From assembly GCF_040438645.1 (NCBI RefSeq), contig NZ_CP159253.1, positions 1,550,001 through 1,614,000 on the forward strand: DNA of 64,000 nucleotides. Reading direction: 5' to 3'. Positions 1 through 64,000 of the stretch are shown here, piece after piece; position 1 is the stretch's first letter; the number at the start of each line of letters is the position of its first letter. A program made the translations under genes and the position numbers. The stretch comes from Mesorhizobium sp. WSM2240. GTDB lineage: Bacteria; Pseudomonadota; Alphaproteobacteria; Rhizobiales; Rhizobiaceae. The notes beneath the pieces are model-generated. The model did no database searches. It worked only from the letters and a program-made list of their open reading frames with translations, and was not told the origin of the DNA.

Positions 1-1049
1 CCCGGCGCGTCGGCGGGGTAGGGGCCTTCGGTCGAAAGATTGCGCACGATGTTGCCTGAGCAGACACCCGCCCGCCCGCCTTCGTTGAAATTGACCATCG
101 AGATCCCATTCGCCGCGCCGTCGACGATGTTGCCGATGATGATCGCGCCTTCGAACGCAAATTCGGCGTAGAGCGCCGTTTCGCCGCTGCGCGTACAGCT
201 GTTGCCTGCGATTTGCAGATTGCTCGAACTGTTGGCGCGGATCGCCGAGAAAGCGCAGTCCGCAACCGAATTTTTTGCCACCCTCACGCCGTTTGCGCGG
301 AAAGTATTGATGCCGTTGCCGTATTGACCCGTGCCGCCATTGCGCGCTCCAATCCGCTCGACGCGGTTTCCGGTCACGATCGTCCCGTCATCAGCGGCCT
401 GCCAGCGATGCACCAGAATGCCGCCATTGGCGCAATCTGAGACGCTGTTGCCGGTGATGTCGAGACGCACGGCTTCCACCGAGTAGATGCCGGCGTCCGC
501 GGCGCCCGAAATACTCGAGCGGTCGATCCGGCCGGTAACGCGCTCGAGCGCGGCGCCATTCTTGCCGCTGCCTCTGATCTGGCAGTTTTCGACCACCAGA
601 TCGCCGATACGGCGAAGATCGAGCAGCCCCTGCGCCTGATCGCCGATCCAGCGGTTCGCCCCATCGAGAACGAGCCCCGAAAGCTCGATGTGTCCGGCTT
701 CCTCGGCCAGCATCAGATAGCCGCCGCCGCCATAGATGATGCGGGTCGCGCCGGGCACGCCGCTGAGGCGGACATGCCGCGGCAGCGACAGGTTGGAGAC
801 GATGTAGACGCCGGGCGGCAGGAACACCGGCATGTCGCGGTTCGCTGCCTCCTCCAGCATTTTGGCGAAGGCCTTGCTCTGGTCGTCAAAGGCGGCGGGC
901 CGCAGGCCGAGTTCGCCGGCATTGATCGAACCGCGCATGGCGGCCAGCTTGATGCCGGAGAGTTCCGAGGCGCTGGCGCTGAGCGGCGAGGCGAGACCCG
1001 CGACAGCGAAACCCGCCGTGGCGGTCAAAAAGCTGCGTCTGTTCAACAT
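1..1049 (-). CDS. TIGR03808-type Tat-exported right-handed beta-helix protein, 3' end outside window
   Basis: The start lies at 1049; the gene runs off the left edge after about 349 residues, so the C-terminus is missing. The N-terminus reads MLNRRSFLTATAG, a twin-arginine (RRSFL) signal followed by a hydrophobic stretch and an Ala-rich cleavage region, so export in folded form is likely. The rest is rich in short repeating turns with Asn/Gly/Ile/Val (for example GNRVERIG, GNSVSDC, GNIVDGAANG), the pattern of a parallel beta-helix as in pectate-lyase-like folds. Segments such as FDDQSKAFAKMLEEA and PPGVYIVSNL match the start of the Tat-translocated TIGR03808 family. Enzymatic function is unknown. 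The family call is from memory of its layout, not a search. Confidence 0.75.
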   Translation of the reverse strand, partial: MLNRRSFLTATAGFAVAGLASPLSASASELSGIKLAAMRGSINAGELGLRPAAFDDQSKAFAKMLEEAANRDMPVFLPPGVYIVSNLSLPRHVRLSGVPGATRIIYGGGGYLMLAEEAGHIELSGLVLDGANRWIGDQAQGLLDLRRIGDLVVENCQIRGSGKNGAALERVTGRIDRSSISGAADAGIYSVEAVRLDITGNSVSDCANGGILVHRWQAADDGTIVTGNRVERIGARNGGTGQYGNGINTFRANGVRVAKNSVADCAFSAIRANSSSNLQIAGNSCTRSGETALYAEFAFEGAIIIGNIVDGAANGISMVNFNEGGRAGVCSGNIVRNLSTEGPYPADAP

Positions 1050-1145
1050 CGGCACAGTCCCGGTGATGTTTTGCCTTGTTACGCAGGAAGCGTACCAACG
1101 CCGATCGGGCTTGTGCGACCGCCGGGCAGGGCTTAGGCTCGCTTG

Positions 1146-1613
1146 ATGAGCAGGGCCTTCACGCGCGAAGACGACAACAACAACGGCATCTCCGATATTG
1201 GCGAGCGCCCGGTAAGTTCGCACCGTAATCTTGTGACGCCGGCCGGCCTGGCGGCTATCGACAAGATGGTCGCAGACCTGCGCGAGGAGTTCGCGAAAGC
1301 GGAGTCCGAAGGCAATCGCGAGCGCATGGCGTTGGCTTCGCGCGATTTGCGTTACTGGGTGGCCCGCCGCGAAAGCGCCGAGGTTTCCGTACCCGAACCC
1401 GACAGCAAGGTCGTCCGTTTCGGCATGACGGTCACTATCGAGAACGAGGACGGGAAAAGCCATTCCTGGAAGATTGTCGGCGAGGACGAGGCCGACGCTG
1501 CGCATGGCATGATCTCGCACGTCTCGCCGATGGCGCAGGCCCTGTTTGGCAAGAAGGTAGGCGATCTGGCCGTTGTCAACGGCAAGGAGTGGGAGATTGT
1601 CGAGATTGGGTAG
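1146..1613 (+). CDS. GreA/GreB-family transcription elongation factor
   Basis: A 155-residue protein with the two-part Gre layout. An N-terminal helical hairpin (about residues 30-75, VTPAGLAAIDKMVADLREEF...) would enter the RNA polymerase secondary channel and stimulate cleavage of backtracked RNA. The C-terminal FKBP-like half (about 85-155) has the typical segments VRFGMTVTIEN, ISHVSPMAQALFGKKVGD and GKEWEIVEI. The acidic loop at the hairpin tip is less clear than in GreA, so it could be a Gre-like anti-factor instead. I chose ATG at 1146; an in-frame TTG sits directly before it at 1143. It is a single gene, divergent from the beta-helix gene. Confidence 0.85.
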   Translation: MSRAFTREDDNNNGISDIGERPVSSHRNLVTPAGLAAIDKMVADLREEFAKAESEGNRERMALASRDLRYWVARRESAEVSVPEPDSKVVRFGMTVTIENEDGKSHSWKIVGEDEADAAHGMISHVSPMAQALFGKKVGDLAVVNGKEWEIVEIG

Positions 1614-1624
1614 CCAGGCGTGCA

Positions 1625-1813
1625 CTACTGCGAGCTAGCAACCCGATACTTTTCCAACCGCCTATCTGCCTCGGTCAGCTTGGCCCTGAACTCCTCGGTC
1701 ATGTGCGGAGAGGCGTCGCCTTGCGCCAAGATCGAGAATGCGACATCGTAGCGAGCCATCACCTTGCGAGCGGCGGCAAGTTGCTTTTCGGTGATCTTTT
1801 CCGGCTTGGTCAT
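1625..1813 (-). CDS. small hypothetical protein, 62 aa
   Basis: A short, charged, helix-rich protein beginning MTKPEKITEKQLAAARKVM. It has no signal peptide or membrane segment and contains no cysteine. It ends 12 bases after the convergent Gre-like gene and starts 43 bases before the end of the mutase large-subunit gene, filling the gap neatly. Amphipathic helix periodicity and Ala/Lys/Glu composition make real coding likely, but I recognise no family. Confidence 0.5.
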   Translation of the reverse strand: MTKPEKITEKQLAAARKVMARYDVAFSILAQGDASPHMTEEFRAKLTEADRRLEKYRVASSQ

Positions 1814-1856
1814 CCTGCAGCCTTAGGTAAGCAGTGCGACCTTAGCACATGCCGCT

Positions 1857-3980
1857 CTAATCAGCTAGCAACCCATCCAGCAACCTCTCCGCAGCCTCCG
1901 GTATCACCGTGCCCGGTGGAAAGATTTCCGTCGCACCGGCCTTCAACACGGCGTCGTAATCCTGCGGAGGAATGACTCCGCCGGCTATGATCCTGATGTC
2001 ATCACGGCCGAGTTTCTTGAGGGCGCCGCGAAGCTCGGGAATAAGTGTCAGGTGGCCGGCCGCGAGTGACGACGCGCCGACTATGTGCACGTCATGGTCG
2101 GAGGCGAGCCTGGCGATCTCTTCAGGCGTCTGGAACATCGCGCCGACCGTCACGTCGAAACCGAGATCGGCAAAGGCGGTGGCGACGACCTTCTGGCCGC
2201 GGTCATGGCCATCCTGTCCCATTTTGGCCACGAGGATGCGCGGCTTTGCGCCGTTTTTCTTCTCGAATGCCGCAACCTTGTTTTGGACCCGATCGATGAC
2301 GGCGTTCTGGCCGATCTCGTTGCGGTAAACGCCGGAAATAGTCTGGACCGACGCGACATGCCGGCCGAATGCTTTTTCCAGCGCCAGCGAGATTTCGCCG
2401 ACTGTCGCCTTGGCGCGGGCGGCACGGATCGCAAATTCCAGCAGATTCCCGTTCGAGCGAGCCGCATAGGTCAGCGCGTCGAGCGCGGTTTCCACCGCTG
2501 CGACATCGCGCGTGCCCTTCAACTGCTGGAGCTTCGAGAGCTGGCGAGCCCGCACTTCGGCATTGTCGATCTTGAGGACGTTGACTTCGATGTCCTTTTC
2601 CGGCCGATAGGCGTTGACCCCGACAAGCGCCTGCTCGCCGGAGTCGATGCGCGCCTGGGTGCGCGCGGCGGCCTCCTCAATGCGCAGCTTTGGGATGCCC
2701 TTCTCGACCGCAGCCGCCATCCCGCCGAGGCTCTCCACCTCTTCGATGTGCCCGAGCGCCTTTGCCGCCAGATCCTGCGTCAGGCGCTCGACGAAGGCCG
2801 ACCCGGCCCAGGGGTCGATGATGCGGGTCGTGCCGGATTCCTTCTGCAGAATCAGTTGCGTGTTGCGGGCGATGCGTGCCGAATGGTCCGTCGGCAGCGC
2901 CAGCGCTTCATCGAAGGAATTGGTGTGCAGCGACTGGGTATGCCCCTGTGTTGCGGCCATGGCCTCGATCATGGTGCGCATGATGTTGTTGTAAGGGTCC
3001 TGCGCGGTGAGCGACCAGCCGGAGGTCTGGCAATGAGTGCGCAGCGACAGCGAGCGCGGATCCTCCGGCGAAAAGTTCTTCTGGATGAGCGTCGCCCAGA
3101 GCAGGCGCGCCGCCCGCATCTTGGCGACTTCCATGAAGAAATTCATTCCGATCGCCCAGAAGAAGGACAGGCGCGGCGCGAAGCGGTCGATGTCGAGCCC
3201 TGCCGCTACGCCGGCGCGCGCATATTCGATGCCGTCGGCGATGGTGTAGGCAAGTTCCAGGTCGGCCGTCGCCCCGGCCTCCTGCATGTGGTAGCCGGAA
3301 ATCGAGATGGAGTTGAACTTCGGCATATGCGTCGAAGTATATGAAAAGATGTCCGAAACGATCCGCATCGATGGCTTCGGCGGATAGATGTAGGTGTTGC
3401 GGACCATGAACTCCTTCAGAATGTCGTTCTGAATAGTTCCGGCGAGGTCCTTCTGCGCCACGCCCTGTTCTTCCGCCGCGACGATGTAGAGCGCCATGAT
3501 CGGCAGCACGGCGCCGTTCATCGTCATCGAAACGGTCATCTGGTCGAGTGGAATGCCGTCGAACAACTGACGCATGTCCAGGATCGAATCGATCGCGACG
3601 CCTGCCATTCCGACGTCGCCCGCCACGCGTGGATGATCGCTGTCGTAGCCTCGATGCGTCGCAAGGTCGAAGGCAACCGACAAGCCTTTCTGGCCGCCGG
3701 CCAGGTTGCGCCGGTAGAAGGCGTTGGATTCCTCGGCGGTCGAGAAGCCGGCATATTGGCGGATCGTCCAGGGCTGCTGGACATACATTGTCGGGTAGGG
3801 GCCGCGAATGAAGGGCGCCGCACCGGGATAGGTGTCGAGATAGGGTAGCCCGGCAAGATCGCTCTTGCCGTAGGTGCGCTTGACGGTGATCCCTTCGGGC
3901 GTCAGCCAGGTGTCCGCGTCGCTCGACGACGCGCTGGTCTTTGGTTCGGACCATGCAATCCTGGTGAAGTCAGGAATCAT
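1857..3980 (-). CDS. scpA: methylmalonyl-CoA mutase, large (cobalamin-binding) subunit
   Basis: A 707-residue protein of normal family length that interconverts (R)-methylmalonyl-CoA and succinyl-CoA using adenosylcobalamin (propionate, odd-chain fatty acid and branched-chain amino acid breakdown, ethylmalonyl-CoA pathway). The N-terminal TIM-barrel catalytic domain shows RGPYPTMY and [10 protein letters not shown] near residues 55-80. The C-terminal B12 domain (about 575-705) has the DxHxxG motif as DGHDRG near residue 592, whose His is the axial cobalt ligand, followed by GASSLAAGH and [10 protein letters not shown]. Called bhbA in some rhizobia. The start ATG overlaps the stop of the upstream small-subunit gene by 4 bases, indicating translational coupling. 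Confidence 0.97.
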
Positions 3981-5419
3981 CCGACAGCCTCTAGCAATTC
4001 GTCTATTCGCATGGCGTCCAGCCGTTGGCAGAACGCCGCACCGTCTGTGGGCAGGGGGCGTCGCTCCGCTTCCAGCGTCTGGACCGGCGTTTCCTGTTTC
4101 GCCGGATAGAGCGTGGTCCCGACCAGCACCCGCTTGCCGTCGCGATAGTCTTTTGTACGCGCTTCACGCGCCGCCAAGACACGGTTCTGGATGTGGCCCT
4201 CCGCCAGGCTGGCCAGTATGCCGCCTTCGGCCTCGATGCTTTGGAATTCCTTCCACGCCGCGTCGCAAAGCGCTGTCGTCAGAGCCTCGATGCCTCCCGA
4301 TCCGCAGGCCGGGTCGGCGACGAAATCGACATGGCTTTCTCCCGCCAGGATCAGTTGCGTGTTGCGCGCGATTCGTCGGGCAAATGCGTCGGGCAGACCA
4401 AGCGCTATCGTGTGCGGAAGAATCGATACCGAATCCGCGCTCCCGGCCGCCGCTGCAAACCCGGCGAGCGTGGTACGTAGAATGTTGGTTTCAGGATCCT
4501 TCGCCGTCATCATTCGGTACGAGGTTTCCGCGTGGATGGCCGCCGAGGAAGGCGGTATCGAGCAGGCCTGCTGCGCCCGCTCCCATAGCCTCCGCAACGC
4601 CCTTATCTTGGCCATAGACAGGAACTGGTCCTGATCGACGCTGAGCGAGAAGCCGATATGCGGTGCGGCATAGATCAGCGCCTGCCGCGCCTGCTCGAAC
4701 AGCTTGAGGTGGGATACCGCCGCGGCGAGCACGATGCCGAGTTCCTGCGCCTCGGTGGCGCCGGCATTGTGGAACACCCGGCCATCCGCCTCGAGCAGGA
4801 CACCCGGAACGCCGAGCGCGAAGAAATGCGCCAGCGATTGCGGCATCGACGCCTGCAGCGCCTCGATCGACATGCGCAGGCGGCCGGTGCCGGCAAATAT
4901 GGCGGCGGAATCTATGCCGAAGGACAGGCGCAGCTTGGCCGGATCGGCGCGGCGCTTGGTCAGAAGCGCCACCAGCCAGTCCGCCATCGCGCGGCTAGCG
5001 GGATGGACGTCGATCCTGAGATGGGTGCGGTTGAGGGCAACGTTCTCGAGGACGGCCTGCAAAGCCTCCGCCGTTCCGGGCAAGCCGTAACCGAACGCAT
5101 TGGGGGCCCCCTCGAAAACCAGCGACAGACCGGTGGCGCCCTGCGCAATGTCCTCCAGCGCCTGCGCGTTGGCGCGGGCGGGATCGGGATCGTCGACACG
5201 CTGCACGACAATCCACGGCGTCTGCGGGTTCTTGCGCGTCAGCGGCTTGAACTGAGCGGCGCGATCGTAGAGCGGCTCGATGCGAATGCCGTCATCAGTG
5301 TGCGAAACCAGGGCTTCTTCGAAAGACATGCCGGCCAAGGCCTTGGCGGTGAGCGCCAGCCATTGTTCTCTATCAACTGCCGGGAACTCGACAGTACCGA
5401 CTGCGTTTTCGGCGTCCAT
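3977..5419 (-). CDS. mutA: methylmalonyl-CoA mutase, small subunit
   Basis: A 480-residue homologue of the catalytic subunit, pairing with the large subunit encoded immediately downstream. It carries mutase barrel features (for example [16 protein letters not shown]) but ends without a C-terminal B12 domain or DxHxxG motif, as in the short small subunits of alphaproteobacteria. The open frame continues to 5719, but I place the start at ATG 5419 ([12 protein letters not shown]) because an AGAAGGG sequence lies about 7 bases upstream, a good Shine-Dalgarno spacing; ATG 5425 would sit directly against it. The 5' region faces a divergent HerA-like gene 280 bases away. Confidence 0.93.
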
Positions 5420-5699
5420 GCGCATCCCTTCTTTCTGCCGACTGCCTGCCCCAAATCGAATCTTATGACCGGAAGCGGTGCGCGGCAATGCGCTCCGAAC
5501 CTCTTGCCATTGTTGTCCGCGGATCGCGGCCAAAATAGGCGTTGCAATCAGATTCTGGATTGCCAAACCCCGCCGCACTCCGCAACCCTTGATAGGGCAT
5601 TTTGTCCGAACAGCATTGTGGCGCTGGAACCGCGCCACTATACCGGTTCGGACGCCACAACGTCGCAAGCCCTTTAGGCCGCTACCGGAGACTGAATTC

Positions 5700-7271
5700 A
5701 TGGCGGGAGAAGACAGCATCTTTATCGGCGCAAGCCGAAAGCCGGACGACAGCTACCAGCAGCCGGAAAGGCTTCTTTTGAAATACGGCAATCGTCACGG
5801 GCTGGTGACCGGCGCCACCGGCACCGGCAAGACGGTGACGCTGCAGATCCTGGCCGAGGGCTTTTCCAATGCCGGCGTGCCGGTTTTCTGCGCCGACATA
5901 AAGGGCGACCTTTCCGGCATAGCCATGATGGGCGAGGCGAAGGATTTCCTCGTTGCGCGCGCCGAGGCGATCAAACTCGACCCATATGAGTTCCAGGAAT
6001 TCCCGGTCATCTTCTGGGATCTGTTCGGCGAGCAGGGCCATCCGATCCGGGCAACCATCTCGGAAATGGGGCCGCTGCTTCTGTCGCGGCTGATGAACCT
6101 GTCGGAAGCGCAGGAAGGCATCATGAACATCGCCTTCCGGATCGCGGACGAAGAGGGATTGCTGCTGCTCGATATGAAGGATCTGCAGTCGCTGCTGGCC
6201 AATATTGCCGGGCGCGCCGACGAGATCGGCGCGCGCTATGGCAACGTGACCAAACCTTCCGTGGGCGCCATCCAGCGCTCGCTGCTGGTGCTGGAGCAGC
6301 AGGGCGCGACGCACTTCTTCGGCGAGCCGGCGCTGAAGATCGCCGATATCATGCGCACCACGCGCGACGGTCGCGGCGCGATCAACGTTCTTGCCGCCGA
6401 CAAGCTGATGATGAACCCGCGCCTCTACGCGACGTTCCTGCTCTGGCTCATGTCGGAGCTTTTCGAGGAATTGCCGGAAGTCGGCGATCCGGACCAACCG
6501 AAGCTGGTGTTCTTCTTCGACGAGGCGCATTTGCTGTTCGACGAGGCGCCGAAGGCCCTGGTCGATCGCGTCGAGCAGGTTGTGCGGCTGATCCGGTCCA
6601 AGGGCGTCGGCGTGTATTTCGTTACGCAAAACCCGCTGGACATACCGGAGACCGTGCTCGCCCAACTGGGCAACCGCGTCCAGCACGCGCTGCGTGCCTA
6701 TACGCCGCGCGAGCAGAAGGCGGTCAAGACCGCCGCGGACACGTTCCGGCCAAACCCGGATTTTGATTGCGCCAAGGCGATCACTCAACTCGGAGTCGGT
6801 GAGGCGCTGGTCTCGACCCTTGAGGCCAAAGCCATCCCATCAATGGTGCAGCGGACGCTGATTCGCCCGCCGTCCTCGCGCCTCGGGCCGATCACGCCCG
6901 AAGAGCGCCGGAAGCTCGTGGCCGAAAGCCCGGTGGCAGGGCAGTACGACAAGACGATCGACCGCGAATCGGCCTTCGAACTGCTGCAGAAGCGGGCCGC
7001 CGACGCCCAGAAGGCTGAGGAGGAGGCGCAGGGCCGCGAACAGGATGATTCCGGCCGCTCGCGCTGGACCATTCCGGGATTCGGCGACGAAGAGGACGAC
7101 GGCTACGCGCCGCCCCGCAATTCGCGATCCCGATCGGCGCCTCGGCCTCGCGCGTCAAACCGTCAGACGGTTGCCGAAGCGGCCATCAAGTCGGTCGTGC
7201 GCTCGGTCGGTTCGTCAGTCGGCCGCGCATTGGTACGCGGCATTCTCGGCAGCCTGAAAAAGGGATTTTGA
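5700..7271 (+). CDS. HerA-like ATPase, DUF853 (YjgR-type) family
   Basis: A 523-residue P-loop ATPase of the HerA/FtsK class. Walker A is GATGTGKT near residue 43. Walker B is LVFFFDEAH near residue 270. Other typical pieces are CADIKGDLSGIA, ARYGNVTKPSVGAIQRSLL and VYFVTQNPLDIPE. The C-terminal 80 residues are low-complexity, Arg/Ser-rich and probably disordered, ending in a glycine-containing tail (RGILGSLKKGF). E. coli YjgR is the nearest named relative; the cellular role is not established. ATG 5700 (MAGEDSIFIG) is preferred over upstream in-frame starts because the family begins here and the upstream stretch has no coding character. Confidence 0.88.
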   Translation: MAGEDSIFIGASRKPDDSYQQPERLLLKYGNRHGLVTGATGTGKTVTLQILAEGFSNAGVPVFCADIKGDLSGIAMMGEAKDFLVARAEAIKLDPYEFQEFPVIFWDLFGEQGHPIRATISEMGPLLLSRLMNLSEAQEGIMNIAFRIADEEGLLLLDMKDLQSLLANIAGRADEIGARYGNVTKPSVGAIQRSLLVLEQQGATHFFGEPALKIADIMRTTRDGRGAINVLAADKLMMNPRLYATFLLWLMSELFEELPEVGDPDQPKLVFFFDEAHLLFDEAPKALVDRVEQVVRLIRSKGVGVYFVTQNPLDIPETVLAQLGNRVQHALRAYTPREQKAVKTAADTFRPNPDFDCAKAITQLGVGEALVSTLEAKAIPSMVQRTLIRPPSSRLGPITPEERRKLVAESPVAGQYDKTIDRESAFELLQKRAADAQKAEEEAQGREQDDSGRSRWTIPGFGDEEDDGYAPPRNSRSRSAPRPRASNRQTVAEAAIKSVVRSVGSSVGRALVRGILGSLKKGF

Positions 7272-7444
7272 GACCGCGAAGCCACTCATCCTGGTGATGA
7301 AATCTGACGCTTGGTACCCGACCCAGACTCCGCTTTGGGTGGTGAGCGGACGACACTGCTCGTCCCGCTAACAAGATTCAGTATCTCCGGATTGCATCGG
7401 CTCACGAAAGCAGGAATTCACCGCAAATAAGCGGTGGGGCGGTC

Positions 7445-7671
7445 ATGGAAGAAAGAGCCGAATCGAAGAAATCGGTCCGCAAGTGTGCCGATGAAATTAA
7501 GCCGTTTCGCTGCAAACATCTGATCGCTTTGCTTGAGAATCCGACTGATGTGAAGAATATTGGAACGGTGATCCGGAACGTGAATGCCTTGGGTGTCGAG
7601 AAGGTCTATGTAGTCGACCCTCGCCGATCCCTGCCTGACGAATGGCAGGATTTGCGCGATCGGAGGTCGGA
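7445..7671 (+). pseudogene. TrmH/SpoU-family RNA 2'-O-methyltransferase, truncated by an IS3 remnant
   Basis: The first ~75 residues have the N-terminal signature of a SpoU methyltransferase: HLIALLENPTDVKNIGTVIRN, then VNALGVEKVYVVDP and LPDEWQDLRDRRS. Coding similarity stops there, and the frame runs on into antisense transposase DNA to a chance stop at 7807. The C-terminal part with the SAM-binding knot and catalytic motifs is absent, so the product cannot be functional. A matching 3' fragment is not visible on the other side of the IS remnant, so the rest was deleted rather than simply interrupted. Confidence 0.75.
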
Positions 7672-7854
7672 ACTTGTAGAAGGTCGCCGCCGAGATGCCG
7701 TGCTTGCGGCAGACGTCCGCCGTCTTCGCACCAGCCTCCTGCTCCTTCAGCATCCCGATGATCTGTTCTTCCGTGAACCGCGATGGTCGCATCGTCCGTC
7801 TCCGTGATCGACGGACTCTGCCCAATTCTGGAGGAAGTTCAGGGTCTCAGGTCA
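7672..7854 (-). mobile_element. IS3-family insertion sequence remnant: left end and orfA N-terminus
   Basis: On the minus strand, ATG 7792 opens a frame reading MRPSRFTEEQIIGMLKEQ, then CRKHGISAATFYK: the helix-turn-helix N-terminus of IS3-group orfA. It is cut after about 40 codons and joined to methyltransferase DNA at roughly 7668-7676. Upstream of the ATG the sequence ends at about 7854 with TGACCTGAGACCCTGAACTT, which resembles an IS3-group terminal repeat. The remaining orfA, orfB and the right end are missing, so it cannot move by itself. Confidence 0.75.
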
Positions 7855-7959
7855 GCACTGGCGAAGCCTTGTTGCTCGGCCCTCGTGATTGTGAGCGCGC
7901 GGCTGTCGGCGCGCTCAACCCATTTCAATTTGAGCGATCGGGCCAACAGCGTCGCCCCG

Positions 7960-8448
7960 CTAATCAAGCACGACCACGGCCTCCACCTCGAAGAGCATGG
8001 GGTCAATCGCAAGCTTGGGAACGGGAGTCAGCGTCTGCGCCGGCAGCGCCTCGCCAAACATTTCCTTGACGTTCCTGGTCAACACCTCGAGCTTGGACAT
8101 ATCGTGATCGACCACGAAGACCGTGAGCTTGGCGACGTGATCCGGCCGGGCGCCGAGCGCATCGAGGGCGGTGCGCAAATTTGCGTAGGCCTGCTCAACC
8201 TGGACAGCGAAATCGGGCGATAAGGCTCCTGTGCTGTCCTGGCCGCCCTGTCCGGAGATGTAGGCCACCTTGGCTCCGCCGGGCACGATCACCGCCGTGC
8301 TGTACCCATTCGGCGTCGGGTCGAAGAGGTTTTGTGGATTGACGATGGTCAGCTTGAGATCGTTCTCATTCGCTGTCGTCGCAGTGGGAACGCCCATGGT
8401 CATGATGATTAGCCCTCCGATAAGCAGATGCTTGATTGCGCGTGACAT
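7960..8448 (-). CDS. RidA/YjgF-family protein with signal peptide
   Basis: A 162-residue protein. The first ~27 residues (KHLLIGGLIIMTMGVPTAT) form a signal peptide, unusual because most Rid proteins are cytoplasmic enamine/imine deaminases. The Rid core has GYSTAVIVPGG, VAYISGQGG, AYANLRTALDALGA, KLTVFVVDHD and a C-terminal MLFEVEAVVVLD. The conserved Arg near the C-terminus that binds the carboxylate in classical RidA is not seen in its usual place (PKLAIDPMLFEVEAV), so activity on the usual imines is uncertain. ATG 8448 is chosen for an AAGAGAAA ribosome-binding site and the clean signal peptide. It is divergent from the TetR gene, which may regulate it. Confidence 0.82.
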   Translation of the reverse strand: MSRAIKHLLIGGLIIMTMGVPTATTANENDLKLTIVNPQNLFDPTPNGYSTAVIVPGGAKVAYISGQGGQDSTGALSPDFAVQVEQAYANLRTALDALGARPDHVAKLTVFVVDHDMSKLEVLTRNVKEMFGEALPAQTLTPVPKLAIDPMLFEVEAVVVLD

Positions 8449-8527
8449 GATTTTTCTCTTGGCTCTGAGAGCTACGAGCACCCTCGCGGCCGTCAGGATA
8501 GAACTTTAACCCGTCGCCTATGCGACC

Positions 8528-8572
8528 GACTCGTACGCCGCACGAGTCATCCTATGGTACGGTGTACGAGTC
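8528..8572. promoter_or_regulatory. candidate TetR-family operators between ridA-like and tetR genes
   Basis: A perfect 7-bp inverted repeat, GACTCGT-N7-ACGAGTC, spans 8528-8548. A second, imperfect site follows, with GTAC-GGT-GTAC at 8558-8568 and the same half-site TACGAGTC at 8565-8572. Two related palindromes between divergent genes, one of them a TetR regulator, are the usual layout for autoregulated TetR operators. Binding by the adjacent regulator is inferred. Confidence 0.55.
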
Positions 8573-8641
8573 AACCGCTCAGCATCGACATTCCTGACGT
8601 TGCCTGCCAAAATCGAGGTACCGGACCAGCGAGGAAGACGG

Positions 8642-9337
8642 ATGGCAGCCAAACGCAGCGGCGCCCGACGCAAACAGTCCCAACCGATAAATGTGCGGCT
8701 CCAGCCCGTGCAGGAGCCGCGCAGCGAACCGCCCCTCTCTCGGGAACGTATCGTGGCGACCGCGGTAGAGCTGCTGGACGCCCAAGGGCTAGACGGATTG
8801 ACGATGCGTCGGCTGGCCGATCGCCTCGGCTCGGGCGTGATGAGCCTATATTGGCACGTCGACAACAAGGAGGATGTCTTTGATCTGGCGCTCGACTCGG
8901 TGCTCGAATATTGCGGACCGCCGCAAACAGTTGAATCTCAAGACTGGCGCGAGGAAGCCGTTCATATGCTCGAAGACTGGCGCGCCAGCATGCTGCGCCA
9001 TCCCTGGTCGGCATCGCTGTTGCCGCGCCGGGCGCTCGGCCCGAACATCCTCAGTCGCCTGGAACTGCTGAGCCAGACCTTGTCCAGAGCCGGTGTAGCG
9101 GACGCAAATCTGAACGTCGCGATATGGTCGCTCTGGAACTATGTGATGGGCGCCACCATCACCCGGACGAACTTCGACCTCCCGGACGACTGCAGGGCCG
9201 CCACGCAGCAGCGCTTTACACATCTCAGCGAACGCTACCCGACAATCGAACGCTCCCGCTTGCTGTTGGACAGCGACTGGGATGACGCCTTCCGGAAAGG
9301 CCTCGGCTTCCTGCTCGATGGCCTCGCTCCAGGATAG
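8642..9337 (+). CDS. TetR/AcrR-family transcriptional regulator
   Basis: A 231-residue regulator. After a basic N-terminal tail of about 25 residues, the DNA-binding domain has REIV-type helix RERIVATAVELLDAQG, LTMRRLADRLG (recognition helices) and VMSLYWHVDNKEDVFDLALD, the classical TetR signature. The C-terminal ligand and dimerisation part resembles the TetR_C_1 (tetracycline-repressor-like) group. ATG 8642 follows GAGGAAGACG, a good ribosome-binding site; upstream in-frame starts are less likely. It is divergent from the exported RidA-like gene across a region with two palindromes. The ligand is unknown. Confidence 0.88.
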   Translation: MAAKRSGARRKQSQPINVRLQPVQEPRSEPPLSRERIVATAVELLDAQGLDGLTMRRLADRLGSGVMSLYWHVDNKEDVFDLALDSVLEYCGPPQTVESQDWREEAVHMLEDWRASMLRHPWSASLLPRRALGPNILSRLELLSQTLSRAGVADANLNVAIWSLWNYVMGATITRTNFDLPDDCRAATQQRFTHLSERYPTIERSRLLLDSDWDDAFRKGLGFLLDGLAPG

Positions 9338-9483
9338 TGAACTCTTCCTTCATCTCGTACGCAAATGAGTAGAAGGCGGGACGGCCGAGATGGGTCGAAA
9401 CAGGTATTTCGGCGCCGGTACCAAGCGTCGGATTTTCACCACTTGTTGGAGGCGACGGCGCCAACTGCGGGATCCGATGGCTC

Positions 9484-10218
9484 TCAGGCCATCGGAATGC
9501 CGGACGTGACCAGGATCGGCGTGCGATTGGGCACGCGGTCGTAGAGGTCGATAATGTCCTGGTTCATCAGCCGGACGCAGCCTGACGAAACCGACTTGCC
9601 GATGGAATTCCATTCGGGCGAGCCGTGCACGCGGTAAAGCGTGTCTTCGCCGTTCTGGAAAATATAGAGCGCACGAGCACCGAGCGGATTGTTCAGCCCG
9701 GGCGGCATGCCGCCATTTTCCACGCTGTATCTTGCCAGTTTGGGATCGCGCGCAATCATCTCGGCGGGCGGCGTCCATTTCGGCCACTTCCGCTTCCATT
9801 GGATGACTGCCCGGCCGGACCACTCGAAACCGGCGCGGCCGAGACCGACGCCATAGCGTATCGCCTGCCCGTTTTCGCGGACGAGGTAGAGAAAATGGTT
9901 AGAGGTATCGACCACTACTGTCCCGGGCCGTTCGCCGGTTGGATCCTGAACGATCTGGCGGTAGTAGCGCGGATCCACTTTCTTGATGGGCACTCCCGGA
10001 ATCTCGTAACCTTCGTCGACCATAGGGCCGTACATCAGCGCATAGCTGCCGAGCGAAGGCTCGATTTCGGGCGTGGGCGCTATCTGCACCGGCTCGAACT
10101 GGGCGTAATGGGGCATGCTGGTGCATGCCGACACCGTCAGAGCTGCTGCGCCGGTTGCCGCGGCGCCGAGAAACCGTCTGCGAGTGAATTGGGAGGAAGA
10201 AACCGAAGTGATGCTCAT
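9484..10218 (-). CDS. L,D-transpeptidase (YkuD), Tat-exported lipoprotein
   Basis: A 244-residue enzyme that would make 3-3 peptidoglycan crosslinks or attach proteins to the wall. The N-terminus has a twin-arginine motif (TRRRFLGAAATG) followed by a lipobox-like VSAC at about residues 28-31, so it may be a Tat-dependent lipoprotein. The YkuD catalytic domain lies at about 95-240 with FLYLVRENG, GVGLGRAGFEW, HGSPEWNSIGKSVSSGCVR (catalytic Cys in SSGCVR) and a C-terminal TPILVTSG. It is expressed as a single gene, with about 180 bases upstream of its start. Confidence 0.92.
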   Translation of the reverse strand: MSITSVSSSQFTRRRFLGAAATGAAALTVSACTSMPHYAQFEPVQIAPTPEIEPSLGSYALMYGPMVDEGYEIPGVPIKKVDPRYYRQIVQDPTGERPGTVVVDTSNHFLYLVRENGQAIRYGVGLGRAGFEWSGRAVIQWKRKWPKWTPPAEMIARDPKLARYSVENGGMPPGLNNPLGARALYIFQNGEDTLYRVHGSPEWNSIGKSVSSGCVRLMNQDIIDLYDRVPNRTPILVTSGIPMA

Positions 10219-10402
10219 GATACCCTTTTAATTCTCGAGGCCGGGATAGATAGTTTCCGACCTCGCAATAATGCGTGAACGCCCCGTGCTCGTTCCTCCC
10301 CGGATGGGGCGCGATAGGCGGTTCTGAATCTGTCGCGAGGGTGAAAAAAGAAAGGCGAAGGTGTGTCTGCCTCACCGCTGTTGCATTTGGGCAACGGATG
10401 GC

Positions 10403-11083
10403 TCAGGCGCCGGCGAGCAACCCTTCCAGCGAGGGCAGGATGAGGGCGGGCGGGTGGTCGCGGTATTCGTCGGGCTGGCCGCTGCGGTTTACCCAGACGG
10501 TGTGGAAACCGAACTTGGCCGCCCCGGCGACATCCCAGCGGTTGGAAGACTGGAAGGATATTGAGGCGGGGTAGAGACGCCAGTTCGTCGCCACTAGATC
10601 GTAGACGGATGGGTCGGTCTTGAACTTCCGGACCTGGTCGACGGAGAATATGTCGTCGAGCACCGTGTCGAGCGCCGCGGAACGGACCGCCGCCTCCAGC
10701 ATTGCCGGCGAACCGTTCGACAGGATTGCAAGACGCGCGCCTTCCGCCTTGAGTGCCTTCAGCACCGCCGGGACCTCCGGATAGCAGTCGAGCCGCCAGT
10801 ATGCGTCGAGCAGATCCTGCCGCAGCGACCGGTCGGCGGACGGCACCCTATCGAACGCGAAGTCGAGCGCCTGTTCAGTCAGTTGCCAGAAATCCGCGTA
10901 GGAGCCCATGAGGCTCCGGACCCAGGAATATTCAAGCTGCTTTGCCCGCCAGATGTCGGACAGCAGCTGCCCCTCAGGGCCGATTGCAGCCGCATGCCGC
11001 CGCACCGCAGCGTGGACGTCGAACAGCGTTCCATAGGCGTCGAATACGAAGGCGGCGTGGTGCATTCCAAACTCGTCCATCAT
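10403..11083 (-). CDS. haloacid dehalogenase type II (HAD superfamily)
   Basis: A 226-residue hydrolase. Motif I is FVFDAYGTLFDV near residues 12-23, with the nucleophilic Asp. Motif II is ILSNGSP. The Lys of motif III is in KFKTDPSVYDLV, and motif IV appears as SNRWDVAGAAKFG. The order and spacing match (S)-2-haloacid dehalogenases, including the WRAKQLEYSW cap-domain segment characteristic of that subgroup. The natural substrate is unknown, and many such genes lack proven dehalogenase activity. It is divergent from the aminotransferase gene. Confidence 0.88.
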   Translation of the reverse strand: MMDEFGMHHAAFVFDAYGTLFDVHAAVRRHAAAIGPEGQLLSDIWRAKQLEYSWVRSLMGSYADFWQLTEQALDFAFDRVPSADRSLRQDLLDAYWRLDCYPEVPAVLKALKAEGARLAILSNGSPAMLEAAVRSAALDTVLDDIFSVDQVRKFKTDPSVYDLVATNWRLYPASISFQSSNRWDVAGAAKFGFHTVWVNRSGQPDEYRDHPPALILPSLEGLLAGA

Positions 11084-11212
11084 TGCGGGCGCGGACGCAA
11101 TACCCTTCGCTGCTGAACATCGCTTCTGGCATCAACAATTCCTCTTGCCCGATGGTTGACGGCGCCGGACAAAGCGTCTTCCATTGCACCTCACCGAGAT
11201 TTGGGACTTCAC

Positions 11213-12082
11213 ATGAGCTTATCGACGCCCGCGCAATCGACGACCTGGACCTATGTCGACGGAGACTGGCATGAGGGCAATGTCGCGCTCATCGGCCCCC
11301 GCAGCCACGCAATGTGGCTGGGCACCAGCGTCTTCGACGGTGGCAGGTGGTTCGAGGGCGTATCACCGGATCTCGATCGGCATTGCGCGCGCGTCAACGC
11401 ATCGGCGGTTTCGCTCGGCCTGAACCCGACAATGGCCACCGAGGAGATTGTCGGCCTGGCATGGGACGGCTGGAAGAAATTCGACGGCAAGACGGCCGTC
11501 TATGTCCGGCCGATGTACTGGGCCGAACACGGCGGCTATATGGGCGTTCCGGCCGACCCGGATTCGACCCGCTTCTGTCTTTGCCTCTACGAAGCGCCGA
11601 TGATCCCGCCATCGGGTTTTTCGGTGACGGTTTCCCCGTTCCGCCGCCCGACGCTGGAAACCATGCCGACCAACGCCAAGGCCGGCTGCCTCTATCCCAA
11701 CAATGGCAGGGCCATCCTAGAAGCCAAGCAGCGCGGCTTCGACAATGCGCTGGTGCGCGACCTGCTCGGCAACGTCGCCGAAACCGGCACGTCGAACATT
11801 TTCCTGGTCAAGGACGGCCACGTCTTCACGCCGGCTCCGAACGGAACTTTTCTTTCCGGCATCACGCGTGCGCGTACGATTGCGCTGCTCGCGGATTACG
11901 GCTTCCGCACGACCGAGACCACGCTTTCGGTGCGCGACTTCATGGAAGCCGACGAGATCTTCTCCACCGGCAACCACTCCAAGGTGGTCCCCGTGACCAG
12001 GATCGAGGACCGCGACCTGCAGCCGGGGCCAGTGGCCAAGAAGGCGCGGGAACTCTATTGGGAGTGGGCGCATTCGGCTTGA
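11213..12082 (+). CDS. class IV (branched-chain-type) aminotransferase
   Basis: A 289-residue fold-type IV PLP enzyme. The PLP lysine lies in TNAKAGCLYPNNGRAI near residue 155, and AETGTSNIFLVKDG is the conserved phosphate-binding segment. GITRARTIALL follows, as in IlvE and D-amino-acid aminotransferases. Catalysis would be transfer of an amino group between branched-chain keto acids and glutamate, though paralogues in this family include 4-amino-4-deoxychorismate lyase, so substrate assignment is tentative. ATG 11213 (MSLSTPAQSTTW) is preferred over a longer upstream frame. A palindromic repeat begins right at its stop. Confidence 0.9.
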   Translation: MSLSTPAQSTTWTYVDGDWHEGNVALIGPRSHAMWLGTSVFDGGRWFEGVSPDLDRHCARVNASAVSLGLNPTMATEEIVGLAWDGWKKFDGKTAVYVRPMYWAEHGGYMGVPADPDSTRFCLCLYEAPMIPPSGFSVTVSPFRRPTLETMPTNAKAGCLYPNNGRAILEAKQRGFDNALVRDLLGNVAETGTSNIFLVKDGHVFTPAPNGTFLSGITRARTIALLADYGFRTTETTLSVRDFMEADEIFSTGNHSKVVPVTRIEDRDLQPGPVAKKARELYWEWAHSA

Positions 12083-12209
12083 GATTCGGGTGAGGCCGGC
12101 CTGCAAATGGTGGCTTTCTGCGCTTCCGGTGCTCACGTACCTGAATGTACGCTCCGCTCCGGTTCTCGAAACCCACCATTTGCAGGCTCGCCCTGACCTG
12201 AATCTCAAC
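12081..12209. repeat. GC-rich intergenic palindromic element
   Basis: Two arms of about 37 bp form an imperfect inverted repeat. The left arm carries GATTCGGGTGAGGCC and CCTGCAAATGGTGG; the right arm is its complement with about 7 differences. The interior holds a smaller repeat (CACGTAC/GTACG). Related sequence occurs at 48332-48420 and a shortened form near 26001-26036, so it belongs to a dispersed family. In RNA it would form a long hairpin after the aminotransferase gene and before sodB. Confidence 0.7.
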
Positions 12210-12346
12210 ACACCCTAGACCAGACAGGTTCCAAGCCGATAAAAAAAGGATGCTAGCGCCTGTCGCGGAGTTGTCGCGGCGATATTCCAACCTATCTCAA
12301 AATCCGGCGGCTGCGCCGGAAACATTGCCACCGAGGAGTTACGACC

Positions 12347-12949
12347 ATGGCTTTTGAACTGCCTGCATTGCCCTATGATTACGAGGCGCTCCAGCCTTAC
12401 ATGTCCAAGGAAACGCTCGAATATCACCACGACAAGCATCACAAGGCCTATGTCGACAACGGCAACAAGCTCGCGGCCGAAGCCGGCATGGACGGCCTGT
12501 CTCTCGAAGAGATCGTCAAGCAGTCCTTCGGCAAGAACGCCGGCCTCTTCAACAATGCCGGCCAGCATTACAATCACATCCATTTCTGGAAATGGATGAA
12601 GAAAGGCGGCGGCGGCAACAAGCTTCCGGGCGCCCTGCAGAAGGCCATCGACAGCGATCTCGGCGGCTATGACAAGTTCAAAGCCGATTTCATCGCCGCC
12701 GGCACCACGCAGTTCGGCTCGGGCTGGGCGTGGCTTTCGGTGAAGGGCGGGAAGCTTGCAATCTCCAAGACCCCGAACGGCGAGAACCCGCTCGTGCATG
12801 GCGCGTCGCCGATCCTCGGCGTGGATGTGTGGGAGCACTCCTATTACATCGACTACCGCAACGCGCGGCCGAAATATCTGGAGGCCTTCGTCGACAATCT
12901 GATCAACTGGGACTACGTCCTGGAAATGTACGAGAAGGCCAGCGCATAG
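12347..12949 (+). CDS. sodB: superoxide dismutase, Fe/Mn type
   Basis: A 200-residue cytoplasmic enzyme converting superoxide to oxygen and peroxide. Metal ligands are visible: the His in LEYHHDKHHKAYVDN (near 27), the second in HYNHIHFWKWM (near 80), and Asp and His in VDVWEHSYYIDY (near 165). The GGGG loop after KWMKK and the AGTTQFGSGWAWL segment are typical. I cannot decide iron versus manganese from sequence alone. It is followed at once by a strong terminator, so it is probably monocistronic. Confidence 0.96.
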   Translation: MAFELPALPYDYEALQPYMSKETLEYHHDKHHKAYVDNGNKLAAEAGMDGLSLEEIVKQSFGKNAGLFNNAGQHYNHIHFWKWMKKGGGGNKLPGALQKAIDSDLGGYDKFKADFIAAGTTQFGSGWAWLSVKGGKLAISKTPNGENPLVHGASPILGVDVWEHSYYIDYRNARPKYLEAFVDNLINWDYVLEMYEKASA

Positions 12950-12951
12950 CT

Positions 12952-12988
12952 GAAAAGAAAACCCCGGCCAGTCCGGGGTTTTCTTTTC
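12952..12988. terminator. intrinsic terminator after sodB
   Basis: A perfect 16-bp stem, GAAAAGAAAACCCCGG paired with its exact complement across a 5-base loop, with an A-rich 5' arm and a T-rich 3' arm. This gives a GC core with U-tract for the plus strand, and the symmetry makes it potentially bidirectional. Confidence 0.92.
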
Positions 12989-13103
12989 CGGGCGCGAGCT
13001 TCAATCACGCGTAAATCACGGAAGCGTGACAGGCAGTCAGGAAGTTTTTCGGGCAGCTTTCGTTTGCCCAAAGGCAGCCTTTTTGCAACCCAGAGGTCAC
13101 TCC

Positions 13104-13541
13104 ATGAAGAAATTTGTTATTGCCGTTTCCGTAATCGCGCTCGCCACCACCGCCGCGTTCGCCGACGTGATCGCAGACCGCAAGGCGGTCATGAAGGAAA
13201 ATGGAAGACAGGTTGGCGTGCTGGTGAAGATGGTCCAGGGCGAGACGGATTTTGACGCCGAGGCGGTCATGGCGGCTTTGACCAAGCTGAACGAAAACGT
13301 GCAGGCGATAGATGTCGCCGCCTCTTTCCCGCCGGGCAGCGACAAGGGCGATACGACCGCTTCCCCGAAGATCTGGGAGGACATGGCGGGTTTCCAGGCC
13401 GAGGTGGACAAGTTCAAGGCCGTGACGGCCGAAGCCGCCGCCGCGCCGGCCCAAAGCCTCGAAGCGCTGAAGCCGCAGGTCGCCGCGATCGGGCAAAGCT
13501 GCTCAAGCTGCCACGAGACGTACCGCATCAAGAAGGGCTGA
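13104..13541 (+). CDS. cytochrome c' / c-556 family (class II cytochrome c)
   Basis: A 145-residue exported haem protein. A signal peptide (MKKFVIAVSVIALATTAAFA) is followed by the four-helix class II domain starting VIADRKAVMKENG, with the haem motif CSSCHETYR close to the C-terminus, exactly where class II cytochromes carry it. Likely periplasmic electron carrier or gas-binding protein. The dihaem cytochrome gene begins 10 bases downstream, so the two form an operon; maturation would use the Ccm system encoded at 48.5-52.5 kb. Confidence 0.92.
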   Translation: MKKFVIAVSVIALATTAAFADVIADRKAVMKENGRQVGVLVKMVQGETDFDAEAVMAALTKLNENVQAIDVAASFPPGSDKGDTTASPKIWEDMAGFQAEVDKFKAVTAEAAAAPAQSLEALKPQVAAIGQSCSSCHETYRIKKG

Positions 13542-13550
13542 CGCCAGCCC

Positions 13551-14513
13551 ATGAACTCGCCCGGAAAGCTGGCCGCCGCCGCCGTGATCGCGGCAGGTAT
13601 TAGCGGGCTGGCCTTCTGGTACCTGACAGCGCCCGGCCGCATCGGCGCCGAAGCCGCGGAGGCGCTTGGGACAGGCGACGCAGCGAGGGGCGAGCGCATA
13701 TTCTGGGCCGGCGGCTGCACGTCCTGTCACGCCCGGCCGAAATCCGAAGGCGAGGCGCTGCTCCAACTGGCTGGCGGAGTGCAACTCGAGACTGCGTTCG
13801 GCGCGTTCGTCGCGCCGAACATTTCTCAGGACGTGAATGACGGCATTGGCGGCTGGTCCGGGAAGGATTTCGCCGACGCCATGCTGAAGGGCGTTTCACC
13901 CTCGGGACGGCATTACTATCCTGCATTTCCCTATACGTCCTACGCAAGGATGAAGCCGGCCGACGTGGCGGACCTCTACGCCTTCATGAAGACGCTACCT
14001 GCCGTGGCAGGCCGGGCGCCGGATCATACACTGAGCTTCCCGTTCAGCTTCCGGCGCGGCATCGGTCTGTGGAAGCTGCTCTATCTCGATGACGCTCCAG
14101 TCATTGCTCTGGACGAGGGCTCTCCGGAAAAACTTCAGCTCGGCCGCTATCTGGTCGAGGGGCCCGGCCATTGCGGCGAATGCCACACGCCGCGCACGGT
14201 TGCGGGCGGGACCGACAAGGGCCAGTGGCTTGCAGGCGCTGTCGCAGCCGAGGGCGACGGCGTCATTCCCAACATCACATCAGGCGAGGGCGGGATAGGC
14301 GACTGGTCCGAAGGCGATATCGCCAGCTATCTCGAAACGGGGTTTACGCCGGATTTCGATTCGGTCGGCGGCTCGATGGTCGAAGTTCAGAAGAACATCG
14401 CCAGATTGACGCAGGAAGACCGGGAGGCGATCGCCGCCTATCTCAAGGCGGTGCCGCCGCGTCCGAATGGTTATCCGGCGCGGCAGCCTCCCGACGAGCC
14501 AGCGTCAGACTGA
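13551..14513 (+). CDS. dihaem cytochrome c, membrane-anchored
   Basis: A 320-residue protein with an N-terminal hydrophobic segment (about residues 8-27, probably an uncleaved anchor or signal). It has two class I haem domains: CTSCH near residue 56 and CGECH near residue 208. Each is followed by family features such as GVSPSGRHYYPAFPYTSYARM and VPPRPNGYP. This layout resembles the cytochrome subunit of alcohol/aldehyde or gluconate-type dehydrogenases, but no flavin or PQQ partner is adjacent. It sits in one operon with the cytochrome c' gene and overlaps the convergent ptrB gene tail-to-tail by 9 bases. Confidence 0.9.
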   Translation: MNSPGKLAAAAVIAAGISGLAFWYLTAPGRIGAEAAEALGTGDAARGERIFWAGGCTSCHARPKSEGEALLQLAGGVQLETAFGAFVAPNISQDVNDGIGGWSGKDFADAMLKGVSPSGRHYYPAFPYTSYARMKPADVADLYAFMKTLPAVAGRAPDHTLSFPFSFRRGIGLWKLLYLDDAPVIALDEGSPEKLQLGRYLVEGPGHCGECHTPRTVAGGTDKGQWLAGAVAAEGDGVIPNITSGEGGIGDWSEGDIASYLETGFTPDFDSVGGSMVEVQKNIARLTQEDREAIAAYLKAVPPRPNGYPARQPPDEPASD

Positions 14514-16631
14514 ACACTTGTAGGGAAGCGCGGACGCCTTTCCCGCGATCTTCAGCGCGAATGCGTAGTTGAAGGCGATCTCCTCCAGCCGCGAAAAACG
14601 TCCGGATGCGCCGGCATGGCCGGAATCCATGTTGATCTTGAAGAGAACCGGGTTGTTGCCCTTTTTCCGGACGCGCAGGCGGGCGATCCATTTCGCCGGC
14701 TCCCAATAGGTGACGCGTGGATCGGTCAGGCCGGCGACCGCCAGGATCGGCGGGTAGTCATACGCGCCGATATTGTCGTAGGGCGAATAAGCAGCGATCG
14801 TCCGATAATCCTCTGCGGACAGAATGGGATTGCCCCATTCGGGCCATTCCGGCGGCGTGAGGGGCAGCGTGTCGTCGAGCATGGTGCTCAGTACGTCGAC
14901 GAAAGGCACCTCGGCGATGATGCCGCCAAACACCTCTGGCGCCATGTTGGCGACCGCGCCCATCAGCATGCCGCCCGCTGAGCCGCCTTGGGCGACGATC
15001 CGGTCATGTGCGGTATAGCGCTCGGCGACCAGATGGTTGGCGGCGGCGATGAAATCGAGAAACGTGTTCTGCTTCTTCGCGCGCTTGCCGTCTTCGTACC
15101 AGCCATAGCCTTTGTCCTTGCCGCCGCGCACATGTGCGATGGCATAGACGAAACCGCGATCGGCAAGCGACAGGCAGTTGGTGTTGAATGCCGCGGGAAT
15201 GGCGATGCCGTAGGAGCCATAACCGTAGAGCAGGCAGGGTGCGGTGCCGTCCAGCGGCGTTTCGCGGTGATGGATGAGAGAGATCGGCACCAGTTGGCCA
15301 TCGTGGGAGGGCGCCATCAGCCGGCGGGTGACATAGTCCGCGGGATTGTGGCCGGAGGGAACCTCCTGTGTCTTCAAAAGCGTGCGTTCACGCGTGCGCA
15401 TATTGTAGTCGAACAACTGCGCGGGCGTCGTCATCGACGAATACGAGAACCGCATCGTGTCGGTGTCGTATTCGTAGGAGCCGGAGAGGCCGAGCGAGAA
15501 AGCCTCTTCCTCGAACGAGATCATGTGCTCTTCGCCGGTGGCGCGGTCGCGTACGACGATTCGCGGCAGGCCGTCCTTGCGCTCCAGCCGGACGAGGAAA
15601 TCCTTGAAGCTGAGCAGCGACAGGATCAGCCGGCCGGGTTCGTGGCCGACGAGTTCCGTCCAGTTGGCGCGCCCCGGATCGCCAACCGGCGCGGTCATGA
15701 TCTTGAAGTCCTTGGCGCCATCGGCGTTGGTGAGAATGAAGAAGATGTCGCCGCCTTCCTCCAGATCGTATTGCAACCCGGTCTCGCGCGGTTCGACGAT
15801 GTGCGGCGCGGCCAGCGGATCCCTGGCGCTGAGCAGGCGGTATTCCGTAGTTTCGTGATCGTTGATGCCGATGAATATCCAGTCATTGCTGCGCGAACCG
15901 CCCACACTCATGAAGAAGCCGGGATCGGGCTCCTCGTAGACGAGGCGATCGTCGGCATGATCGGAACCGAGCGCGTGGAAGAAAATCTTTGAGGGGCGAT
16001 GGTTCTGGTCGAGCCGTGTATAGAAGAATCCATTGCCGGCAGCATTCCATACGCCCGAGCCGCCGGTGTCAGGGACGGTTTCGGCGAGGTCCTTGCGTTC
16101 CGCAAGATCGCGGACGTGCAGCGTGAAAAACTCCGAGCCCTTGTCGTCGAAGGCCCACAGGAGTCGGCTGTGGTCGGGCGAGTGGTCGACGCCGCCGATG
16201 CGGAAATACGGCCGACCCTCGGCTTCCGTGTCGCCGTCGAGGATGATGTCCTCCTCGCCGCCGTCGCGCGGGGTGCGGAAGTAGCGCGGCTGCTCTCCGC
16301 CCTTCTTGAAGGATGAGCCATAAGCGTACGGGCCGTCCTTCATCGGAACCGACGAGTCGTCCTCCTTGATGCGGCCCTTCATTTCATGAAACAGCGCCTT
16401 CTGTAGCTCGACGGTGTCAGCCATCAGGGTCTTCTGATAGTCGTTTTCGGCATTGAGGTGATCGCGGATGGCCGGATCGAGCAGCGCCGGCTCACGAAAC
16501 ACCTCCTGCCAGTTCTGTGCGCGCAACCAGGCGAACTCGTCTGTCCGGGTAATTCCGTGCCTGGTGTCGGAGACCGGGCGCTCCTCGGTTGCAGGCGGAT
16601 TGATATTCGGAAACATGGTTTTTGCGGTCAT
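14505..16631 (-). CDS. ptrB: oligopeptidase B (S9A prolyl oligopeptidase family)
   Basis: A 708-residue serine peptidase cleaving short peptides after Lys or Arg. The N-terminal half is a seven-bladed beta-propeller that limits substrate size; the catalytic alpha/beta-hydrolase half follows. The nucleophile is in AQGGSAGGMLMGA near residue 552, Asp in GLTDPRVTYWEPAKW, and His in DSGHAGASGRF near residue 672. I chose ATG 16631 (MTAKTMFPNI) because of GAGAAG just upstream; a longer TTG start at 16664 is possible. No signal peptide, so cytoplasmic. Confidence 0.95.
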   Translation of the reverse strand: MTAKTMFPNINPPATEERPVSDTRHGITRTDEFAWLRAQNWQEVFREPALLDPAIRDHLNAENDYQKTLMADTVELQKALFHEMKGRIKEDDSSVPMKDGPYAYGSSFKKGGEQPRYFRTPRDGGEEDIILDGDTEAEGRPYFRIGGVDHSPDHSRLLWAFDDKGSEFFTLHVRDLAERKDLAETVPDTGGSGVWNAAGNGFFYTRLDQNHRPSKIFFHALGSDHADDRLVYEEPDPGFFMSVGGSRSNDWIFIGINDHETTEYRLLSARDPLAAPHIVEPRETGLQYDLEEGGDIFFILTNADGAKDFKIMTAPVGDPGRANWTELVGHEPGRLILSLLSFKDFLVRLERKDGLPRIVVRDRATGEEHMISFEEEAFSLGLSGSYEYDTDTMRFSYSSMTTPAQLFDYNMRTRERTLLKTQEVPSGHNPADYVTRRLMAPSHDGQLVPISLIHHRETPLDGTAPCLLYGYGSYGIAIPAAFNTNCLSLADRGFVYAIAHVRGGKDKGYGWYEDGKRAKKQNTFLDFIAAANHLVAERYTAHDRIVAQGGSAGGMLMGAVANMAPEVFGGIIAEVPFVDVLSTMLDDTLPLTPPEWPEWGNPILSAEDYRTIAAYSPYDNIGAYDYPPILAVAGLTDPRVTYWEPAKWIARLRVRKKGNNPVLFKINMDSGHAGASGRFSRLEEIAFNYAFALKIAGKASALPYKCSV

Positions 16632-16750
16632 TGCTTCTCGCTCGGGAAAATTCTTGAATGGCAAATGAATACGTCCGTCACGAGGCGTTCAAGAGCAGGT
16701 ATCTAGATTTCAGCGTGCCCGGTTTAGCCGGTTCGCCAGAGGAGAGATAG

Positions 16751-17119
16751 ATGAATAGGCTTTTGAGGGTCACCGCGGCGCTCGCCGCATGCTTAACCGT
16801 TGCAGTCGGCGCGAGCCAGGCCGTGGCGACAGTGTTTGCGGCATGGGAAGTTGCCAATGTGCCGTTTGGCGATACGTTGAACGTCAGGAAGTATCCGGCC
16901 GGCCATTCGCAGAAGCAGGCGGCGTATCCCAACGGCACGGTGCTGCAGATGACGGGCAAATGCACCGGCGGCGTCAACCTGCTCGACATCTCCAACCAGC
17001 CGGCCTGGAAGCAGGAGCAGGCGGTTCGTTACCGCTGGTGCCAAATCTGGCACGACCCGGCCCAGAACGGCAATTTCGTTACCGGCTGGGTTTACGGCAA
17101 ATACATCGCTCCGCATTAA
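16751..17119 (+). CDS. exported small SH3-like domain protein
   Basis: A 122-residue protein with a signal peptide (RLLRVTAALAACLTVAVGA, cleavage likely near residue 27). The mature part has VPFGDTLNVRKYPAG, a bacterial SH3-type start (xxLNVRxxP), then an Ala/Asn-containing loop and GWVYGKYIAPH at the end, as in SH3_3 proteins. Two mature cysteines (in KCTGG and RWCQIW) could form a disulfide. Such proteins often bind cell wall or envelope partners; no specific role can be stated. Confidence 0.75.
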   Translation: MNRLLRVTAALAACLTVAVGASQAVATVFAAWEVANVPFGDTLNVRKYPAGHSQKQAAYPNGTVLQMTGKCTGGVNLLDISNQPAWKQEQAVRYRWCQIWHDPAQNGNFVTGWVYGKYIAPH

Positions 17120-17582
17120 TTGCCGCCGCATAAGTCGGCCTCGAAACTAAGCGGTTCCGCTCATACTGCAGCTCAGGCCCGTCCGGGTTGCTATACGTTT
17201 CAGCGCTCGCCGAGAACCGGCCTTGGGGGCAGTGTCCGAATCGGCTATCCGGCATGTGCACTGCGACGAAAAAGCGCCATTGCGCGACTTGAACCCCAAG
17301 CAGTAAAGACTTGGCGCAGCCGTGACGCTACGTAACGTTGCTGATTTGAGTGAAAATCGGGGTCGTCTAATCGACCTCGGCTCGTAAAAGTGTCCGGCGA
17401 ATATCTGGAATGACTAGACGGGCAGCTAATATATACAAAAATTGTGAATTGACTTGACTTGGCAATATGCCCGATAAGACATCTCAGCGCGAATCGTGGG
17501 GTTTTGCCCTGCGCCAGACTGCGCAATGCCCCGCCGGTTAGAAAGGGGCGCAACAATCTAGCTAAATTGGGGCCCGAGTAAT
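17120..17582. other. 463-base intergenic region upstream of mucR
   Basis: No convincing gene. The part nearest mucR contains an A/T-rich block at about 17427-17450 (TAATATATACAAAAATTG), unusual for this GC-rich DNA, then overlapping TTGACT copies at 17449-17459 and GATAAG at 17473-17478 that could be a promoter. MucR proteins bind A/T-rich sites and repress their own genes, so autoregulation here is plausible. A leader around 17497-17552 has pairing segments (GGGG...CCCC, TGCGC...GCGCA). Confidence 0.45.
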
Positions 17583-18008
17583 ATGGACACTATGGAAACA
17601 CCTGCTCGTAATCACGAGATGCTGATCGAGCTTACGGCCGATGTTGTCGCTGCTTATGTGAGCAACAATCCGGTCCCGGTCGGCGAACTGCCTAACCTTA
17701 TTTCCGACGTGCATGCAGCGCTCGGCCGCGTCGGCGGCAGCGCAGAACAGCCGCCCGCCGACAAGCAGAAGCCGGCGGTCAATCCCAAGCGATCCGTGCA
17801 TGACGACTACATCGTGTGCCTGGAAGACGGCAAGAAGTTCAAGTCGCTGAAGCGTCATCTGATGACCCATTACGGCCTGACGCCCGACCAGTACCGCGAA
17901 AAATGGAGCCTGGACGCCAGCTATCCGATGGTCGCGCCGAATTACGCGGCCGCGCGCTCGCAGCTCGCCAAGAAGATGGGCCTCGGCCGCAAGCCCAAGT
18001 CCCGATAG
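17583..18008 (+). CDS. mucR: MucR/Ros-family zinc-finger transcriptional regulator
   Basis: A 141-residue regulator. The N-terminal half, beginning [17 protein letters not shown], drives oligomerisation in the family. The zinc finger follows: [11 protein letters not shown] has only one Cys of the usual CxxC pair, then [22 protein letters not shown] supplies the His ligands and the characteristic Ros helix. MucR controls exopolysaccharide, motility and cell-cycle genes in rhizobia and Caulobacter; targets here cannot be read. The single Cys is also seen in Mesorhizobium-type homologues (Ml family) proposed to work without zinc. A strong terminator follows. Confidence 0.93.
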
Positions 18009-18010
18009 GC

Positions 18011-18361
18011 TTAGCCGTCTACAGGAGTTTCGCGACGGCGCCTTCGGGCGCCGTTTTGTTTTGTACCCTTGCCTTGGCGCAGCGCGGCTTTCGTTCCGCG
18101 CAGCCGGTCGAGCCCCTGCTTCAACGCTATGTGTCGGTTGAGATCGTAGCTCCAGTGCCGCCGCAGTCCCTTCAGGCGCTCGCGCTCGATAGCCCGTTCC
18201 AGGCGGCTGGCGAGCTTGAGCTTTTCGGCGGGTCCGGCCTCTAGCGCGGCGGCAAGATCGATGCCGCAGGCAAGATGCAGAGCGGCAATCTGCCGGGCAT
18301 GCGCCGTTTCCTGGGCTTTCCGATGCTTGAAGTCTTTTGTTTCCTGATGAAATCCGTGCAT
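18011..18361 (-). CDS. basic hypothetical cytoplasmic protein, 116 aa
   Basis: A highly charged, helix-rich protein (KDFKHRKAQETAHARQIA, ASRLERAIERERLKGL) with a very basic C-terminal tail (ARRRRRE). No signal or membrane segment. ATG 18361 has a clear GGACCAGGGGG upstream; an earlier start at 18415 lacks this. The 3' end runs through the mucR terminator hairpin, so the two convergent transcripts overlap. I recognise no characterised family. Confidence 0.6.
   Translation of the reverse strand: MHGFHQETKDFKHRKAQETAHARQIAALHLACGIDLAAALEAGPAEKLKLASRLERAIERERLKGLRRHWSYDLNRHIALKQGLDRLRGTKAALRQGKGTKQNGARRRRRETPVDG
18036..18065 (+). terminator. intrinsic terminator after mucR
   Basis: A perfect 8-bp stem ACGGCGCC-TTCG-GGCGCCGT capped by a stable TTCG tetraloop and followed by TTTTGTTTTG. 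It lies inside the 3' end of the convergent hypothetical gene. Confidence 0.92.
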
Positions 18362-18581
18362 GCCCCCTGGTCCTGTCCTTTGGCTTCGATGCCCACAGGC
18401 TAGGCGCGTGGCCAAGGGGTGGGGATAAAACTCCCGCCTAAAAAGTCAGAAGCATCAAAAAAGCACCGGATTTTCAGTAGGTTGGCTGCTGGCTGCCAGA
18501 TTCTTTGTTCTCATTTTGTTCACATCCTGGTTGCAAGCCGCTATAAGAACTTATTCCTATCAGGCGAGAAGGAAAAGTTCA

Positions 18582-19004
18582 GTGCATTCGACAGCAGCGG
18601 CGGCCAGGAAGGCGATCATCGAAATCCAACCGAGGGCAAGGAGCGCTCCAACCCGCCCGGCCGGGCGGGTCGTGGGGCCACGCGGAGAACGCGTGGTCGA
18701 ATTGTGCGAGAGCATGATCGACATCGTCGCGGCCTTGTTCAATGTCTCCGGAAAGGAACTGCGACGGTCGGGGCGGACAGATCATGGCGTCGCCCGAGTT
18801 CGCCAGATCGCGATGTATGTCAGCCATGTGGTGCTGCGGCTCAGCATGAACGAAGTCGGCCACGGCTTCGGGCGCGACCGCACGACGGTTCTCCACGCTT
18901 GCCACCTGATCGAAGACATGCGCGACGACCAGGATTTCGACTGTCTCGTCGCGCGGACCGAGAGGGTGGCGCTCGCCGCATTCCGCTACCGGCTGGGACT
19001 CTGA
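18582..19004 (+). CDS. stand-alone DnaA domain IV-like helix-turn-helix protein
   Basis: A 140-residue protein whose second half reads ARVRQIAMYVSHVV, LSMNEVGHGFGRDRTTVLHA, HLIEDMRDD. This is the DnaA C-terminal DNA-binding domain with its signature helix (in DnaA, GRDHTTVLHA-type). There is no AAA+ ATPase domain. I chose GTG 18582 because AGAAGGA lies 8-9 bases upstream; the open frame extends further but without a good site. The DUF6456 gene follows after 3 bases, so the two are co-transcribed. It could bind DnaA-box-like sites and affect replication or transcription; this is inference. Confidence 0.8.
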   Translation: MHSTAAAARKAIIEIQPRARSAPTRPAGRVVGPRGERVVELCESMIDIVAALFNVSGKELRRSGRTDHGVARVRQIAMYVSHVVLRLSMNEVGHGFGRDRTTVLHACHLIEDMRDDQDFDCLVARTERVALAAFRYRLGL

Positions 19005-19007
19005 CGG

Positions 19008-19799
19008 ATGGCCGACAGGATGAAGCAGCGGATCCTGGGCTTTCTGGCGCGTGGCCCGGTCACTGTCCGGCCGGCGGCGAATGCGGGCAGGGTTCTGCTC
19101 ACCGCCGGCGAGCGCGGGGCGATTGCAGTCGACGCCGCCTTACTGGCCGCAATGGCGAAGGATGGCGTGCTTATCCGGCAAGGCGCGCGCCTTTCGCTCG
19201 CGCCGGAGCGCGCAACGGCCGGCGCGGGTGGCGTGGAGACCAGCCGCTTCCAGGATCAGCATCGCGAACTGGAGATCATGCAGGTCGAGACCGGCGGGGA
19301 GCCGGGCCTTGCCTTGATCAATCTGGCGGAATCGCCGCTGGGGCAATTGATACGCCGCCGCGGCGCGGACGGCAGGCCGTTCCTGACGCAAGCGGAATTC
19401 GCGGCCGGCGAGCGCCTGCGGTCGGACTATACGCGCGGCAGGATCATGCCGCGGCTCGGCGCGAACTGGGAAGCGAGCGTCGCTTCGGGCACGCGCGCTC
19501 AGGGCGGCGGACTGGCCGAACTGACCGATGCCGCGCTCGCGGCGCGCCAGCGCGTCGATGCCGCGATCGCCGCAGTCGGCCCGGAACTTTCAGGCGTGCT
19601 GATCGACGTTTGCTGCTTCCTGAAAGGGCTGGAACTGGTCGAGCGCGAGCGCGGCTGGCCGGTGCGCTCGGCCAAGATCGTGCTGAAGACCGCACTCGGC
19701 GTGCTCAGCCGCCATTACAATCCGGCAACGGGGAGAACTGCGCGGCAGCGCCCGCTACACTGGGGAAGCGAGGACTATCGGCCGAAAATGTCGATCTAG
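19008..19799 (+). CDS. DUF6456 domain protein
   Basis: A 263-residue protein with an N-terminal winged-helix-like part (QRILGFLARGPVTVRPAA, MAKDGVLIRQG) and the conserved C-terminal DUF6456 region at about 105-250. That region has ESPLGQLIRR, GRPFLTQAEFAAGERLR, a central VDAAIAAVGPELSGVLIDVCC and KIVLKTALGVLSRHY. It is widespread in Rhizobiales and commonly lies after the small DnaA-domain protein, suggesting a shared function in DNA binding or regulation. No experimental function is known to me. Confidence 0.85.
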   Translation: MADRMKQRILGFLARGPVTVRPAANAGRVLLTAGERGAIAVDAALLAAMAKDGVLIRQGARLSLAPERATAGAGGVETSRFQDQHRELEIMQVETGGEPGLALINLAESPLGQLIRRRGADGRPFLTQAEFAAGERLRSDYTRGRIMPRLGANWEASVASGTRAQGGGLAELTDAALAARQRVDAAIAAVGPELSGVLIDVCCFLKGLELVERERGWPVRSAKIVLKTALGVLSRHYNPATGRTARQRPLHWGSEDYRPKMSI

Positions 19800-19807
19800 A
19801 ACGAGTA

Positions 19808-20236
19808 TTAGGCGTGCTGGACGAGGGCGGCTTCGGCGTCGCCCTTCATGCGCTTGACCATGGAGCGCAGGCCGTTGGCGCGCTGCGGCGTCAAATGCTC
19901 GTCGAGGCCGAGCGAGCGCATCAGCGCCTCGGCGTCGGTAGAAACGATCTCGCTGGCGCGCTTGTCCGAAAACAGCGCGAGCATGATGGCGACCAGGCCG
20001 CGGACGATATGTGCGTCGGAATCTCCCTGGAAGCGGACGACCGGATCCGGCCCCGGACCCTTGTCGGTCACCAGCCAGACCTGGCTGACGCAGCCTTGAA
20101 CCTTGTGAGCGGCGTCGCGCGCTTCGTCCGGGAAGGGCGGCAGCGCCTCACCGAGCTCGATTATATAGCGATAGCGCTCCTCCCACTCGTCCAGGAAGGC
20201 GAAATCGTCGCGGATGGTTTCGATCGTAGCAGTCAT
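19808..20236 (-). CDS. sufE: SufE-family cysteine desulfurase activator
   Basis: A 142-residue sulfur-acceptor protein. It begins TIRDDFAFLDEWEERYRYII and has the active-site segment KVQGCVSQVWL, whose Cys (near 50) accepts persulfide from the SufS desulfurase for iron-sulfur cluster assembly. GDSDAHIVRGLVAIML and LDEHLTPQRANGLRSMV are typical. ATG 20236 is the family start; the frame is open further upstream. No suf operon is nearby, consistent with a free-standing sufE. Confidence 0.95.
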   Translation of the reverse strand: MTATIETIRDDFAFLDEWEERYRYIIELGEALPPFPDEARDAAHKVQGCVSQVWLVTDKGPGPDPVVRFQGDSDAHIVRGLVAIMLALFSDKRASEIVSTDAEALMRSLGLDEHLTPQRANGLRSMVKRMKGDAEAALVQHA

Positions 20237-20316
20237 TGCCGTCGATATAGTGGCTCGACCGGGCCGCGTCACGGAAAAAGACTGACTTGTCGGGCAGGAC
20301 GGCTGGCGCAAGACCT

Positions 20317-20649
20317 TCAGTTCGCTACCGGACCCTCGGCCTCGGGCGCAATGGTGCCGGTCATGGTGGCGGTGTCGGGTTCGCCGAAATTCTCGTCGAG
20401 CATTTCAAAGGCGATGCGGGCGGCCTCCCGCGCTCTGACGCCGACCGTTTGCAGGGCCGACTTGCCGGTCTCGCAGACTTCGGGTTTGCGCTCGCAAATG
20501 CCGGTTACATCGCCGACGGCCTCACGCGCGGCCAGAAACGCCTGGATGGCGCCGACGCTTGGGGCGTCCGTGGACGAATCGCCAGTGTCCAGCGGAAGGA
20601 CCAGCAGGACCAGCGAAAACCAGAATGCCATCCGAACCAGAAAACCCAT
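20317..20649 (-). CDS. DUF5330 domain protein, membrane-anchored or exported
   Basis: A 110-residue protein with an N-terminal hydrophobic segment (LVRMAFWFSLVLLVLPL). The conserved core follows: GAIQAFLAAREAVGDVTGICERKPEVCETG, with two Cys spaced by seven residues that may form a disulfide after export. Rhizobiales-restricted DUF5330; function unknown. It lies in the same orientation as sufE and 81 bases upstream of its start. Confidence 0.8.
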   Translation of the reverse strand: MGFLVRMAFWFSLVLLVLPLDTGDSSTDAPSVGAIQAFLAAREAVGDVTGICERKPEVCETGKSALQTVGVRAREAARIAFEMLDENFGEPDTATMTGTIAPEAEGPVAN

Positions 20650-21112
20650 CTGACTGCCCTCATCGTCTCCGGGGCGCGCTTCGTAAAATGCGCGACCTCC
20701 TTGTTATCACTTCACCATGGCACAAGCCGCCCAAGGAGCGCTTGCCTGGGAAGGCGGCTTTTTCGACAAATTCGATTCAAATTTTAGACATCGCCGCATC
20801 CGGACAGTTCGATCAATGCTTTAACGGCGCAGGTAAGATTATATTAACCATGTAAACTATTGCAATTGCACAATTTTTCGATTCCATAAGGCGGTCTGTG
20901 GGGTCCCCGGCGTGCACGTTGGCTGCCTCGCGCGGCTAAACCGTCTGTTTACCATGGAACCAACTCACCCTGTCCGGAAGCGCCGGCGCTCCAATATTCG
21001 GCTTTGACGGTGGGCCTCGATCGGCGCGCCTTATTCATTCTTTAAAGCCTGGGTGCGACTTTCGGATTCAACCAGAACCGGTCCATGAACCGGGGCGAAT
21101 AGGGTGCGTTGA
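20650..21112. other. 463-base intergenic region before the divJ-like gene
   Basis: The left third contains an orphan intrinsic terminator on the plus strand (listed separately as a small-RNA candidate). The middle (20800-20880) is relatively A/T-rich, with ATTATATTAACCATG and a run of T/A steps, possibly the promoter region of the kinase gene. I see no gene in it. Confidence 0.4.
20697..20764 (+). ncRNA. candidate small RNA ending in an orphan terminator
   Basis: The stem AAGCCGCC (20724-20731) pairs perfectly with GGCGGCTT (20753-20760), followed by TTTTTC. The nearest upstream plus-strand gene ends about 900 bases earlier and the flanking gene is on the other strand, so the terminator belongs to no known gene. 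TAAAAT at 20684-20689 could be a -10 box, giving a ~65-base RNA beginning CCTCCTTGTTATCAC, an anti-Shine-Dalgarno-like sequence. No clear -35 box is seen. I cannot match it to a named family. Confidence 0.3.
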
Positions 21113-22906
21113 GTGAGTTTGTTGGCGGCCAGATATAGCGACTTGCTCGGCGCGATCGCCGCCGGTTGCGATCGGCTGGTCCACCCGTCGATCGCCGGCG
21201 GAAGCGAAAAGCTTCGCCACCGCCGCCTGATCGGCGCGCTGCTCGCATCGCCGTTTCCGATTGCCGCCGCCGCCGGCCTGCTGCTGCCATCCGCACTTGG
21301 CGCCGCGGTTACGCTGGCCTTCATTTGCGCGACCTGCGGGGTGGCTTGGCTTGCCGCTCTGCTGGCCGCCGCAACCGGCAAGGACCGGGCGGGCGGCGTG
21401 ATAGCGCTGGGCGCCGGCGCGGCGGTGCTTGCTTGCCTGACGGCGGCAGCCGGTGGCCTGGCCTCGCCCATGACCCTCATAATGCTTGCGCTGCCGTTAG
21501 AGGCTTATTGGATAGCGCGGACCAAGAAATCGGCCTTGTGGGGAGCGGCGGCGGCCGCCGCTGCTCTCGCGCTGCAGTCGGTGTTGGGCGGCGCGCTGTT
21601 TCCCTATGCTTCGCCGGCTCTGTGGCACTGGCTGCTTCCGACGGCCTATGCTGTCGCGATCCTGGCGAGACTCGTTCCGGTCGTCGGCGACACGGGCGCC
21701 GCCCGGGAGACGAACGCCGAAACGAAGCTCGAGGACATCATCGACGCGGTGGTGCTGAGGATCGCGCCGGGCGGCGACGTTCTCGACGTCACCGAAAAAT
21801 CTCGCCAGATGCTGCAACTGCCGCCCGAGCTGCTGCTGGGAACCGGGCTGTTCGACCGCATTCATGTAGCCGACCGGGTCGGCTATCTCTGCGCGCTCGC
21901 CGATCTCCGCGACGGGAAGCCGAGCCGCAAGGCGGAAGTCCGCATCCGCCTGCCGCACGCGGGCCATGGCATGCCGAACGACAATTACCGGCATTTCGCG
22001 GTCGAATTGAGCAGGGATCCGGGCTCGGAACAGGCGTTCCTGGCGATATTGCGCGACAATGAGGAAGTGGCGGAACTGCGCGCCGCACTGGCTACGGCGG
22101 TCGATGCGAATAACGGCGCCGATATCGCCAAGGGCCGCTTCCTTGCCGCCGTCAGCCATGAATTGCGCACGCCGCTCAATGCCATTATCGGCTTTTCCGA
22201 TATGCTCCTGCACGAGATGTTCGGCGGCTTCGGCGACCCGCGCCAGAAGGAATATGTCGGGCTCGTCCGCGATTCGGGACAGCATCTGCTGGAAGTCGTC
22301 AACTCCATCCTCGACGTGTCTAAAATCGAAGCCGGCTCCTATCCGACCAATCCCGAGCCTTTCCGGTTCCGCGAGGCGGTCGAGATGTGCAGCTCAATGA
22401 TGGGCCTGCAGGCCAAGGAAAAGAAAATAAGGCTGCATGCCGACGTTTCGGCCGAAACCGGCGAAATCCATGCCGACAAGCGCGCCGTGCAGCAGATGCT
22501 GATCAATCTCGTGTCGAACGCGGTGAAGTTCACGCCGGATGGCGGACGGGTGACGATCGGAGCAAAGAGAATCGGCTCGCGCCTTCATTTCTGGGTAAGC
22601 GACACCGGGATCGGCATTGCCGAAGACGATTTGTCCACGATAGGAAAGCCGTTCACCCAGGTCCAGAACGACTATACGCGACGGTACGAGGGAGCGGGCC
22701 TCGGGCTGTCGCTGGTGAAGGGCCTGGTGGCACTACACGACGGCACGATGTCGATCGAAAGCGCGGTGGGCGAGGGCACGGTCGTGACGATAAGCCTGCC
22801 GGTCGACGGCCCCGCCGGAGAGATGCGCGGCGATGGCGGCGAATTGCTGCCGATGCCGGGCAGGACGAAAGAGAAGGTTGATGGGACGCTCCGCAAAGCA
22901 GGCTAG
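21113..22906 (+). CDS. divJ: DivJ-like membrane sensor histidine kinase
   Basis: A 597-residue kinase starting with GTG. The first ~190 residues hold about six hydrophobic segments. A PAS-like region follows (about 205-325). The HisKA box is VSHELRTPLNAIIGF with the phosphorylated His near residue 350; the ATPase domain has NLVSNAVKFTPDGG, WVSDTGIGIAEDD and GAGLGLSLVKG. Multi-pass N-terminus, length and gene neighbourhood fit DivJ, which phosphorylates the single-domain regulator DivK to control CtrA and cell division in Caulobacter and Sinorhizobium. The kinase call is firm; the DivJ identity is likely but inferred. The next gene overlaps by 26 bases. Confidence 0.75.
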   Translation: MSLLAARYSDLLGAIAAGCDRLVHPSIAGGSEKLRHRRLIGALLASPFPIAAAAGLLLPSALGAAVTLAFICATCGVAWLAALLAAATGKDRAGGVIALGAGAAVLACLTAAAGGLASPMTLIMLALPLEAYWIARTKKSALWGAAAAAAALALQSVLGGALFPYASPALWHWLLPTAYAVAILARLVPVVGDTGAARETNAETKLEDIIDAVVLRIAPGGDVLDVTEKSRQMLQLPPELLLGTGLFDRIHVADRVGYLCALADLRDGKPSRKAEVRIRLPHAGHGMPNDNYRHFAVELSRDPGSEQAFLAILRDNEEVAELRAALATAVDANNGADIAKGRFLAAVSHELRTPLNAIIGFSDMLLHEMFGGFGDPRQKEYVGLVRDSGQHLLEVVNSILDVSKIEAGSYPTNPEPFRFREAVEMCSSMMGLQAKEKKIRLHADVSAETGEIHADKRAVQQMLINLVSNAVKFTPDGGRVTIGAKRIGSRLHFWVSDTGIGIAEDDLSTIGKPFTQVQNDYTRRYEGAGLGLSLVKGLVALHDGTMSIESAVGEGTVVTISLPVDGPAGEMRGDGGELLPMPGRTKEKVDGTLRKAG

Positions 22907-23633
22907 AAAAGCTGTCAGCCGGAGCCGTGCGCTGCACGGCGGCGCCGCCGCCCTGGGCGGACTGATTTCGCGCAATCCGGTCATGGTGGGCGGCTCCACA
23001 GCATTTCTCGTTGCGCTGCTCTATGTGTCGGCAAACGCGCTCTGGTATCAGCCGCACGCGCATCCCGGCGCATTCTTTGCCACGCGCGACCTGAATGAGG
23101 CCGGTTGGCCGGGCCGGGAGACAGAATCGGAAACGACGATCCATCTGGTGCGGCCGGAGGAAACCCCCGCCCGCCCGAAGGGAGATCCGCGCGTCGAGCA
23201 GGTCCAGGCCATTTTGAAGGAACTGAGCTTCTATGACGGCGCGGTCGACGGTCTTGCCGGCCCGAACACCACGCGCGCCATCGAAGAGTACCGGCGCAAG
23301 GTGGGTCTTACCGTGACAGGGGAAATCGACGCCGAGCTTCTCGAAATGCTGGGCACGCCGTCAACGACAGCGGGAATAGCGCCGACGCCGGCGCCTCGGG
23401 AAAGGGCCATCCCTGTGCCACAGCCGGTGGTGGACGCGCCCGAAGACATTGTGGTCAGGATCCAGGCCGGCCTGAAAGCCTTCGGCAATGACGACATGGA
23501 GATCGACGGAGTGATCGGCTCGCGCACCCAGGCTGCGCTGCGAGAATTCCAGTCGCTGTTCGGGCTACCGGAAACCGGCCAGCCGGATCAGGCGGTCTAT
23601 GCCAAGATGAAGGAAATCGGACTGACGAACTGA
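22881..23633 (+). CDS. membrane-anchored peptidoglycan-binding protein with two PG_binding_1 repeats
   Basis: A 250-residue protein. One membrane segment (about 37-57, VMVGGSTAFLVALLYVSAN) anchors it, with the C-terminus outside. Two PG_binding_1-type repeats follow: RVEQVQAILKELSFYDGAVDG...TRAIEEYRR (about 95-155) and RIQAGLKAFGNDDMEIDGVIG...AALREFQ (about 190-245), each with the GxxGxxT-type turn before the second helix. ATG 22881 is preceded by GAGAAGG and lies inside the 3' end of the kinase gene, so the two are translationally linked and may share a task in division or polarity. Confidence 0.85.
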   Translation: MGRSAKQARKAVSRSRALHGGAAALGGLISRNPVMVGGSTAFLVALLYVSANALWYQPHAHPGAFFATRDLNEAGWPGRETESETTIHLVRPEETPARPKGDPRVEQVQAILKELSFYDGAVDGLAGPNTTRAIEEYRRKVGLTVTGEIDAELLEMLGTPSTTAGIAPTPAPRERAIPVPQPVVDAPEDIVVRIQAGLKAFGNDDMEIDGVIGSRTQAALREFQSLFGLPETGQPDQAVYAKMKEIGLTN

Positions 23634-23734
23634 GGCGCTCTCGCGCGGGCGGCGGCGCGCCGCGCCCTTTTCCGTTCCGGCCGGGAGAGGGTAAGGGTGG
23701 CGAATTGCTTCATCCAACGGAAAGCTCCCGCGAA

Positions 23735-24082
23735 ATGCGCGTCACCACCGATCTGTTCGTTTCCGCGCTTGTGCGGCGGATCTTCGCCGCAGGCGGCTTC
23801 GCCGCAGTGGTCAAGCGCGGGGCAACCGAGGCCGGTGCGGTATTCGTTATTGCGCGCGGCCGGCTCGGCGACGCCAGCCTCTACGGTCCGGCCCCGCAGA
23901 CGAGCTACGACGAGAGCCGGCCCGACGAGCGGCGCTTCACGCCGGTGCACCAGGGTGACGCTGCAGAAGCTCTGGACAGGCGGCTGGAAAAGGAAGCGCG
24001 CTTCGATCCCGATGTCTGGATCGTCGAGGTGGAAGCGGGCGATACGCCTATTGAAGAACTTATCCCGGTTGTCAGGTTCTAA
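23735..24082 (+). CDS. DUF1491 family protein
   Basis: A 115-residue protein with the family pattern: RVTTDLFVSALVRRIFAAGGFAAVV, GAVFVIARGR, SLYGPAPQ and DPDVWIVEVE. It has no cysteine and no signal peptide. It follows the peptidoglycan-binding gene by about 100 bases on the same strand and probably belongs to the same transcription unit. Function unknown; alphaproteobacteria-specific. Confidence 0.82.
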   Translation: MRVTTDLFVSALVRRIFAAGGFAAVVKRGATEAGAVFVIARGRLGDASLYGPAPQTSYDESRPDERRFTPVHQGDAAEALDRRLEKEARFDPDVWIVEVEAGDTPIEELIPVVRF

Positions 24083-24115
24083 GTTGACAAAATCCTATTG
24101 TGCGGCCGCTCATGC

Positions 24116-24625
24116 TCAGCGATAGACGGTGGCGCCATTAGCGGGATGGCATGGATCCGGTTCGACCCCAAAAGCCATAAGCAAGAACTTGCCCTTGTTA
24201 CGGTGAACAACTTGAATCCCCGGCCCGCCAAAGCCGTTCTTCGTCTCCTGATTGTCGACGAGATAGACATCGGATAGCTCGGTCGTGCTCAGTTCCTTGA
24301 TATAGCTGTCGTGCTTGCTCTTGGATATTTCTGCAGCGTTCCAGAAAGAGCAATCGGCGCTTCGAACAAAGTAGGCGAGCGTCACCGGATGCATACCAAG
24401 TATATCGCGAGCTTTGCTGGCAAGGGCGTCTCGTGCTTTGGTCAATTCATCAGCAGATTTAACTGTCAAATTAATGTCGACATTGTCTATCTGTTGGACG
24501 AGAGTTATGCCGTTCCCGTTTATGGCAGCTATCCGGGCTATCATCGCCGAGATGTCACTCTTGAACAGAACCATCCCGATGACCGCGAACACAACGAATG
24601 CGGCCGGCCAAACCAATTTCTCCAT
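24116..24625 (-). CDS. hypothetical membrane-anchored protein, 169 aa
   Basis: An N-terminal membrane segment (VWPAAFVVFAVIGMVLF) is followed by a predicted amphipathic helix (AMIARIAAING, then VKSADELTKARDALASKA) and a globular C-terminal part. Two Cys occur (SADCSFW, DPCHPAN). Base composition is less GC-rich than its neighbours, suggesting later acquisition. I recognise no family. It lies between two conserved gene blocks. Confidence 0.6.
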   Translation of the reverse strand: MEKLVWPAAFVVFAVIGMVLFKSDISAMIARIAAINGNGITLVQQIDNVDINLTVKSADELTKARDALASKARDILGMHPVTLAYFVRSADCSFWNAAEISKSKHDSYIKELSTTELSDVYLVDNQETKNGFGGPGIQVVHRNKGKFLLMAFGVEPDPCHPANGATVYR

Positions 24626-24709
24626 GTCGCCACCCCCTCTGAATGTATCAGAGATTGCAACATATCATCGCGTTTAAACTTTTGGTAGTAGTTCCAACCG
24701 GAAGCTGCA

Positions 24710-25636
24710 TCACAGTCTCGGCGCGTTTCTCCGGACCGACAAGGCCGCGGCCTCCATCCGCCAGTTGCGGACACGGTCGAGTGCCGCGTCGCGGTCAAGC
24801 GCGCGGTAGCGCTCGAGAAACAGCCGGATCGCTTCGGCATGCGCGAAATGCCCCGGGAAAACCGCGGCGGCAATGAGGAAAGCACGTTCCTCGGCAAGAT
24901 CCAGCGCACGCAACGCTGCAAGCAGTGCGGCATGGCTCGACGTATCAGCGGTGGAGCGCGCCACGGCCGCGTCCATGTCGAGCGCATTGGCGAGCGCAGC
25001 CTGGAAGAGAGCAGGGTTGCCGGTAAGCGCCGCGGCGCTGAGCTTTGCATAGCGGGAATCCTCGGTGGGTTCGCGATCACCGTCGCTGCGTGCAGGCAAC
25101 ATCATGGAGCGCAGGCGGCGGCGCACATTGTCGGCGGCGTCGCCGCGATTGGCGGGAATCTCGTCGTTAGCGATTGTGGTTTTGCCGACAGGTTCGGGCG
25201 CAGTCCCGACGCTACCCGGCGCCCGCCTTTCAAGGGCCCGGATCAAATGGGCTATGGTCTGGTTCAGGCCGGGCCGGCGGGCGATGGCGCGTGCATGCGG
25301 CAGGCCGTGGCGGCCGATGAGCGCGATCAGGTCGATATCGCTCAGCGCCCTGGACCGGACGAGAAGGGGCGCTGCGATGTCGACCGGCTCGGCGCAGAGG
25401 CGATCAACCAGCGCCTTGGGCGCGCTTTCGCATTCGGAAAGGGCGGCGGCGACGAACCGGCGCGACTCGACCGAAACCATGTCGAAGAGCGGCAGAGCGA
25501 GGTCTTCGAGCTGTGCGATTTCGCGGCGCGACGGGCGGGTGAGCGAGCAGAAGGCGGATACGGCTGCGCGAAACAGCCGCTCGGCCTTGCGCGCTTCGCC
25601 CTTGATGGCGATCTGCCTGAAATCGGATGCTGACAC
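24710..25636 (-). CDS. DUF2336 domain protein
   Basis: A 308-residue, Ala/Arg-rich, all-helical protein without membrane segments. Features of the family are LTRPSRREIAQLEDLALPLFDMVSVESRRFVA near residues 33-65 and repeated HEAT-like helices (ALSDIDLIALIGRHGLPHARAIARRPGLN). The C-terminal third has LDLAEERAFLIAAAVFPGHF. Often annotated only as DUF2336 in alphaproteobacteria; function unknown. Transcribed alone. Confidence 0.8.
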   Translation of the reverse strand: MSASDFRQIAIKGEARKAERLFRAAVSAFCSLTRPSRREIAQLEDLALPLFDMVSVESRRFVAAALSECESAPKALVDRLCAEPVDIAAPLLVRSRALSDIDLIALIGRHGLPHARAIARRPGLNQTIAHLIRALERRAPGSVGTAPEPVGKTTIANDEIPANRGDAADNVRRRLRSMMLPARSDGDREPTEDSRYAKLSAAALTGNPALFQAALANALDMDAAVARSTADTSSHAALLAALRALDLAEERAFLIAAAVFPGHFAHAEAIRLFLERYRALDRDAALDRVRNWRMEAAALSVRRNAPRL

Positions 25637-25816
25637 CGGGTACGCCTACTCGAAACACGCTGCGCCGCCGCCGCCGGACTTTGCCGACCCGCGAGCACGA
25701 TCGCGACGATAAAGTTAGCCCCGATCCGTTAGCAGACTGTTAACTCTCTGCGCCCTTAATCGAAGCGGAGGCGTTGCGTGGTTGCTCCGGTCCAACCGAG
25801 AGGGAATTCGCAAGTC

Positions 25817-25996
25817 ATGGGCAGCATAGTTTCATTCGTGCAGAAGAGAGCAGGCGCGAGCCGGCCTGGCCTGGCCGCCGGCACGCCCGCTACCGTCATC
25901 ATCTTTCCAGGGGTTCGCTACGAGCGGCCGGGGGGCCAGAACGCCGTTTCGCGGCCCGGCCTCGGTCTGCCAAAGCAGATCAAGCCGCAGCACTGA
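25817..25996 (+). CDS. short hypothetical protein, 59 aa
   Basis: A small basic protein beginning MGSIVSFVQKRAG with a central VIIFPGVRYERPGG. I place the start at ATG 25817; a GTG at 25778 would add 13 residues. The compact conserved-looking core and its placement divergent from DUF2336 argue for coding, but I know no function. Confidence 0.45.
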   Translation: MGSIVSFVQKRAGASRPGLAAGTPATVIIFPGVRYERPGGQNAVSRPGLGLPKQIKPQH

Positions 25997-26000
25997 ACCC

Positions 26001-26036
26001 GGTCGATTCAGGCCGGCCTGACCTGAGCTCAATACA
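26001..26036. repeat. shortened copy of the dispersed palindromic element
   Basis: CGATTCAGGCCGGCC followed by TGACCTGAGCTC resembles the two outer ends of the element at 12081-12209 joined together with its middle deleted. It lies just after the 59-residue protein gene and could form a small hairpin. Confidence 0.45.
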
Positions 26037-26055
26037 CCTGGTCGTATGAGACTGA

Positions 26056-26598
26056 TCAGATCAGCGTGCAGGTGATGCCGGCAAGGTAGCGGTTTACGAC
26101 CTCTTCCCAGCTTTCGTCCGGCACGAAGATGCGGATGACGACGATACCTTCGTCGAGAGGTGCTTCGACGAAAATGGCTTGCTGCAGCTCCTCGGGAAGA
26201 TCCTTGCGCAATTCGATCATCTGGGCAGGGGTGAGGATGGCGAAATCGAGCAGGCCGGTGGCCGAGGTTCGGTCGTTGAACGAGTAGATGTTCTGACCGC
26301 CGCGATCGTAGACCGAGACCGACCAGAACGGCACATTGCCGGGCGCGCTGACCCGAACCATGCCGTCGGAGAGATCGAAGCGGCATGCCGCCGCGCGGAA
26401 AAGCGGGTCGACCGAGCCCACCGCCGCCGATCCTCCGACCTCGGGATCGATCCGCGTCATCCGATAGAGGTCCGACGCCATCGCCAGGCGCGACCAGGCA
26501 TCGCGCTCCGACATTTCGGGAACAAGCAGCAGGATGGCGATATGGACGATGCCGGCGCCGAGGAGGCCGAGCAGGATGGCGTACAGGAGCCTAACCAT
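26056..26598 (-). CDS. DUF1254 domain protein
   Basis: A 180-residue protein with an N-terminal membrane segment (LLYAILLGLLGAGIVHIAILLLV). The core matches DUF1254: DPLFRAAACRFDLSDGMVRVSA, PFWSVSVYDRGGQNIYSFNDRT and PDESWEEVVNRYLAG. Its start overlaps the end of the DUF1214 gene by 8 bases. In other bacteria DUF1254 and DUF1214 are halves of one longer protein; here they are separate and co-expressed. Function unknown. Confidence 0.85.
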   Translation of the reverse strand: MVRLLYAILLGLLGAGIVHIAILLLVPEMSERDAWSRLAMASDLYRMTRIDPEVGGSAAVGSVDPLFRAAACRFDLSDGMVRVSAPGNVPFWSVSVYDRGGQNIYSFNDRTSATGLLDFAILTPAQMIELRKDLPEELQQAIFVEAPLDEGIVVIRIFVPDESWEEVVNRYLAGITCTLI

Positions 26599-27175
26599 CG
26601 CAGCCAGCCTCTACAACGAGCGGCAGTTCGACCTCGGCTATGCCGGTGCTGTCGGCGATCGGCGTGTCGTAGAGGGTCAGCACAAGACGCATCGCGCCGG
26701 AGCCCGACACCGTCAGCCAGTTGCCGGGAGCGGGACGGCTGCTGACCGCTATTACGAAGGAATTGTCGGGCTGGCGCAGGAGTTCGAGCGAGTGGAGCGC
26801 GGATTCGCGGCCGTCTACGGCTTTGATGGCGCGGCCGGCACCATCGGCGGCATAGAGCGTCCAGAAGCGGGCGGGCGGAGTGGATCCCTCGATGCGATAG
26901 GAGCATTCGCGCCTGAGCAGCGCGCCATCGGCGTCGCGTTCGACGGCGAAGGCCAGGCCCTCGGCGCGGCCGAGCGACAGAATGCCCTCGCGCGCCACGC
27001 GTGCCTTCGAATAGGGATCGGCGTTGGGCGTGCCGATATCGGGGAATGCGGTCCAGCCGCCAATGGTGACTGCGCCGACGCCGTCCTGGGCCCTGAGCAC
27101 ATACCATAGGCTAGCGGTTCCGCCGCCAATGGCGATGACCAGGGTCAAAAGGGTGAGGAAGGCGGTCTTGAGCAT
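26591..27175 (-). CDS. DUF1214 domain protein
   Basis: A 194-residue protein with one N-terminal membrane segment (LTLLTLVIAIGGGTASLW) and a periplasmic DUF1214 region. Typical pieces are WTAFPDIGTPNADPYSKARVAREG, RRECSYRIEG, ARFWTLYAADG and WLTVSGSGAMRLVLTLYDTP. First gene of a two-gene operon with the DUF1254 protein. Function unknown; the pair is common in alphaproteobacteria. Confidence 0.85.
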   Translation of the reverse strand: MLKTAFLTLLTLVIAIGGGTASLWYVLRAQDGVGAVTIGGWTAFPDIGTPNADPYSKARVAREGILSLGRAEGLAFAVERDADGALLRRECSYRIEGSTPPARFWTLYAADGAGRAIKAVDGRESALHSLELLRQPDNSFVIAVSSRPAPGNWLTVSGSGAMRLVLTLYDTPIADSTGIAEVELPLVVEAGCDG

Positions 27176-27286
27176 CAGGCGCGCCGGCGGGAGGGATCGT
27201 CGTTCGAGTAGCGCGTTACAGGCGCGGGGCGCAAGCCGTTACGCCTCGATGGGGAGGACTGCTCTCCTTCCACGACGTCGGCTGCC

Positions 27287-29443
27287 TTACAGGGCCGACA
27301 GGGTTTCGGGTTCGGCGGGGGCTTCGATGACGGGAGCGGAGCGGAATGTCTCCGACATCTGCCTCAGAAGACGCGTGGTGGTCGACGAAAGCACCGGGGG
27401 CCGCTCGATGACGGGCGCTGAAGCCTCTTTCGCCCCTTCGCCGGCCTTTTCCTTCGCCTTGGCCACGAGTTTCGGATCGACGAACGGATTTTCGATGCCG
27501 GGGATGGGCTTGAGATCGATGTTCTGGTGCGCATAGGTCATCAGCCGCTGCCATATCATCGCCGGCAGGGAACCGCCGGTCATGTCGTTGGTCGGCGAAA
27601 AGTCGTCATTGCCGAGCCAGACGGCGGCCGTGTAGTTGCCGGTGAAACCGACATACCAGGCGTCGCGGTAGGACTGCGTCGTGCCGGTCTTGCCGGCGGA
27701 GCGGATGCCGGGAAGGGCTGCGCGCCGCGCCGTGCCCCATTCGGGGATCTGCACCAGGATGGAATTCATCGCGGCAAGCGCCTGTTCGGAAAGCACGCGC
27801 TTGGGGGCAGGGGCGTCGCGCTCCCAGTCATAGACGACCTCGCCGGAATGGGTCAGAAGCTGTGTGACGCCGTGGCGCAGGCCGGCAAGGCCGCCGGTGG
27901 CGAAGGTGCCGTAGCCGGTCGCCTGGTCCATGACCGTCATGCCCGACGTGCCGAGCACTGTCGTCTTGAATACTTCGAGCGACGATTCCACACCCATTGC
28001 ATACGCCATCTCGACGATCGGCTTGACGCCGAGATGATCCTTGGCGAGCCGTACCGGCACGGTGTTGATGGACTTGACCAGCGCGGTGGTCAGGTTCATG
28101 CGGCCCGAATAGCCGCGCGAATAATTCTTCGGCGACCAGCCGTTCCAGGTGATCGGACCGTCGGAAACGGCAGATTCCGGCTTAAACCCGTTTTCCATCG
28201 CGGTCGCGTAGACATATGGCTTGAAAGATGAGCCGGCCTGGCGTAGCGCACGCGTGGCGCGGTTGAACTGCGAGTGGCCGTAGTCGCGGCCGCCGACGAT
28301 GGCGCGCACCGCACCGTTGTTTTCGAGCACCACCACTGCGCCTTCGGTGACGCGGTATTCCTTGCCGTGCTGGCGCAGATGGAATTCGAGCGATTCCTCG
28401 GCCGCCCGCTGTATGTTCATGTCGATGGTGGTGCGCGCTACCATGGAATGCACGCCGGACTTGGCGGCGACGCGCTTGACCTCCTCGAAGGCCCAGTCGA
28501 GGAAATAGTCCGGGCTGTTCAGTTCGCCGCGGTCAACGATGCCGGCGGGCCTCAGCCGCGCCGAAAGCACCTGGCCCTCGGTCATGAAGCCGCTGTGGAC
28601 GAGATTGGTGAGCACCACATTGGCTCGCGCGCGAGCCGCGGGAAGGTTGATGTGCGGTGCGTATTTGGCCGGCGCCTTGAACAGACCGGCAAGCATGGCG
28701 GCCTCGGCGAGGTTCAGATCCTTGACCGTCTTGCCGAAATAGAAATCGGCGGCCGCGGCGATGCCGAAGGTCCCGCCGCCCATATAGGCGCGGTCGAGAT
28801 AAAGCTGCAGGATCTCCTTCTTCGACAGGTTCATCTCCAGCCAGACCGCCAGGAAGGCTTCCTTGATCTTGCGTTCGACGGTGCGCTCATTGGTCAGGAA
28901 CAGGTTTTTGGCGAGTTGCTGGGTGATGCTGGAGCCGCCCTGGACGACGGAATTGGCGCGCACATTTTCCGACATTGCGCGGATCAGGCCGGCGAAATCG
29001 ATGCCGTAGTGCTCGAAGAAGCGGCGGTCCTCGGTGGCGAGCACCGCCTTGATGACGTGATCCGGCATTTCGTCGACGGGCACCGAATCGCGCTGGATGA
29101 TGCCGCGCTGGCCGATCTCGTTGCCGTAGCGGTCGGTGAAGGTGACGGCGAAATCGTCCTGGGCGCGCCAGTCGCCATGGGTCTCCTCGAAGGCGGGCAG
29201 GGCCAGCGCCAGTATCACCACCGAGCCTGCGGCGCCGAGCGTGAAACTTTCGCTCAGGAGTTCCATGACCCCGCGCCGCCAGCCCGAAAGGCGGAAATGG
29301 CGAAAGAAGATGGTGAGGTTTTCCCAGAATTCCCGCGCTGCAAAGCCAGCCTCGTAGAGGGTGGAATCAATCCAGGCGTCAATCGCCAGAAGCCTGCCCG
29401 CCCGTGGGCTTTTCGATTTCTGCGGTTTGAACGGGTCGTCCAT
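27287..29443 (-). CDS. class A penicillin-binding protein (PBP1A family)
   Basis: A 718-residue bifunctional peptidoglycan synthase. A membrane segment lies near residues 68-88. The glycosyltransferase domain has ATEDRRFFEHYGIDF (catalytic Glu, near 138) and GGSSITQQLAKNLFL (near 170). The transpeptidase domain has the active-site Ser in AGSSFKPYVYA (near 404) and KTGTTQSYRDAWY (near 584). The C-terminus (about 640-718) is a low-complexity tail. One of several PBP1A-like paralogues expected in Rhizobiales. Single gene, transcribed toward the DUF pair. Confidence 0.95.
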   Translation of the reverse strand: MDDPFKPQKSKSPRAGRLLAIDAWIDSTLYEAGFAAREFWENLTIFFRHFRLSGWRRGVMELLSESFTLGAAGSVVILALALPAFEETHGDWRAQDDFAVTFTDRYGNEIGQRGIIQRDSVPVDEMPDHVIKAVLATEDRRFFEHYGIDFAGLIRAMSENVRANSVVQGGSSITQQLAKNLFLTNERTVERKIKEAFLAVWLEMNLSKKEILQLYLDRAYMGGGTFGIAAAADFYFGKTVKDLNLAEAAMLAGLFKAPAKYAPHINLPAARARANVVLTNLVHSGFMTEGQVLSARLRPAGIVDRGELNSPDYFLDWAFEEVKRVAAKSGVHSMVARTTIDMNIQRAAEESLEFHLRQHGKEYRVTEGAVVVLENNGAVRAIVGGRDYGHSQFNRATRALRQAGSSFKPYVYATAMENGFKPESAVSDGPITWNGWSPKNYSRGYSGRMNLTTALVKSINTVPVRLAKDHLGVKPIVEMAYAMGVESSLEVFKTTVLGTSGMTVMDQATGYGTFATGGLAGLRHGVTQLLTHSGEVVYDWERDAPAPKRVLSEQALAAMNSILVQIPEWGTARRAALPGIRSAGKTGTTQSYRDAWYVGFTGNYTAAVWLGNDDFSPTNDMTGGSLPAMIWQRLMTYAHQNIDLKPIPGIENPFVDPKLVAKAKEKAGEGAKEASAPVIERPPVLSSTTTRLLRQMSETFRSAPVIEAPAEPETLSAL

Positions 29444-29597
29444 GCAGTCGGTGTCCGGGCAAGCGGTTTCGCGCGGGCGAAAACGCCCTTGTTATCATTT
29501 TAGGATTGCGGCGGTGCGAAATCCAGTTCCGGCGGGCGCGGACGCGAAATATCGTAAAGATGTGACGATCGCCTGCGACAGCCTGTAGCTGGACATA

Positions 29598-29963
29598 ATG
29601 CGGAAACAGGATAGCATATTTGCCATGGAAAGGCTTGCCCGTATCCTAGCAATCGTCCTGCTCGCGGCATTCGCCCTGGGTACGGTTGCGCATGCAGCGC
29701 GTACGACGAGCATGGCACTGGCTATGTCTGCTTCCACTATGGCCGATGGAGACATGGGCGATTGCGAAGGCTGCCCCGATAACGACGGTACTACCTCGAC
29801 ATGCGGACAAGTCTGCCTGACGCCTTTCGTCGGAATTCCGGCAGCCGTCGGCGCTGAGTTGCCGTTCGTGGCCTCCAGTATCGCGCGCCCTGCGCTGAAA
29901 GCGCCGGACGGTCACGTCGGGTCGCCCGACCCTTCTCCGCCACGAACCACCTTCCTGAACTGA
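29598..29963 (+). CDS. small exported Met/Cys-containing protein at head of copper locus
   Basis: A 121-residue protein with a signal peptide (RLARILAIVLLAAFALGTVA). The mature part has CEGCP and CGQVC, two closely spaced Cys pairs, plus several Met residues before them (TSMALAMSASTMADGDMGD), a composition seen in exported copper-binding proteins near multicopper oxidases. ATG 29625 is an alternative start that leaves the signal peptide intact. Its stop lies 135 bases before the multicopper oxidase gene. A role in periplasmic copper handling is inferred from composition and position. Confidence 0.6.
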   Translation: MRKQDSIFAMERLARILAIVLLAAFALGTVAHAARTTSMALAMSASTMADGDMGDCEGCPDNDGTTSTCGQVCLTPFVGIPAAVGAELPFVASSIARPALKAPDGHVGSPDPSPPRTTFLN

Positions 29964-30098
29964 CGTCCGGCCGGGCCTGCCCGGCTGCCGGCGTTGGCGA
30001 TCGCTGGCGAATTTTTGCCACCAGCGACCGCAGTTCCGCATGGGCGTCTTCCGACGCGCGCTGCGAATGAACGGCTGACTTTCAGGAAAGGTCAATCC

Positions 30099-31619
30099 AT
30101 GTCGAGATTTTCTATGCCGGCGCTGACGCGTCGAGCCTTTGTTGCATCGGCGGCCGCGGGGGCGGCGAGTGCAATGCTATCTTTGCTCCGGCAGCCCGGA
30201 GCCAATGCCGCGGCTGTGCGCGAGGTCCGGCTGAGGGCTGCGCCCGGTCGGGTGTCGCTTGTGCCGGAACCGTACGGCGAGACGCCGGCATGGTGCTATA
30301 ACGGGGCTGTTCCCGGCCCGGAAATACGCGTCCGCCAGGGCGAGCGCCTGCGGGTGGAGGTGGAGAACGGCCTTGCCGAGGAAACGACCGTGCACTGGCA
30401 TGGCGTGCGCGTGCCGAACGCAATGGACGGCGTGCCGCATCTGACCCAGACGCCGATCGGGGCGGGCGAGCGCTTCGTCTATGAGTTCGACGCGGTCGAC
30501 GCCGGCACGTTCTGGTATCACCCGCACCAGCGCGGCTTCGAGCAGGTCGGGCGCGGGCTTTATGGGCCGCTGATCGTCGAGGAGAATGAACCAGTGCGCG
30601 TCGACCGCGACGTGACCTGGGTGTTCGGCGACTGGCGGCTGACCAAGTCGGCGCAGATCAGCGACGATTTCGGCAACATGCACGACATCCATCACAATGG
30701 CCGCGTCGGCAATACGGTCACCATCAACGGCCGCGTTCCGGACAGCTTTGCCGTCAGCAAGGGCGAGCGCATCCGCCTGCGGCTGATCAACGCCGCCAAT
30801 GCCCGCATCTTCAGCCTCGATTTTGCAGGCCATGAGCCGATCGTCATCGCGCTCGACGGCCAGCCGGTGACGCCGCACGCGCCGGACGGCGGACAGGTGG
30901 TGCTGGGGCCGGCCATGCGCGCCGATCTGATCGTCAACATGACGGGTGAGCCGGGCAGCCGGGTTTCCGTCGTCGACCGGTTCTATCAAGGGCTGGAATA
31001 CCGCTTGGTCGATCTCGCTTATGCCGATGGTCCACTTCGGGAGCGCGCGCCTGACTGGCCGATGGAACTGCCGGCCAATCCGCTGCCGGAGCCGGACCTT
31101 GAGACCGCGTCTCGTAACGAAGTCGTCTTTAATGGCGGCATGATGGGCGAGATGGTGGCGCAGGACATGGGCGAGAGCATGGGCCCGGGCGCGCCGGGCA
31201 GCATGATGGGCGACATGAAGCCGGGCGGCATGATGGGCGACATGAATTCGATGATGGGAGGGATGATGCGGATGATGAACTCCGGCGCCGCCTGGTTCAT
31301 CAACGGCGTCGCCGCCGACGAAGGCAGCCATGTCATGAAGCCGATGCTGACGCTCGCCCGGGACAAGAGCCACGTCATCGCCATGACCAATGCGACGGCG
31401 TGGCATCACCCGATGCATCTGCACGGCCACTCGTTCCGGGTGATTTCCCGCAACGGCCAGCCCACCCGCCGCCGCGAATGGCAGGACACGGTGCTGCTTT
31501 CACCGCGCGAGAAGGTCGAGATCGCCTTTGTCGCCGACAATCCGGGCGACTGGATGTTCCACTGTCACGTTCTCGAACACCAGGCCGGCGGCATGATGGG
31601 CGTCATCCGTGTCGCCTGA
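30099..31619 (+). CDS. multicopper oxidase (CopA/CueO-like), Tat-exported
   Basis: A 506-residue enzyme, probably oxidising Cu(I) in the periplasm. A twin-arginine signal (LTRRAFVASAAAG) leads to three cupredoxin domains. Copper ligands appear in HWHGVR, WYHPHQRG, the C-terminal HPMHLHGHSFR and HCHVLEHQAGGMM (type 1, 2 and 3 sites). A Met-rich insert (about residues 346-394, repeated MMGDMKPGG / MMGDMNSMMGG) resembles those that feed copper to the oxidation site in CueO and CopA. ATG 30099 follows AGGAAAGG. It heads or sits early in a five- to six-gene copper operon. Confidence 0.93.
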   Translation: MSRFSMPALTRRAFVASAAAGAASAMLSLLRQPGANAAAVREVRLRAAPGRVSLVPEPYGETPAWCYNGAVPGPEIRVRQGERLRVEVENGLAEETTVHWHGVRVPNAMDGVPHLTQTPIGAGERFVYEFDAVDAGTFWYHPHQRGFEQVGRGLYGPLIVEENEPVRVDRDVTWVFGDWRLTKSAQISDDFGNMHDIHHNGRVGNTVTINGRVPDSFAVSKGERIRLRLINAANARIFSLDFAGHEPIVIALDGQPVTPHAPDGGQVVLGPAMRADLIVNMTGEPGSRVSVVDRFYQGLEYRLVDLAYADGPLRERAPDWPMELPANPLPEPDLETASRNEVVFNGGMMGEMVAQDMGESMGPGAPGSMMGDMKPGGMMGDMNSMMGGMMRMMNSGAAWFINGVAADEGSHVMKPMLTLARDKSHVIAMTNATAWHHPMHLHGHSFRVISRNGQPTRRREWQDTVLLSPREKVEIAFVADNPGDWMFHCHVLEHQAGGMMGVIRVA

Positions 31620-31645
31620 ATTCCAAAACCCGAAAGGAAAAAGAC

Positions 31646-32086
31646 ATGTCGAATATCGTGAAAACTCTCGTCCTTGCTTCTCTGCTCTCTAGTACCGGTC
31701 CGGCCTTGGCGGGTGAAAAGGATGTTACCCTCTACAAGAACCCACAATGCGGCTGCTGCGAGGGTTATGCCGACTATCTGCGGGAAAACGGCTTTGCGGT
31801 CACCGTAAAGCCTACGCACGACCTCACCGCCATGAGCCGCGAGGCCGGCATTCCTGACGACGCCCAGGGCTGCCATCTCTCTTTCATCGACGGCTATGTG
31901 GTCAGCGGCCACGTGCCGGTCGGAACGGTCAACAAGCTTCTGACCGAACGCCCCGACATCAAAGGCGTGACGCTGCCCGGCATGCCTATGGGGTCGCCCG
32001 GCATGAGCGGCGCGAAGGAAGGCCCGTTCGAGATGCTGGAAATCCAGAAATCCGGCGGCGTCGGCGGCGTCTACACCAAGGAATAG
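31646..32086 (+). CDS. DUF411 exported metal-binding protein
   Basis: A 146-residue protein with a signal peptide (KTLVLASLLSSTGPALA). The mature part starts VTLYKNPQCGCCEGYADYL, a thioredoxin-like fold carrying the CGCC motif used to bind copper. GCHLSFIDGYVVSGHVPV continues the family, with a third conserved Cys. Close proteins are periplasmic copper chaperones or storage proteins. It starts 26 bases after the oxidase stop with AAAGGAAAAAG before it, so it is in the same operon. Confidence 0.9.
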   Translation: MSNIVKTLVLASLLSSTGPALAGEKDVTLYKNPQCGCCEGYADYLRENGFAVTVKPTHDLTAMSREAGIPDDAQGCHLSFIDGYVVSGHVPVGTVNKLLTERPDIKGVTLPGMPMGSPGMSGAKEGPFEMLEIQKSGGVGGVYTKE

Positions 32087-32098
32087 GAGCGCGGTCTG

Positions 32099-32221
32099 AT
32101 GATGGAAGGCATGAACGGCATGATGATGTGGGGCATGGGCTTTGTGTGGCTGCTCGCGGTGCTTGTGCTCGTCCTGGGGGTGGCGGCGCTCGTCAAATAT
32201 CTGTTCCTCAGCGGCAAATGA
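32099..32221 (+). CDS. 40-residue methionine-rich membrane peptide
   Basis: A very short gene: MMEGMNGMMMWGMGF, then one hydrophobic segment (VWLLAVLVLVLGVAALVKYLF) and SGK. Seven of the first 13 residues are Met. It lies 12 bases after the DUF411 gene with AATAGGAGC before it as ribosome-binding site, and its stop overlaps the next start (ATGA). Both the tight packing and the Met-rich face argue that it is real and part of the copper operon, perhaps binding copper at the membrane surface. Confidence 0.75.
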   Translation: MMEGMNGMMMWGMGFVWLLAVLVLVLGVAALVKYLFLSGK

Positions 32222-32682
32222 GAAGGGCGCCTGTTCTCTTTCCGGTATTGGGCTTAGCCTTGGTCGGCCTGGGACTAGCCGGTACATGGCCTTGGCTTGC
32301 CGATCGGATGGCAGGTGACGGCGCCGCGATCGCGCGGGGTGCGAAGCTCTATGCCAAGCACTGCGCCGCCTGCCACGGCGCCAGACTCGAAGGGCAGCCC
32401 AACTGGAAGAGTCCGCTGCCTTCAGGGAGGTTGCCGGCGCCGCCGCACGACGCTTCCGGTCACACCTGGCACCATCCTGACGGCGTGCTGTTCCGCGTCA
32501 CCAAGGAAGGGGCGGCGGCCATCGTCGGCGGCGGTTACGAAAGCGACATGCCGGGTTTCGGGGAAATCCTCGGCGACGAGGATATCCGGGCAATTCTCGC
32601 TTTCATCAAAAGTACCTGGCCGGAACGGGAGCGCGCTTATCAGGCGGAGATGAGCCGCCGGGAACGGGAGAAGACACAGTGA
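32218..32682 (+). CDS. c-type cytochrome, membrane-anchored or exported
   Basis: A 154-residue protein with an N-terminal hydrophobic segment (VLFPVLGLALVGLGLAGTW). It has one haem site, CAACHGARLEG, near residue 46, and a distal Met in ESDMPGFGEIL, as expected for a class I cytochrome c. The sequence between (GRLPAPPHDASGHTWHHPD) is shared by cytochromes linked to copper resistance loci. Starts inside the stop of the preceding peptide gene (ATGA), so translation is coupled. Confidence 0.9.
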   Translation: MRRAPVLFPVLGLALVGLGLAGTWPWLADRMAGDGAAIARGAKLYAKHCAACHGARLEGQPNWKSPLPSGRLPAPPHDASGHTWHHPDGVLFRVTKEGAAAIVGGGYESDMPGFGEILGDEDIRAILAFIKSTWPERERAYQAEMSRREREKTQ

Positions 32683-32734
32683 GAGCAGACCTGACCGCTT
32701 GCGCGGCACATACTTTCGGCGGAGAAGTCCGGCC

Positions 32735-33427
32735 ATGAAAATGAAACCGTTCCTTCTAGCGCTGTTTCTGCTGCCAGCTCTTGTGCGGCCCGTGTCGGCT
32801 CACCATCCTGGGGCCGATCTCGACGAGATGATGGGCAGCGAAGAGAAATTCTTCCAGGCGATCGATGAGCCGGCCGCACCGCCATTTGAACTCGCGAATT
32901 TCGAAGGGAAGGTAGTCCGCCTATCCGATTTTTCCGACAAGATCGTCGTGCTCAACTTCATCTTCGCGAGTTGCACGGATTTCTGTCCCATTCATTCGGA
33001 GGTGATCGCCAACATCCAGGAAAAGATCAACGCCACCCCGATGAAGGACAGGGTGCAGTTCCTGACCGTCACGACCGATCCGGCCAAGGACACAGCAGCC
33101 GTGCTCAAGGACTATGGTCGGGCGCATGGGCTGAACGCGGAGAACTGGATGTTTCTCACCAAGCTTCCCGGCCAGCCGGAGGACGCGACGCGAAAACTGT
33201 CGGAGGAATACGACGTCCGTTTCGAACCGCTGGAGGGTGGTCAGCAGATGCACGGAGCCGTCACGCATGTCATCGATCGCGGTGGGCGCTTTGCCGCAAA
33301 ATTCCATGGCCTGCGCTTCGATCCGCTGAACATGGTCATGTATATCAACGGCCTCACCAACAATGTCCAGAAACCGGCGAAACCCGAGACCGGCTGGTGG
33401 GAAAGCCTGAAGGCGATGTTTCGATGA
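32735..33427 (+). CDS. SCO1/SenC-family protein
   Basis: A 230-residue exported protein. A signal peptide (KPFLLALFLLPALVRPVSA) precedes a thioredoxin-like fold with the copper ligands CTDFC (CxxxC, near residue 87) and the His in MHGAVTHVIDRGG. Family members deliver copper to cytochrome oxidase or act as thiol reductases. An extra N-terminal acidic/His segment (HHPGADLDEMMG) is present. ATG 32735 follows GGAGAAG. Last gene of the copper locus. Confidence 0.92.
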   Translation: MKMKPFLLALFLLPALVRPVSAHHPGADLDEMMGSEEKFFQAIDEPAAPPFELANFEGKVVRLSDFSDKIVVLNFIFASCTDFCPIHSEVIANIQEKINATPMKDRVQFLTVTTDPAKDTAAVLKDYGRAHGLNAENWMFLTKLPGQPEDATRKLSEEYDVRFEPLEGGQQMHGAVTHVIDRGGRFAAKFHGLRFDPLNMVMYINGLTNNVQKPAKPETGWWESLKAMFR

Positions 33428-33560
33428 GTTTGGGCGTAGCCGCTGCATAAGTCGGGTGCGGAATTGATTTATCCGCTTAGAAACCTGTTCTTTCCGTCGC
33501 CGCGCCCGCTGCTTCCTTTCCGAACCGGTGAGGTTTCGGAGTCGCTCGGTCCGCGGGACC

Positions 33561-34193
33561 TCACTTGGGTCGGCGGACGGTTCTCACTTTTCCGCTCCGT
33601 CCTCCTCCGCAGAAGAATTGATCGCCGCCATCGGACTCGAGCCCCGACACGTCTGTTCCAGGCGGCATATCGAGCCTCTCCAGAGTCTCACCCGTTCGAG
33701 GGTCGACTCGCCTCAGATCGCTCCGATCGTCTTCCCATGTGGCATGCCAAAGCTCGCCATCGACCCAACTCACCCCGGTGACGAAGCGGTCGGAATAGAT
33801 GGTGCGAAGAATGGCGCCCGTCTCAGGATTGATCTGGTAGATTCTGCGCGCTCGATATTGTCCGACCCAGAGCGACCCTTCGGCCCAGGCCAGCCCCGAA
33901 TCTTCGCCGCCGCCGGGCGCCGGGATCGTGGCGAGCACATGTCCGGTTTCGGGATCGATCTTCTGGATGCGATCCTCGGCGATCTGGAAAAGGTGCTGGC
34001 CGTCGAAGGCCGTTCCTGCATGGGCGGCGACATCGATCGAGCGCACTGTCTCACCGCGCACAGGATCGAAGGCATTGAGCTTGTCTCCGGACGCAAACCA
34101 GACGTGCCGACCGTCGAAGGTGACGCCGTGGACGCTGTCCGCACCGGGGAAAGGTCCATATTCACGGAGGATTTCGGCTGCAGATTTTTTCAT
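33561..34193 (-). CDS. beta-propeller protein resembling glutamine cyclotransferase / YncE-type
   Basis: A 210-residue protein made of repeating blades: VHGVTFDGRHVWFASGD, TAFDGQHLFQIAEDRIQKIDPETG, DSGLAWAEGSLWVGQYRARRIYQINPETG and VTGVSWVDGELWHATWE. Each has the xxDPxTG turn typical of propellers. It has no signal peptide, and its length gives only about four to five blades. Glutamine cyclotransferase-like proteins share this pattern, but the catalytic residues cannot be confirmed. The HTH regulator gene ends 9 bases before it on the same strand, so they are an operon. Confidence 0.65.
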   Translation of the reverse strand: MKKSAAEILREYGPFPGADSVHGVTFDGRHVWFASGDKLNAFDPVRGETVRSIDVAAHAGTAFDGQHLFQIAEDRIQKIDPETGHVLATIPAPGGGEDSGLAWAEGSLWVGQYRARRIYQINPETGAILRTIYSDRFVTGVSWVDGELWHATWEDDRSDLRRVDPRTGETLERLDMPPGTDVSGLESDGGDQFFCGGGRSGKVRTVRRPK

Positions 34194-34202
34194 GCCCCTA
34201 TC

Positions 34203-35423
34203 CTAATCGCCCGGCAGCGGACCGGGGAGTAACAAGGTTGTCGGGAATCCCGGCACGGGCGGAGGCATCCACCGCTGCGCCGGCCCGCGACCATACGACT
34301 GCACCTTGCCGGCTGCCGCAAGCTGCTCAAGCGCGCGCTGCACGGTGCGCGGGCTTGCGTCGAGCGCAATCGCCAGGGCCGAGCTCGACCAAGCCTCGCC
34401 GTCGGCAAGCAAGGCGAGCACCGCCGCATGCTGCTCTTCGACGGGCGGCGCCAGCACGATGATCTCGGGGGCGCGGCGCGGCGCCAGCGCAAAGCCTTGC
34501 TTCGTGGCACTCACATCTGCAAGCGCGCGAAGCTCCACGCGCAGCCGCCCGATTTCGACGCGCAACCGCGCCCGATGCGATTCATCGGTGTGTTTGGCCT
34601 TGAAGGCGCGTGCGACAAGCGTGCTCCTCGACACATCTCGCGGCCATGCTTCGGCCAGCGCGCGGAGAAGCGCGAACAAGACCGGACGGGTTGCGAGCGA
34701 GACTACCAGCCTTTCATCGCGCACAACATTGCGGCACGCATCCACCACGAGCGCCCCTGACGCCAACAGCGCTTCGACCTCCTCAAGCAGGAGAGGGCGT
34801 TCCTCGCCACGCGCGATCAGGCGCGCCGCGGGCGTGTTCATGACAAGCGATGCACTTTCGACCTCTGCCGTCAGCGCGGGTATATCCGCCTCGCGCGCGG
34901 CGTGCTCGGCCCGGATGAGCGCAGCGCGCGCAGCCTTCGTCCGCAGACGCCGAATACCGATTCCTGCCGTCACCAGCTCGTGCGCGGCCCTCGACGCTGC
35001 TGGCAACGGTGCGGGATCGAGCCCGGCGAGCGTGCGCTCGGCCTCGTCGAGGCGACCGATCAGGAGCAGTCGCCGGACCTCGAGATTGCGCGCATGCGCT
35101 GCGTTTACGCGGTCGCCATGCGCTTCGAGCGTCGCCCGCGCCGCATCAAGCGCCTTCGCCGGCCAGCCAAGGTCGCGCGCGACGAGCGCAATCTCCGCCT
35201 CGGCGACCACGCATCTGGCGCGGGCCACCGCTTCTTTTGGGCCGAACGCGCGCGCGGCGCTCTTGAGGAGAGCCTTGGCCCGAACAAGATCGCCGAGCTG
35301 CGCCATCGCGATGCCTCTGAGCGCGAGCGCAGGTGCATCGCCACGCAGCGCAACCCGCTTCAATGCGCCGAGAGGATCGCCTGCCGCAAGTGCGCGCGCC
35401 GCGGCCGTGATCAGCGAGTCCAT
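34203..35423 (-). CDS. helix-turn-helix regulator with N-terminal helical repeat region
   Basis: A 406-residue, very Ala/Arg/Leu-rich protein. The first ~200 residues are short amphipathic helices in TPR-like succession (GDPLGALKRVALRGD, GDLVRAKALLKSAARAFG). Residues ~245-325 include a winged-helix-like section with RLRVEIGRLRVELRALA, similar to OmpR/SARP DNA-binding domains. The last ~80 residues have a second HTH (ALAIALDASPRTVQRALEQLAAAGKVQSY). It is probably a transcription factor regulating itself, the propeller gene and perhaps the divergent gene at 35503. No named family recognised. Confidence 0.65.
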   Translation of the reverse strand: MDSLITAAARALAAGDPLGALKRVALRGDAPALALRGIAMAQLGDLVRAKALLKSAARAFGPKEAVARARCVVAEAEIALVARDLGWPAKALDAARATLEAHGDRVNAAHARNLEVRRLLLIGRLDEAERTLAGLDPAPLPAASRAAHELVTAGIGIRRLRTKAARAALIRAEHAAREADIPALTAEVESASLVMNTPAARLIARGEERPLLLEEVEALLASGALVVDACRNVVRDERLVVSLATRPVLFALLRALAEAWPRDVSRSTLVARAFKAKHTDESHRARLRVEIGRLRVELRALADVSATKQGFALAPRRAPEIIVLAPPVEEQHAAVLALLADGEAWSSSALAIALDASPRTVQRALEQLAAAGKVQSYGRGPAQRWMPPPVPGFPTTLLLPGPLPGD

Positions 35424-35502
35424 CGGGATCCCGTCACACTTGTTACTCTCGTCATTCGATATCCGTCACTAACCTACCTCGGGACAATCAACCAGCACGA
35501 GT

Positions 35503-35808
35503 ATGGCCAGGACTGACGTTTCGATGACACTCCACGCCAACCAAGCGCAGAAAATGCTGGCAGGCACCGGATCGGCCGGTGTCTCAAGCGACAACGCCGC
35601 GACAAGCGGCGCGGCTAAGTGGCTATCCTTGGCGGCTGCGCCGACCTTCGCAATTATGGCGCTGCTGACGGGCGTACTTGACGGCGTGCCGGCCGATATC
35701 TGCTCGGCCGCGCGGGATATGTGGCAGCTGGGCGGAATGGTCCCGATGTACCTGCTGATGAGCGCCTTCCATTCGGCGCCTTGGCTGAGACTTTTCTCCA
35801 GCCGATGA
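35503..35808 (+). CDS. small hydrophobic hypothetical protein, 101 aa
   Basis: A protein with a membrane-like segment (AAPTFAIMALLTGVLDGVP) and a second hydrophobic part (GGMVPMYLLMSAFHSAPWL). The ending HSAPWLRLFSSR and the region before it resemble small proteins I recall from other proteobacteria, without known function. An internal ATG at 35524 is a possible start. It is divergent from the HTH regulator, with 79 bases between. Confidence 0.55.
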   Translation: MARTDVSMTLHANQAQKMLAGTGSAGVSSDNAATSGAAKWLSLAAAPTFAIMALLTGVLDGVPADICSAARDMWQLGGMVPMYLLMSAFHSAPWLRLFSSR

Positions 35809-35836
35809 AGCGGGAACGGCCACTCGGCGCAATCTT

Positions 35837-36433
35837 CTACCGCCCGTTCACCAGATTGAGGATCAACTGGTGGACGGCGCCGCCGTTCGAAAGCTCGACG
35901 CGGTCGAAATCCCGGCTCTTCTGGCGCTGGGCCAGCGACAGTGCAGACAGGCGTTGCGTCATCTCGGCCCTGATCTTGCGGCATTCCGGGTCGTCGGGAA
36001 CGGACAGGCCGACCGTCGCCGCCTCGATCGCCTTCACCATGTCGATGATAAATTCGCCATGCACCTTTTCATGCGCGCGGACGCCGGCTGAAAATGTCTC
36101 CCAGAGCTTTTTCGCCGGCTGCGGGAGCTTTGCGGCGGGCTTTGGCAGCCTATAAGTGATGATGAGTTTCGGCTTGGCCGAGACGAGCGTGCAGGCGCCG
36201 TCCTTCGGCTCGTATTTGCGCTGCCAGGTCAGCTTGAAATCGGTGTAGGCGATGACGCGGCCGATGCCGGCCTTCGGCCCGCGCTCGCCGATCGAGGCGT
36301 AAAGCTCGGGGCCGGACTTACCGAAGATCGAGTAGGGCTCGACCTTTTCGACCGCCTGCCATTCGGCCCGGGCAGCGAGCGGCGAGGAGGCGATGCAGGC
36401 GGCGATGAGCAGAAGTCGGATGGTGATTTTCAC
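35837..36433 (-). CDS. DUF922 putative zinc-dependent peptidase
   Basis: A 198-residue exported protein (signal RLLLIAACIASSPLAARA). The DUF922 domain has YTDFKLTWQRKY and the metal-site motif RAHEKVHGEFI, an HExxH-type sequence (HEKVH) near residue 122. Family members are thought to be zinc-dependent peptidases; activity is unproven. Single gene. Confidence 0.85.
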   Translation of the reverse strand: MKITIRLLLIAACIASSPLAARAEWQAVEKVEPYSIFGKSGPELYASIGERGPKAGIGRVIAYTDFKLTWQRKYEPKDGACTLVSAKPKLIITYRLPKPAAKLPQPAKKLWETFSAGVRAHEKVHGEFIIDMVKAIEAATVGLSVPDDPECRKIRAEMTQRLSALSLAQRQKSRDFDRVELSNGGAVHQLILNLVNGR

Positions 36434-36558
36434 GCAATTTCCGGGCGTTTTGGTTGGAGCCGCAGGTTAGGTAGGGCAGCGGAGCGTTTCAACCGGGCAT
36501 GCCGGCCATCCAGGCCGGCATACGAGCGGGGGAATGACTGTCGCTGGCTCAGTGATTA

Positions 36559-37938
36559 TCAGATTCTGTTGCCGTTGGAGGCGAGCATAGTCGCCCGTCC
36601 GCCGCTCGGCACCACGACCAGTTGCTTGATCTTCCCCTGCTTGAAGGTGGTGAGGAAACGGTCGTAGTTCTTGAAGGCGACGCAGCCATGCGATTCCGCC
36701 CGGCCGCCTCGCAGCAGGTAGCTGTGGGTGAGGAAGCCGTCGCGGCCATGCTTGTTTTTGCCGTCGACTGGCAGCATGCGGATCGCCTCAACGCCATGGA
36801 AGAGCTTTTCGCGCATCTTGAGGTTATAGGTGTGCGGCGGGGTCGGCCCCTTCATCTTGACATGCGCGTAACGCGGGTCGTCGGCCATGTTGCCGATGCC
36901 GGAATGGGCCTCGAGCACGCTGCCGTCGGGCATGTAGACCTTGGCGGCGCTGATGTCGTAGACGGCCACGCCATTTCCCGCCCTGGTTCCGCCGCCGAAC
37001 AGGTTCCGCAGCGTCTTGCCGAACCCGCCGCGGGATTTCTCTTCCGTGGGATCGTTCGGCCGCGCATAAGCGAGTTTTTGCGGCTTCGGCTTTTGGCGTT
37101 CCTCGGCCTTCGGCGCCGCCGGCTCCTCGGCCCGCCGAATTTGGGGCTTTTCAGTCTCCGCGTCAGGCTTGCCGGCCCGCTCGACACGCGGACGAGGCTG
37201 CGGCACCGGGTGGGACAGGAGGTCTTCAGCATCCGGCAGGGCGGCGGCGGCGTCGTCCATGTCCGGATCCTGCGACGCGGCGAGGTCTTCCTCCGACGGG
37301 TCTGCCAGCAAGGCCGACAGAGCGGCGCCGGCTGCATTCGGCGAAGGATCGACATAGGCCAGCATGGGCAGGGCTGTCTTGGGCGGCGACGCAAACCGCT
37401 CCTCGGCGGGCGCGCCGGCCTTTGCGGCCGCGCGTTGCGCCTTGGCGGAAGCTGATCGGTCGAAGAGTGCGGCTAGTTTCTCGGACGTCAGCGCGGCTTT
37501 CTTCACGACGGCGTCGAAGCGCGCCGCGCCGCTTGCGCCGGTTCCTTCAGATGCGTCGGGAAGGCGGGCGGATTTCGGCGCGGAGGCATCAAGGCTTGCG
37601 GCCATTGAAGGGGCATCGCCGGTAAGGCTCGCGGTCATGAAGGGGCGGCCGCCGGCGGTGACGCTCGCCGTCACCAGGGCCTGCGCGGCCGTGGCGCGCA
37701 GCCTGGACGCCTTGCCGGGTTCGGCGTGCCTCTCCGGCAATCGCGGCTCAATCCTTTCGGCTGTCTGGAAGCGCGGCTTGGGCAGGAAGCTGGCAGGACC
37801 GGAAACGACGGAGCTGCCCAGCGCGACCGTTCCGGCTACCGACCACACGGCGGCGACAGCGAAGGCCGCGCCGAAAGAAGTGACCAGCAGTGGACGCAAT
37901 ATACGGTGCAAAGACCGTATAAGAACGACTTTACTCAC
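36559..37938 (-). CDS. DUF2778 protein with long low-complexity linker
   Basis: About 459 residues. A membrane/signal segment (LLVTSFGAAFAVAAVW) is followed by ~270 residues of Ala/Pro/Arg/Glu-rich low-complexity linker. The C-terminal DUF2778 domain (about the last 150 residues) shows AKVYMPDGSVLEAHSG, MLPVDG, FLTHSYLLRGG and ESHGCVAFKNYDRF. This domain is related to L,D-transpeptidase-like and Tlde1-type peptidoglycan enzymes, with the His and Cys of SHGCVAF as probable active-site residues. Start uncertain: GTG 37938 is used; a TTG at 37968 is possible. Confidence 0.8.
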   Translation of the reverse strand: MSKVVLIRSLHRILRPLLVTSFGAAFAVAAVWSVAGTVALGSSVVSGPASFLPKPRFQTAERIEPRLPERHAEPGKASRLRATAAQALVTASVTAGGRPFMTASLTGDAPSMAASLDASAPKSARLPDASEGTGASGAARFDAVVKKAALTSEKLAALFDRSASAKAQRAAAKAGAPAEERFASPPKTALPMLAYVDPSPNAAGAALSALLADPSEEDLAASQDPDMDDAAAALPDAEDLLSHPVPQPRPRVERAGKPDAETEKPQIRRAEEPAAPKAEERQKPKPQKLAYARPNDPTEEKSRGGFGKTLRNLFGGGTRAGNGVAVYDISAAKVYMPDGSVLEAHSGIGNMADDPRYAHVKMKGPTPPHTYNLKMREKLFHGVEAIRMLPVDGKNKHGRDGFLTHSYLLRGGRAESHGCVAFKNYDRFLTTFKQGKIKQLVVVPSGGRATMLASNGNRI

Positions 37939-38258
37939 AAACACATACCCAAACCGGCAATCCCGCAAAGGGGCTTCAGGTCGGCAAGCGACCGATGCTG
38001 CGTGACGTCCGGATTGTCCCCATCTTGAACGACTGACTGAAAAAGGATGGGCAAATATGGTTAAATTTTGCTTGCGGGATTTCTAATCTCTGCGGGCGGG
38101 GATTTTTTTAAGGCTGAGAGGGCTGTCGTGGCGGGCAGCCGACCGTCGCTTAATTATCCAATGCACACTCATCGAGAAAACCGGTTGCAAAACAGGATCA
38201 GTTATGCGATAAGCAAAACTGGTTGCATGTCGCAATCAGTTTCAGGAAGGAGTCTAAC
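37939..38258. other. 320-base region between the DUF2778 and DHFR-like genes
   Basis: Divergent promoter region. The right part holds the repeated operator-like sequence listed separately (38183-38241). The left part (38030-38110) is A/T-richer (AAAAAGGATGGGC, GATTTTTTTAAGG) but shows no gene or clear promoter boxes. Confidence 0.4.
38183..38241. promoter_or_regulatory. two-copy operator-like sequence upstream of the DHFR-like gene
   Basis: GGTTGCA-N7-ATCAGTT occurs twice with identical halves and spacing, at 38183-38203 and 38221-38241, 38 bases apart. The second copy is part of a 25-bp inverted repeat, AACTGGTTGC-N5-GCAATCAGTT (38217-38241, 9 of 10 pairs). It ends 17 bases before the start codon, so a bound protein would block transcription or translation of the DHFR-like gene. 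No regulator gene is adjacent. Confidence 0.6.
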
Positions 38259-38900
38259 ATGCCCAAACTTCGCGTTGGCTGTTTCAGCCTGTCACTCGAC
38301 GGCTTCGGCGCCGGCCCCGACCAGAGCCCCGACGACCCGCTCGGCAAAGGCGGCGAGACGCTGCACGAATGGTTCATCCCGACCCGCACATTTCAGCAGG
38401 TGCACGGAAAAGAGGGCGGCACGACAGGTGCCGACGACGAGTTCGCGGCGCGCGCCTTCACCAATATCGGCGCGTGGATCATGGGCCGAAACATGTTCGG
38501 GCCGGTTCGCGGACCTTGGCCCGACGAAAATTGGAAAGGGTGGTGGGGAGACAATCCGCCCTATCACTGCCCCGTCTTCGTGCTGACGCACCATGAGCGC
38601 TCGCCGATCACCATGGAGGGCGGCACAATTTTTCACTTCGTAACCAACGGCATCGAAGCGGCGCTCGAGCGCGCCGTCCAGGCCGCCAATGGCAAGGATG
38701 TGCTGATCGGCGGGGGCGTGGCGACCGTCCGGCAGTATCTGCGCGCCGGGCTCATCGACGAGATGCACCTTGCGATCTCGCCGGTGCTCCTCGGCTCCGG
38801 CGAACACCTCTTCGCCGGTATCGATACAGTCGGCCTCGGCTACCGGTGCACCGAGCACGTTCCCACGCAAAACGCCACCCATGTCGTGCTGACCAGGTAG
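38259..38900 (+). CDS. dihydrofolate reductase-like (RibD C-terminal type) protein
   Basis: A 213-residue protein with the DHFR/RibD_C fold: an N-terminal strand LRVGCFSLSLDGFGAG, a nucleotide-binding segment FTNIGAWIMGRNMFGPVRGPW, PVFVLTHHER, then DVLIGGGVATVRQYLRAGLIDEMHLAISPVLLGSGE. It likely reduces an unknown substrate with NADPH rather than dihydrofolate. ATG 38259 follows a strong AGGAAGGAG. Isolated gene under two operator-like repeats. Confidence 0.88.
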   Translation: MPKLRVGCFSLSLDGFGAGPDQSPDDPLGKGGETLHEWFIPTRTFQQVHGKEGGTTGADDEFAARAFTNIGAWIMGRNMFGPVRGPWPDENWKGWWGDNPPYHCPVFVLTHHERSPITMEGGTIFHFVTNGIEAALERAVQAANGKDVLIGGGVATVRQYLRAGLIDEMHLAISPVLLGSGEHLFAGIDTVGLGYRCTEHVPTQNATHVVLTR

Positions 38901-39037
38901 GGGCGGATATTGACGCCGACTTCTCTATCTCCTCCCTTCTCTTCCAACGCCAGAAGGCGAGAACCGCCTTCTGGCCGATCGGCGAAGCCATGCGGCTTCC
39001 GAGCGTCCGCCTCGCATCGCCTGCGCTCTCCAGTTTG

Positions 39038-39343
39038 TCACGCCGCCCGCGCTTCGTGGAAGCGGCACCAGCCATTCGGGCTGATTTCGCCAGCGACGAT
39101 TTCGCATCCGTTCGGCTGCCGGAAGTAAGTACACCCGGCGCATCGTCGGCCGCGATTTGGGGTGTCCTGATAGAGCGCCAGGACCTTGGAAGTCTTTCCG
39201 CCTCGCACTGCGGAGACGCAGGCCGATAGACCACCTGCGCCCGCAATCGCTGCACCGGTCACGGAAACTTTCAGGAATTTTCGGCGCGACAGCATTCGGC
39301 TTTCGCCAGCATCTGCCGACCCATGGCTATCATCTTTTTTCAT
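39038..39343 (-). CDS. hip: high-potential iron-sulfur protein, Tat-exported
   Basis: A 101-residue precursor. The twin-arginine motif SRRKFLKVSVTGAA is followed by a small mature domain with four Cys (CAGC, GCEIV, GWCRF) that hold one [4Fe-4S] cluster, and LYQDTPNRGRRCAGC is the usual HiPIP start. These periplasmic carriers transfer electrons in some photosynthetic and sulfur- or denitrification-linked chains. No obvious electron partner is adjacent. The gene is isolated. Confidence 0.92.
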   Translation of the reverse strand: MKKDDSHGSADAGESRMLSRRKFLKVSVTGAAIAGAGGLSACVSAVRGGKTSKVLALYQDTPNRGRRCAGCTYFRQPNGCEIVAGEISPNGWCRFHEARAA

Positions 39344-39714
39344 GACGTTTCCTCCGCGCGGCCGATATCGGCCCGCGTCTTGTTCCGGGGGACTTCATCG
39401 TCGCCCGTCGGCTTCAAGTGCTTTTCAGCGCGCCGTTCATCCTCTCCTGCGCATAGGCCCGGGAAATCGGGGCAGGCCTGCCGTCGCGGCCAGCGTCGCC
39501 CCCGGACCGAACTGCAATGCGCGCCTGCGTGAGAGATAGAGTGAAGGCTTTGCACGGATCATGGCTTCCTCCCAAAGCCCGCCGGCGTCAGTTTTGGCGC
39601 GCCGGATCACGGGCCAACAGCCTCAACCGCGCCGAAGGTGAAATGTTCCTTAACCCTACCGCTCAGGGTCACGACGCTGTCCGGCCGGTGGCTATCACGG
39701 CTCGCAGAATTGTA

Positions 39715-39746
39715 GACATGTGGACAAGACCGCACGTCCACATGTC
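39715..39746. promoter_or_regulatory. perfect inverted repeat upstream of the VOC gene
   Basis: GACATGTGGAC-N10-GTCCACATGTC: 11-bp arms, perfectly matched, with a 10-base spacer. The half-site spacing (about 21 bases, two helix turns) suits a dimeric repressor. It lies 89 bases before the VOC gene start. The regulator is unknown. Confidence 0.6.
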
Positions 39747-39794
39747 ATCATCTATGGTGTTGGGGGCGGCTCAAGCGTGCGTTGTTAGACCAGG

Positions 39795-39834
39795 CGACAC
39801 CTTGTAGGTTGGAACGACACCTTGGAGATTGGAA
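39795..39834. repeat. tandem 20-base duplication including the VOC gene ribosome-binding site
   Basis: Two adjacent 20-base units differ at only two positions. Both begin CGACACCTTG and end TTGGAA. The second contains GGAGATTGGAAC just before the start codon and is the likely ribosome-binding site; the first has GTAGG in the same place, a weaker match. A slippage event that copied the translation start region would explain it. Confidence 0.65.
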
Positions 39835-39835
39835 C

Positions 39836-40273
39836 ATGGCGCTCAAGCGGATGGACAACATAGGAATCGTCGTCGAAGACCTCGGAGGGACGATTGATTT
39901 CTTTCGCGAACTCGGCCTCGAGCTCGAAGGGCGGGCGACGATCGAAGGAGAATGGGCCGGACGTGTCACTGGACTGGGCGATCAGCATGTCGAGATTGCC
40001 ATGATGCGCACACCGGACGGCCACAGCCGGCTCGAGCTCTCCCGCTTCCTCAGGCCGCATGTCGTCGCAGATCACCGGAACGCCCCGGTCAACGCCCTAG
40101 GCTACCTCCGCGTCATGTTCACCGTGGACGATATCGACGAGACGCTTGAAAGGCTCCGCACGCGCGGCGCGCAGCTCGTAGGCGAAGTCGTCCAGTATAA
40201 GGACGCGTATCGGCTCTGCTACATCCGCGGGCCTGAAGGGCTTCTCATCGGACTCGCCCAAGAACTCGGCTGA
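39836..40273 (+). CDS. VOC-family (glyoxalase/bleomycin-resistance fold) protein
   Basis: A 145-residue protein with two beta-alpha-beta modules of the vicinal oxygen chelate fold: IGIVVEDLGGTIDFFRELGLELEGR (residues 8-32) and LRVMFTVDDIDETLERLRTRGA (about 88-112). The C-terminal YRLCYIRGPEGLLIGLAQEL supplies the final metal-site Glu position. Function is unknown; family members include glyoxalase I, dioxygenases and drug-binding proteins. ATG 39836 follows GGAGATTGGAAC. Confidence 0.9.
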   Translation: MALKRMDNIGIVVEDLGGTIDFFRELGLELEGRATIEGEWAGRVTGLGDQHVEIAMMRTPDGHSRLELSRFLRPHVVADHRNAPVNALGYLRVMFTVDDIDETLERLRTRGAQLVGEVVQYKDAYRLCYIRGPEGLLIGLAQELG

Positions 40274-40307
40274 GAGCAATACGAAGACAAATGGCGAAGA
40301 GTGACCA

Positions 40308-40451
40308 ATGTCAGCAGGTGCGTCCGAGGCCGATCCGCCTCAACCGCGCTCAGCCGAGGCGCTGCCGGCAGGTGGCTCACGTATCAACAAACTGACGACG
40401 CAGAAAGCGTATCTGCGCTGGCGAAAGAAGCGACGACTCGACTCCAAATAA
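40308..40451 (+). CDS. possible 47-residue basic peptide
   Basis: A short open frame with ATG 40308. It begins MSAGASEADPPQPRSAEAL and ends with a basic segment KAYLRWRKKRRLDSK. GAAGAG lies about 11 bases before the ATG. The strongly basic tail and lack of alternatives in this gap suggest it may be real, but there is no recognisable family, so confidence is low. Confidence 0.25.
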   Translation: MSAGASEADPPQPRSAEALPAGGSRINKLTTQKAYLRWRKKRRLDSK

Positions 40452-40734
40452 ATTTCAGCCCACTCTTAGCTAACCGCTGGCCCGATGAAGCCCCGCACTC
40501 GTCTGTTCGGTCACCCGGAGTCGGATAAACCAGCGGCCCATGCCCGGACTGGAAAGACCCGCCTCTCAAATGGGCCGGCAACGGACCAATCTCCGGGAGA
40601 CGCATGGGGGCCACTGGCGGCGGAAGTACAACGCCAAGAGTGGGCCGATACACCAGCGAACGACGGCTTATTCGTAACGCTGGCATGACTCACGAAACCT
40701 TTTGGTTCCGTGGCCACGGACCGAGGGATTCCCC
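40452..40734. other. intergenic stretch in accessory DNA
   Basis: About 280 bases between the two possible peptides. Several short frames cross it in both strands but none has a plausible start site or protein-like composition. Nothing else seen. Confidence 0.3.
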
Positions 40735-40821
40735 ATGAAGCCCAAGGTCACGATAGAAGTGAAAGTGAACACCGCGCTCTGCCTATTTGGAATCGCGGCC
40801 ATTCTCTCGATCTTCTTTTAA
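40735..40821 (+). CDS. possible 28-residue membrane peptide
   Basis: A tiny open frame MKPKVTIEVKVNTALCLFG, then AAILSIFF, i.e. a charged head and one hydrophobic helix. GAGGGATT stands about 6 bases before the ATG. The gap between the VOC gene and the next gene otherwise holds nothing. Too short to be sure. Confidence 0.25.
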   Translation: MKPKVTIEVKVNTALCLFGIAAILSIFF

Positions 40822-40977
40822 TGGGGGCGTCCGGAGCGATCCGGGCGTCTCTCTTTCCGCTTCACCGCTTCCTGTTTAGGTTTCGACGGCGTCGAAAGAG
40901 CGCGGCGCAGCGCATCATCGCGGCGCTTTTTCGATTTCGCGCTCATCTTCTTTGTTTGGCTTGGGGGGAATCATCCA

Positions 40978-41667
40978 ATGGAAGAACCACAAACTCCTAG
41001 ACAGCTCGTAACCTCGGGCGTGACTGAAGAGCAGCAAAGCCAACTTAGATCGCTAGGGGATTTAGTTCTATCCGCATACATCGAGACAGGCAAAATGCGT
41101 GCGAGCATCGCGCTTGCAGAGCACTCCATCTCAATCCTTAACGACCTGATGCGACAGGATCGCGAGAGCGGGTATAGCCTGTCCACCGATATCCCTGCTC
41201 ATATAAGTCTTGTCCAACACTGGCCACCCATTGCAGCAACTTACGCTATCAGTACCCTGTATCAGTTTCGAGAGGTGCTGAACGGCTTTGGGGAATGGAT
41301 GGACGCATCAACGATCAAGCCCTGGCTGGTTGAGCCAGATTTCGTCTCCAACGCCCTTGCCCTATTCGAAAAGAATTTCCCCAAATGGGAAGCTACTCGC
41401 CACGCCACCGCACATTCGGCAGAGATTCGACGGAAGGTGGATAAGAACTTGCATAGCGCGCCACTGTCCAAGGGACCTGTGAGAAAAAACAAGGGGTCTA
41501 CGATGATCATGCAAGATACTTTTGATGGGCGCACCATGTACACGACGAGGCGCGGAGAACTCCTTAAATTCGAAGCTACGCCCGAGAACTATCAGCGGCT
41601 TCTCGCGGTTTACAATCTGCTTCTGTCAGGCGCTCGCGTGGATACATCCCGACCGTTGCAAAGTTGA
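40978..41667 (+). CDS. hypothetical protein, 229 aa
   Basis: A soluble, helix-rich protein with no signal peptide, beginning MEEPQTPRQLVTSGV. Central features are LAEHSISILNDLMRQD and QFREVLNGFGEWMDASTIKPWL, then KWEATRHATAHSAEI, RRKVDKNLH and a Lys/Gly-rich turn. The repeated helices and the conserved-looking RHATAHS could suggest a HEPN-like fold, but this is weak. Base composition is clearly less GC-rich than flanking core genes, pointing to recent acquisition. Confidence 0.65.
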   Translation: MEEPQTPRQLVTSGVTEEQQSQLRSLGDLVLSAYIETGKMRASIALAEHSISILNDLMRQDRESGYSLSTDIPAHISLVQHWPPIAATYAISTLYQFREVLNGFGEWMDASTIKPWLVEPDFVSNALALFEKNFPKWEATRHATAHSAEIRRKVDKNLHSAPLSKGPVRKNKGSTMIMQDTFDGRTMYTTRRGELLKFEATPENYQRLLAVYNLLLSGARVDTSRPLQS

Positions 41668-41782
41668 ATTTACCATCAACGGTCACGCCGAACTTCAGAC
41701 CAAACTCGCCCATGAAGGCTCCCGGATCGGCCTTCTCAAGCGCTTCATAAACCGCTCGCGCCAATTATTAGGAAAATAATCC

Positions 41783-41811
41783 TTGACACCGTGACGGTGC
41801 TCTGGTAGGTT
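41783..41811 (+). promoter_or_regulatory. sigma70-type promoter with inverted repeat in the spacer
   Basis: TTGACA and TAGGTT are separated by exactly 17 bases. Within the spacer lies the perfect inverted repeat CACCG-TGA-CGGTG (13 bp, 41788-41800), well placed for a repressor to block RNA polymerase. It is the last recognisable promoter before the terminase genes, which begin 230 bases downstream. Confidence 0.5.
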
Positions 41812-41834
41812 CTCGCTATCGTCGGAAAAGTGTG

Positions 41835-42003
41835 GGCAGCGGCAAGCCGGGGCGGAAGCCCGCGGGCGTAAGGCGCTGCCCCGGCCCTTCGGGCCACTTC
41901 TCCCGCAGTTCCTTCGACAAGCTCAGGAGGGGAGAAGGGACGCGGAGATTCCTTCGCGCCCCCTTCTGTCCTGCCCACACGGCGGAGATCGGCCGGCATT
42001 GGC
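41835..42003. repeat. GC-rich intergenic element before terS
   Basis: The stretch is rich in short palindromes (GGCCCTTCGGGCC; CTCCC...GGGAG) and resembles the degenerate intergenic repeats of Mesorhizobium genomes (TTCGACAAGCTCAGGAGGG). An open frame crosses it but shows low-complexity, Arg/Pro/Ser-rich translation typical of noncoding GC-rich DNA. Confidence 0.4.
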
Positions 42004-42040
42004 GTTCAAGCAAAATCACGGACAGATTGGAGAATCTATC

Positions 42041-42577
42041 ATGCCTGCGGCAATCAGCCCTGTGCAGTTGGCGGCGCTGCGCGCCTTGCGCGAAGGCGAG
42101 AACCCGACATTTTCGCGGCTTGGGGCCGCGGGCAAGATCAACCCCGCGACGCTGCGCGAACGCGCCCGCCGCGACAACTGGAAGACGCGGCGCTTTACGC
42201 GTTCCGGGGCGGAAGCCAGGAGCGGGGCGCCGGAAGGCGAAGCCGGGGCGGAAGCGCTGGCCGACCTGCCGGAGGGCATGTCGCTCGAGGACGTGCGCAA
42301 GCGGCTGGCCGAAGTGCTGCCGCGGCTTCTCGCGCGCATGGTGGAACTCGCCGAACGCGGCGTTCTCGACAAGGGGCGCATCGACGCGCTGCTGGCGATG
42401 GGCCGCATACTGGAACAGTGGGAAGCGGTCGCCCAGGCGTCCGCGGCAGAACAGCAGAAAAGAAGCGATGACGAACTCGCCGCAATGCTCGAACGGGTCG
42501 ACGAACGAATTATCGAACTTGCCCAGGCTTACGCAGAACGGCTGGGCGGCGGCGAACATTCCGAAGGAGCAGGTTGA
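42041..42577 (+). CDS. RcGTA-like small terminase subunit (TerS, g1-like)
   Basis: A 178-residue protein. The N-terminal HTH (PVQLAALRALREGENPTFSRLG, NPATLRERARRDNWKTRRF) would recognise DNA. A long helical region follows (SLEDVRKRLAEVLPRLLARM, then EQWEAVAQASAAEQQKRSDDEL), used for ring assembly in TerS. It overlaps the next gene by 110 bases, as small and large terminase genes commonly do in gene transfer agent clusters. ATG 42041 is used; the frame is open earlier but upstream is repeat-like. The terminase chimera directly downstream supports a GTA or prophage origin. Confidence 0.72.
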   Translation: MPAAISPVQLAALRALREGENPTFSRLGAAGKINPATLRERARRDNWKTRRFTRSGAEARSGAPEGEAGAEALADLPEGMSLEDVRKRLAEVLPRLLARMVELAERGVLDKGRIDALLAMGRILEQWEAVAQASAAEQQKRSDDELAAMLERVDERIIELAQAYAERLGGGEHSEGAG

Positions 42578-44957
42578 ACGGATCCTCGCCGAATGGTTCG
42601 GCCGCGCCCGGCCCAAGCAATATCCGCTGGAACGGCGGCCGGCGACCTGGGTGGTGATGGGCGGGCGCGGGGCCGGCAAGACCAGGCTCGGCGCCGAATG
42701 GGTGAACGGGCTGGTGCGCGGGTTGCCGCCTTTCACGCGGCGCGGACGCGGGTATGAGCGGATCGCGCTGGTGGGCGACACGCTGGGCGATGTGCGAGAG
42801 GTGATGATCGAGGGTCCTTCGGGCATCCTGACGATTTCGCGCGAGCCCCGGCCGCGCTTCGAGGCCGGCCGGCGCAGGCTGGTCTGGGATAGCGGCGCGG
42901 TGGCGCTGATGTTTTCGGCTGAGGATCCGGAGAGCCTGCGCGGGCCGCAATTCGACGCCGCCTGGTGCGACGAACTCGGCTGCCCGGCGGTCGACAAGGG
43001 GCCGAACCAGCCCAACGTCTTTCCCGATCCGAAATCGGCGGAGAATGCGATTCCTTATTTTTCCGGCGCAGGTAGGTCGGACCTGGCGCAGCAGCGCTTT
43101 CTCGAAGCGCATGCGAGCTACTGGGATCCTGCGGACGCGGATTTCGAGGAGGCGCACAACCCGCTGTCGCCGGTCTATGGCGGCCGCATGGTCGACATCG
43201 AACGCGTCTATGTCTGGGCGTGGGATGCGCGGCCGTTTCCCGCCTTTCCGGCGCTCGGCGACCGCTGGACCGATGGCGGCAACTGGCATTGCGGTCACTG
43301 GTTGAACGGTCGGCTCGGCAGCCCGGATGCAGGCGCACTGATCAATGCAATCCTTGCCGACCACGGATTACCTGCAGCCGACGTGGCTCACGCTGACGGC
43401 ACGCTGCACGGCTACGTCGTCGCCGATCCTTCTTCGGCGCGCGCGGCGCTGGAACCGATCGTGGAGCTGTTCGACCTCGCAGTGTGCGAGGAAGCCGAGG
43501 GTTTAGTTTTCCGGCGCAGGGGCGCTCAAAATGCGCCGCCGGCCGAGATTTCCGAACTCGTTTCGGACGGCGGCAATCCGGTGATCGAGACTGTACGCTC
43601 GCCCGACCACCAGCTTCCGGTCGAACTGGTGCTGGCGTTCCGCGAGCCTTTTGCCGAATATCAGACGGCGGCGGTGAGAAATGTCCGCTTCGGCGCGACC
43701 GGCAGCCGACAGCAGACGATCGATTTTCCCGGCGTACTGGAAACCGGGCAGGGCCGTGCGCTGCTCGACGATTGGATGCGGCGCATCTGGTCCGAACGCG
43801 AACAGGTGACGTTCGCGATTGCCGAACACCGTGCCGACATCCGGCCTGGCGCCGTTCTGCGCCTTCCGGCGGCGGAAGTGGATTCCGACTTCATCGTAAC
43901 CGAGATCGAGGATGGCCTGGTCAGGCGGGTGACGGCGCGGCAGATCGCGCGGACGCCGCCATCCCCCTGGCTCCCCTCCGGCTTCGGCCCGGTTCAGACG
44001 CAAGATTCGCTTGCCGGCAAGCCGCACGCGCTGTTTCTCGATTTGCCTTCGCGGTCCGGCTCTGCTGCGCCGCAGGACCAGTTCCGCGTCGCCGTCTGGC
44101 AGAAGCCGTGGCGGAGCCAGACCGTCCTGGCATCGCCGGAGGATACCGGCTTCGGTTTCCGCGCGGCGGTCGGCAAGCCTGCCGATCTTGGGGTGCTGGT
44201 CGAGCCGCTGCCTGCGGGCTTCGAGGGGCGGATCGACCGGGCGACGGCAATCATCATCGAGCTCTTCGACGCCGAGGCGGCGAGCGTCAGCCGGCTGCAA
44301 TTCTTGAATGGCGCCAATGCAGCCGCCATCCGCTCGACAATCGGTGCATGGGAGATCGTGCAGTTTGAGAGCGCGGAAGAAATCGAGGCGGGCGTGTGGC
44401 GGCTGAGCAATCTGCTGCGCGGCCAGCTCGGCACTTCCGACGCCATGGCGGCGGGCGCGCCGGCCGGAGCGGACTTCGTCATGCTCGACGATGCGGTGCA
44501 GCCGGCCGGGCTTCGCGCCAGCGAGGCCGGGCTTCTGCTCAATTGGCGCATCGGGCCTTCCGAGGCGGACATTTCCAGCGAGAATTTTTCCGCCCATACC
44601 GAAACCGGCGGCTTGCGCGCACGACTGCCGCTGTCGCCGGTCCATCTCCGCTGCCGGAAGAACGCGGGTGGGGCGGAGATTTCGTGGATCAGGCGCGGCA
44701 GGATCGACGCCGACGATTGGGTGCAAAGCGAAATCCCGCTCGGCGAGGAGCGGGAAGATTACCGGATCGAGATCGCCGCGGCCGGCGGGCCGGTCGTCCG
44801 GACAGCGTTGTCGCCGGAACAGAACTGGCAATACCCCTCGGTCGACATCTTGGCCGATTTCGGCGGCTTGCCGGTCGAGATCGACGTCACCGTCAGACAG
44901 CTCAGCGCCGCCGCGGGCTGGGGGATTCCGGCGACGCGCCGTTTCATCCTCTCATAA
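42468..44957 (+). CDS. chimera: large-terminase ATPase half fused in frame to C-terminal half of GTA baseplate megatron (g15-like)
   Basis: One open frame of 829 codons. Residues 1-168 match a GTA/phage large terminase: IPKEQVERILAEWFGRARPKQ, Walker A GGRGAGKT (near 66) and the Walker B region FDAAWCDEL (near 163-170). At about 42972-42978 (GAACTCG) similarity changes to the end of the GTA TIM-barrel domain of the megatron: LGCPAVDKGPNQPNVF, DPKSAENAIPYFS. The rest is its tail domain and C-terminal domain (DGTLHGYVVAD, IVELFDLAVCEE, FREPFAEYQTA, then SNLLRGQLGTSDAMA). The terminase nuclease domain, portal, protease, capsid and most tail genes that lie between them in RcGTA are missing. Start ATG 42468 is inferred; the frame is open upstream. 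Confidence 0.85.
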   Translation: MTNSPQCSNGSTNELSNLPRLTQNGWAAANIPKEQVERILAEWFGRARPKQYPLERRPATWVVMGGRGAGKTRLGAEWVNGLVRGLPPFTRRGRGYERIALVGDTLGDVREVMIEGPSGILTISREPRPRFEAGRRRLVWDSGAVALMFSAEDPESLRGPQFDAAWCDELGCPAVDKGPNQPNVFPDPKSAENAIPYFSGAGRSDLAQQRFLEAHASYWDPADADFEEAHNPLSPVYGGRMVDIERVYVWAWDARPFPAFPALGDRWTDGGNWHCGHWLNGRLGSPDAGALINAILADHGLPAADVAHADGTLHGYVVADPSSARAALEPIVELFDLAVCEEAEGLVFRRRGAQNAPPAEISELVSDGGNPVIETVRSPDHQLPVELVLAFREPFAEYQTAAVRNVRFGATGSRQQTIDFPGVLETGQGRALLDDWMRRIWSEREQVTFAIAEHRADIRPGAVLRLPAAEVDSDFIVTEIEDGLVRRVTARQIARTPPSPWLPSGFGPVQTQDSLAGKPHALFLDLPSRSGSAAPQDQFRVAVWQKPWRSQTVLASPEDTGFGFRAAVGKPADLGVLVEPLPAGFEGRIDRATAIIIELFDAEAASVSRLQFLNGANAAAIRSTIGAWEIVQFESAEEIEAGVWRLSNLLRGQLGTSDAMAAGAPAGADFVMLDDAVQPAGLRASEAGLLLNWRIGPSEADISSENFSAHTETGGLRARLPLSPVHLRCRKNAGGAEISWIRRGRIDADDWVQSEIPLGEEREDYRIEIAAAGGPVVRTALSPEQNWQYPSVDILADFGGLPVEIDVTVRQLSAAAGWGIPATRRFILS

Positions 44958-44997
44958 TCAGATTTTCACAATTTGCCTCAACCAACAGGAGCATTTC

Positions 44998-45204
44998 ATG
45001 ACCGCAAGCAAACCCTGGTACCTGTCGCGCACCATCTGGGCGTCGCTGGTGACGATCCTCACTGCCGCGATGGGCCTGATGGGCATGTCCGGAGCCGGGA
45101 TCGACGATGCCGCGCTGACCGATGCGGTGCTGCAGGCGGTCACAGCGCTGGCTGGCGTGATCGCAATCTTCGGCCGGCTTTCGGCCAAGGACAGGATCGG
45201 GTGA
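44998..45204 (+). CDS. small membrane protein, possibly holin-like, at end of GTA remnant
   Basis: A 68-residue protein with two hydrophobic segments (TIWASLVTILTAAMGLMGM and AVLQAVTALAGVIAIFG) separated by a short acidic loop, and a charged C-terminus (RLSAKDRIG). ACAGGAGC precedes its ATG. Size and topology suit a class II holin-like protein, and such genes often follow the megatron gene in phage-like clusters. It starts 41 bases after the chimera. Function is inferred. Confidence 0.65.
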   Translation: MTASKPWYLSRTIWASLVTILTAAMGLMGMSGAGIDDAALTDAVLQAVTALAGVIAIFGRLSAKDRIG

Positions 45205-45310
45205 GGGGCAGGCAGGCGGCATCGGATCGGCTCGCGCCCCGCTTGACGCCGCCCCTGGGCTGTTTGACTGTTCATTCCATGTTCAGCAGGCTTGGGTTAG
45301 AACCGGCGGC

Positions 45311-45607
45311 ATGAAAACGCTACGTTCCATACGCTGGTCCGCAACGCTCGCGCTCTGCGCGGCGATGGCCGCCACGCAAGCTCCGGCCACGCCGCTCGAG
45401 GCGCCGGAGCAGGCGGAGCCGACGATCATGGCCCAGACCGACTGCTACGCGATCGGCCAGCAGGTCGCTGCGCAGAGCGGCGGCACGCTGGCGCGGGCAA
45501 GTTCGTCGAGCCAGGGCGGACGGCCCGTTTGCGTAATCGTCGTGCTCGTGCCGGGCAAGGAAGGACAGCGCCCGCGGCGGCGGGAAATCGTCGTTCCGGC
45601 CGACTGA
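45311..45607 (+). CDS. feuN: FeuN-like small periplasmic modulator
   Basis: A 98-residue protein with a signal peptide (SATLALCAAMAATQAPA) and a mature part of about 75 residues: TDCYAIGQQVAAQSGG, then RPVCVIVVLVPGKEGQRPRRRE. It contains two Cys (near 45 and 73), probably a disulfide. It lies directly before feuP, the position of FeuN, which in Sinorhizobium meliloti is a small periplasmic protein restraining FeuQ. Identity rests on position, size and export; sequence identity was not checked. Confidence 0.65.
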   Translation: MKTLRSIRWSATLALCAAMAATQAPATPLEAPEQAEPTIMAQTDCYAIGQQVAAQSGGTLARASSSSQGGRPVCVIVVLVPGKEGQRPRRREIVVPAD

Positions 45608-45678
45608 CCGGTCGCTGTTTCCCCGATGCGAAAAGCCTCTTATACCTGAAGCTTCTGCAGCAACGAGCACGTGATTCC

Positions 45679-46344
45679 ATGCGGATACTCGTCGTCGAGG
45701 ATGACAAGGACCTGAACCGGCAGCTTGCCGAAGCGCTGACGGATGCAGGCTATGTCGTCGACAAGGCTTTTGACGGCGAGGAGGGCCACTTCCTCGGTGA
45801 TACCGAACCATACGACGCCGTGGTGCTCGACATCGGCCTGCCGCAGATGGACGGCATCAGCGTGGTCGAGCGCTGGCGGCGCGGCGGCCGCAAGATGCCG
45901 GTGCTGATCCTGACGGCGCGCGACCGCTGGAGCGACAAGGTGTCGGGCATCGACGCCGGCGCCGACGACTACGTGACCAAGCCTTTCCATATCGAGGAAG
46001 TGCTGGCCAGGGTGAGGGCGCTGATCCGCCGCGCCGCCGGCCATGCTTCGTCGGAACTGTCCTGCGGGCCGCTGCGGCTCGACACCAAGGCTTCCAAGGC
46101 AGACGTCAACGGCGTGCCGCTGAAACTCACCTCGCATGAATTCCGGCTGCTGGCCTATCTGATGCACCATATGGGCGAGGTGGTGTCGCGCACCGAACTG
46201 GTCGAGCATCTCTACGATCAGGATTTCGACCGCGATTCCAACACGATCGAGGTCTTCGTCGGTCGCCTGCGCCGGAAGATGGGCATCGACATGATCGAGA
46301 CGGTGCGCGGCATGGGGTACCGCATGCGCGAGCCGGAGGCGTGA
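45679..46344 (+). CDS. feuP: FeuP response regulator
   Basis: A 221-residue OmpR-family regulator. The receiver has MRILVVEDDKDL, the phosphoacceptor Asp in VVLDIGLPQMDG (near 51), a Thr in LTARDRWSDKV and Lys in YVTKPFH. The winged-helix output (about 125-218) ends RGMGYRMREPEA. The sequence pattern and the preceding FeuN-like gene and following kinase identify it as FeuP, which controls cyclic glucan export and osmoadaptation in rhizobia. ATG 45679 is the family start. Confidence 0.85.
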   Translation: MRILVVEDDKDLNRQLAEALTDAGYVVDKAFDGEEGHFLGDTEPYDAVVLDIGLPQMDGISVVERWRRGGRKMPVLILTARDRWSDKVSGIDAGADDYVTKPFHIEEVLARVRALIRRAAGHASSELSCGPLRLDTKASKADVNGVPLKLTSHEFRLLAYLMHHMGEVVSRTELVEHLYDQDFDRDSNTIEVFVGRLRRKMGIDMIETVRGMGYRMREPEA

Positions 46345-46387
46345 CGGACGCAGCTTCAAGCAGGCGCCCCGACGGCGAGCGACGCCG

Positions 46388-47758
46388 ATGAATTTTGGAC
46401 CGCGCTCGCTGACCTTCCGCGTCATCGCCTTCTCCACGGTATGGGCGATCGTTGCGCTGGTCGTCATCTACACGGTCATCGCTGCACTTTACCGCCAGAC
46501 CAGCGAACGCGGCTTCGACAGCCTGCTTTCGGCGCATCTGTTCAATCTGATCGGCTCGGTCGGCGTTTCGGCTTCGGGCGAACTGACCGGCGGCCCCAAT
46601 CTCGGCGATCTGCGCTTCTCACGGCCGAATTCGGGCTGGTACTGGGCCGTCGAGCCGGTCTCGCGCGGCCTGACGGGCGAATTGCGCTCGCCGTCCATGA
46701 CGCGGGCGGTTCCCTCGCCGAGCGCGCAGCAGGCGCCCTTCAACATCGATTTCCAGCGAAATTATGCGATCGAGGGCATCGAGGGGGAGGAGCTGGAGGT
46801 TCTCGAAAGCGAGTTCGTGCTCGATGCGCAGAACCGCGTCGCCCGTTTCAGGGTGATGGGCAACCGCAGTGAACTCGAGGAGGAGATCGCCATCTTCGAG
46901 TGGCGCCTGTTCACTTATCTCTCGCTGTTCGGCTTCGGCATGATCGCCATCAACGCGGCCGCAATCCTGCTGGGGCTGCGGCCGCTGAGACGGGTTCGCG
47001 CTTCGCTGGCTCTGGTGCGGCAAGGCACGGCGCAGCGGCTGGACGGCCGCTTTCCCGCGGAGATCGAGCCGCTGGCCAACGAGACCAATGCGCTGATCGA
47101 GAACAACCGCCGCATCGTCGAGCGCTCGCGCACCCAGGTCGGCAATCTCGCCCATTCTCTGAAGACGCCGCTGGCCGTGCTGTTGAACGAAGGCCGCGCA
47201 CTCGGCGGCGACAAGGGCCGACTGATCGCCGCCCAGGCGGCGTCGATGCAGAGCCAGGTGGATCACTATCTGCAGCGCGCCCGCGTCGCCGCCCAGCGCG
47301 ACAGCGTAGTCTATCGCACGCCGGTCGGGCCCCTGCTCAAGCGCATGGCGCGGGTGATGGAAAAGCTGAACCCCAGGACAAAACTCTCGCTGCGCCTGCC
47401 GGCAACGGATGTGATTTTCGCCGGCGAGCGCGAGGATCTCGAGGAGATCGTCGGCAATCTTCTCGAAAACGCGATGAAATGGGCGCGCAGCGCGGTGACA
47501 ATTTCAGCCGAGCTGCTGGAGGACGGCGCCTCCAGCATGTTCGCCATCTCGATCGAAGATGACGGGCCGGGCATTCCCGAAGAGAAGGCGCGCGAGGCGC
47601 TGAAGCGCGGCCGGCGCCTGGACGAAACCAAGCCGGGCACCGGGCTGGGCCTTGCCATCGTCGCCGACCTGGTCAACGAATATGGCGGCCGGCTGCTGCT
47701 GGAGCGGTCCGCCATAGGCGGCCTGAAGGCGATCGTTCAGCTGCGCAGCGTCCAGTAG
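46388..47758 (+). CDS. feuQ: FeuQ sensor histidine kinase
   Basis: A 456-residue membrane kinase. Two membrane segments (about 12-34 and 176-198) flank a ~140-residue periplasmic sensor domain (NLIGSVGVSASGELTGG...). The HisKA motif is the PhoQ-like LAHSLKTPLAVLLNEG (His near 256); the ATPase domain has NLLENAMKWA, IEDDGPGIPEEKA and GTGLGLAIVADLV. Partner of FeuP; its signalling would be restrained by the FeuN-like protein. Starts 43 bases after feuP with no terminator between. Confidence 0.85.
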   Translation: MNFGPRSLTFRVIAFSTVWAIVALVVIYTVIAALYRQTSERGFDSLLSAHLFNLIGSVGVSASGELTGGPNLGDLRFSRPNSGWYWAVEPVSRGLTGELRSPSMTRAVPSPSAQQAPFNIDFQRNYAIEGIEGEELEVLESEFVLDAQNRVARFRVMGNRSELEEEIAIFEWRLFTYLSLFGFGMIAINAAAILLGLRPLRRVRASLALVRQGTAQRLDGRFPAEIEPLANETNALIENNRRIVERSRTQVGNLAHSLKTPLAVLLNEGRALGGDKGRLIAAQAASMQSQVDHYLQRARVAAQRDSVVYRTPVGPLLKRMARVMEKLNPRTKLSLRLPATDVIFAGEREDLEEIVGNLLENAMKWARSAVTISAELLEDGASSMFAISIEDDGPGIPEEKAREALKRGRRLDETKPGTGLGLAIVADLVNEYGGRLLLERSAIGGLKAIVQLRSVQ

Positions 47759-47870
47759 AGATTTTGCATATGCTTGCCGCCTCATCGCCGGCCAAATTTC
47801 GGCCAAACATAGTCACTATCGCAACGCCACTTCTTTGCGGTTGCGGCATTTTTCTCTATTGGTGATTTGC

Positions 47871-48329
47871 ATGAACATTCGCGCGGCGTTGGTTGCCGGA
47901 ATGCTTGCCGTATCCGGTTGCACCACGACAGGGCTGGGCGACAGCAAGGTGGTCTCGGCCGCGGGCGGACTGGCCGACAAGATAACCGGCGGGGACGACG
48001 GCAGCGGCAAGGTGGCGGCAACGATCATCGCCGCGATGAACGGCGGACTTGTCGGGGGGCAGATCGGCGCGGGGTTGGATGAACGCGACCGGCGCATCGC
48101 ACTCGAAGCCGAGTACCGCGCGCTCGAATACACGCAAAGCGGCCAGCCCGCGACCTGGAAGAGCGACCGGTCGGGCCGGTATGGCACGGTGGTCGCGGCG
48201 CAGCCCTATCGCGTAGGCTCGCAGGACTGCCGCCAGTATAGCCATACGGTGTACTTCTCCGGTCAGTCGCGCAATGCGCGCGGCACAGCCTGCCGCAATC
48301 CGGACGGGAGCTGGACGCCGCTGACGTAG
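47871..48329 (+). CDS. outer-membrane lipoprotein, RT0821/Lpp0805 (17-kDa antigen-like) family
   Basis: A 152-residue protein. A lipoprotein signal ends at LAVSGC (lipidated Cys near 18). The glycine-zipper-like middle (AAMNGGLVGGQIGAGLDERDR) matches the 17-kDa surface antigen family, then RALEYTQSGQPATWKS and the conserved YRVGSQDCRQYSHTVY and ARGTACRNPDGSW. Likely located in the outer membrane; function unknown. ATG 47871 is the better start; an earlier one lacks the signal. Confidence 0.88.
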   Translation: MNIRAALVAGMLAVSGCTTTGLGDSKVVSAAGGLADKITGGDDGSGKVAATIIAAMNGGLVGGQIGAGLDERDRRIALEAEYRALEYTQSGQPATWKSDRSGRYGTVVAAQPYRVGSQDCRQYSHTVYFSGQSRNARGTACRNPDGSWTPLT

Positions 48330-48331
48330 TT

Positions 48332-48420
48332 AGATTCAGGTGAGGCCGGCTTGCAATGCCGGCTTCCCGCGCTTCCGGAGTTGAAATCCGGCGCATCTCT
48401 GGCTGACGCCCTGCCATAAC
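48332..48420. repeat. dispersed palindromic element, second copy
   Basis: GATTCAGGTGAGGCCGGC and CTTGCAATGCC, then CCCGCGCTTCCGGAG, share the start of the element at 12081-12209 (GATTCGGGTGAGGCC, CGCGCTTCCGG). The right arm is degenerate. It separates the lipoprotein gene from the ccm operon. Confidence 0.55.
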
Positions 48421-48482
48421 CGTCAATCAGCCGCAGGCCGGCAATGTTGGCAGGCAGGCCGGCGCTGGCTATTGAGATTACC

Positions 48483-49613
48483 ATGCTGTTCTGGATCGTT
48501 GCCGCATTGTTGACCTTCGGCGCCAGCCTGGCGGTCCTGCTGCCGCTGGCCAGCCGGCCGAAAGCCGATTCGACCGACGCGCATGATCTCGAGGTCTATC
48601 GCGACCAGCTGTTGGAGGTCGACCGCGACGCCGCACGCGGGCTGATCGGCGACGCCGAGGCCGAGCAGGCGCGCGCCGAGATCGGGAGGCGCATCCTTCG
48701 CCTCGACGCCGGCAAGTCGGCCAACGCTCCGCGCTTCGCCGGGGCAGGGCGGGTCATCGGGGCGGCCGCCGTTCTGGCGGTCCCGCTGATAAGCTGGGGC
48801 ATCTATGCGACGATCGGCTCGCCAGACATTCCGTCGCAGCCGCTCGAGCAAAGGCTGGCGAAGAACCCGGCCGAAAGCTCGGTCGACGAACTCGTGGCGC
48901 GCGCCGAGGCGCATCTTGCCGCCAACCCGGCGGACGGGCGCGGCTGGGACGTGCTGGCGCCGATCTACCTGCGCACCGGCCGCTCCGCTGAGGCGGTGAC
49001 CGCCTATCGCAATGCTATCCGCCTGCTGGGCGCGACCGCCGACCGGGAAGCCGGCCTTGGCGAGGCGATTATGAGCGCGGCCGGCGGCATCGTTTCGGCG
49101 GAATCGCAAGGAGCATTCGAGCGGGCGCTGGCTCTCGAAGCCGGCCATCCGAAGGCGCGCTACTACCTGGCGGTGGCCCTAGCCCAGGAAGGCAAGATTG
49201 CACAAGCGCGGGCGGCGTGGCGCGCCCTGGCCGACGGGCTGCCGGAAGATTCACCCTGGCGCGAGGCGGTCGAACAGGCGATCGCGGCAGCCGGCAGCCG
49301 CGTGGCGGCCGGCGAAAGCGGCGAGGCGGCGGGTCCCAGCCAGGAAGACATCGACCAGGCGGCTGAAATGCCGGCCGCCGACCGGACCGCGATGATCGAG
49401 ACCATGGTCGCGGGGCTGGATGAAAGACTGCGGCAAAATCCGCAGGATCCGGAAGGTTGGACGCGGCTGGTGCGTTCCTACATGGTGCTGGGCAAGCCCG
49501 ACCAGGCCAAGGACGCGCTCGACCGCGGACTGAAGGCGCTGGGGCCGGCCACGGAAGAGGGCAAAAAATTCGCCGAATTTGCCGCAACGCTCGGCGTGGC
49601 GGCGACGGAGTAG
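48483..49613 (+). CDS. ccmI: CcmI (CycH) cytochrome c maturation protein
   Basis: A 376-residue inner-membrane protein. Two N-terminal membrane segments (LFWIVAALLTFGASLAVLLPL and VIGAAAVLAVPLISWGIY) flank a short cytoplasmic loop (DLEVYRDQLLEVDRDAARGL, a CcmI hallmark). The C-terminal periplasmic part has TPR repeats (GRGWDVLAPIYLRTGRSAEAVTAY, DPEGWTRLVRSYMVLGKPDQA) that hold apocytochrome c for haem ligation. It is first in the ccmI-ccmE-ccmF-ccmH operon. ATG 48483 is the family start. Confidence 0.95.
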   Translation: MLFWIVAALLTFGASLAVLLPLASRPKADSTDAHDLEVYRDQLLEVDRDAARGLIGDAEAEQARAEIGRRILRLDAGKSANAPRFAGAGRVIGAAAVLAVPLISWGIYATIGSPDIPSQPLEQRLAKNPAESSVDELVARAEAHLAANPADGRGWDVLAPIYLRTGRSAEAVTAYRNAIRLLGATADREAGLGEAIMSAAGGIVSAESQGAFERALALEAGHPKARYYLAVALAQEGKIAQARAAWRALADGLPEDSPWREAVEQAIAAAGSRVAAGESGEAAGPSQEDIDQAAEMPAADRTAMIETMVAGLDERLRQNPQDPEGWTRLVRSYMVLGKPDQAKDALDRGLKALGPATEEGKKFAEFAATLGVAATE

Positions 49614-49619
49614 CAACGG

Positions 49620-50054
49620 ATGACGCGAAAACAGAAACGCCTGTCGGTGATCGCCGGCGCACTCGCATTTCTGGGCGCTGCGACGGGATTGACCTTTTAT
49701 GCGCTCGGCCAGAAAGCGTCGTTCTTCTATATGCCGGCCGATTTGCAGGCGGCAACGCTGGAGCCGGGGCAGCGGATCAGGCTGGGCGGCCTGGTCGAGA
49801 AGGGCACGATCGTGCGGGGGCAGGGAACGGAGGTCACCTTCTCGGTAACCGACATGGAAAGCTCCGTTCCCGTGACGTATGTCGGCATCCTGCCGGACCT
49901 GTTCCGCGAGGAGCAGGGCGTCATCACCGAGGGCAGTTTCTCGCCGTCCGGGGTATTCGTCGCGGACTCGGTGCTGGCCAAGCATGACGAAACCTATATG
50001 CCGAAAGAGGTCGCCGACAGCCTGAAGGCCAAAGGCGTCTGGCAGGAGAATTGA
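49620..50054 (+). CDS. ccmE: CcmE (CycJ) haem chaperone
   Basis: A 144-residue protein with an N-terminal anchor (LSVIAGALAFLGAATGLTFYAL). The periplasmic beta-barrel (OB fold) has LGGLVEKGTIVRG and FSVTDMESSVPVTYVGILPDLFREEQG. The haem-binding His lies in VLAKHDETYMPKEV, with the expected following Tyr. It carries haem to CcmF. Its start is 6 bases after ccmI. Confidence 0.97.
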   Translation: MTRKQKRLSVIAGALAFLGAATGLTFYALGQKASFFYMPADLQAATLEPGQRIRLGGLVEKGTIVRGQGTEVTFSVTDMESSVPVTYVGILPDLFREEQGVITEGSFSPSGVFVADSVLAKHDETYMPKEVADSLKAKGVWQEN

Positions 50055-50059
50055 GCGGC

Positions 50060-52054
50060 ATGGTCGAAACCGGACATTTCGCGCTCGTTCTGGCCTTCGC
50101 ATTGGCGCTGGTGCAGTCGGTCGTGCCGCTGTTTGGCGCGCGCGCTGGCAATGAGCGGATGATGGCGGTGGGCGGCCCAGTCGCGGTCGCCGGCTTCGCG
50201 CTGACGGCGCTGTCCTTCGCCGCGCTGACCACGGCCTATGTGCAGTCCGATTTCTCGGTGGCGAATGTCTGGGAGAACTCCCACTCGCTGAAGCCGATGC
50301 TCTACAAGTTCACCGGGACCTGGGGCAATCACGAGGGCTCGATGCTGCTCTGGGTGCTGATCCTGACGCTTTTCGGGGCGCTAGTAGCGGTGTTCGGATC
50401 CAATCTCCCCTCGACGCTGCGCGCCAATGTGCTGGCCGTTCAGGGCTGGATTGGTGCGGCGTTCCTGCTTTTCATCCTGGCGACGTCGAACCCGTTCGCG
50501 CGGCTCGTCCCGGCGCCGATCGAGGGCCGCGATCTCAATCCGATCCTGCAGGACATCGGCCTCGCGGTTCATCCGCCGATGCTCTATCTCGGCTATGTCG
50601 GCTTTTCCGTTTGCTTTTCCTTCGCTGTGGCGGCCCTGATCGAGGGCCGGATCGACGCCGCTTGGGCGCGCTGGGTGCGGCCATGGACGCTGGCCGCATG
50701 GATGTTCCTGACCGGTGGCATCGCCATGGGCTCCTACTGGGCCTATTACGAGCTCGGCTGGGGCGGCTTCTGGTTCTGGGATCCGGTCGAGAACGCCTCG
50801 TTCATGCCGTGGCTGGCCGGCACGGCGCTGCTGCATTCCGCGATCGTCATGGAAAAGCGCTCGGCGCTGAAGATCTGGACGCTGCTGCTCGCCATCCTGA
50901 CCTTTTCGCTGTCGCTGCTGGGCACATTCCTCGTCCGATCCGGGGTGCTGACTTCCGTGCACGCCTTCGCAACCGACCCGAGCCGCGGAGTTTTCATCCT
51001 TTGCATCCTAACGCTGTTCATCGGCGGCTCGCTGGCGCTTTTCGCGATACGCGCGGGCAGCCTGACCGCCGGCGGCGTGTTTCATCCGATTTCGCGGGAG
51101 GGTGCGCTGGTCCTCAACAATCTCTTCCTGACCACGGCGACCGCGACCGTACTGGTCGGCACTTTGTATCCGCTGGTGCTGGAGGCGATCACCGGCGACA
51201 AGATCTCGGTCGGCGCGCCGTTCTTCAATTTGACCTTCGGGCCGCTGATGGTGCCGCTGCTGGCAGTCGTGCCGTTCGGACCGGTGCTGGCGTGGAAGCG
51301 CGGCGATCTCTACGGCGCCGGACAGCGACTGATGGCGGCCTTCGCCGGCGCGCTGCTGGCGGTGCTCGTTGTGATGATGTTCGTCGACGGCGCGTCGGTG
51401 TTCGCGGCGCTCGGCATCGGGCTGGCAGTTTGGCTGGTTCTCGGGGCGCTGACCGACCTCGCGCTGAAATCGGGCTTCGGCAGCGTTTCGGGCCACATCA
51501 TGCTGCACCGCCTCGTCGGTCTGCCGAAATCGGTTTTCGGAACGGCGCTGGCCCATCTCGGCGTCGGACTGACGACGCTCGGGCTTGTCGGCGTGCTGTC
51601 GTTCGAGCAGGAGAAGATCCTTGCCATGCGCCCCGCCGAGACGATGGAAATTGCAGGCTATACGCTTCGTTTCGATGGCCTGAGGCCGGCGCGCGGGCCG
51701 AACTACACCGAGGAGCGTGGGCATTTCGAACTGATCGGTGCGGACGGCGAGGCGGCCAGCGAACTGGTTTCGTCGAAACGCTTCTACACGGCGCGCCAGA
51801 TGCCGACGACGGAGGCAGGGATCAAGACTATATGGCCCAGCCAGCTCTACGTCTCGCTCGGCGACCCGACGGCGGATGGCGGCGTGGTCGTAAGGGTCTG
51901 GTGGAAGCCTCTGGTGACGCTGATCTGGATCGGCGGGTTGGTGATGATGATCGGCGCTGCCGTGTCGCTGATGGACCGGCGGCTTCGTGTCGGCGCGCCG
52001 TCGAGGCGTGCGCGTCCGGCTGCGGAAAAGCCTGCTCCGGGACTGCCGTCATGA
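50060..52054 (+). CDS. ccmF: CcmF (CycK) cytochrome c haem lyase subunit
   Basis: A 664-residue integral membrane protein with about 14 hydrophobic segments. The tryptophan-rich haem-handling loop is GWGGFWFWDPVENASFMPWL; other landmarks are WGNHEGSMLLW and LGYVGFSVCFSFAVA. A large periplasmic part lies near the C-terminus. A TTG start at 50051, close to AGGAGAA, is an alternative to ATG 50060. The ccmH start overlaps its stop by 4 bases. Confidence 0.96.
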   Translation: MVETGHFALVLAFALALVQSVVPLFGARAGNERMMAVGGPVAVAGFALTALSFAALTTAYVQSDFSVANVWENSHSLKPMLYKFTGTWGNHEGSMLLWVLILTLFGALVAVFGSNLPSTLRANVLAVQGWIGAAFLLFILATSNPFARLVPAPIEGRDLNPILQDIGLAVHPPMLYLGYVGFSVCFSFAVAALIEGRIDAAWARWVRPWTLAAWMFLTGGIAMGSYWAYYELGWGGFWFWDPVENASFMPWLAGTALLHSAIVMEKRSALKIWTLLLAILTFSLSLLGTFLVRSGVLTSVHAFATDPSRGVFILCILTLFIGGSLALFAIRAGSLTAGGVFHPISREGALVLNNLFLTTATATVLVGTLYPLVLEAITGDKISVGAPFFNLTFGPLMVPLLAVVPFGPVLAWKRGDLYGAGQRLMAAFAGALLAVLVVMMFVDGASVFAALGIGLAVWLVLGALTDLALKSGFGSVSGHIMLHRLVGLPKSVFGTALAHLGVGLTTLGLVGVLSFEQEKILAMRPAETMEIAGYTLRFDGLRPARGPNYTEERGHFELIGADGEAASELVSSKRFYTARQMPTTEAGIKTIWPSQLYVSLGDPTADGGVVVRVWWKPLVTLIWIGGLVMMIGAAVSLMDRRLRVGAPSRRARPAAEKPAPGLPS

Positions 52055-52515
52055 TGCGGGCGCTTGCCGGCCTCGCGGTTGTCGTGGCGCTGCTGGTCGC
52101 AGCGCCTGCTGCGGCCGTCCAGCCGAACGAGGTCCTGCAGGACGAGACGCTGGAGGCGCGTGCGAGAGATCTGTCGGCGCAACTGCGCTGCATGGTCTGC
52201 CAGAACCAGTCCATCGACGAATCCGACGCCGAACTCGCCCGCGACCTTCGGGTGCTGGTGCGCGACCGGTTGAAGGCCGGAGACAGCGACGCCGATGTGA
52301 TCGACTATATCGTTTCCCGCTATGGCGAGTTCGTGCTTTTGAAGCCTCGCTTCAGCATCCGCAATGCGCTGCTATGGGGCACGCCGCTCATTCTGCTCAT
52401 CGGTGGCAGCATCTTTGCAATCCTCTCCGCCCGGTCCAGGCGACGAACCGAGACCAAACTGTCGGAAGAGGAAGAGGCGGCGCTCAGCCGCATCCTCGGA
52501 GAGGCCGAAAGATAG
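52051..52515 (+). CDS. ccmH: CcmH (CycL) apocytochrome thiol oxidoreductase
   Basis: A 154-residue membrane-anchored protein. A signal peptide (AGLAVVVALLVAAPAAA) precedes the active-site motif RCMVCQNQSIDES (CxxC near 51 and 54), which reduces the apocytochrome thiols before haem attachment. A C-terminal membrane segment (WGTPLILLIGGSIFAIL) anchors it. Start ATG 52051 overlaps the ccmF stop (ATGA). Last gene of the operon. Confidence 0.95.
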   Translation: MMRALAGLAVVVALLVAAPAAAVQPNEVLQDETLEARARDLSAQLRCMVCQNQSIDESDAELARDLRVLVRDRLKAGDSDADVIDYIVSRYGEFVLLKPRFSIRNALLWGTPLILLIGGSIFAILSARSRRRTETKLSEEEEAALSRILGEAER

Positions 52516-52554
52516 CGGCGCACCCTTGCGCTCGTGTCTGGTCCGCCTGGTCCA

Positions 52555-53739
52555 TCAAGACTCAAGGATCTCTGGCAGTTTCAGTTCAAATACCGCTTGC
52601 GGGTCGGCGAATCCTTTTAGCGTATGCCGGCCAAGATCGCGGATCATGCTCGACGGCAGCACTGAGGCGACTTCTTTCGAGCAGACGGCCTTCCTGTCGA
52701 GCAGCTTGGCCGCGCTTTCGAGGCGGCTGAGGTAGTTTACGGTCGGGCCGACAACGGTAAAGTCGAGGCGGTCGAGGCTGCCGATATTGCCGTACACGAC
52801 GGGGCCAACATGCATTGCGGCAACGAAGGGCTTGTCCGAAACGGCGGGCTGTCCAAAGGCTTGGGCTATGCTGCGGGCAGCACGCATGCAAGCCTCGTCG
52901 CGGCCGTGCTCTTCGGCCGAGAAGACGGAAAGAACGCCGTCGCCGACGAATTTCAGCACATCACCGCCCTCTGACCGTACGGCGTCAACGACGACCTCGA
53001 AGTAGGCTCCCAAGCTCTCCAGCAGATCTTCCGGCGGCAACCGTTCCGAGAGCCCGGTAAAATCGCGCAGATCGGTGACCAGAACCGCCGCTTCGATCTC
53101 CGTTGTTTGTCCGCGCCGGAAAGCGCCTTTGCCGATACGGTCGGCGGGCCCGGCGCCCAGATAGACCTCGAGCAGGCTCGCCATCGAGTGACGCATGGCC
53201 GCTGGCTCCAGCGCAGCAGCGACTGCCGGAGCCAGCGCCTCGATTAGCGCTACATCGCGGTCGGAAAAGCCACCGGGCCGGTCGGTAGTAAAGGCGCCGA
53301 CCTGAACCGAGCCGTCGCCGTATTCGAGAGGCAGCGCGAGATAGTCGGTGCTGCCTGCTGCCGCCAGTTCGAACAGGACCGGATGGTCGCGTTTTTCCAC
53401 CAACTGTTCGAGCGAGTGGTGAAAGCTCGTCCGCGAGACGACTACGCGCTCGATGGGGCTGCCCCTGTAAGAGTCCGTTGCGAGCATGCCGCGCGGCACC
53501 GTATAGCGCTCGGCTCCGCCGCCTCTGGTCCATATCACGCCCCAGGCGCTGATCAGCGGATTGGCGACTGACTGGCCGATCCGCACGCGCCGCAGCGGAA
53601 TGCCGGCCGCAACAAGCCGTGCCGCCAACCCTCCGACGATCTCCTCCGGAGTGCCGCGCTGCCTGGCCGGGCCGATCAGCCAGAACGCAATCTCGGCCTG
53701 AACAGTCCCAGGGTCGTCGGTGTCAGCCAATATCTTCAT
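52555..53739 (-). CDS. class III adenylate/guanylate cyclase with N-terminal GAF-like domain
   Basis: A 394-residue cytoplasmic protein. Residues ~1-205 form a sensory domain, possibly GAF-like (VFELAAAGSTDYLALPL, FSDRDVALIEALAPAVA). The cyclase domain (about 215-390) has the metal Asp in LVTDLRDFTGLSERL and a second in KFVGDGVLSVF, plus VGPTVNYLSRLESA. It would make cAMP from ATP, though the residues that separate adenylate from guanylate activity cannot be judged securely. Convergent with ccmH. Confidence 0.9.
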   Translation of the reverse strand: MKILADTDDPGTVQAEIAFWLIGPARQRGTPEEIVGGLAARLVAAGIPLRRVRIGQSVANPLISAWGVIWTRGGGAERYTVPRGMLATDSYRGSPIERVVVSRTSFHHSLEQLVEKRDHPVLFELAAAGSTDYLALPLEYGDGSVQVGAFTTDRPGGFSDRDVALIEALAPAVAAALEPAAMRHSMASLLEVYLGAGPADRIGKGAFRRGQTTEIEAAVLVTDLRDFTGLSERLPPEDLLESLGAYFEVVVDAVRSEGGDVLKFVGDGVLSVFSAEEHGRDEACMRAARSIAQAFGQPAVSDKPFVAAMHVGPVVYGNIGSLDRLDFTVVGPTVNYLSRLESAAKLLDRKAVCSKEVASVLPSSMIRDLGRHTLKGFADPQAVFELKLPEILES

Positions 53740-53964
53740 CCAGTGGGAGCACGCGTCTCGCGCCGCACCGTATGCTGCACATCGCCCGAAGGAAAGTTCC
53801 GGAGTCAGACGGTCGTTCCAGACATGGAGTTTGCCACTGCCGTTGACATTACCAAAATTTCATCCGCCGGAAATGGCGTGGTAATGTGCCGATCTCTATC
53901 TCTTTTGCCAGTGATGCCGCTCTCCGCGCATCCGCAGAATCCGCAGAAGAGGATACGAGATACG

Positions 53965-55503
53965 ATGAACACCCAAGGAAATCCCCTTTCACGCACCCGC
54001 AAGCGGCTTTTGGCCGCTGTAGCCTCCGTAGCCGTCGCAGGCGCGGTCGGCTTCGGCGCTGTCGCTTCCGGCACCGTGCCGGTGCAGGCCGAAGCAGCAA
54101 CGGTCGAAACCCAGGCCCAGGCGCCCGGCTTCGCCGATGTCGTCGAGCGCGTTTCGCCTGCGGTCGTCAGCGTCCAGGTCAAGGCCAGCTTCGCGCCTGC
54201 GGCCGAACGCGGCGGCGACTTTTTCACCGGCCCGGAAGGCTTCGAAGACCTGCCGGACGACCATCCGCTCAAGCGCTTCTTCCGCGAATTCCGTGGCGAC
54301 CGTGACCAGGATCGCGGCCGGCGCTTCGAACGCCGCGGCGGCCGTGGGCAAGCTCGCCCGATGGCGCAGGGCTCCGGCTTCTTTATCTCCGAGGACGGTT
54401 ACCTGGTCACCAACAACCATGTGGTCCAGGGCGGCTCCGAATTGGTCGTCGTGATGGACAATGGCGACGAACTCGACGCCAAGCTGATCGGCACCGATCC
54501 GCGCACTGACCTCGCTGTCCTCAAGGTCGAGGAAAACGGCCGCAAGTTCACCTATGTCGAATTCGCCGATGACGGCAAGGTTCGCGTCGGTGACTGGGTC
54601 GTGGCCGTCGGCAATCCGTTCGGCCTCGGCGGTACGGTCACGGCCGGCATCGTCTCGGCCCGCGGCCGCGACATCGGCGCCGGTCCTTACGACGACTTCA
54701 TCCAGATCGACGCGGCGGTGAACCGCGGCAATTCCGGCGGTCCCGCTTTCAACCTCAAGGGCGAAGTCGTGGGCATCAACACCGCGATCTTCTCGCCCTC
54801 GGGCGGCAATGTCGGCATCGCTTTCGCCATCCCCGCCTCGACCGCGAAGCTGGTCGTCAACGAACTGATGAAGGACGGTCGTGTCTCGCGCGGCTGGCTC
54901 GGCGTCCAGATCCAGCCGGTCACCGACGAGATCGGTGAATCGCTCGGCCTGGCCAATGCCAAGGGCGCACTGGTGTCCGAAGCCCAGCCCGACGGTCCGG
55001 CCAAGGAAGCCGGCATCGTCGCAGGTGACGTGATCACCAAGGTCGACGGCAAGGACGTCTCCTCGCCGCGCGAACTTGCCCGTCTTATCGGCGGCATCGA
55101 GCCCGGCAAGACCGTCGAGGTCACGCTGTGGCGCAACGGCAAGAACGAAACTATGAAGCTCGAGCTCGGCGAACTGCCGGGTGAGCAGAAGCAGGCTGCG
55201 CTCGATCCGCAGGCTCCGGCTCAGGAGACCGGCACGCTTGCCGATCTCGGCTTGACGGTGACCAAGGCCGATGACGGTAAGGGCCTGGTCGTGACCGATG
55301 TTGCGCCCGACAGCGATGCGGCTGAACGCGGCATCCAGGCCGGCGACGTGATCACCTCGGTCAACTCGACCGAAGTGAACGGTGCAGCCGACGTCTCCAA
55401 GGCGATGCAGGAAGCCGCCAAGGCCGGCCGCAAGTCGGTTCTGGTGCAGGTGACCCGCGACGATACCAACCTGTTCGTGGCGCTGCCTGTCGCAGCCAGC
55501 TGA
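53965..55503 (+). CDS. degP: DegP/HtrA periplasmic serine protease (Do family)
   Basis: A 512-residue protease-chaperone. Signal peptide (RLLAAVASVAVAGAVGFG), then a protease domain with the catalytic triad His (TNNHVVQG, near 152), Asp (DPRTDLAVL, near 182) and Ser (NRGNSGGPAF, near 255). Two PDZ domains follow (about 280-370 and 415-505; PDZ signature GWLGVQIQ). A long Gly/Arg-rich insert near 105-128 is usual in rhizobial DegP. ATG 53965 follows GAGGATACGAG. A strong terminator and a two-component gene pair follow. Confidence 0.96.
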   Translation: MNTQGNPLSRTRKRLLAAVASVAVAGAVGFGAVASGTVPVQAEAATVETQAQAPGFADVVERVSPAVVSVQVKASFAPAAERGGDFFTGPEGFEDLPDDHPLKRFFREFRGDRDQDRGRRFERRGGRGQARPMAQGSGFFISEDGYLVTNNHVVQGGSELVVVMDNGDELDAKLIGTDPRTDLAVLKVEENGRKFTYVEFADDGKVRVGDWVVAVGNPFGLGGTVTAGIVSARGRDIGAGPYDDFIQIDAAVNRGNSGGPAFNLKGEVVGINTAIFSPSGGNVGIAFAIPASTAKLVVNELMKDGRVSRGWLGVQIQPVTDEIGESLGLANAKGALVSEAQPDGPAKEAGIVAGDVITKVDGKDVSSPRELARLIGGIEPGKTVEVTLWRNGKNETMKLELGELPGEQKQAALDPQAPAQETGTLADLGLTVTKADDGKGLVVTDVAPDSDAAERGIQAGDVITSVNSTEVNGAADVSKAMQEAAKAGRKSVLVQVTRDDTNLFVALPVAAS

Positions 55504-55597
55504 TGAGCTTTCCGGCGCGCGCGGTCTCAGCACCCCCGAGCCGCCGCGCCGGAGAAGACGGAACCGGCCTGTATCCTCGTACTCCGCACCGGTTCCG

Positions 55598-55635
55598 ACG
55601 GCAGCAGGCGCCCATCGCCTGCTGCCGTTGATTTT
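55598..55635 (+). terminator. intrinsic terminator after degP
   Basis: A perfect 13-bp stem ACGGCAGCAGGCG / CGCCTGCTGCCGT around a 5-base loop, followed by TGATTTT. A second, weaker stem (GGAACCGG ... CCGGTTCC) stands directly upstream. It ends just before the response-regulator ribosome-binding site. Confidence 0.88.
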
Positions 55636-55646
55636 GGAGAACGGTC

Positions 55647-56369
55647 ATGAATATCGCACCCGCAGCCGATGACGAATTTGCGTATAGTGAGCGCATGAAG
55701 ATTCTGGTCATCGAAGACGATCGCGAAGCGGCCGACTATCTGCAAAAGGCGCTGAGGGAGGCCGGCCACACCGCTCATGTCGCGGGCGACGGCGAAACCG
55801 GCTTCGCGCTCGCCGATTCCGGCGATTATGACGTGATGATCGTCGATCGCATGTTGCCGCGGCGCGACGGGCTTTCGGTCATTGCCGGGCTGAGATCACG
55901 CGGCAACACCACGCCGGTGCTGATCCTTTCGGCGCTGGGTGAGGTTGACGACCGCGTGACAGGCTTGAGGGCCGGCGGCGACGACTATCTTACCAAGCCC
56001 TTTGCTTTCAGCGAGCTTCTGGCGCGCGTCGAGGTGCTCAACCGGCGGGCGAGCTTCAAGGAAGCCGACACCGTCTACCGCATCGGCGATCTCGAACTCG
56101 ACCGGCTGTCGCACACCGTGCGCCGCAGCGGCCGCGAGATCTCGTTGCAGCCGCGCGAATTCAAGCTGCTCGAATATCTGATGCGCCACGCCGGCCAGGT
56201 GGTGACGCGCACAATGCTGCTTGAAAACGTCTGGGACTACCATTTCGACCCGCAGACCAATGTGATCGACGTGCATGTCTCGCGGCTGCGCGGCAAGATC
56301 GAGAGGGGCTTCGACAGTCCGATACTGCACACGGTGCGCGGCGCCGGCTACATGCTCAAGGCCGCCTGA
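55647..56369 (+). CDS. OmpR-family response regulator downstream of degP
   Basis: A 240-residue regulator. After a 16-residue N-terminal addition the receiver begins MKILVIEDDREAADYLQ, with Asp in MIVDRMLPRRDG, Ser in LSALGEVDDRV and Lys in YLTKPFA. The output domain has LQPREFKLLEYLMRHAGQ and ends VRGAGYMLKAA. I used ATG 55647 because TTGGAGAACGG is an ideal ribosome-binding site; ATG 55695 (MKILVIED) is the shorter option. It works with the kinase 3 bases downstream. Its position after degP suggests an envelope-stress role, which is inference. Confidence 0.9.
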   Translation: MNIAPAADDEFAYSERMKILVIEDDREAADYLQKALREAGHTAHVAGDGETGFALADSGDYDVMIVDRMLPRRDGLSVIAGLRSRGNTTPVLILSALGEVDDRVTGLRAGGDDYLTKPFAFSELLARVEVLNRRASFKEADTVYRIGDLELDRLSHTVRRSGREISLQPREFKLLEYLMRHAGQVVTRTMLLENVWDYHFDPQTNVIDVHVSRLRGKIERGFDSPILHTVRGAGYMLKAA

Positions 56370-56372
56370 TCG

Positions 56373-57806
56373 ATGGCGCTGCCCGCCATCATGAAGACGA
56401 CGGCGGCGCGGCTCTCGGCGATGTATCTGTTGCTGTTTGCTGCCTGCGCGTTGCTCCTGGTCTTCTACATGACCTCGCTTTCGGTCCGCATGCTGACCGC
56501 GCAGACGCAGCAGACCATCAACGAGGAAGTGCAGGGGCTTGGCCGCGCCTATCAGCGCGGCGGCCTGCCGCTGCTCGTCCGAACCGTCGAGCGGCGCGCG
56601 CGCCAGCCCGGCGCCAACCTCTATCTGATCGCCGACGCCAACGGCCGCATCCTTTCCGGAAATGTGGAAAGCCTCGAACACGGCGTGCTCGAGACTGACG
56701 GCTGGACCGACCGGCCGTTCGCCTATCAGCGCTTTGGCGAGGCGAATCCCGAACGCCGGCAGGTCTCCACCCCTGAGCAGGAGGGTTCCCTCTCGACGCA
56801 CGATGCCATCGCGCTGGTGCTGAGATTGCCCAACCGGATGATCCTGCTGGTCGGGCGCGATCTCGGCGAGCCCGAGCGCTTCCGCGTGGTGGTGCGCCGC
56901 GCGCTGATGGTGGCGCTCGGCATGATGGGTCTGGGCGGCCTGCTGATCTGGTACTTCGTCGGGCGCTACGCACTGAAACGCATCGACAATGTTTCCGAGG
57001 CCTCGCGTCGCATCATGGGAGGCGATCTCTCCGGGCGGCTGCCGGTGACCGGCGCCGGCGACGAATTCGACCGGCTTTCCGAAAACCTGAACGCCATGCT
57101 GGCCAAGATCGCCAATCTGAACGAGGGCTTGAAGCAGGTTTCGGACAATATCGCGCATGATCTGAAGACGCCGCTCACGCGGCTGAGGAATCGCGCCGAG
57201 GCCGCCCTGTCCGGGAAGCCCGAGACGGCGGAATATCGCGAGGCGCTGGAAGGGACCATCGCCGAATCCGACCAGCTGATCCGGACCTTCAACGCCATAC
57301 TGATGATTTCGCGGCTGGAGGCCGGCTACTCCGCCGAATCCGTGTCGAAGGTCGATCTTGCGGATGCGGCGCGCGACGTGGTCGAGCTTTACGAGCCGGC
57401 GGCCGAGGAAGTCGGCGTCGCGCTTGAGGCCGAGGTTGCGGGCGAGTTCGTCATCGAGGGCAACCGCGAGCTGATCGGCCAGGCGCTTTCCAATATCGTC
57501 GACAATGCGATCAAATATTCGGCGGGTGCGACGGAAAAGCCGGTGGTGCGCGTCACGCTGGAGAAAAAGGCGGGCGAGGTCAGGCTCGCCGTGACCGACA
57601 ACGGCCAGGGCATCGCCGATGATGCTGACCGGCAGCGCGCAACCGAACGCTTCGTGCGCCTCGAACAGAGCCGGACGCAGCCCGGCTCGGGCCTGGGCTT
57701 GAGCCTCGCCAAGGCGGTCATGACGTTTCACGGCGGGCGGCTTGATCTTTTACCTGCCGATCCCGGATTATCGGTCATCATGAGTTTTCCGGAACGGGGC
57801 GGATAG
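56373..57806 (+). CDS. sensor histidine kinase, partner of the regulator at 55647
   Basis: A 477-residue kinase. Two membrane segments (about 12-38 and 175-198) flank a ~135-residue periplasmic sensor. HAMP follows, then the HisKA box NIAHDLKTPLTRLRNRAEAAL-type (His near 262) and an ATPase domain with SNIVDNAIKYS, VTDNGQGIADDA and GSGLGLSLAKAV. It starts 3 bases after the regulator and ends directly against the glnE start. The ligand cannot be read. Confidence 0.93.
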   Translation: MALPAIMKTTAARLSAMYLLLFAACALLLVFYMTSLSVRMLTAQTQQTINEEVQGLGRAYQRGGLPLLVRTVERRARQPGANLYLIADANGRILSGNVESLEHGVLETDGWTDRPFAYQRFGEANPERRQVSTPEQEGSLSTHDAIALVLRLPNRMILLVGRDLGEPERFRVVVRRALMVALGMMGLGGLLIWYFVGRYALKRIDNVSEASRRIMGGDLSGRLPVTGAGDEFDRLSENLNAMLAKIANLNEGLKQVSDNIAHDLKTPLTRLRNRAEAALSGKPETAEYREALEGTIAESDQLIRTFNAILMISRLEAGYSAESVSKVDLADAARDVVELYEPAAEEVGVALEAEVAGEFVIEGNRELIGQALSNIVDNAIKYSAGATEKPVVRVTLEKKAGEVRLAVTDNGQGIADDADRQRATERFVRLEQSRTQPGSGLGLSLAKAVMTFHGGRLDLLPADPGLSVIMSFPERGG

Positions 57807-60773
57807 ATGGCGGCAAGCGCGACGGCCAAGGCGAAGGCGGCTGAATTGCTGATCAGGCCCGCGGTGGCGCTTAAGCCGCTCGACCCGACGCGGGCCCGGC
57901 GTGAGCTTTCAGAGATCGCCGACGCCGCCGGCGAGGCAGGATTCGAGCGCCTTGCGGCATTTCTGGCCGGCAAGGGGGCGCAGCAGGATTTGCTCGCCGC
58001 CATATTCGACCTCTCCGCCTTCCTTCGCGACTGCGCCCGTCGCCGGCCGGAAATCCTCGACGCGTTGTTCGATCACGCGATCGAGGCGCGGCTTTCTTCG
58101 GTCCAAACGGAAATCGCCGCCGCCGTGCGCGCGCAAGCGGTTTCGGAAAAGGGCCTGATGATGGATCTGCGCCGGCTGAAGCTGGAGGCGCATTTCCTGA
58201 TCGCGCTTGCGGAACTGGCGGGCGAGGCTGACACGGAGGCGACTGTCGGCAGGCTGAGCGCGCTTGCCGACGCATGCGCAACCGCAGCAGCGGATTTCCT
58301 GCTTCGCGAGGCGCATTTCCAAGGCAAGCTGAAACTGCCCGATCCCGACCGGCCGGCAGAAGGTTCGGGCTGGATCCTGCTCGGCATGGGCAAGCTCGGC
58401 GCGCACGAGCTCAATTTCTCGTCCGACATCGATCTCGTCGTGTTCTTCGATCCCGAAGCGCCGGCGGTCACTGATCCGTATGAGGCATCCGAACTCTTCG
58501 CCCGGCTGACGCGCCGGCTGGTGCGCATACTCCAGGATCGGACCGAGCACGGCTATGTCTTCCGGACCGATCTGCGCCTACGCCCCGATCCCGGCTCGAC
58601 GCCGCTCGCGATCCCGGTGGCGGCGGCGCTCAACTATTATGAGGGTCGCGGCCAGAACTGGGAGCGCGCGGCCATGATCAAGGCGCGGCCGGTGGCGGGC
58701 GACCTCGCAGCGGGCGCTGGGTTCCTGCGCGAACTCCAGCCCTATGTCTGGCGCAAATACATGGATTTCGCGGCAATTGCCGACGTCCATTCGATCAAAC
58801 GCCAGATCCATGCGCATAAGGGGCATGGCGACGTCGCGGTGAAGGGCCATAACGTGAAGCTCGGACGTGGCGGCATTCGCGAGGTCGAGTTCTTCGTGCA
58901 GACGCAGCAATTGATCGCGGGCGGCCGGTTTCCGGAACTGCGCGGCCGCCAGACCGTCCCGATGCTCGGCGAACTGGCGGCGCGCGGCTGGATCACGGCC
59001 GAGGCGCGCGACGCGCTGACCAGCCAATACTGGTTCCTGCGGCGCGTGGAGCACGCGATCCAGATGGTCGCCGACGAGCAGACGCATATCCTGCCGGAGG
59101 ACGACGAAGGCCTCGAACGGATCGCCCATATGCTGGGCTTCCGTGATAAGGGTGAGTTCTCGGCGCGTTTCCGAGCCTCCCTGCACGAAGTAGAGCGGCA
59201 CTATGCGGCGCTGTTCGAAACCGCTCCGGAACTGTCCTCCGGCATCGGCAATCTGGTGTTCACCGGCGATGTCGACGACCCCGACACGTTGCAGACGCTG
59301 CACCGTCTGGGTTTCCAGCGGCCGAGCGATATTTGCCGGGTGATCCGCACTTGGCATTTCGGCCGCTACCGCGCGACGCAGTCGGCGGAGGCGCGAGAGA
59401 GGCTGACCGAACTGACGCCGGCGCTGCTCGAAGCGTTCGGTTCGACCCGGCGCGCCGACGAGGCGCTGCTGCGTTTCGACGAATTCCTGGCCGGCCTGCC
59501 TGCCGGTATCCAGTTGTTTTCGCTGCTGCAGTCCAATCCGGCGCTGCTGAGGCTGCTGGCGACCATAATGGGTGCTGCGCCCAGGCTTGCCGGCATCATC
59601 ACCCGCCGTCCCCATGTCTTCGATGGCCTGCTCGACCCGGCGCTGCTTTCCGAACTGCCCAACCGGGCCTATCTGGCCGGCCGGCTGGGAGCTTTTCTCC
59701 AAGGCGTTAAGGCGCATGAAGAAGTGCTCGACCGGCTGCGCATCTTCGCCGCCGAGCAGAAATTCCTGATCGGCGTGCGGCTGCTTGCAGGCTCTATCGA
59801 CGCGGCGCGCGCCGGCAAGGCGTTTTCCGATCTGGCCGATCTGACGATCGGGGCGGCGCTCGACGCGGTGATGGTCGAATTCGCACGTCGTCACGGCAGG
59901 GTACCCGGCGGCAGGGCGGCGATCCTCGGCATGGGCAAGCTCGGCAGCCGCGAACTCACTGCGGGATCGGATGTCGACCTCATCCTGCTCTACGACCATG
60001 ATGACGACGCAGAAGAATCCGACGGCGAGAAGCCGCTGGCGCCCTCGCACTATTTCGCGCGCATGACGCAGCGCTTGATCGCAGCCGTTTCAGCACCGAC
60101 GGCCGAAGGTGTGCTCTACGAGCTCGATCTGCGCCTGCGGCCATCCGGCAATAAAGGGCCGGTCGCCACCCATATCGACGCGTTCCGGAAATATCAGCGC
60201 GAGCACGCCTGGACGTGGGAGCACATGACGCTGACGCGGGCGAGGGCAGTCGCCGGCGACAAGTCGCTTTGCGCCGAGGCGGAAGCCGAGGTGACGGCGG
60301 TGCTGAAACTGCCGCGCGACCGCGCCAAGATCACCACGGATGCGGTCGAGATGCGGGAGTTGCTTGAGAAGGAGAAGCCGCCGCGCGACCAGTGGGACAT
60401 CAAGCTCATCCCCGGTGGGCTGATCGATCTCGAGTTCATCGCTCAGGTCGCGGTGCTGACGCTTAGGGTGGAGGCTGGCAGCCGCGCTACGGGTACGGCC
60501 GAAATCCTGTCGCGGCTTGCCCCTGGCTTCGCGGACGCCCAGACCAGGCAGGATCTGTCCGATGCCTACGCACTCTATCTCGCGCTGACGCAGATGATTC
60601 GGCTCTGCCTGACCGGAAATTTTGACCGTAACGACGTGCCGCCGGGTCTTTCCGACCTGATGCTGCGCGCGACCGACCTGCCCGAATTCGGCGTGCTGGA
60701 AGCGCACGTCAAGGAGACGGCGCAAAAGGTGCGAAGCCATTTCGACCTTTTGCTTCGAGCGAAACGGAAATGA
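57807..60773 (+). CDS. glnE: bifunctional glutamine synthetase adenylyltransferase / deadenylylase
   Basis: A 988-residue protein that adds and removes AMP on glutamine synthetase according to nitrogen status (via PII). It has two nucleotidyltransferase domains in tandem: GKLGAHELNFSSDIDLVVFF near 191-215 (deadenylylation half in E. coli) and MGKLGSRELTAGSDVDLIL near 707-730 (adenylylation half). Each is followed by a helical domain; the C-terminal half also has GGLIDLEFIAQ near 870. Its ATG immediately follows the kinase stop, so it is read from the same transcript as the two-component pair. Confidence 0.98.
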   Translation: MAASATAKAKAAELLIRPAVALKPLDPTRARRELSEIADAAGEAGFERLAAFLAGKGAQQDLLAAIFDLSAFLRDCARRRPEILDALFDHAIEARLSSVQTEIAAAVRAQAVSEKGLMMDLRRLKLEAHFLIALAELAGEADTEATVGRLSALADACATAAADFLLREAHFQGKLKLPDPDRPAEGSGWILLGMGKLGAHELNFSSDIDLVVFFDPEAPAVTDPYEASELFARLTRRLVRILQDRTEHGYVFRTDLRLRPDPGSTPLAIPVAAALNYYEGRGQNWERAAMIKARPVAGDLAAGAGFLRELQPYVWRKYMDFAAIADVHSIKRQIHAHKGHGDVAVKGHNVKLGRGGIREVEFFVQTQQLIAGGRFPELRGRQTVPMLGELAARGWITAEARDALTSQYWFLRRVEHAIQMVADEQTHILPEDDEGLERIAHMLGFRDKGEFSARFRASLHEVERHYAALFETAPELSSGIGNLVFTGDVDDPDTLQTLHRLGFQRPSDICRVIRTWHFGRYRATQSAEARERLTELTPALLEAFGSTRRADEALLRFDEFLAGLPAGIQLFSLLQSNPALLRLLATIMGAAPRLAGIITRRPHVFDGLLDPALLSELPNRAYLAGRLGAFLQGVKAHEEVLDRLRIFAAEQKFLIGVRLLAGSIDAARAGKAFSDLADLTIGAALDAVMVEFARRHGRVPGGRAAILGMGKLGSRELTAGSDVDLILLYDHDDDAEESDGEKPLAPSHYFARMTQRLIAAVSAPTAEGVLYELDLRLRPSGNKGPVATHIDAFRKYQREHAWTWEHMTLTRARAVAGDKSLCAEAEAEVTAVLKLPRDRAKITTDAVEMRELLEKEKPPRDQWDIKLIPGGLIDLEFIAQVAVLTLRVEAGSRATGTAEILSRLAPGFADAQTRQDLSDAYALYLALTQMIRLCLTGNFDRNDVPPGLSDLMLRATDLPEFGVLEAHVKETAQKVRSHFDLLLRAKRK

Positions 60774-60838
60774 GGGGATGGGATGCCCGAACTCTGTTTC
60801 GAACTGCATCGGGGGTGACGATGCAACAGGAGAAGACC

Positions 60839-61279
60839 ATGAAGAAATCGACCAAGCTCGCAATCGCATTCCTCGCGCTCGCCGGAACCGCAAGCACCGC
60901 AATGGCCGCGGACAATGATGGAAGGCGCGGCGACATGCGCGGGATGCGCTTCGAGCGGACCGATGCCGACAAGAGCGGCGATATCACCTTCGAGGAGTTC
61001 TCGGCGGCGATGAAGACCCGCATGGGCACGGCGGATGCCGATGGCGACGGCAAGATGACGGTGGCCGAGATCGCCTCCGCCATTGAGCGCATGCGGGCTG
61101 AACGCCGCGCGCAGCGCATCGTCGACCGGTTCGACACGGATGGCGACGGCATGCTGACCGCGGCCGAGATCGAGTCGCGCCAGAAGAAGATGTTCGCGCT
61201 GATGGACCGCAATGACGACGGCAAGGTGGTCAAGGGGGAGATGCCGCAGCGCAAGCACGTCCGCAGAGGACGCCACTAG
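60839..61279 (+). CDS. exported EF-hand protein with four calcium loops
   Basis: A 146-residue protein. A signal peptide (KLAIAFLALAGTASTAMA) precedes four EF-hand loops: DADKSGDITFEE, DADGDGKMTVAE, DTDGDGMLTAAE and DRNDDGKVVKGE. Spacing (about 25-30 residues) gives two EF-hand pairs. The C-terminus is basic. ATG 60839 follows AACAGGAGAAG. It would bind calcium in the periplasm or outside; the partner is unknown. It lies 65 bases after glnE on the same strand and is followed by a terminator. Confidence 0.92.
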   Translation: MKKSTKLAIAFLALAGTASTAMAADNDGRRGDMRGMRFERTDADKSGDITFEEFSAAMKTRMGTADADGDGKMTVAEIASAIERMRAERRAQRIVDRFDTDGDGMLTAAEIESRQKKMFALMDRNDDGKVVKGEMPQRKHVRRGRH

Positions 61280-61286
61280 TCCAGAA

Positions 61287-61313
61287 GTCGGCGGGCAAAA
61301 TCCGCCGGCTTTT
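61287..61313. terminator. terminator between the EF-hand and PleC-like genes
   Basis: CGGCGG pairs with CCGCCG across a 7-base loop, extended by G-T/G-C pairs, and followed by TTTTG. It lies between two convergent genes and could serve either. Confidence 0.7.
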
Positions 61314-61324
61314 GCTTACTCCGG

Positions 61325-63646
61325 TCAGGCGGCGGCTTTGGTCGCCGCCATTCCCTTGCGGATCGGAATGCGCACCGAGACGATGGTGCCGACGCCTTCG
61401 GTCGAGCGTATTTTCAGCGCGCCGCCATGCAGCTCGGCGAGCGACTTGGAAATCGCCAGGCCGAGGCCGGAGCCTGTGTGGCTCTTGGAAAACTGGTTCT
61501 CCACCTGCTCGAACGGCCGTCCGAACTTGCTCAGCGCGTCCTTGGGAATGCCGCAGCCGGTATCCTCGATCGTCAGCATCAGAGCGCCCGAGACGTTGCG
61601 CGCCCGGACCGAGATATGGCCGCCCTGGCCGGTGAACTTCACCGCGTTCGACAGGAGGTTGATGACGATCTGCTTGATCGCGCGCCGGTCGGCAACGATC
61701 GTCATCGATTCGGCGATCTGCGTCTCCACCATGATGGACTTTTCCGCAGCCTGCAGCGACACGACGCGCACGGTCTCTCGTATCAGAGGACAGAGATCGA
61801 TCTCCTCGCGCTCCATCGAGAATTGCCCTGCCTCGATTTTGGACATGTCGAGTATGTCGTTGATGACGCCAAGCAGATATTTGCCGCTGCCGGCGATGTC
61901 GCTGGCATATTCTTCGTAGCGGTCCGAGCCGAGCGGCCCGAACAGGCCGGATTCCATCAGCTCCGAGAAGCCGATGATGGCGTTGAGCGGCGTGCGCAAC
62001 TCGTGGGACATGTTGGCCAGGAACTCGGACTTGGCGCGATTGGCGGCTTCGGCGCGCTCTGTCTCGCGCATATATTTGCGGTTGAGCTCGACCATCTCGC
62101 GCGCCCGCTCTTCCTCGGCCCGCCGGGCAAGGCTCAGATCGTGAATGGTCGCCATCAGCCGTCGTTCGCTGTCGACCAGCTTTTCCTGATGCTGCTTGAT
62201 GAGCGTGATGTCGGAGCCGACCGACACCGTGCCGCCGTCGCGCGTCTTCAATTCGTTGACCTGCAGCCAGCGCCCGTCGGCCAGCTGCCGCTCATAGGTC
62301 GCGCCGCTCGGGCCGTTGGCGTTGGCCAGCCGACGCTCGGACGCGAAGGCCACCATCCGCTCTTCCAGAGCCTGCCGGGAAATGCCCGGCATGACATCGC
62401 GATCCGACAGGCCGTTATCCTGCTGATATTTGCTGTTGCACATGACCAGGCGCTGCTGCGAATCCCATAGGACGAAGGATTCGTTGATGTTCTCGATAGC
62501 CGTTCTGAGCCGCATGTCGGCGGCTTCGGACCGCAGCGCCAGATGCCGCTGTTCGGTCACGTCGACGGCGATACCGATCAGCTGGATTTCCGGCGCTTGC
62601 GGATCGATCACCTGCGCCCGCGCGCGCACCCACACCCAGCGACCGTCGGCGTGGCGCATACGGAACACCTGGTCGATATGGTCGATTTCGCGGGCTACAA
62701 TGCGGTTTGCGAGCTCGAACAAGTCGCCGTCGTCTTCGTGGATGATCTCGTGGACCTCGCCGAAGGACAGCATGGTGTCGCAAGGCTTGTAGCCGAGCAT
62801 GTCGTACATGGAGCGCGACCAGTACATCTTGCCGCGCACCATGTCCCAGTCCCACAGGCCGCAGCGCCCACGCACAAGTGCAAGGTCGATGCGCTGATGG
62901 GCCTCGAGATAGATGCGGTCGGCAGCCTGGGCGCGTGCTGCTTGCGTGAAATAGGCGTAGAGGATGATGATCAGCACGCCTGCGGTCAGAACGAACAGCG
63001 TGACGTTGAGCGACACCGTCTTGCGCCACTCGGCAAACACCGCGTCGCGCTGGATCAGCACCGCGGCGGCGCCCTTGCGGTCGGCGGTGAGATTGAGGGC
63101 TGCGTACCAGTCGCGGCCGTCGATGCGAACTTCCATGATCCCGGCGCGCTCGCCGAACATGAAAAGCGGCTGTCCGCCGATCATGATAGCGTCCAGCATT
63201 TCGCCTTCCCACCCGGTCGATTCAGGGGTCACGGCGGTGATCCGGAACGCCTCGTCGGTCAGCGCCAGCACGTGCCGGCTGCCCATCGAGCCATGTTGAA
63301 CGGTACGTTCGAGCAGATTGCGGCTCGCCGCCTGATCGAGTTCGCCGCCCGCTGACGCCACCATCATGGAATTGACGAGTTCACCGGCGGCGAGATTGAG
63401 GACGGCCTTTGCGTTGCGCTCGATCTCATCCTGCAGCGCCATCAGCGAAAGAAAACGCGCGCCCGCCACGACGAGCAGGAAGATGACGATCAGGACAGGG
63501 ATGGACCGACGCAACAGAGGCTCCGCGGCGAGAAGCCGCCTGTAAGCTGGTTCGGCGATGATGCGGGCATTGCCGGCGAGGGTGTTGCCCTTGCGCCGGA
63601 CAAAATCAGTGCCGCCGGGCGCGCCCCACGCGTCCGTCTTCGCCAT
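61325..63646 (-). CDS. pleC: PleC-like sensor histidine kinase/phosphatase with PAS domains
   Basis: A 773-residue membrane kinase. Hydrophobic segments near 47-70 and 215-238 flank a ~145-residue periplasmic region. Two PAS regions follow (about 265-395 and 400-520; DWDMVRGKMYWSRSMYDMLG and SFVLWDSQQRLVMCN). The HisKA box is LANMSHELRTPLNAIIGF with His near 547; the ATPase domain has NLLSNAVKFTGQGG, IEDTGCGIPKDA and GSGLGLAISKS. The sequence pattern and glnE neighbourhood fit PleC, which removes phosphate from DivK. ATG 63646 has GGGGAGCC before it; an upstream open extension is unsupported. Confidence 0.8.
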   Translation of the reverse strand: MAKTDAWGAPGGTDFVRRKGNTLAGNARIIAEPAYRRLLAAEPLLRRSIPVLIVIFLLVVAGARFLSLMALQDEIERNAKAVLNLAAGELVNSMMVASAGGELDQAASRNLLERTVQHGSMGSRHVLALTDEAFRITAVTPESTGWEGEMLDAIMIGGQPLFMFGERAGIMEVRIDGRDWYAALNLTADRKGAAAVLIQRDAVFAEWRKTVSLNVTLFVLTAGVLIIILYAYFTQAARAQAADRIYLEAHQRIDLALVRGRCGLWDWDMVRGKMYWSRSMYDMLGYKPCDTMLSFGEVHEIIHEDDGDLFELANRIVAREIDHIDQVFRMRHADGRWVWVRARAQVIDPQAPEIQLIGIAVDVTEQRHLALRSEAADMRLRTAIENINESFVLWDSQQRLVMCNSKYQQDNGLSDRDVMPGISRQALEERMVAFASERRLANANGPSGATYERQLADGRWLQVNELKTRDGGTVSVGSDITLIKQHQEKLVDSERRLMATIHDLSLARRAEEERAREMVELNRKYMRETERAEAANRAKSEFLANMSHELRTPLNAIIGFSELMESGLFGPLGSDRYEEYASDIAGSGKYLLGVINDILDMSKIEAGQFSMEREEIDLCPLIRETVRVVSLQAAEKSIMVETQIAESMTIVADRRAIKQIVINLLSNAVKFTGQGGHISVRARNVSGALMLTIEDTGCGIPKDALSKFGRPFEQVENQFSKSHTGSGLGLAISKSLAELHGGALKIRSTEGVGTIVSVRIPIRKGMAATKAAA

Positions 63647-63765
63647 CGACAGGCTCCCCAAGACTTTTTTCGTTGACGATCCGGCAACGCCGCACATCCG
63701 AATCTGCCCTAAAGAATCAGAGGTGATTCGGCTTGTCCAGTGGCGTGTGCAAAAGAATTGTTGTG

Positions 63766-63943
63766 CGTCTTTCGAGGCCCGCTTCGCTCGCACCTCAGGA
63801 TGAGGGAGCTGGGTGCCGCTCCCCTGAGTTCTGAAGCGCTGGTACACCTGATTCAGCATTACTGGACGCGCTTCTAAGGTGCCACGAAGCAAGCCCAATC
63901 GCCCTCATACTGAGGTGCGAGGCGAAGCCGAGCCTCGAAGGAC
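63766..63943. repeat. long imperfect inverted repeat upstream of pleC
   Basis: A left arm (63766-63804: GAGGCCCGCTTCGCTCGCA, then CTCAGGATGAGG) and a right arm (63902-63943: CTCATACTGAGGTGCGAGG, then GAGCCTCGAAGG) are complementary over about 39 bases with several differences. It is similar to dispersed palindromes common in Rhizobiales genomes. The middle holds no gene. Confidence 0.6.
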
Positions 63944-63960
63944 CAACTCGCATTCCGACC

Positions 63961-64000
63961 TCAGGCCAGCGTGCGCTCGACGATATCGCGCAGATCGGCC
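63961..64000 (-). CDS. C-terminal end of a gene entering from the right edge
   Basis: On the minus strand the last 40 bases read ...ADLRDIVERTLA followed by TGA at 63963-63961. The Leu/Arg/Glu helix looks like a real C-terminus, but 12 residues are too few to identify it. Confidence 0.45.
   Translation of the reverse strand, partial: ADLRDIVERTLA

Follow-up and report, generated by a model that had tools for sequence, protein, structure and literature searches.

How can a single gene begin as the large terminase (TerL) of a gene transfer agent (GTA) and end as its baseplate protein, the megatron? The question is raised by a stretch of 64,000 nucleotides from Mesorhizobium sp. WSM2240, which was analysed at its full length and is called the window below. 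The relevant features are as follows (a caret marks the point of the switch):

41999..42577, forward strand: upstream open reading frame of 192 aa, overlapping the terL start (open reading frame list)
42468..42971, forward strand: N-terminal 168 codons of TerL, up to the Walker B Asp of ...RGPQFDAAWCD (Terminase_6N)
42969..42978, forward strand: junction GAC^GAACTCG (read by eye and from flank alignment)
42972..44957, forward strand: C-terminal ~660 codons of the g15-like baseplate protein (megatron), ...TE^LGCPAVDKGPNQPNVF through the stop (NF048004)
42945..43250, forward strand: end of GTA_TIM; past the junction this is the final third of the TIM barrel (PF13547, residues 160-261)
43425..43913, forward strand: Phage-tail_3 domain (PF13550, residues 320-482)
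44184..44480, forward strand: Rcc01698_C domain (PF23666, residues 573-671)
44998..45201, forward strand: small protein KPWYLSRTIWASL..., hydrophobic by eye (open reading frame after the fused gene)

The fused gene and its intact counterpart

The preliminary description had claimed an unbroken gene of 829 codons, and both the open reading frame list and the sequence give a single open frame of this length from the ATG at 42468 to the stop at 44957. The TerL and megatron parentage put forward there is borne out by the profile matches, Terminase_6N (residues 63-170, E 2e-15, profile positions 2-105 of 215) being followed by GTA_TIM (profile positions 204-299 only, E 4e-36), Phage-tail_3 and Rcc01698_C. 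The Walker motifs reported for the N-terminal part can be read from the sequence (GGRGAGKT and AAWCDE), and with an ATPase N-domain carrying both of them the gene belongs to the large terminases. It does not qualify as a GTA megatron: NF048004 (GTA_megatron) matches the whole fused protein with 646 bits over positions 640-1297 of 1299, whereas the cut-off is 800 and a full-length match is required. When the C-terminal part was searched separately, as had been proposed, it matched positions 648-1297 of this profile. The switch had been placed correctly, and so had the loss of the nuclease half: TerL sequence is absent after the junction, and the window's genome (G000) has one TerL match. In the window's own database cluster (P0001; 3 member sequences, 2 contigs) the gene is 812 aa long, 17 codons shorter.

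The upstream open reading frame scored above cut-off with no Pfam profile and matched nothing in NCBIfam; from its position we take it to be the small-terminase-like gene g1. The small protein after the fused gene matched neither Pfam nor NCBIfam, and a similar gene sits after the megatron in most relatives examined.

In the intact congener G001, terL and the megatron gene are separate and lie 9.7 kb apart. The flanks on both sides are collinear between the window and G001, and about 12.5 kb of G001 DNA is missing from the window. The TerL part is 72% identical to G001 TerL over residues 8-168, the megatron part 88% identical to the G001 megatron, and the crossover relative to G001 is confined to CGA (42971-42973), at the boundary between the Asp and Glu codons of Walker B. 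The G001 DNA between terL and the megatron gave only scattered short matches in the window's 6.7-Mb, 4-contig genome, the longest of 0.7 kb with 67% identity. This comparison upholds the earlier claim that the genes between terL and the megatron were deleted in frame. It is confirmed that the fusion is real, with the N-terminal half of terL and the C-terminal part of the megatron at the usual position in the cluster. RcGTA-like clusters (TerL, megatron g15) have both halves, the gene order and the flanks in common with the locus, which in contrast to them has lost all that lies between terL Walker B and the terminal part of the megatron TIM barrel. The cluster remnant should be unable to package DNA.

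Recurrence of the junction and independence of the events

A search of relatives for the junction, which had been suggested, showed that it recurs in many other genomes. At least eight single-hit fusions were found among the matches listed for 394 family genomes, seven of the eight with the canonical junction, and at least 7 of the 394 show the pattern W-x-D-E-x-G-(C/A)-P-A. Of 3918 database proteins, the best 120 include 23 such fusions, the window's own among them; all 22 others have the junction pattern and 21 of them W-x-D-E, some being copies of family genomes (P0014 of G035, P0031 of G010). The same junction is carried by a Rhodobacterales genome (L126), and in L125, outside the family, TerL up to 437 is joined out of frame to the megatron from 602. 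No full-length fusion was found in viral contigs among the 80 loci kept of 252. Where the database names the fused genes, they appear as hypothetical protein or glycoside hydrolase TIM-barrel-like protein, under which annotators should be warned that they can pass unrecognized.

In a tree of the megatron half, 27 fused rows were unclustered and gave 23 label changes, of which at least 19 were forced; the tree was built without P0031 (a near-copy of G010), the window's P0001 and the more distant G006, G265, G012, G023, G397, G260, G087, G182, G125 and G366, and a second larger tree omitted G006, G265, G012 and G023. With five fused and 21 intact rows chosen by hand, a single clade of the fused rows was rejected (p-AU 7e-6). 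Most fusions stand beside intact relatives, which indicates that fusion arose repeatedly, and one ancient fusion is ruled out by the trees. Where a close intact relative exists, the DNA beside the junction is of its type (G001 for G000 and G002, G220 for G035); in G401 the DNA right of the junction is of the G174 type at 40 codons, and the flanks of the G000 and G401 fusions are collinear. Judging from these sequence comparisons, the same deletion has occurred many times in Mesorhizobium/Phyllobacterium-type bacteria, and in a Rhodobacterales genome too.

The terL breakpoint and serine recombinases

Gross breaks of terL were compiled from the eight fusions and from 24 genomes chosen by eye because their best TerL score was weak. 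They fell at codon 169-171 in 15 genomes, which are partly non-independent (G000 and G002 are congeners), and elsewhere in five. Among the 24, seven were broken at codon 169-176 (G115, G236, G262, G369, G202, G259, G331) and five elsewhere, as judged by the alignment end (G126, G130, G257, G277, G291). The count excludes the remaining 12, which have a frameshift or small insert (G073, G190, G255, G272, G344, G408), lack the N-half (G153, G165, G364) or are near full length and divergent (G241, G244, G372); genomes with two TerL matches and a strong best match (e.g. G004, G023, G076, G140, G182) lie outside the sample. The terL GA(C/T)G is retained in other scars (G236, G115, G262, G369, G265). 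In a second class of scars, found in three other genomes, terL is joined to the small gene after the megatron, with a shift by a base or two or a loss of two codons.

In G202, G259 and G331, elements encoding a large serine recombinase (LSR) are inserted at the same terL point, with the LSR gene adjoining the C-terminal half of terL (the G331 element lies across two contigs). By eye, the sole core that all three crossovers could have in common is GA, in the Walker B Glu codon. Relatives of these LSRs at 44% identity or more were present in 4 of 394 family genomes, the query's own included, and none was found at E<=1e-75 in 337 class genomes. The recombinases are neither plasmid nor phage genes by the matches obtained: there was no plasmid match at E<=1e-60 and one weak phage match (E 2e-37), and exact peptide patterns found no relatives in viral contigs. 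Relatives of the same LSR adjoin Mg-chelatase-like fragments, presumably comM, in G010 and G004. All three LSRs show weak similarity to CcrA of the cassette recombinases CcrA/CcrB, and two of them also to XisF, the recombinase that excises the fdxN element (E 5.5e-17 and 1.6e-10); the scores are far under the curated cut-offs.

Our best reading, about equally likely to be right or wrong, is that the junction is the scar of a site-specific deletion connected with recombination by serine recombinases at a terL attachment site. LSRs of mobile elements that have their attachment site at one fixed terL point, GA within the Walker B Glu codon (GAC^GA), would have cut there in an ancestral bacterium whose GTA cluster was still complete, and the cut end would have been joined to GA of a second Glu codon, that of megatron ...TE^LGCPAV. 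The joining would come about through recombination with secondary sites or through misdirected excision to them; the most frequent of these would be the megatron TE^LG, others the small gene after the megatron and further megatron points. The TerL C-terminal half, the structural genes between and the megatron N-half would have been lost, so that GTA production should have ended. The chimera would be at most weakly used, and its frame would be open mainly as a by-product, because both recombination sites are in the same phase.

Several observations speak against such a scar. No relative of these LSRs was found in the window's genome, and in the family and class such relatives are as few as stated above. 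No LSR insertion at the megatron site was seen among the matches listed for 384 genomes, nor in seven rechecked genomes. P0113 keeps the register but crosses over 6-9 bp before the usual point (AAWFTELG), a shift that would not be expected from a fixed LSR core, and the offsets of the small-gene scars also fit poorly. Finally, each of the five kinds of terL scar read in the family (canonical, G265, G236, small-gene, G126) keeps the frame.

Mobile elements have been described that integrate into and break the horizontal-transfer genes comM, comK, comFA and comYC (Croucher et al. 2016, PMC4774983). Like those elements, the integrase-bearing elements found here occupy a conserved point of a DNA-exchange gene; unlike them, their target is the GTA terminase, and deletion scars occur in more genomes than insertions. 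The text of PMC4774983 does not contain the term "gene transfer agent", and the titles and abstract openings of the GTA papers listed give no pointer to these fusions or insertions. If the recombinase reading is true, GTA loss would be a specific, repeated and testable process, and the disabling of DNA-exchange genes by mobile elements would extend from competence genes to GTAs. GTA production kills the producing cell, and this would bear on why GTAs persist or disappear.

Competing explanations

The main rival is convergent selection, which we consider rather unlikely. It assumes that GTA clusters, being costly, suffer deletions at many places, and that only the W-x-D-E/L-G join yields a useful product, a P-loop half with a tail-tip half. 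Selection would explain the exact recurrence without outstanding DNA homology and the open frames of all 8 genome and 23 database fusions, and the in-frame state of five terL scar types, above chance phase, is a hint of it. In 22 aligned fused rows Walker A hardly varies, and the Walker B Glu is the same in all. Twelve pairs that include a fused member had a megatron-half dN/dS of 0.10-0.45, from divergence not datable to after the fusion, against 0.12-0.35 in computable intact pairs. However, since many fusions are at tree tips beside intact relatives, the low dN/dS may predate fusion; the terL core of G002 differs from that of intact G001 by a dS of only 0.05. P0113 is open despite having lost the Walker B Asp, and the terL codon is joined to unrelated partners as well. 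An AF2 model of the chimera, run with a control model, predicts no well-folded chimeric domain at the junction, the TIM remnant and the junction being poorly folded with low confidence.

The preliminary description had explained the junction by microhomology, and a short shared sequence does exist: an imperfect 16-bp repeat, TGGT.C..CGA.CT.G, encodes W-x-x-E-L in both terL and megatron. Its notion of a single accident is incomplete: fusions separated in the trees have the same junction. Such an accident is rejected as a sufficient cause, since most intact relatives have a repeat there that does not stand out. Recombination at the repeat (microhomology-driven or homeologous) followed by in-frame filtering, i.e. 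an ordinary deletion hotspot, is improbable in our estimate. It would account for the constant W-to-W and E-to-E register, which includes P0113, crossing at the W. The terL/megatron similarity at the junction was compared in 42 genomes, with a wrong megatron site in G085, G129 and G200, and the comparison was repeated in frame in the 39 others, all intact: the junction was among the top 10 in-frame positions in 12 and first in one, but its median rank was 29 of ~1295. When diagonals were ranked in the 35 genomes with the motif in both genes (12 others, missed by the motif pattern, were dropped), the motif diagonal reached rank 5 of ~5200 in G200, whereas the median was 1061 of ~5200 (13 of the 35 with the best segment at the motif); in 22 of the 35 its best segment lay off the motif. 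Many repeats between terL and megatron are longer than that at the junction, the terL breakpoint recurs with partners lacking the repeat, and the megatrons of G411 and G304, relatives of the Chelativorans fusion L117, do not have the W.

A wider claim, to which we assign a low probability, would combine the recombinase reading with selection: the terL Walker B codon would be a conserved attachment site where serine-recombinase elements disable GTAs, through insertion or through a stereotyped, in-frame loss of the entire structural cluster, and the chimera would be repeatedly selected, e.g. as a dominant-negative packaging ATPase or as a tail-tip decoy against GTAs and related phages.

It is very improbable that a single old fusion allele has travelled through homologous recombination, GTA particles perhaps being the carriers, while local sequence overwrote its arms up to the junction. 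The identical junction is consistent with such a spread, and so are the terL-half tree, in which G035 groups with G000 and G002 (98/87), and the sisterhood of G000 and G002, which are joined in the terL trees and rejected as sisters in the megatron tree (p-AU 0.002), a conflict implying that recombination or separate events occur in the genus. Against it, native sequence comes to within a few codons of the junction, since G035 and G220 share private codons 7-9 codons past it and TGGCTGGAC before it. Junction codons vary between lineages, P0113 crosses elsewhere, and the fusions are unclustered in the larger trees.

An assembly artefact or collapse, for which nothing speaks besides the caution in the preliminary description, is rejected as virtually inconceivable, because the same junction occurs in many assemblies from different sources, including the single-contig G035, with collinear flanks and no long repeat at the junction.

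Insertion sequences were also considered as a common agent and rejected: in G127 an IS3-like break (transposase named by eye) near megatron residue 655 has no link to the fusion junction. Truncated megatrons beside an intact TerL were observed in G308, G172 and G032, with differing endpoints.

The fused gene and its locus

The in-frame fusion described preliminarily, in which the N-terminal half of a large terminase gene (terL) of a gene transfer agent (GTA) is joined to the C-terminal half of the gene for the g15-like baseplate protein (megatron), was confirmed by a single open reading frame and by a domain split that was clean in both Pfam and NCBIfam. Searched against profiles, the two halves gave the following matches:

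42468-44957, plus strand: fused gene, 829 codons
Residues 63-170 of its product: Terminase_6N (Pfam)
After the region of residue 170: last third of GTA_TIM, then Phage-tail_3 and Rcc01698_C (Pfam)

The NCBIfam megatron profile NF048004 covered the fused protein only from profile position 640 on. The gene was the sole match within its genome (G000). The intact congener G001 has kept both genes, with 9.7 kb between them. On either side of the deletion the two loci align collinearly; the left-hand and right-hand alignments share 15 bp at the joint, and by this alignment approximately 12.5 kb was removed in G000 relative to G001. A search of the G000 genome revealed no other copy of the deleted genes, scattered short matches excepted. 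The earlier observation holds and is of greater interest than was first stated: our verdict is a convergent, nearly nucleotide-precise deletion at the attachment point of a mobile element.

Recurrence and independent origins of the junction

Fusions were searched for in 61 genomes and then in 394 genomes of the family, the counts from the latter being minima. At least eight genomes (G000, G002, G010, G035, G401, G166, G006 and G265) had one match spanning both halves. The preliminary description had proposed looking for the same junction in sister strains; in seven of these genomes it was found, at an unchanged residue position: W-(C/G/L)-D-E-(L/A)-G-(C/A)-P-A. In G265, WCD is followed by VFFDPKS. 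Among the best 120 of 3918 protein database matches 23 were fusions, not all of them separate (P0014 is nearly a copy of G035, P0031 of G010, and the cluster P0002 may include G002). The 22 besides the window's own all conform to the junction pattern, 21 with W-x-D-E; the exception is P0113, which has AAWFTELG and crosses over at the W. The same fusion is present in Chelativorans multitrophicus DSM 9103 (L117) and, outside the order, in Rhodobacterales bacterium HKCCE3408 (L126).

In a tree of the megatron C-terminal half (69 sequences) the eight fused sequences gave eight label changes (gains or losses), at least seven of them forced. With database proteins added, 27 fused sequences gave 23 changes, at least 19 forced, and clustered no more than with shuffled labels. 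The terL-half tree gave six changes, at least five forced, for eight fused sequences; a larger one gave 21 for 28, of which only seven were forced because the sequences were short. Constraining five well-placed fusions together was rejected (p-AU 7e-6). Some fused sequences do pair (G035 with P0014 and P0016 for terL, P0007 with P0010 for the megatron). Because a lost cluster cannot come back by descent, most of the changes read from these trees must represent separate deletions, unless recombination restored clusters.

Wherever a close intact relative exists, the DNA flanking the joint resembles it. Both sides are of the G001 type in G000 and G002. In G035 the left side is TGGCTGGAC, as in terL of G220 and G156, and the right side has a private AIDLG stretch, as in the G220 megatron. 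The nearest to the right side of G401 is G174, at 40 codons; G010, G166 and G006 have no relative close enough for this comparison.

The similarity ranks of the junction site in intact relatives speak against a simple homology hotspot. The W-x-x-E-L block common to both genes was unremarkable in 35 such relatives, 13 of which had their best segment at the motif (median exact run 5 bp, median rank 1061 of about 5200 diagonals); ranks across all 35 were 5 to 3303. When the terL side was kept constant, the site in the megatron had a median rank of 256 among about 13,000-18,600 downstream positions and, counting in-frame positions only, of 29 of about 1295; in 12 of 39 genomes it was one of the ten best in-frame positions. 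To judge from these alignments, similarity may assist but would not select the site.

Sequence divergence and predicted structure

The dN/dS values of the two halves cannot be assigned specifically to the time since fusion. For the megatron half, 12 pairs including a fused sequence were compared, and seven gave 0.10-0.15; for the terL core, nine such pairs gave 0.06-0.28 (dS was 0.05 for the terL core of G002 against intact G001). The remaining five megatron pairs gave 0.24 (G401-G289) and 0.26-0.45 (four with G010); intact relatives of G010 gave 0.22-0.35 among themselves.

AlphaFold2 models, both from shallow alignments, had a mean pLDDT of 68 and pTM of 0.46 for the chimera (22 fused sequences), and 61 and 0.62 for a 625-residue control from 20 intact megatrons. 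The chimera model was poor at residues 158-211 and 245-281. In 10-residue blocks, pLDDT for the equivalent of residues 201-250 was about 78 in the control and about 51 in the chimera; for the strand containing TELG the corresponding values were about 80 and 38, whereas the loop directly after the junction was low in both. The models mildly disfavour a new folded domain at the junction.

The terL break point and large serine recombinases

A full TerL search gave matches in 305 of the 394 genomes, and 24 picked for weak matches were re-examined. Gross breaks of terL fell at codon 169-171 in 15 genomes (the eight fusions and seven others) and elsewhere in five. Three genomes carry insertions at this point: G202 (11.5 kb), G259 (7 kb) and G331 (split over contigs). 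In all of them the terL C-terminal half is directly adjoined by a 572-642 aa gene with Resolvase, Recombinase and zinc-ribbon domains, a large serine recombinase (LSR). Identity among the three proteins is 42-46% across most of the sequence. A comparison of the ends by eye leaves GA, in the Walker B Glu codon, as the only bases that could be common to the three crossovers; the G000 crossover is restricted to CGA at the same place.

Deletions starting at this point with other partners were found in four further genomes. In G236 it is joined to the megatron near residue 200. In G115, G262 and G369, terL runs to ...(C/S)D and then gives way to AKTIW, which belongs to the small gene downstream of the megatron; beyond GA(C/T)G the bases are attributable to either gene, leaving the joint ambiguous by a few bases. 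These three, with terL 1-169 in frame with the small gene, form a second recurrent scar and belong to three genera (L235, L236, L237). Among the in-frame terL-megatron fusions found, only that of G126 (L238:4277-7500) uses another terL point, near 217, from which it passes to the megatron near 460, and in a Rhodobacteraceae MAG (L125) nearly the whole of terL is joined out of frame to megatron 602. Other megatron breaks were one near residue 597 in G331 (L282; L273, contig 8), where about 32 kb separates the two parts, and one near residue 655 in G127 (L277:1-1100), adjoining a transposase-like frame, IS3-like by eye.

The insertions, their terL point and the matching scars are direct observations; we infer that LSRs made the scars. 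LSR-linked recombination is, on sequence evidence, the favoured cause of the deletion, a supported hypothesis and not a demonstration. The attachment site of the element in terL would supply the precise cut, and the deletion would form by recombination with a secondary site; alternatively, it could arise by faulty excision, or by two insertions followed by excision and loss of the DNA between them. A search of the G000 genome found no such LSR, and no LSR insertion was seen at the megatron site among the matches listed in the genomes searched. LSR relatives are scarce in the family (19 of 394 genomes at E<=1e-60, only four above 40% identity), and none was found in 337 genomes of the class at E<=1e-75. 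These negative results and the P0113 crossover are weak points of the LSR model. Each of the five types of terL scar read in the family keeps the frame; since this would be rare under chance phase, it is likely that an open frame is to some extent selected even if that model holds.

Mobile elements inserting into competence genes are already known (Croucher et al. 2016, PMC4774983); here the target is GTA terL. At the level of titles and abstracts, a literature search found no report of GTA genes as targets or of a repeated terL-megatron scar. Related LSRs adjoin Mg-chelatase fragments, which we take to be comM-like, in the fusion-bearing genome G010 and also in G004 (L254:525-3297, L253:461-3204). 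In G083 a related LSR lies at the end of the Phage_capsid gene of the GTA cluster (L269:7926-11456, L260), and in G318 one adjoins head-tail connector and head-completion genes (Phage_connect_1, Phage_HCP) with GTA relatives nearby (L268:147-6116, L250); because of these two positions, the LSR group may strike GTA clusters more often. In addition to the LSR, elements inserted in terL (L231:2607-14101, L232:2879-9900) encode a flagellin, with Flagellin_N and Flagellin_C domains, as well as a small resolvase.
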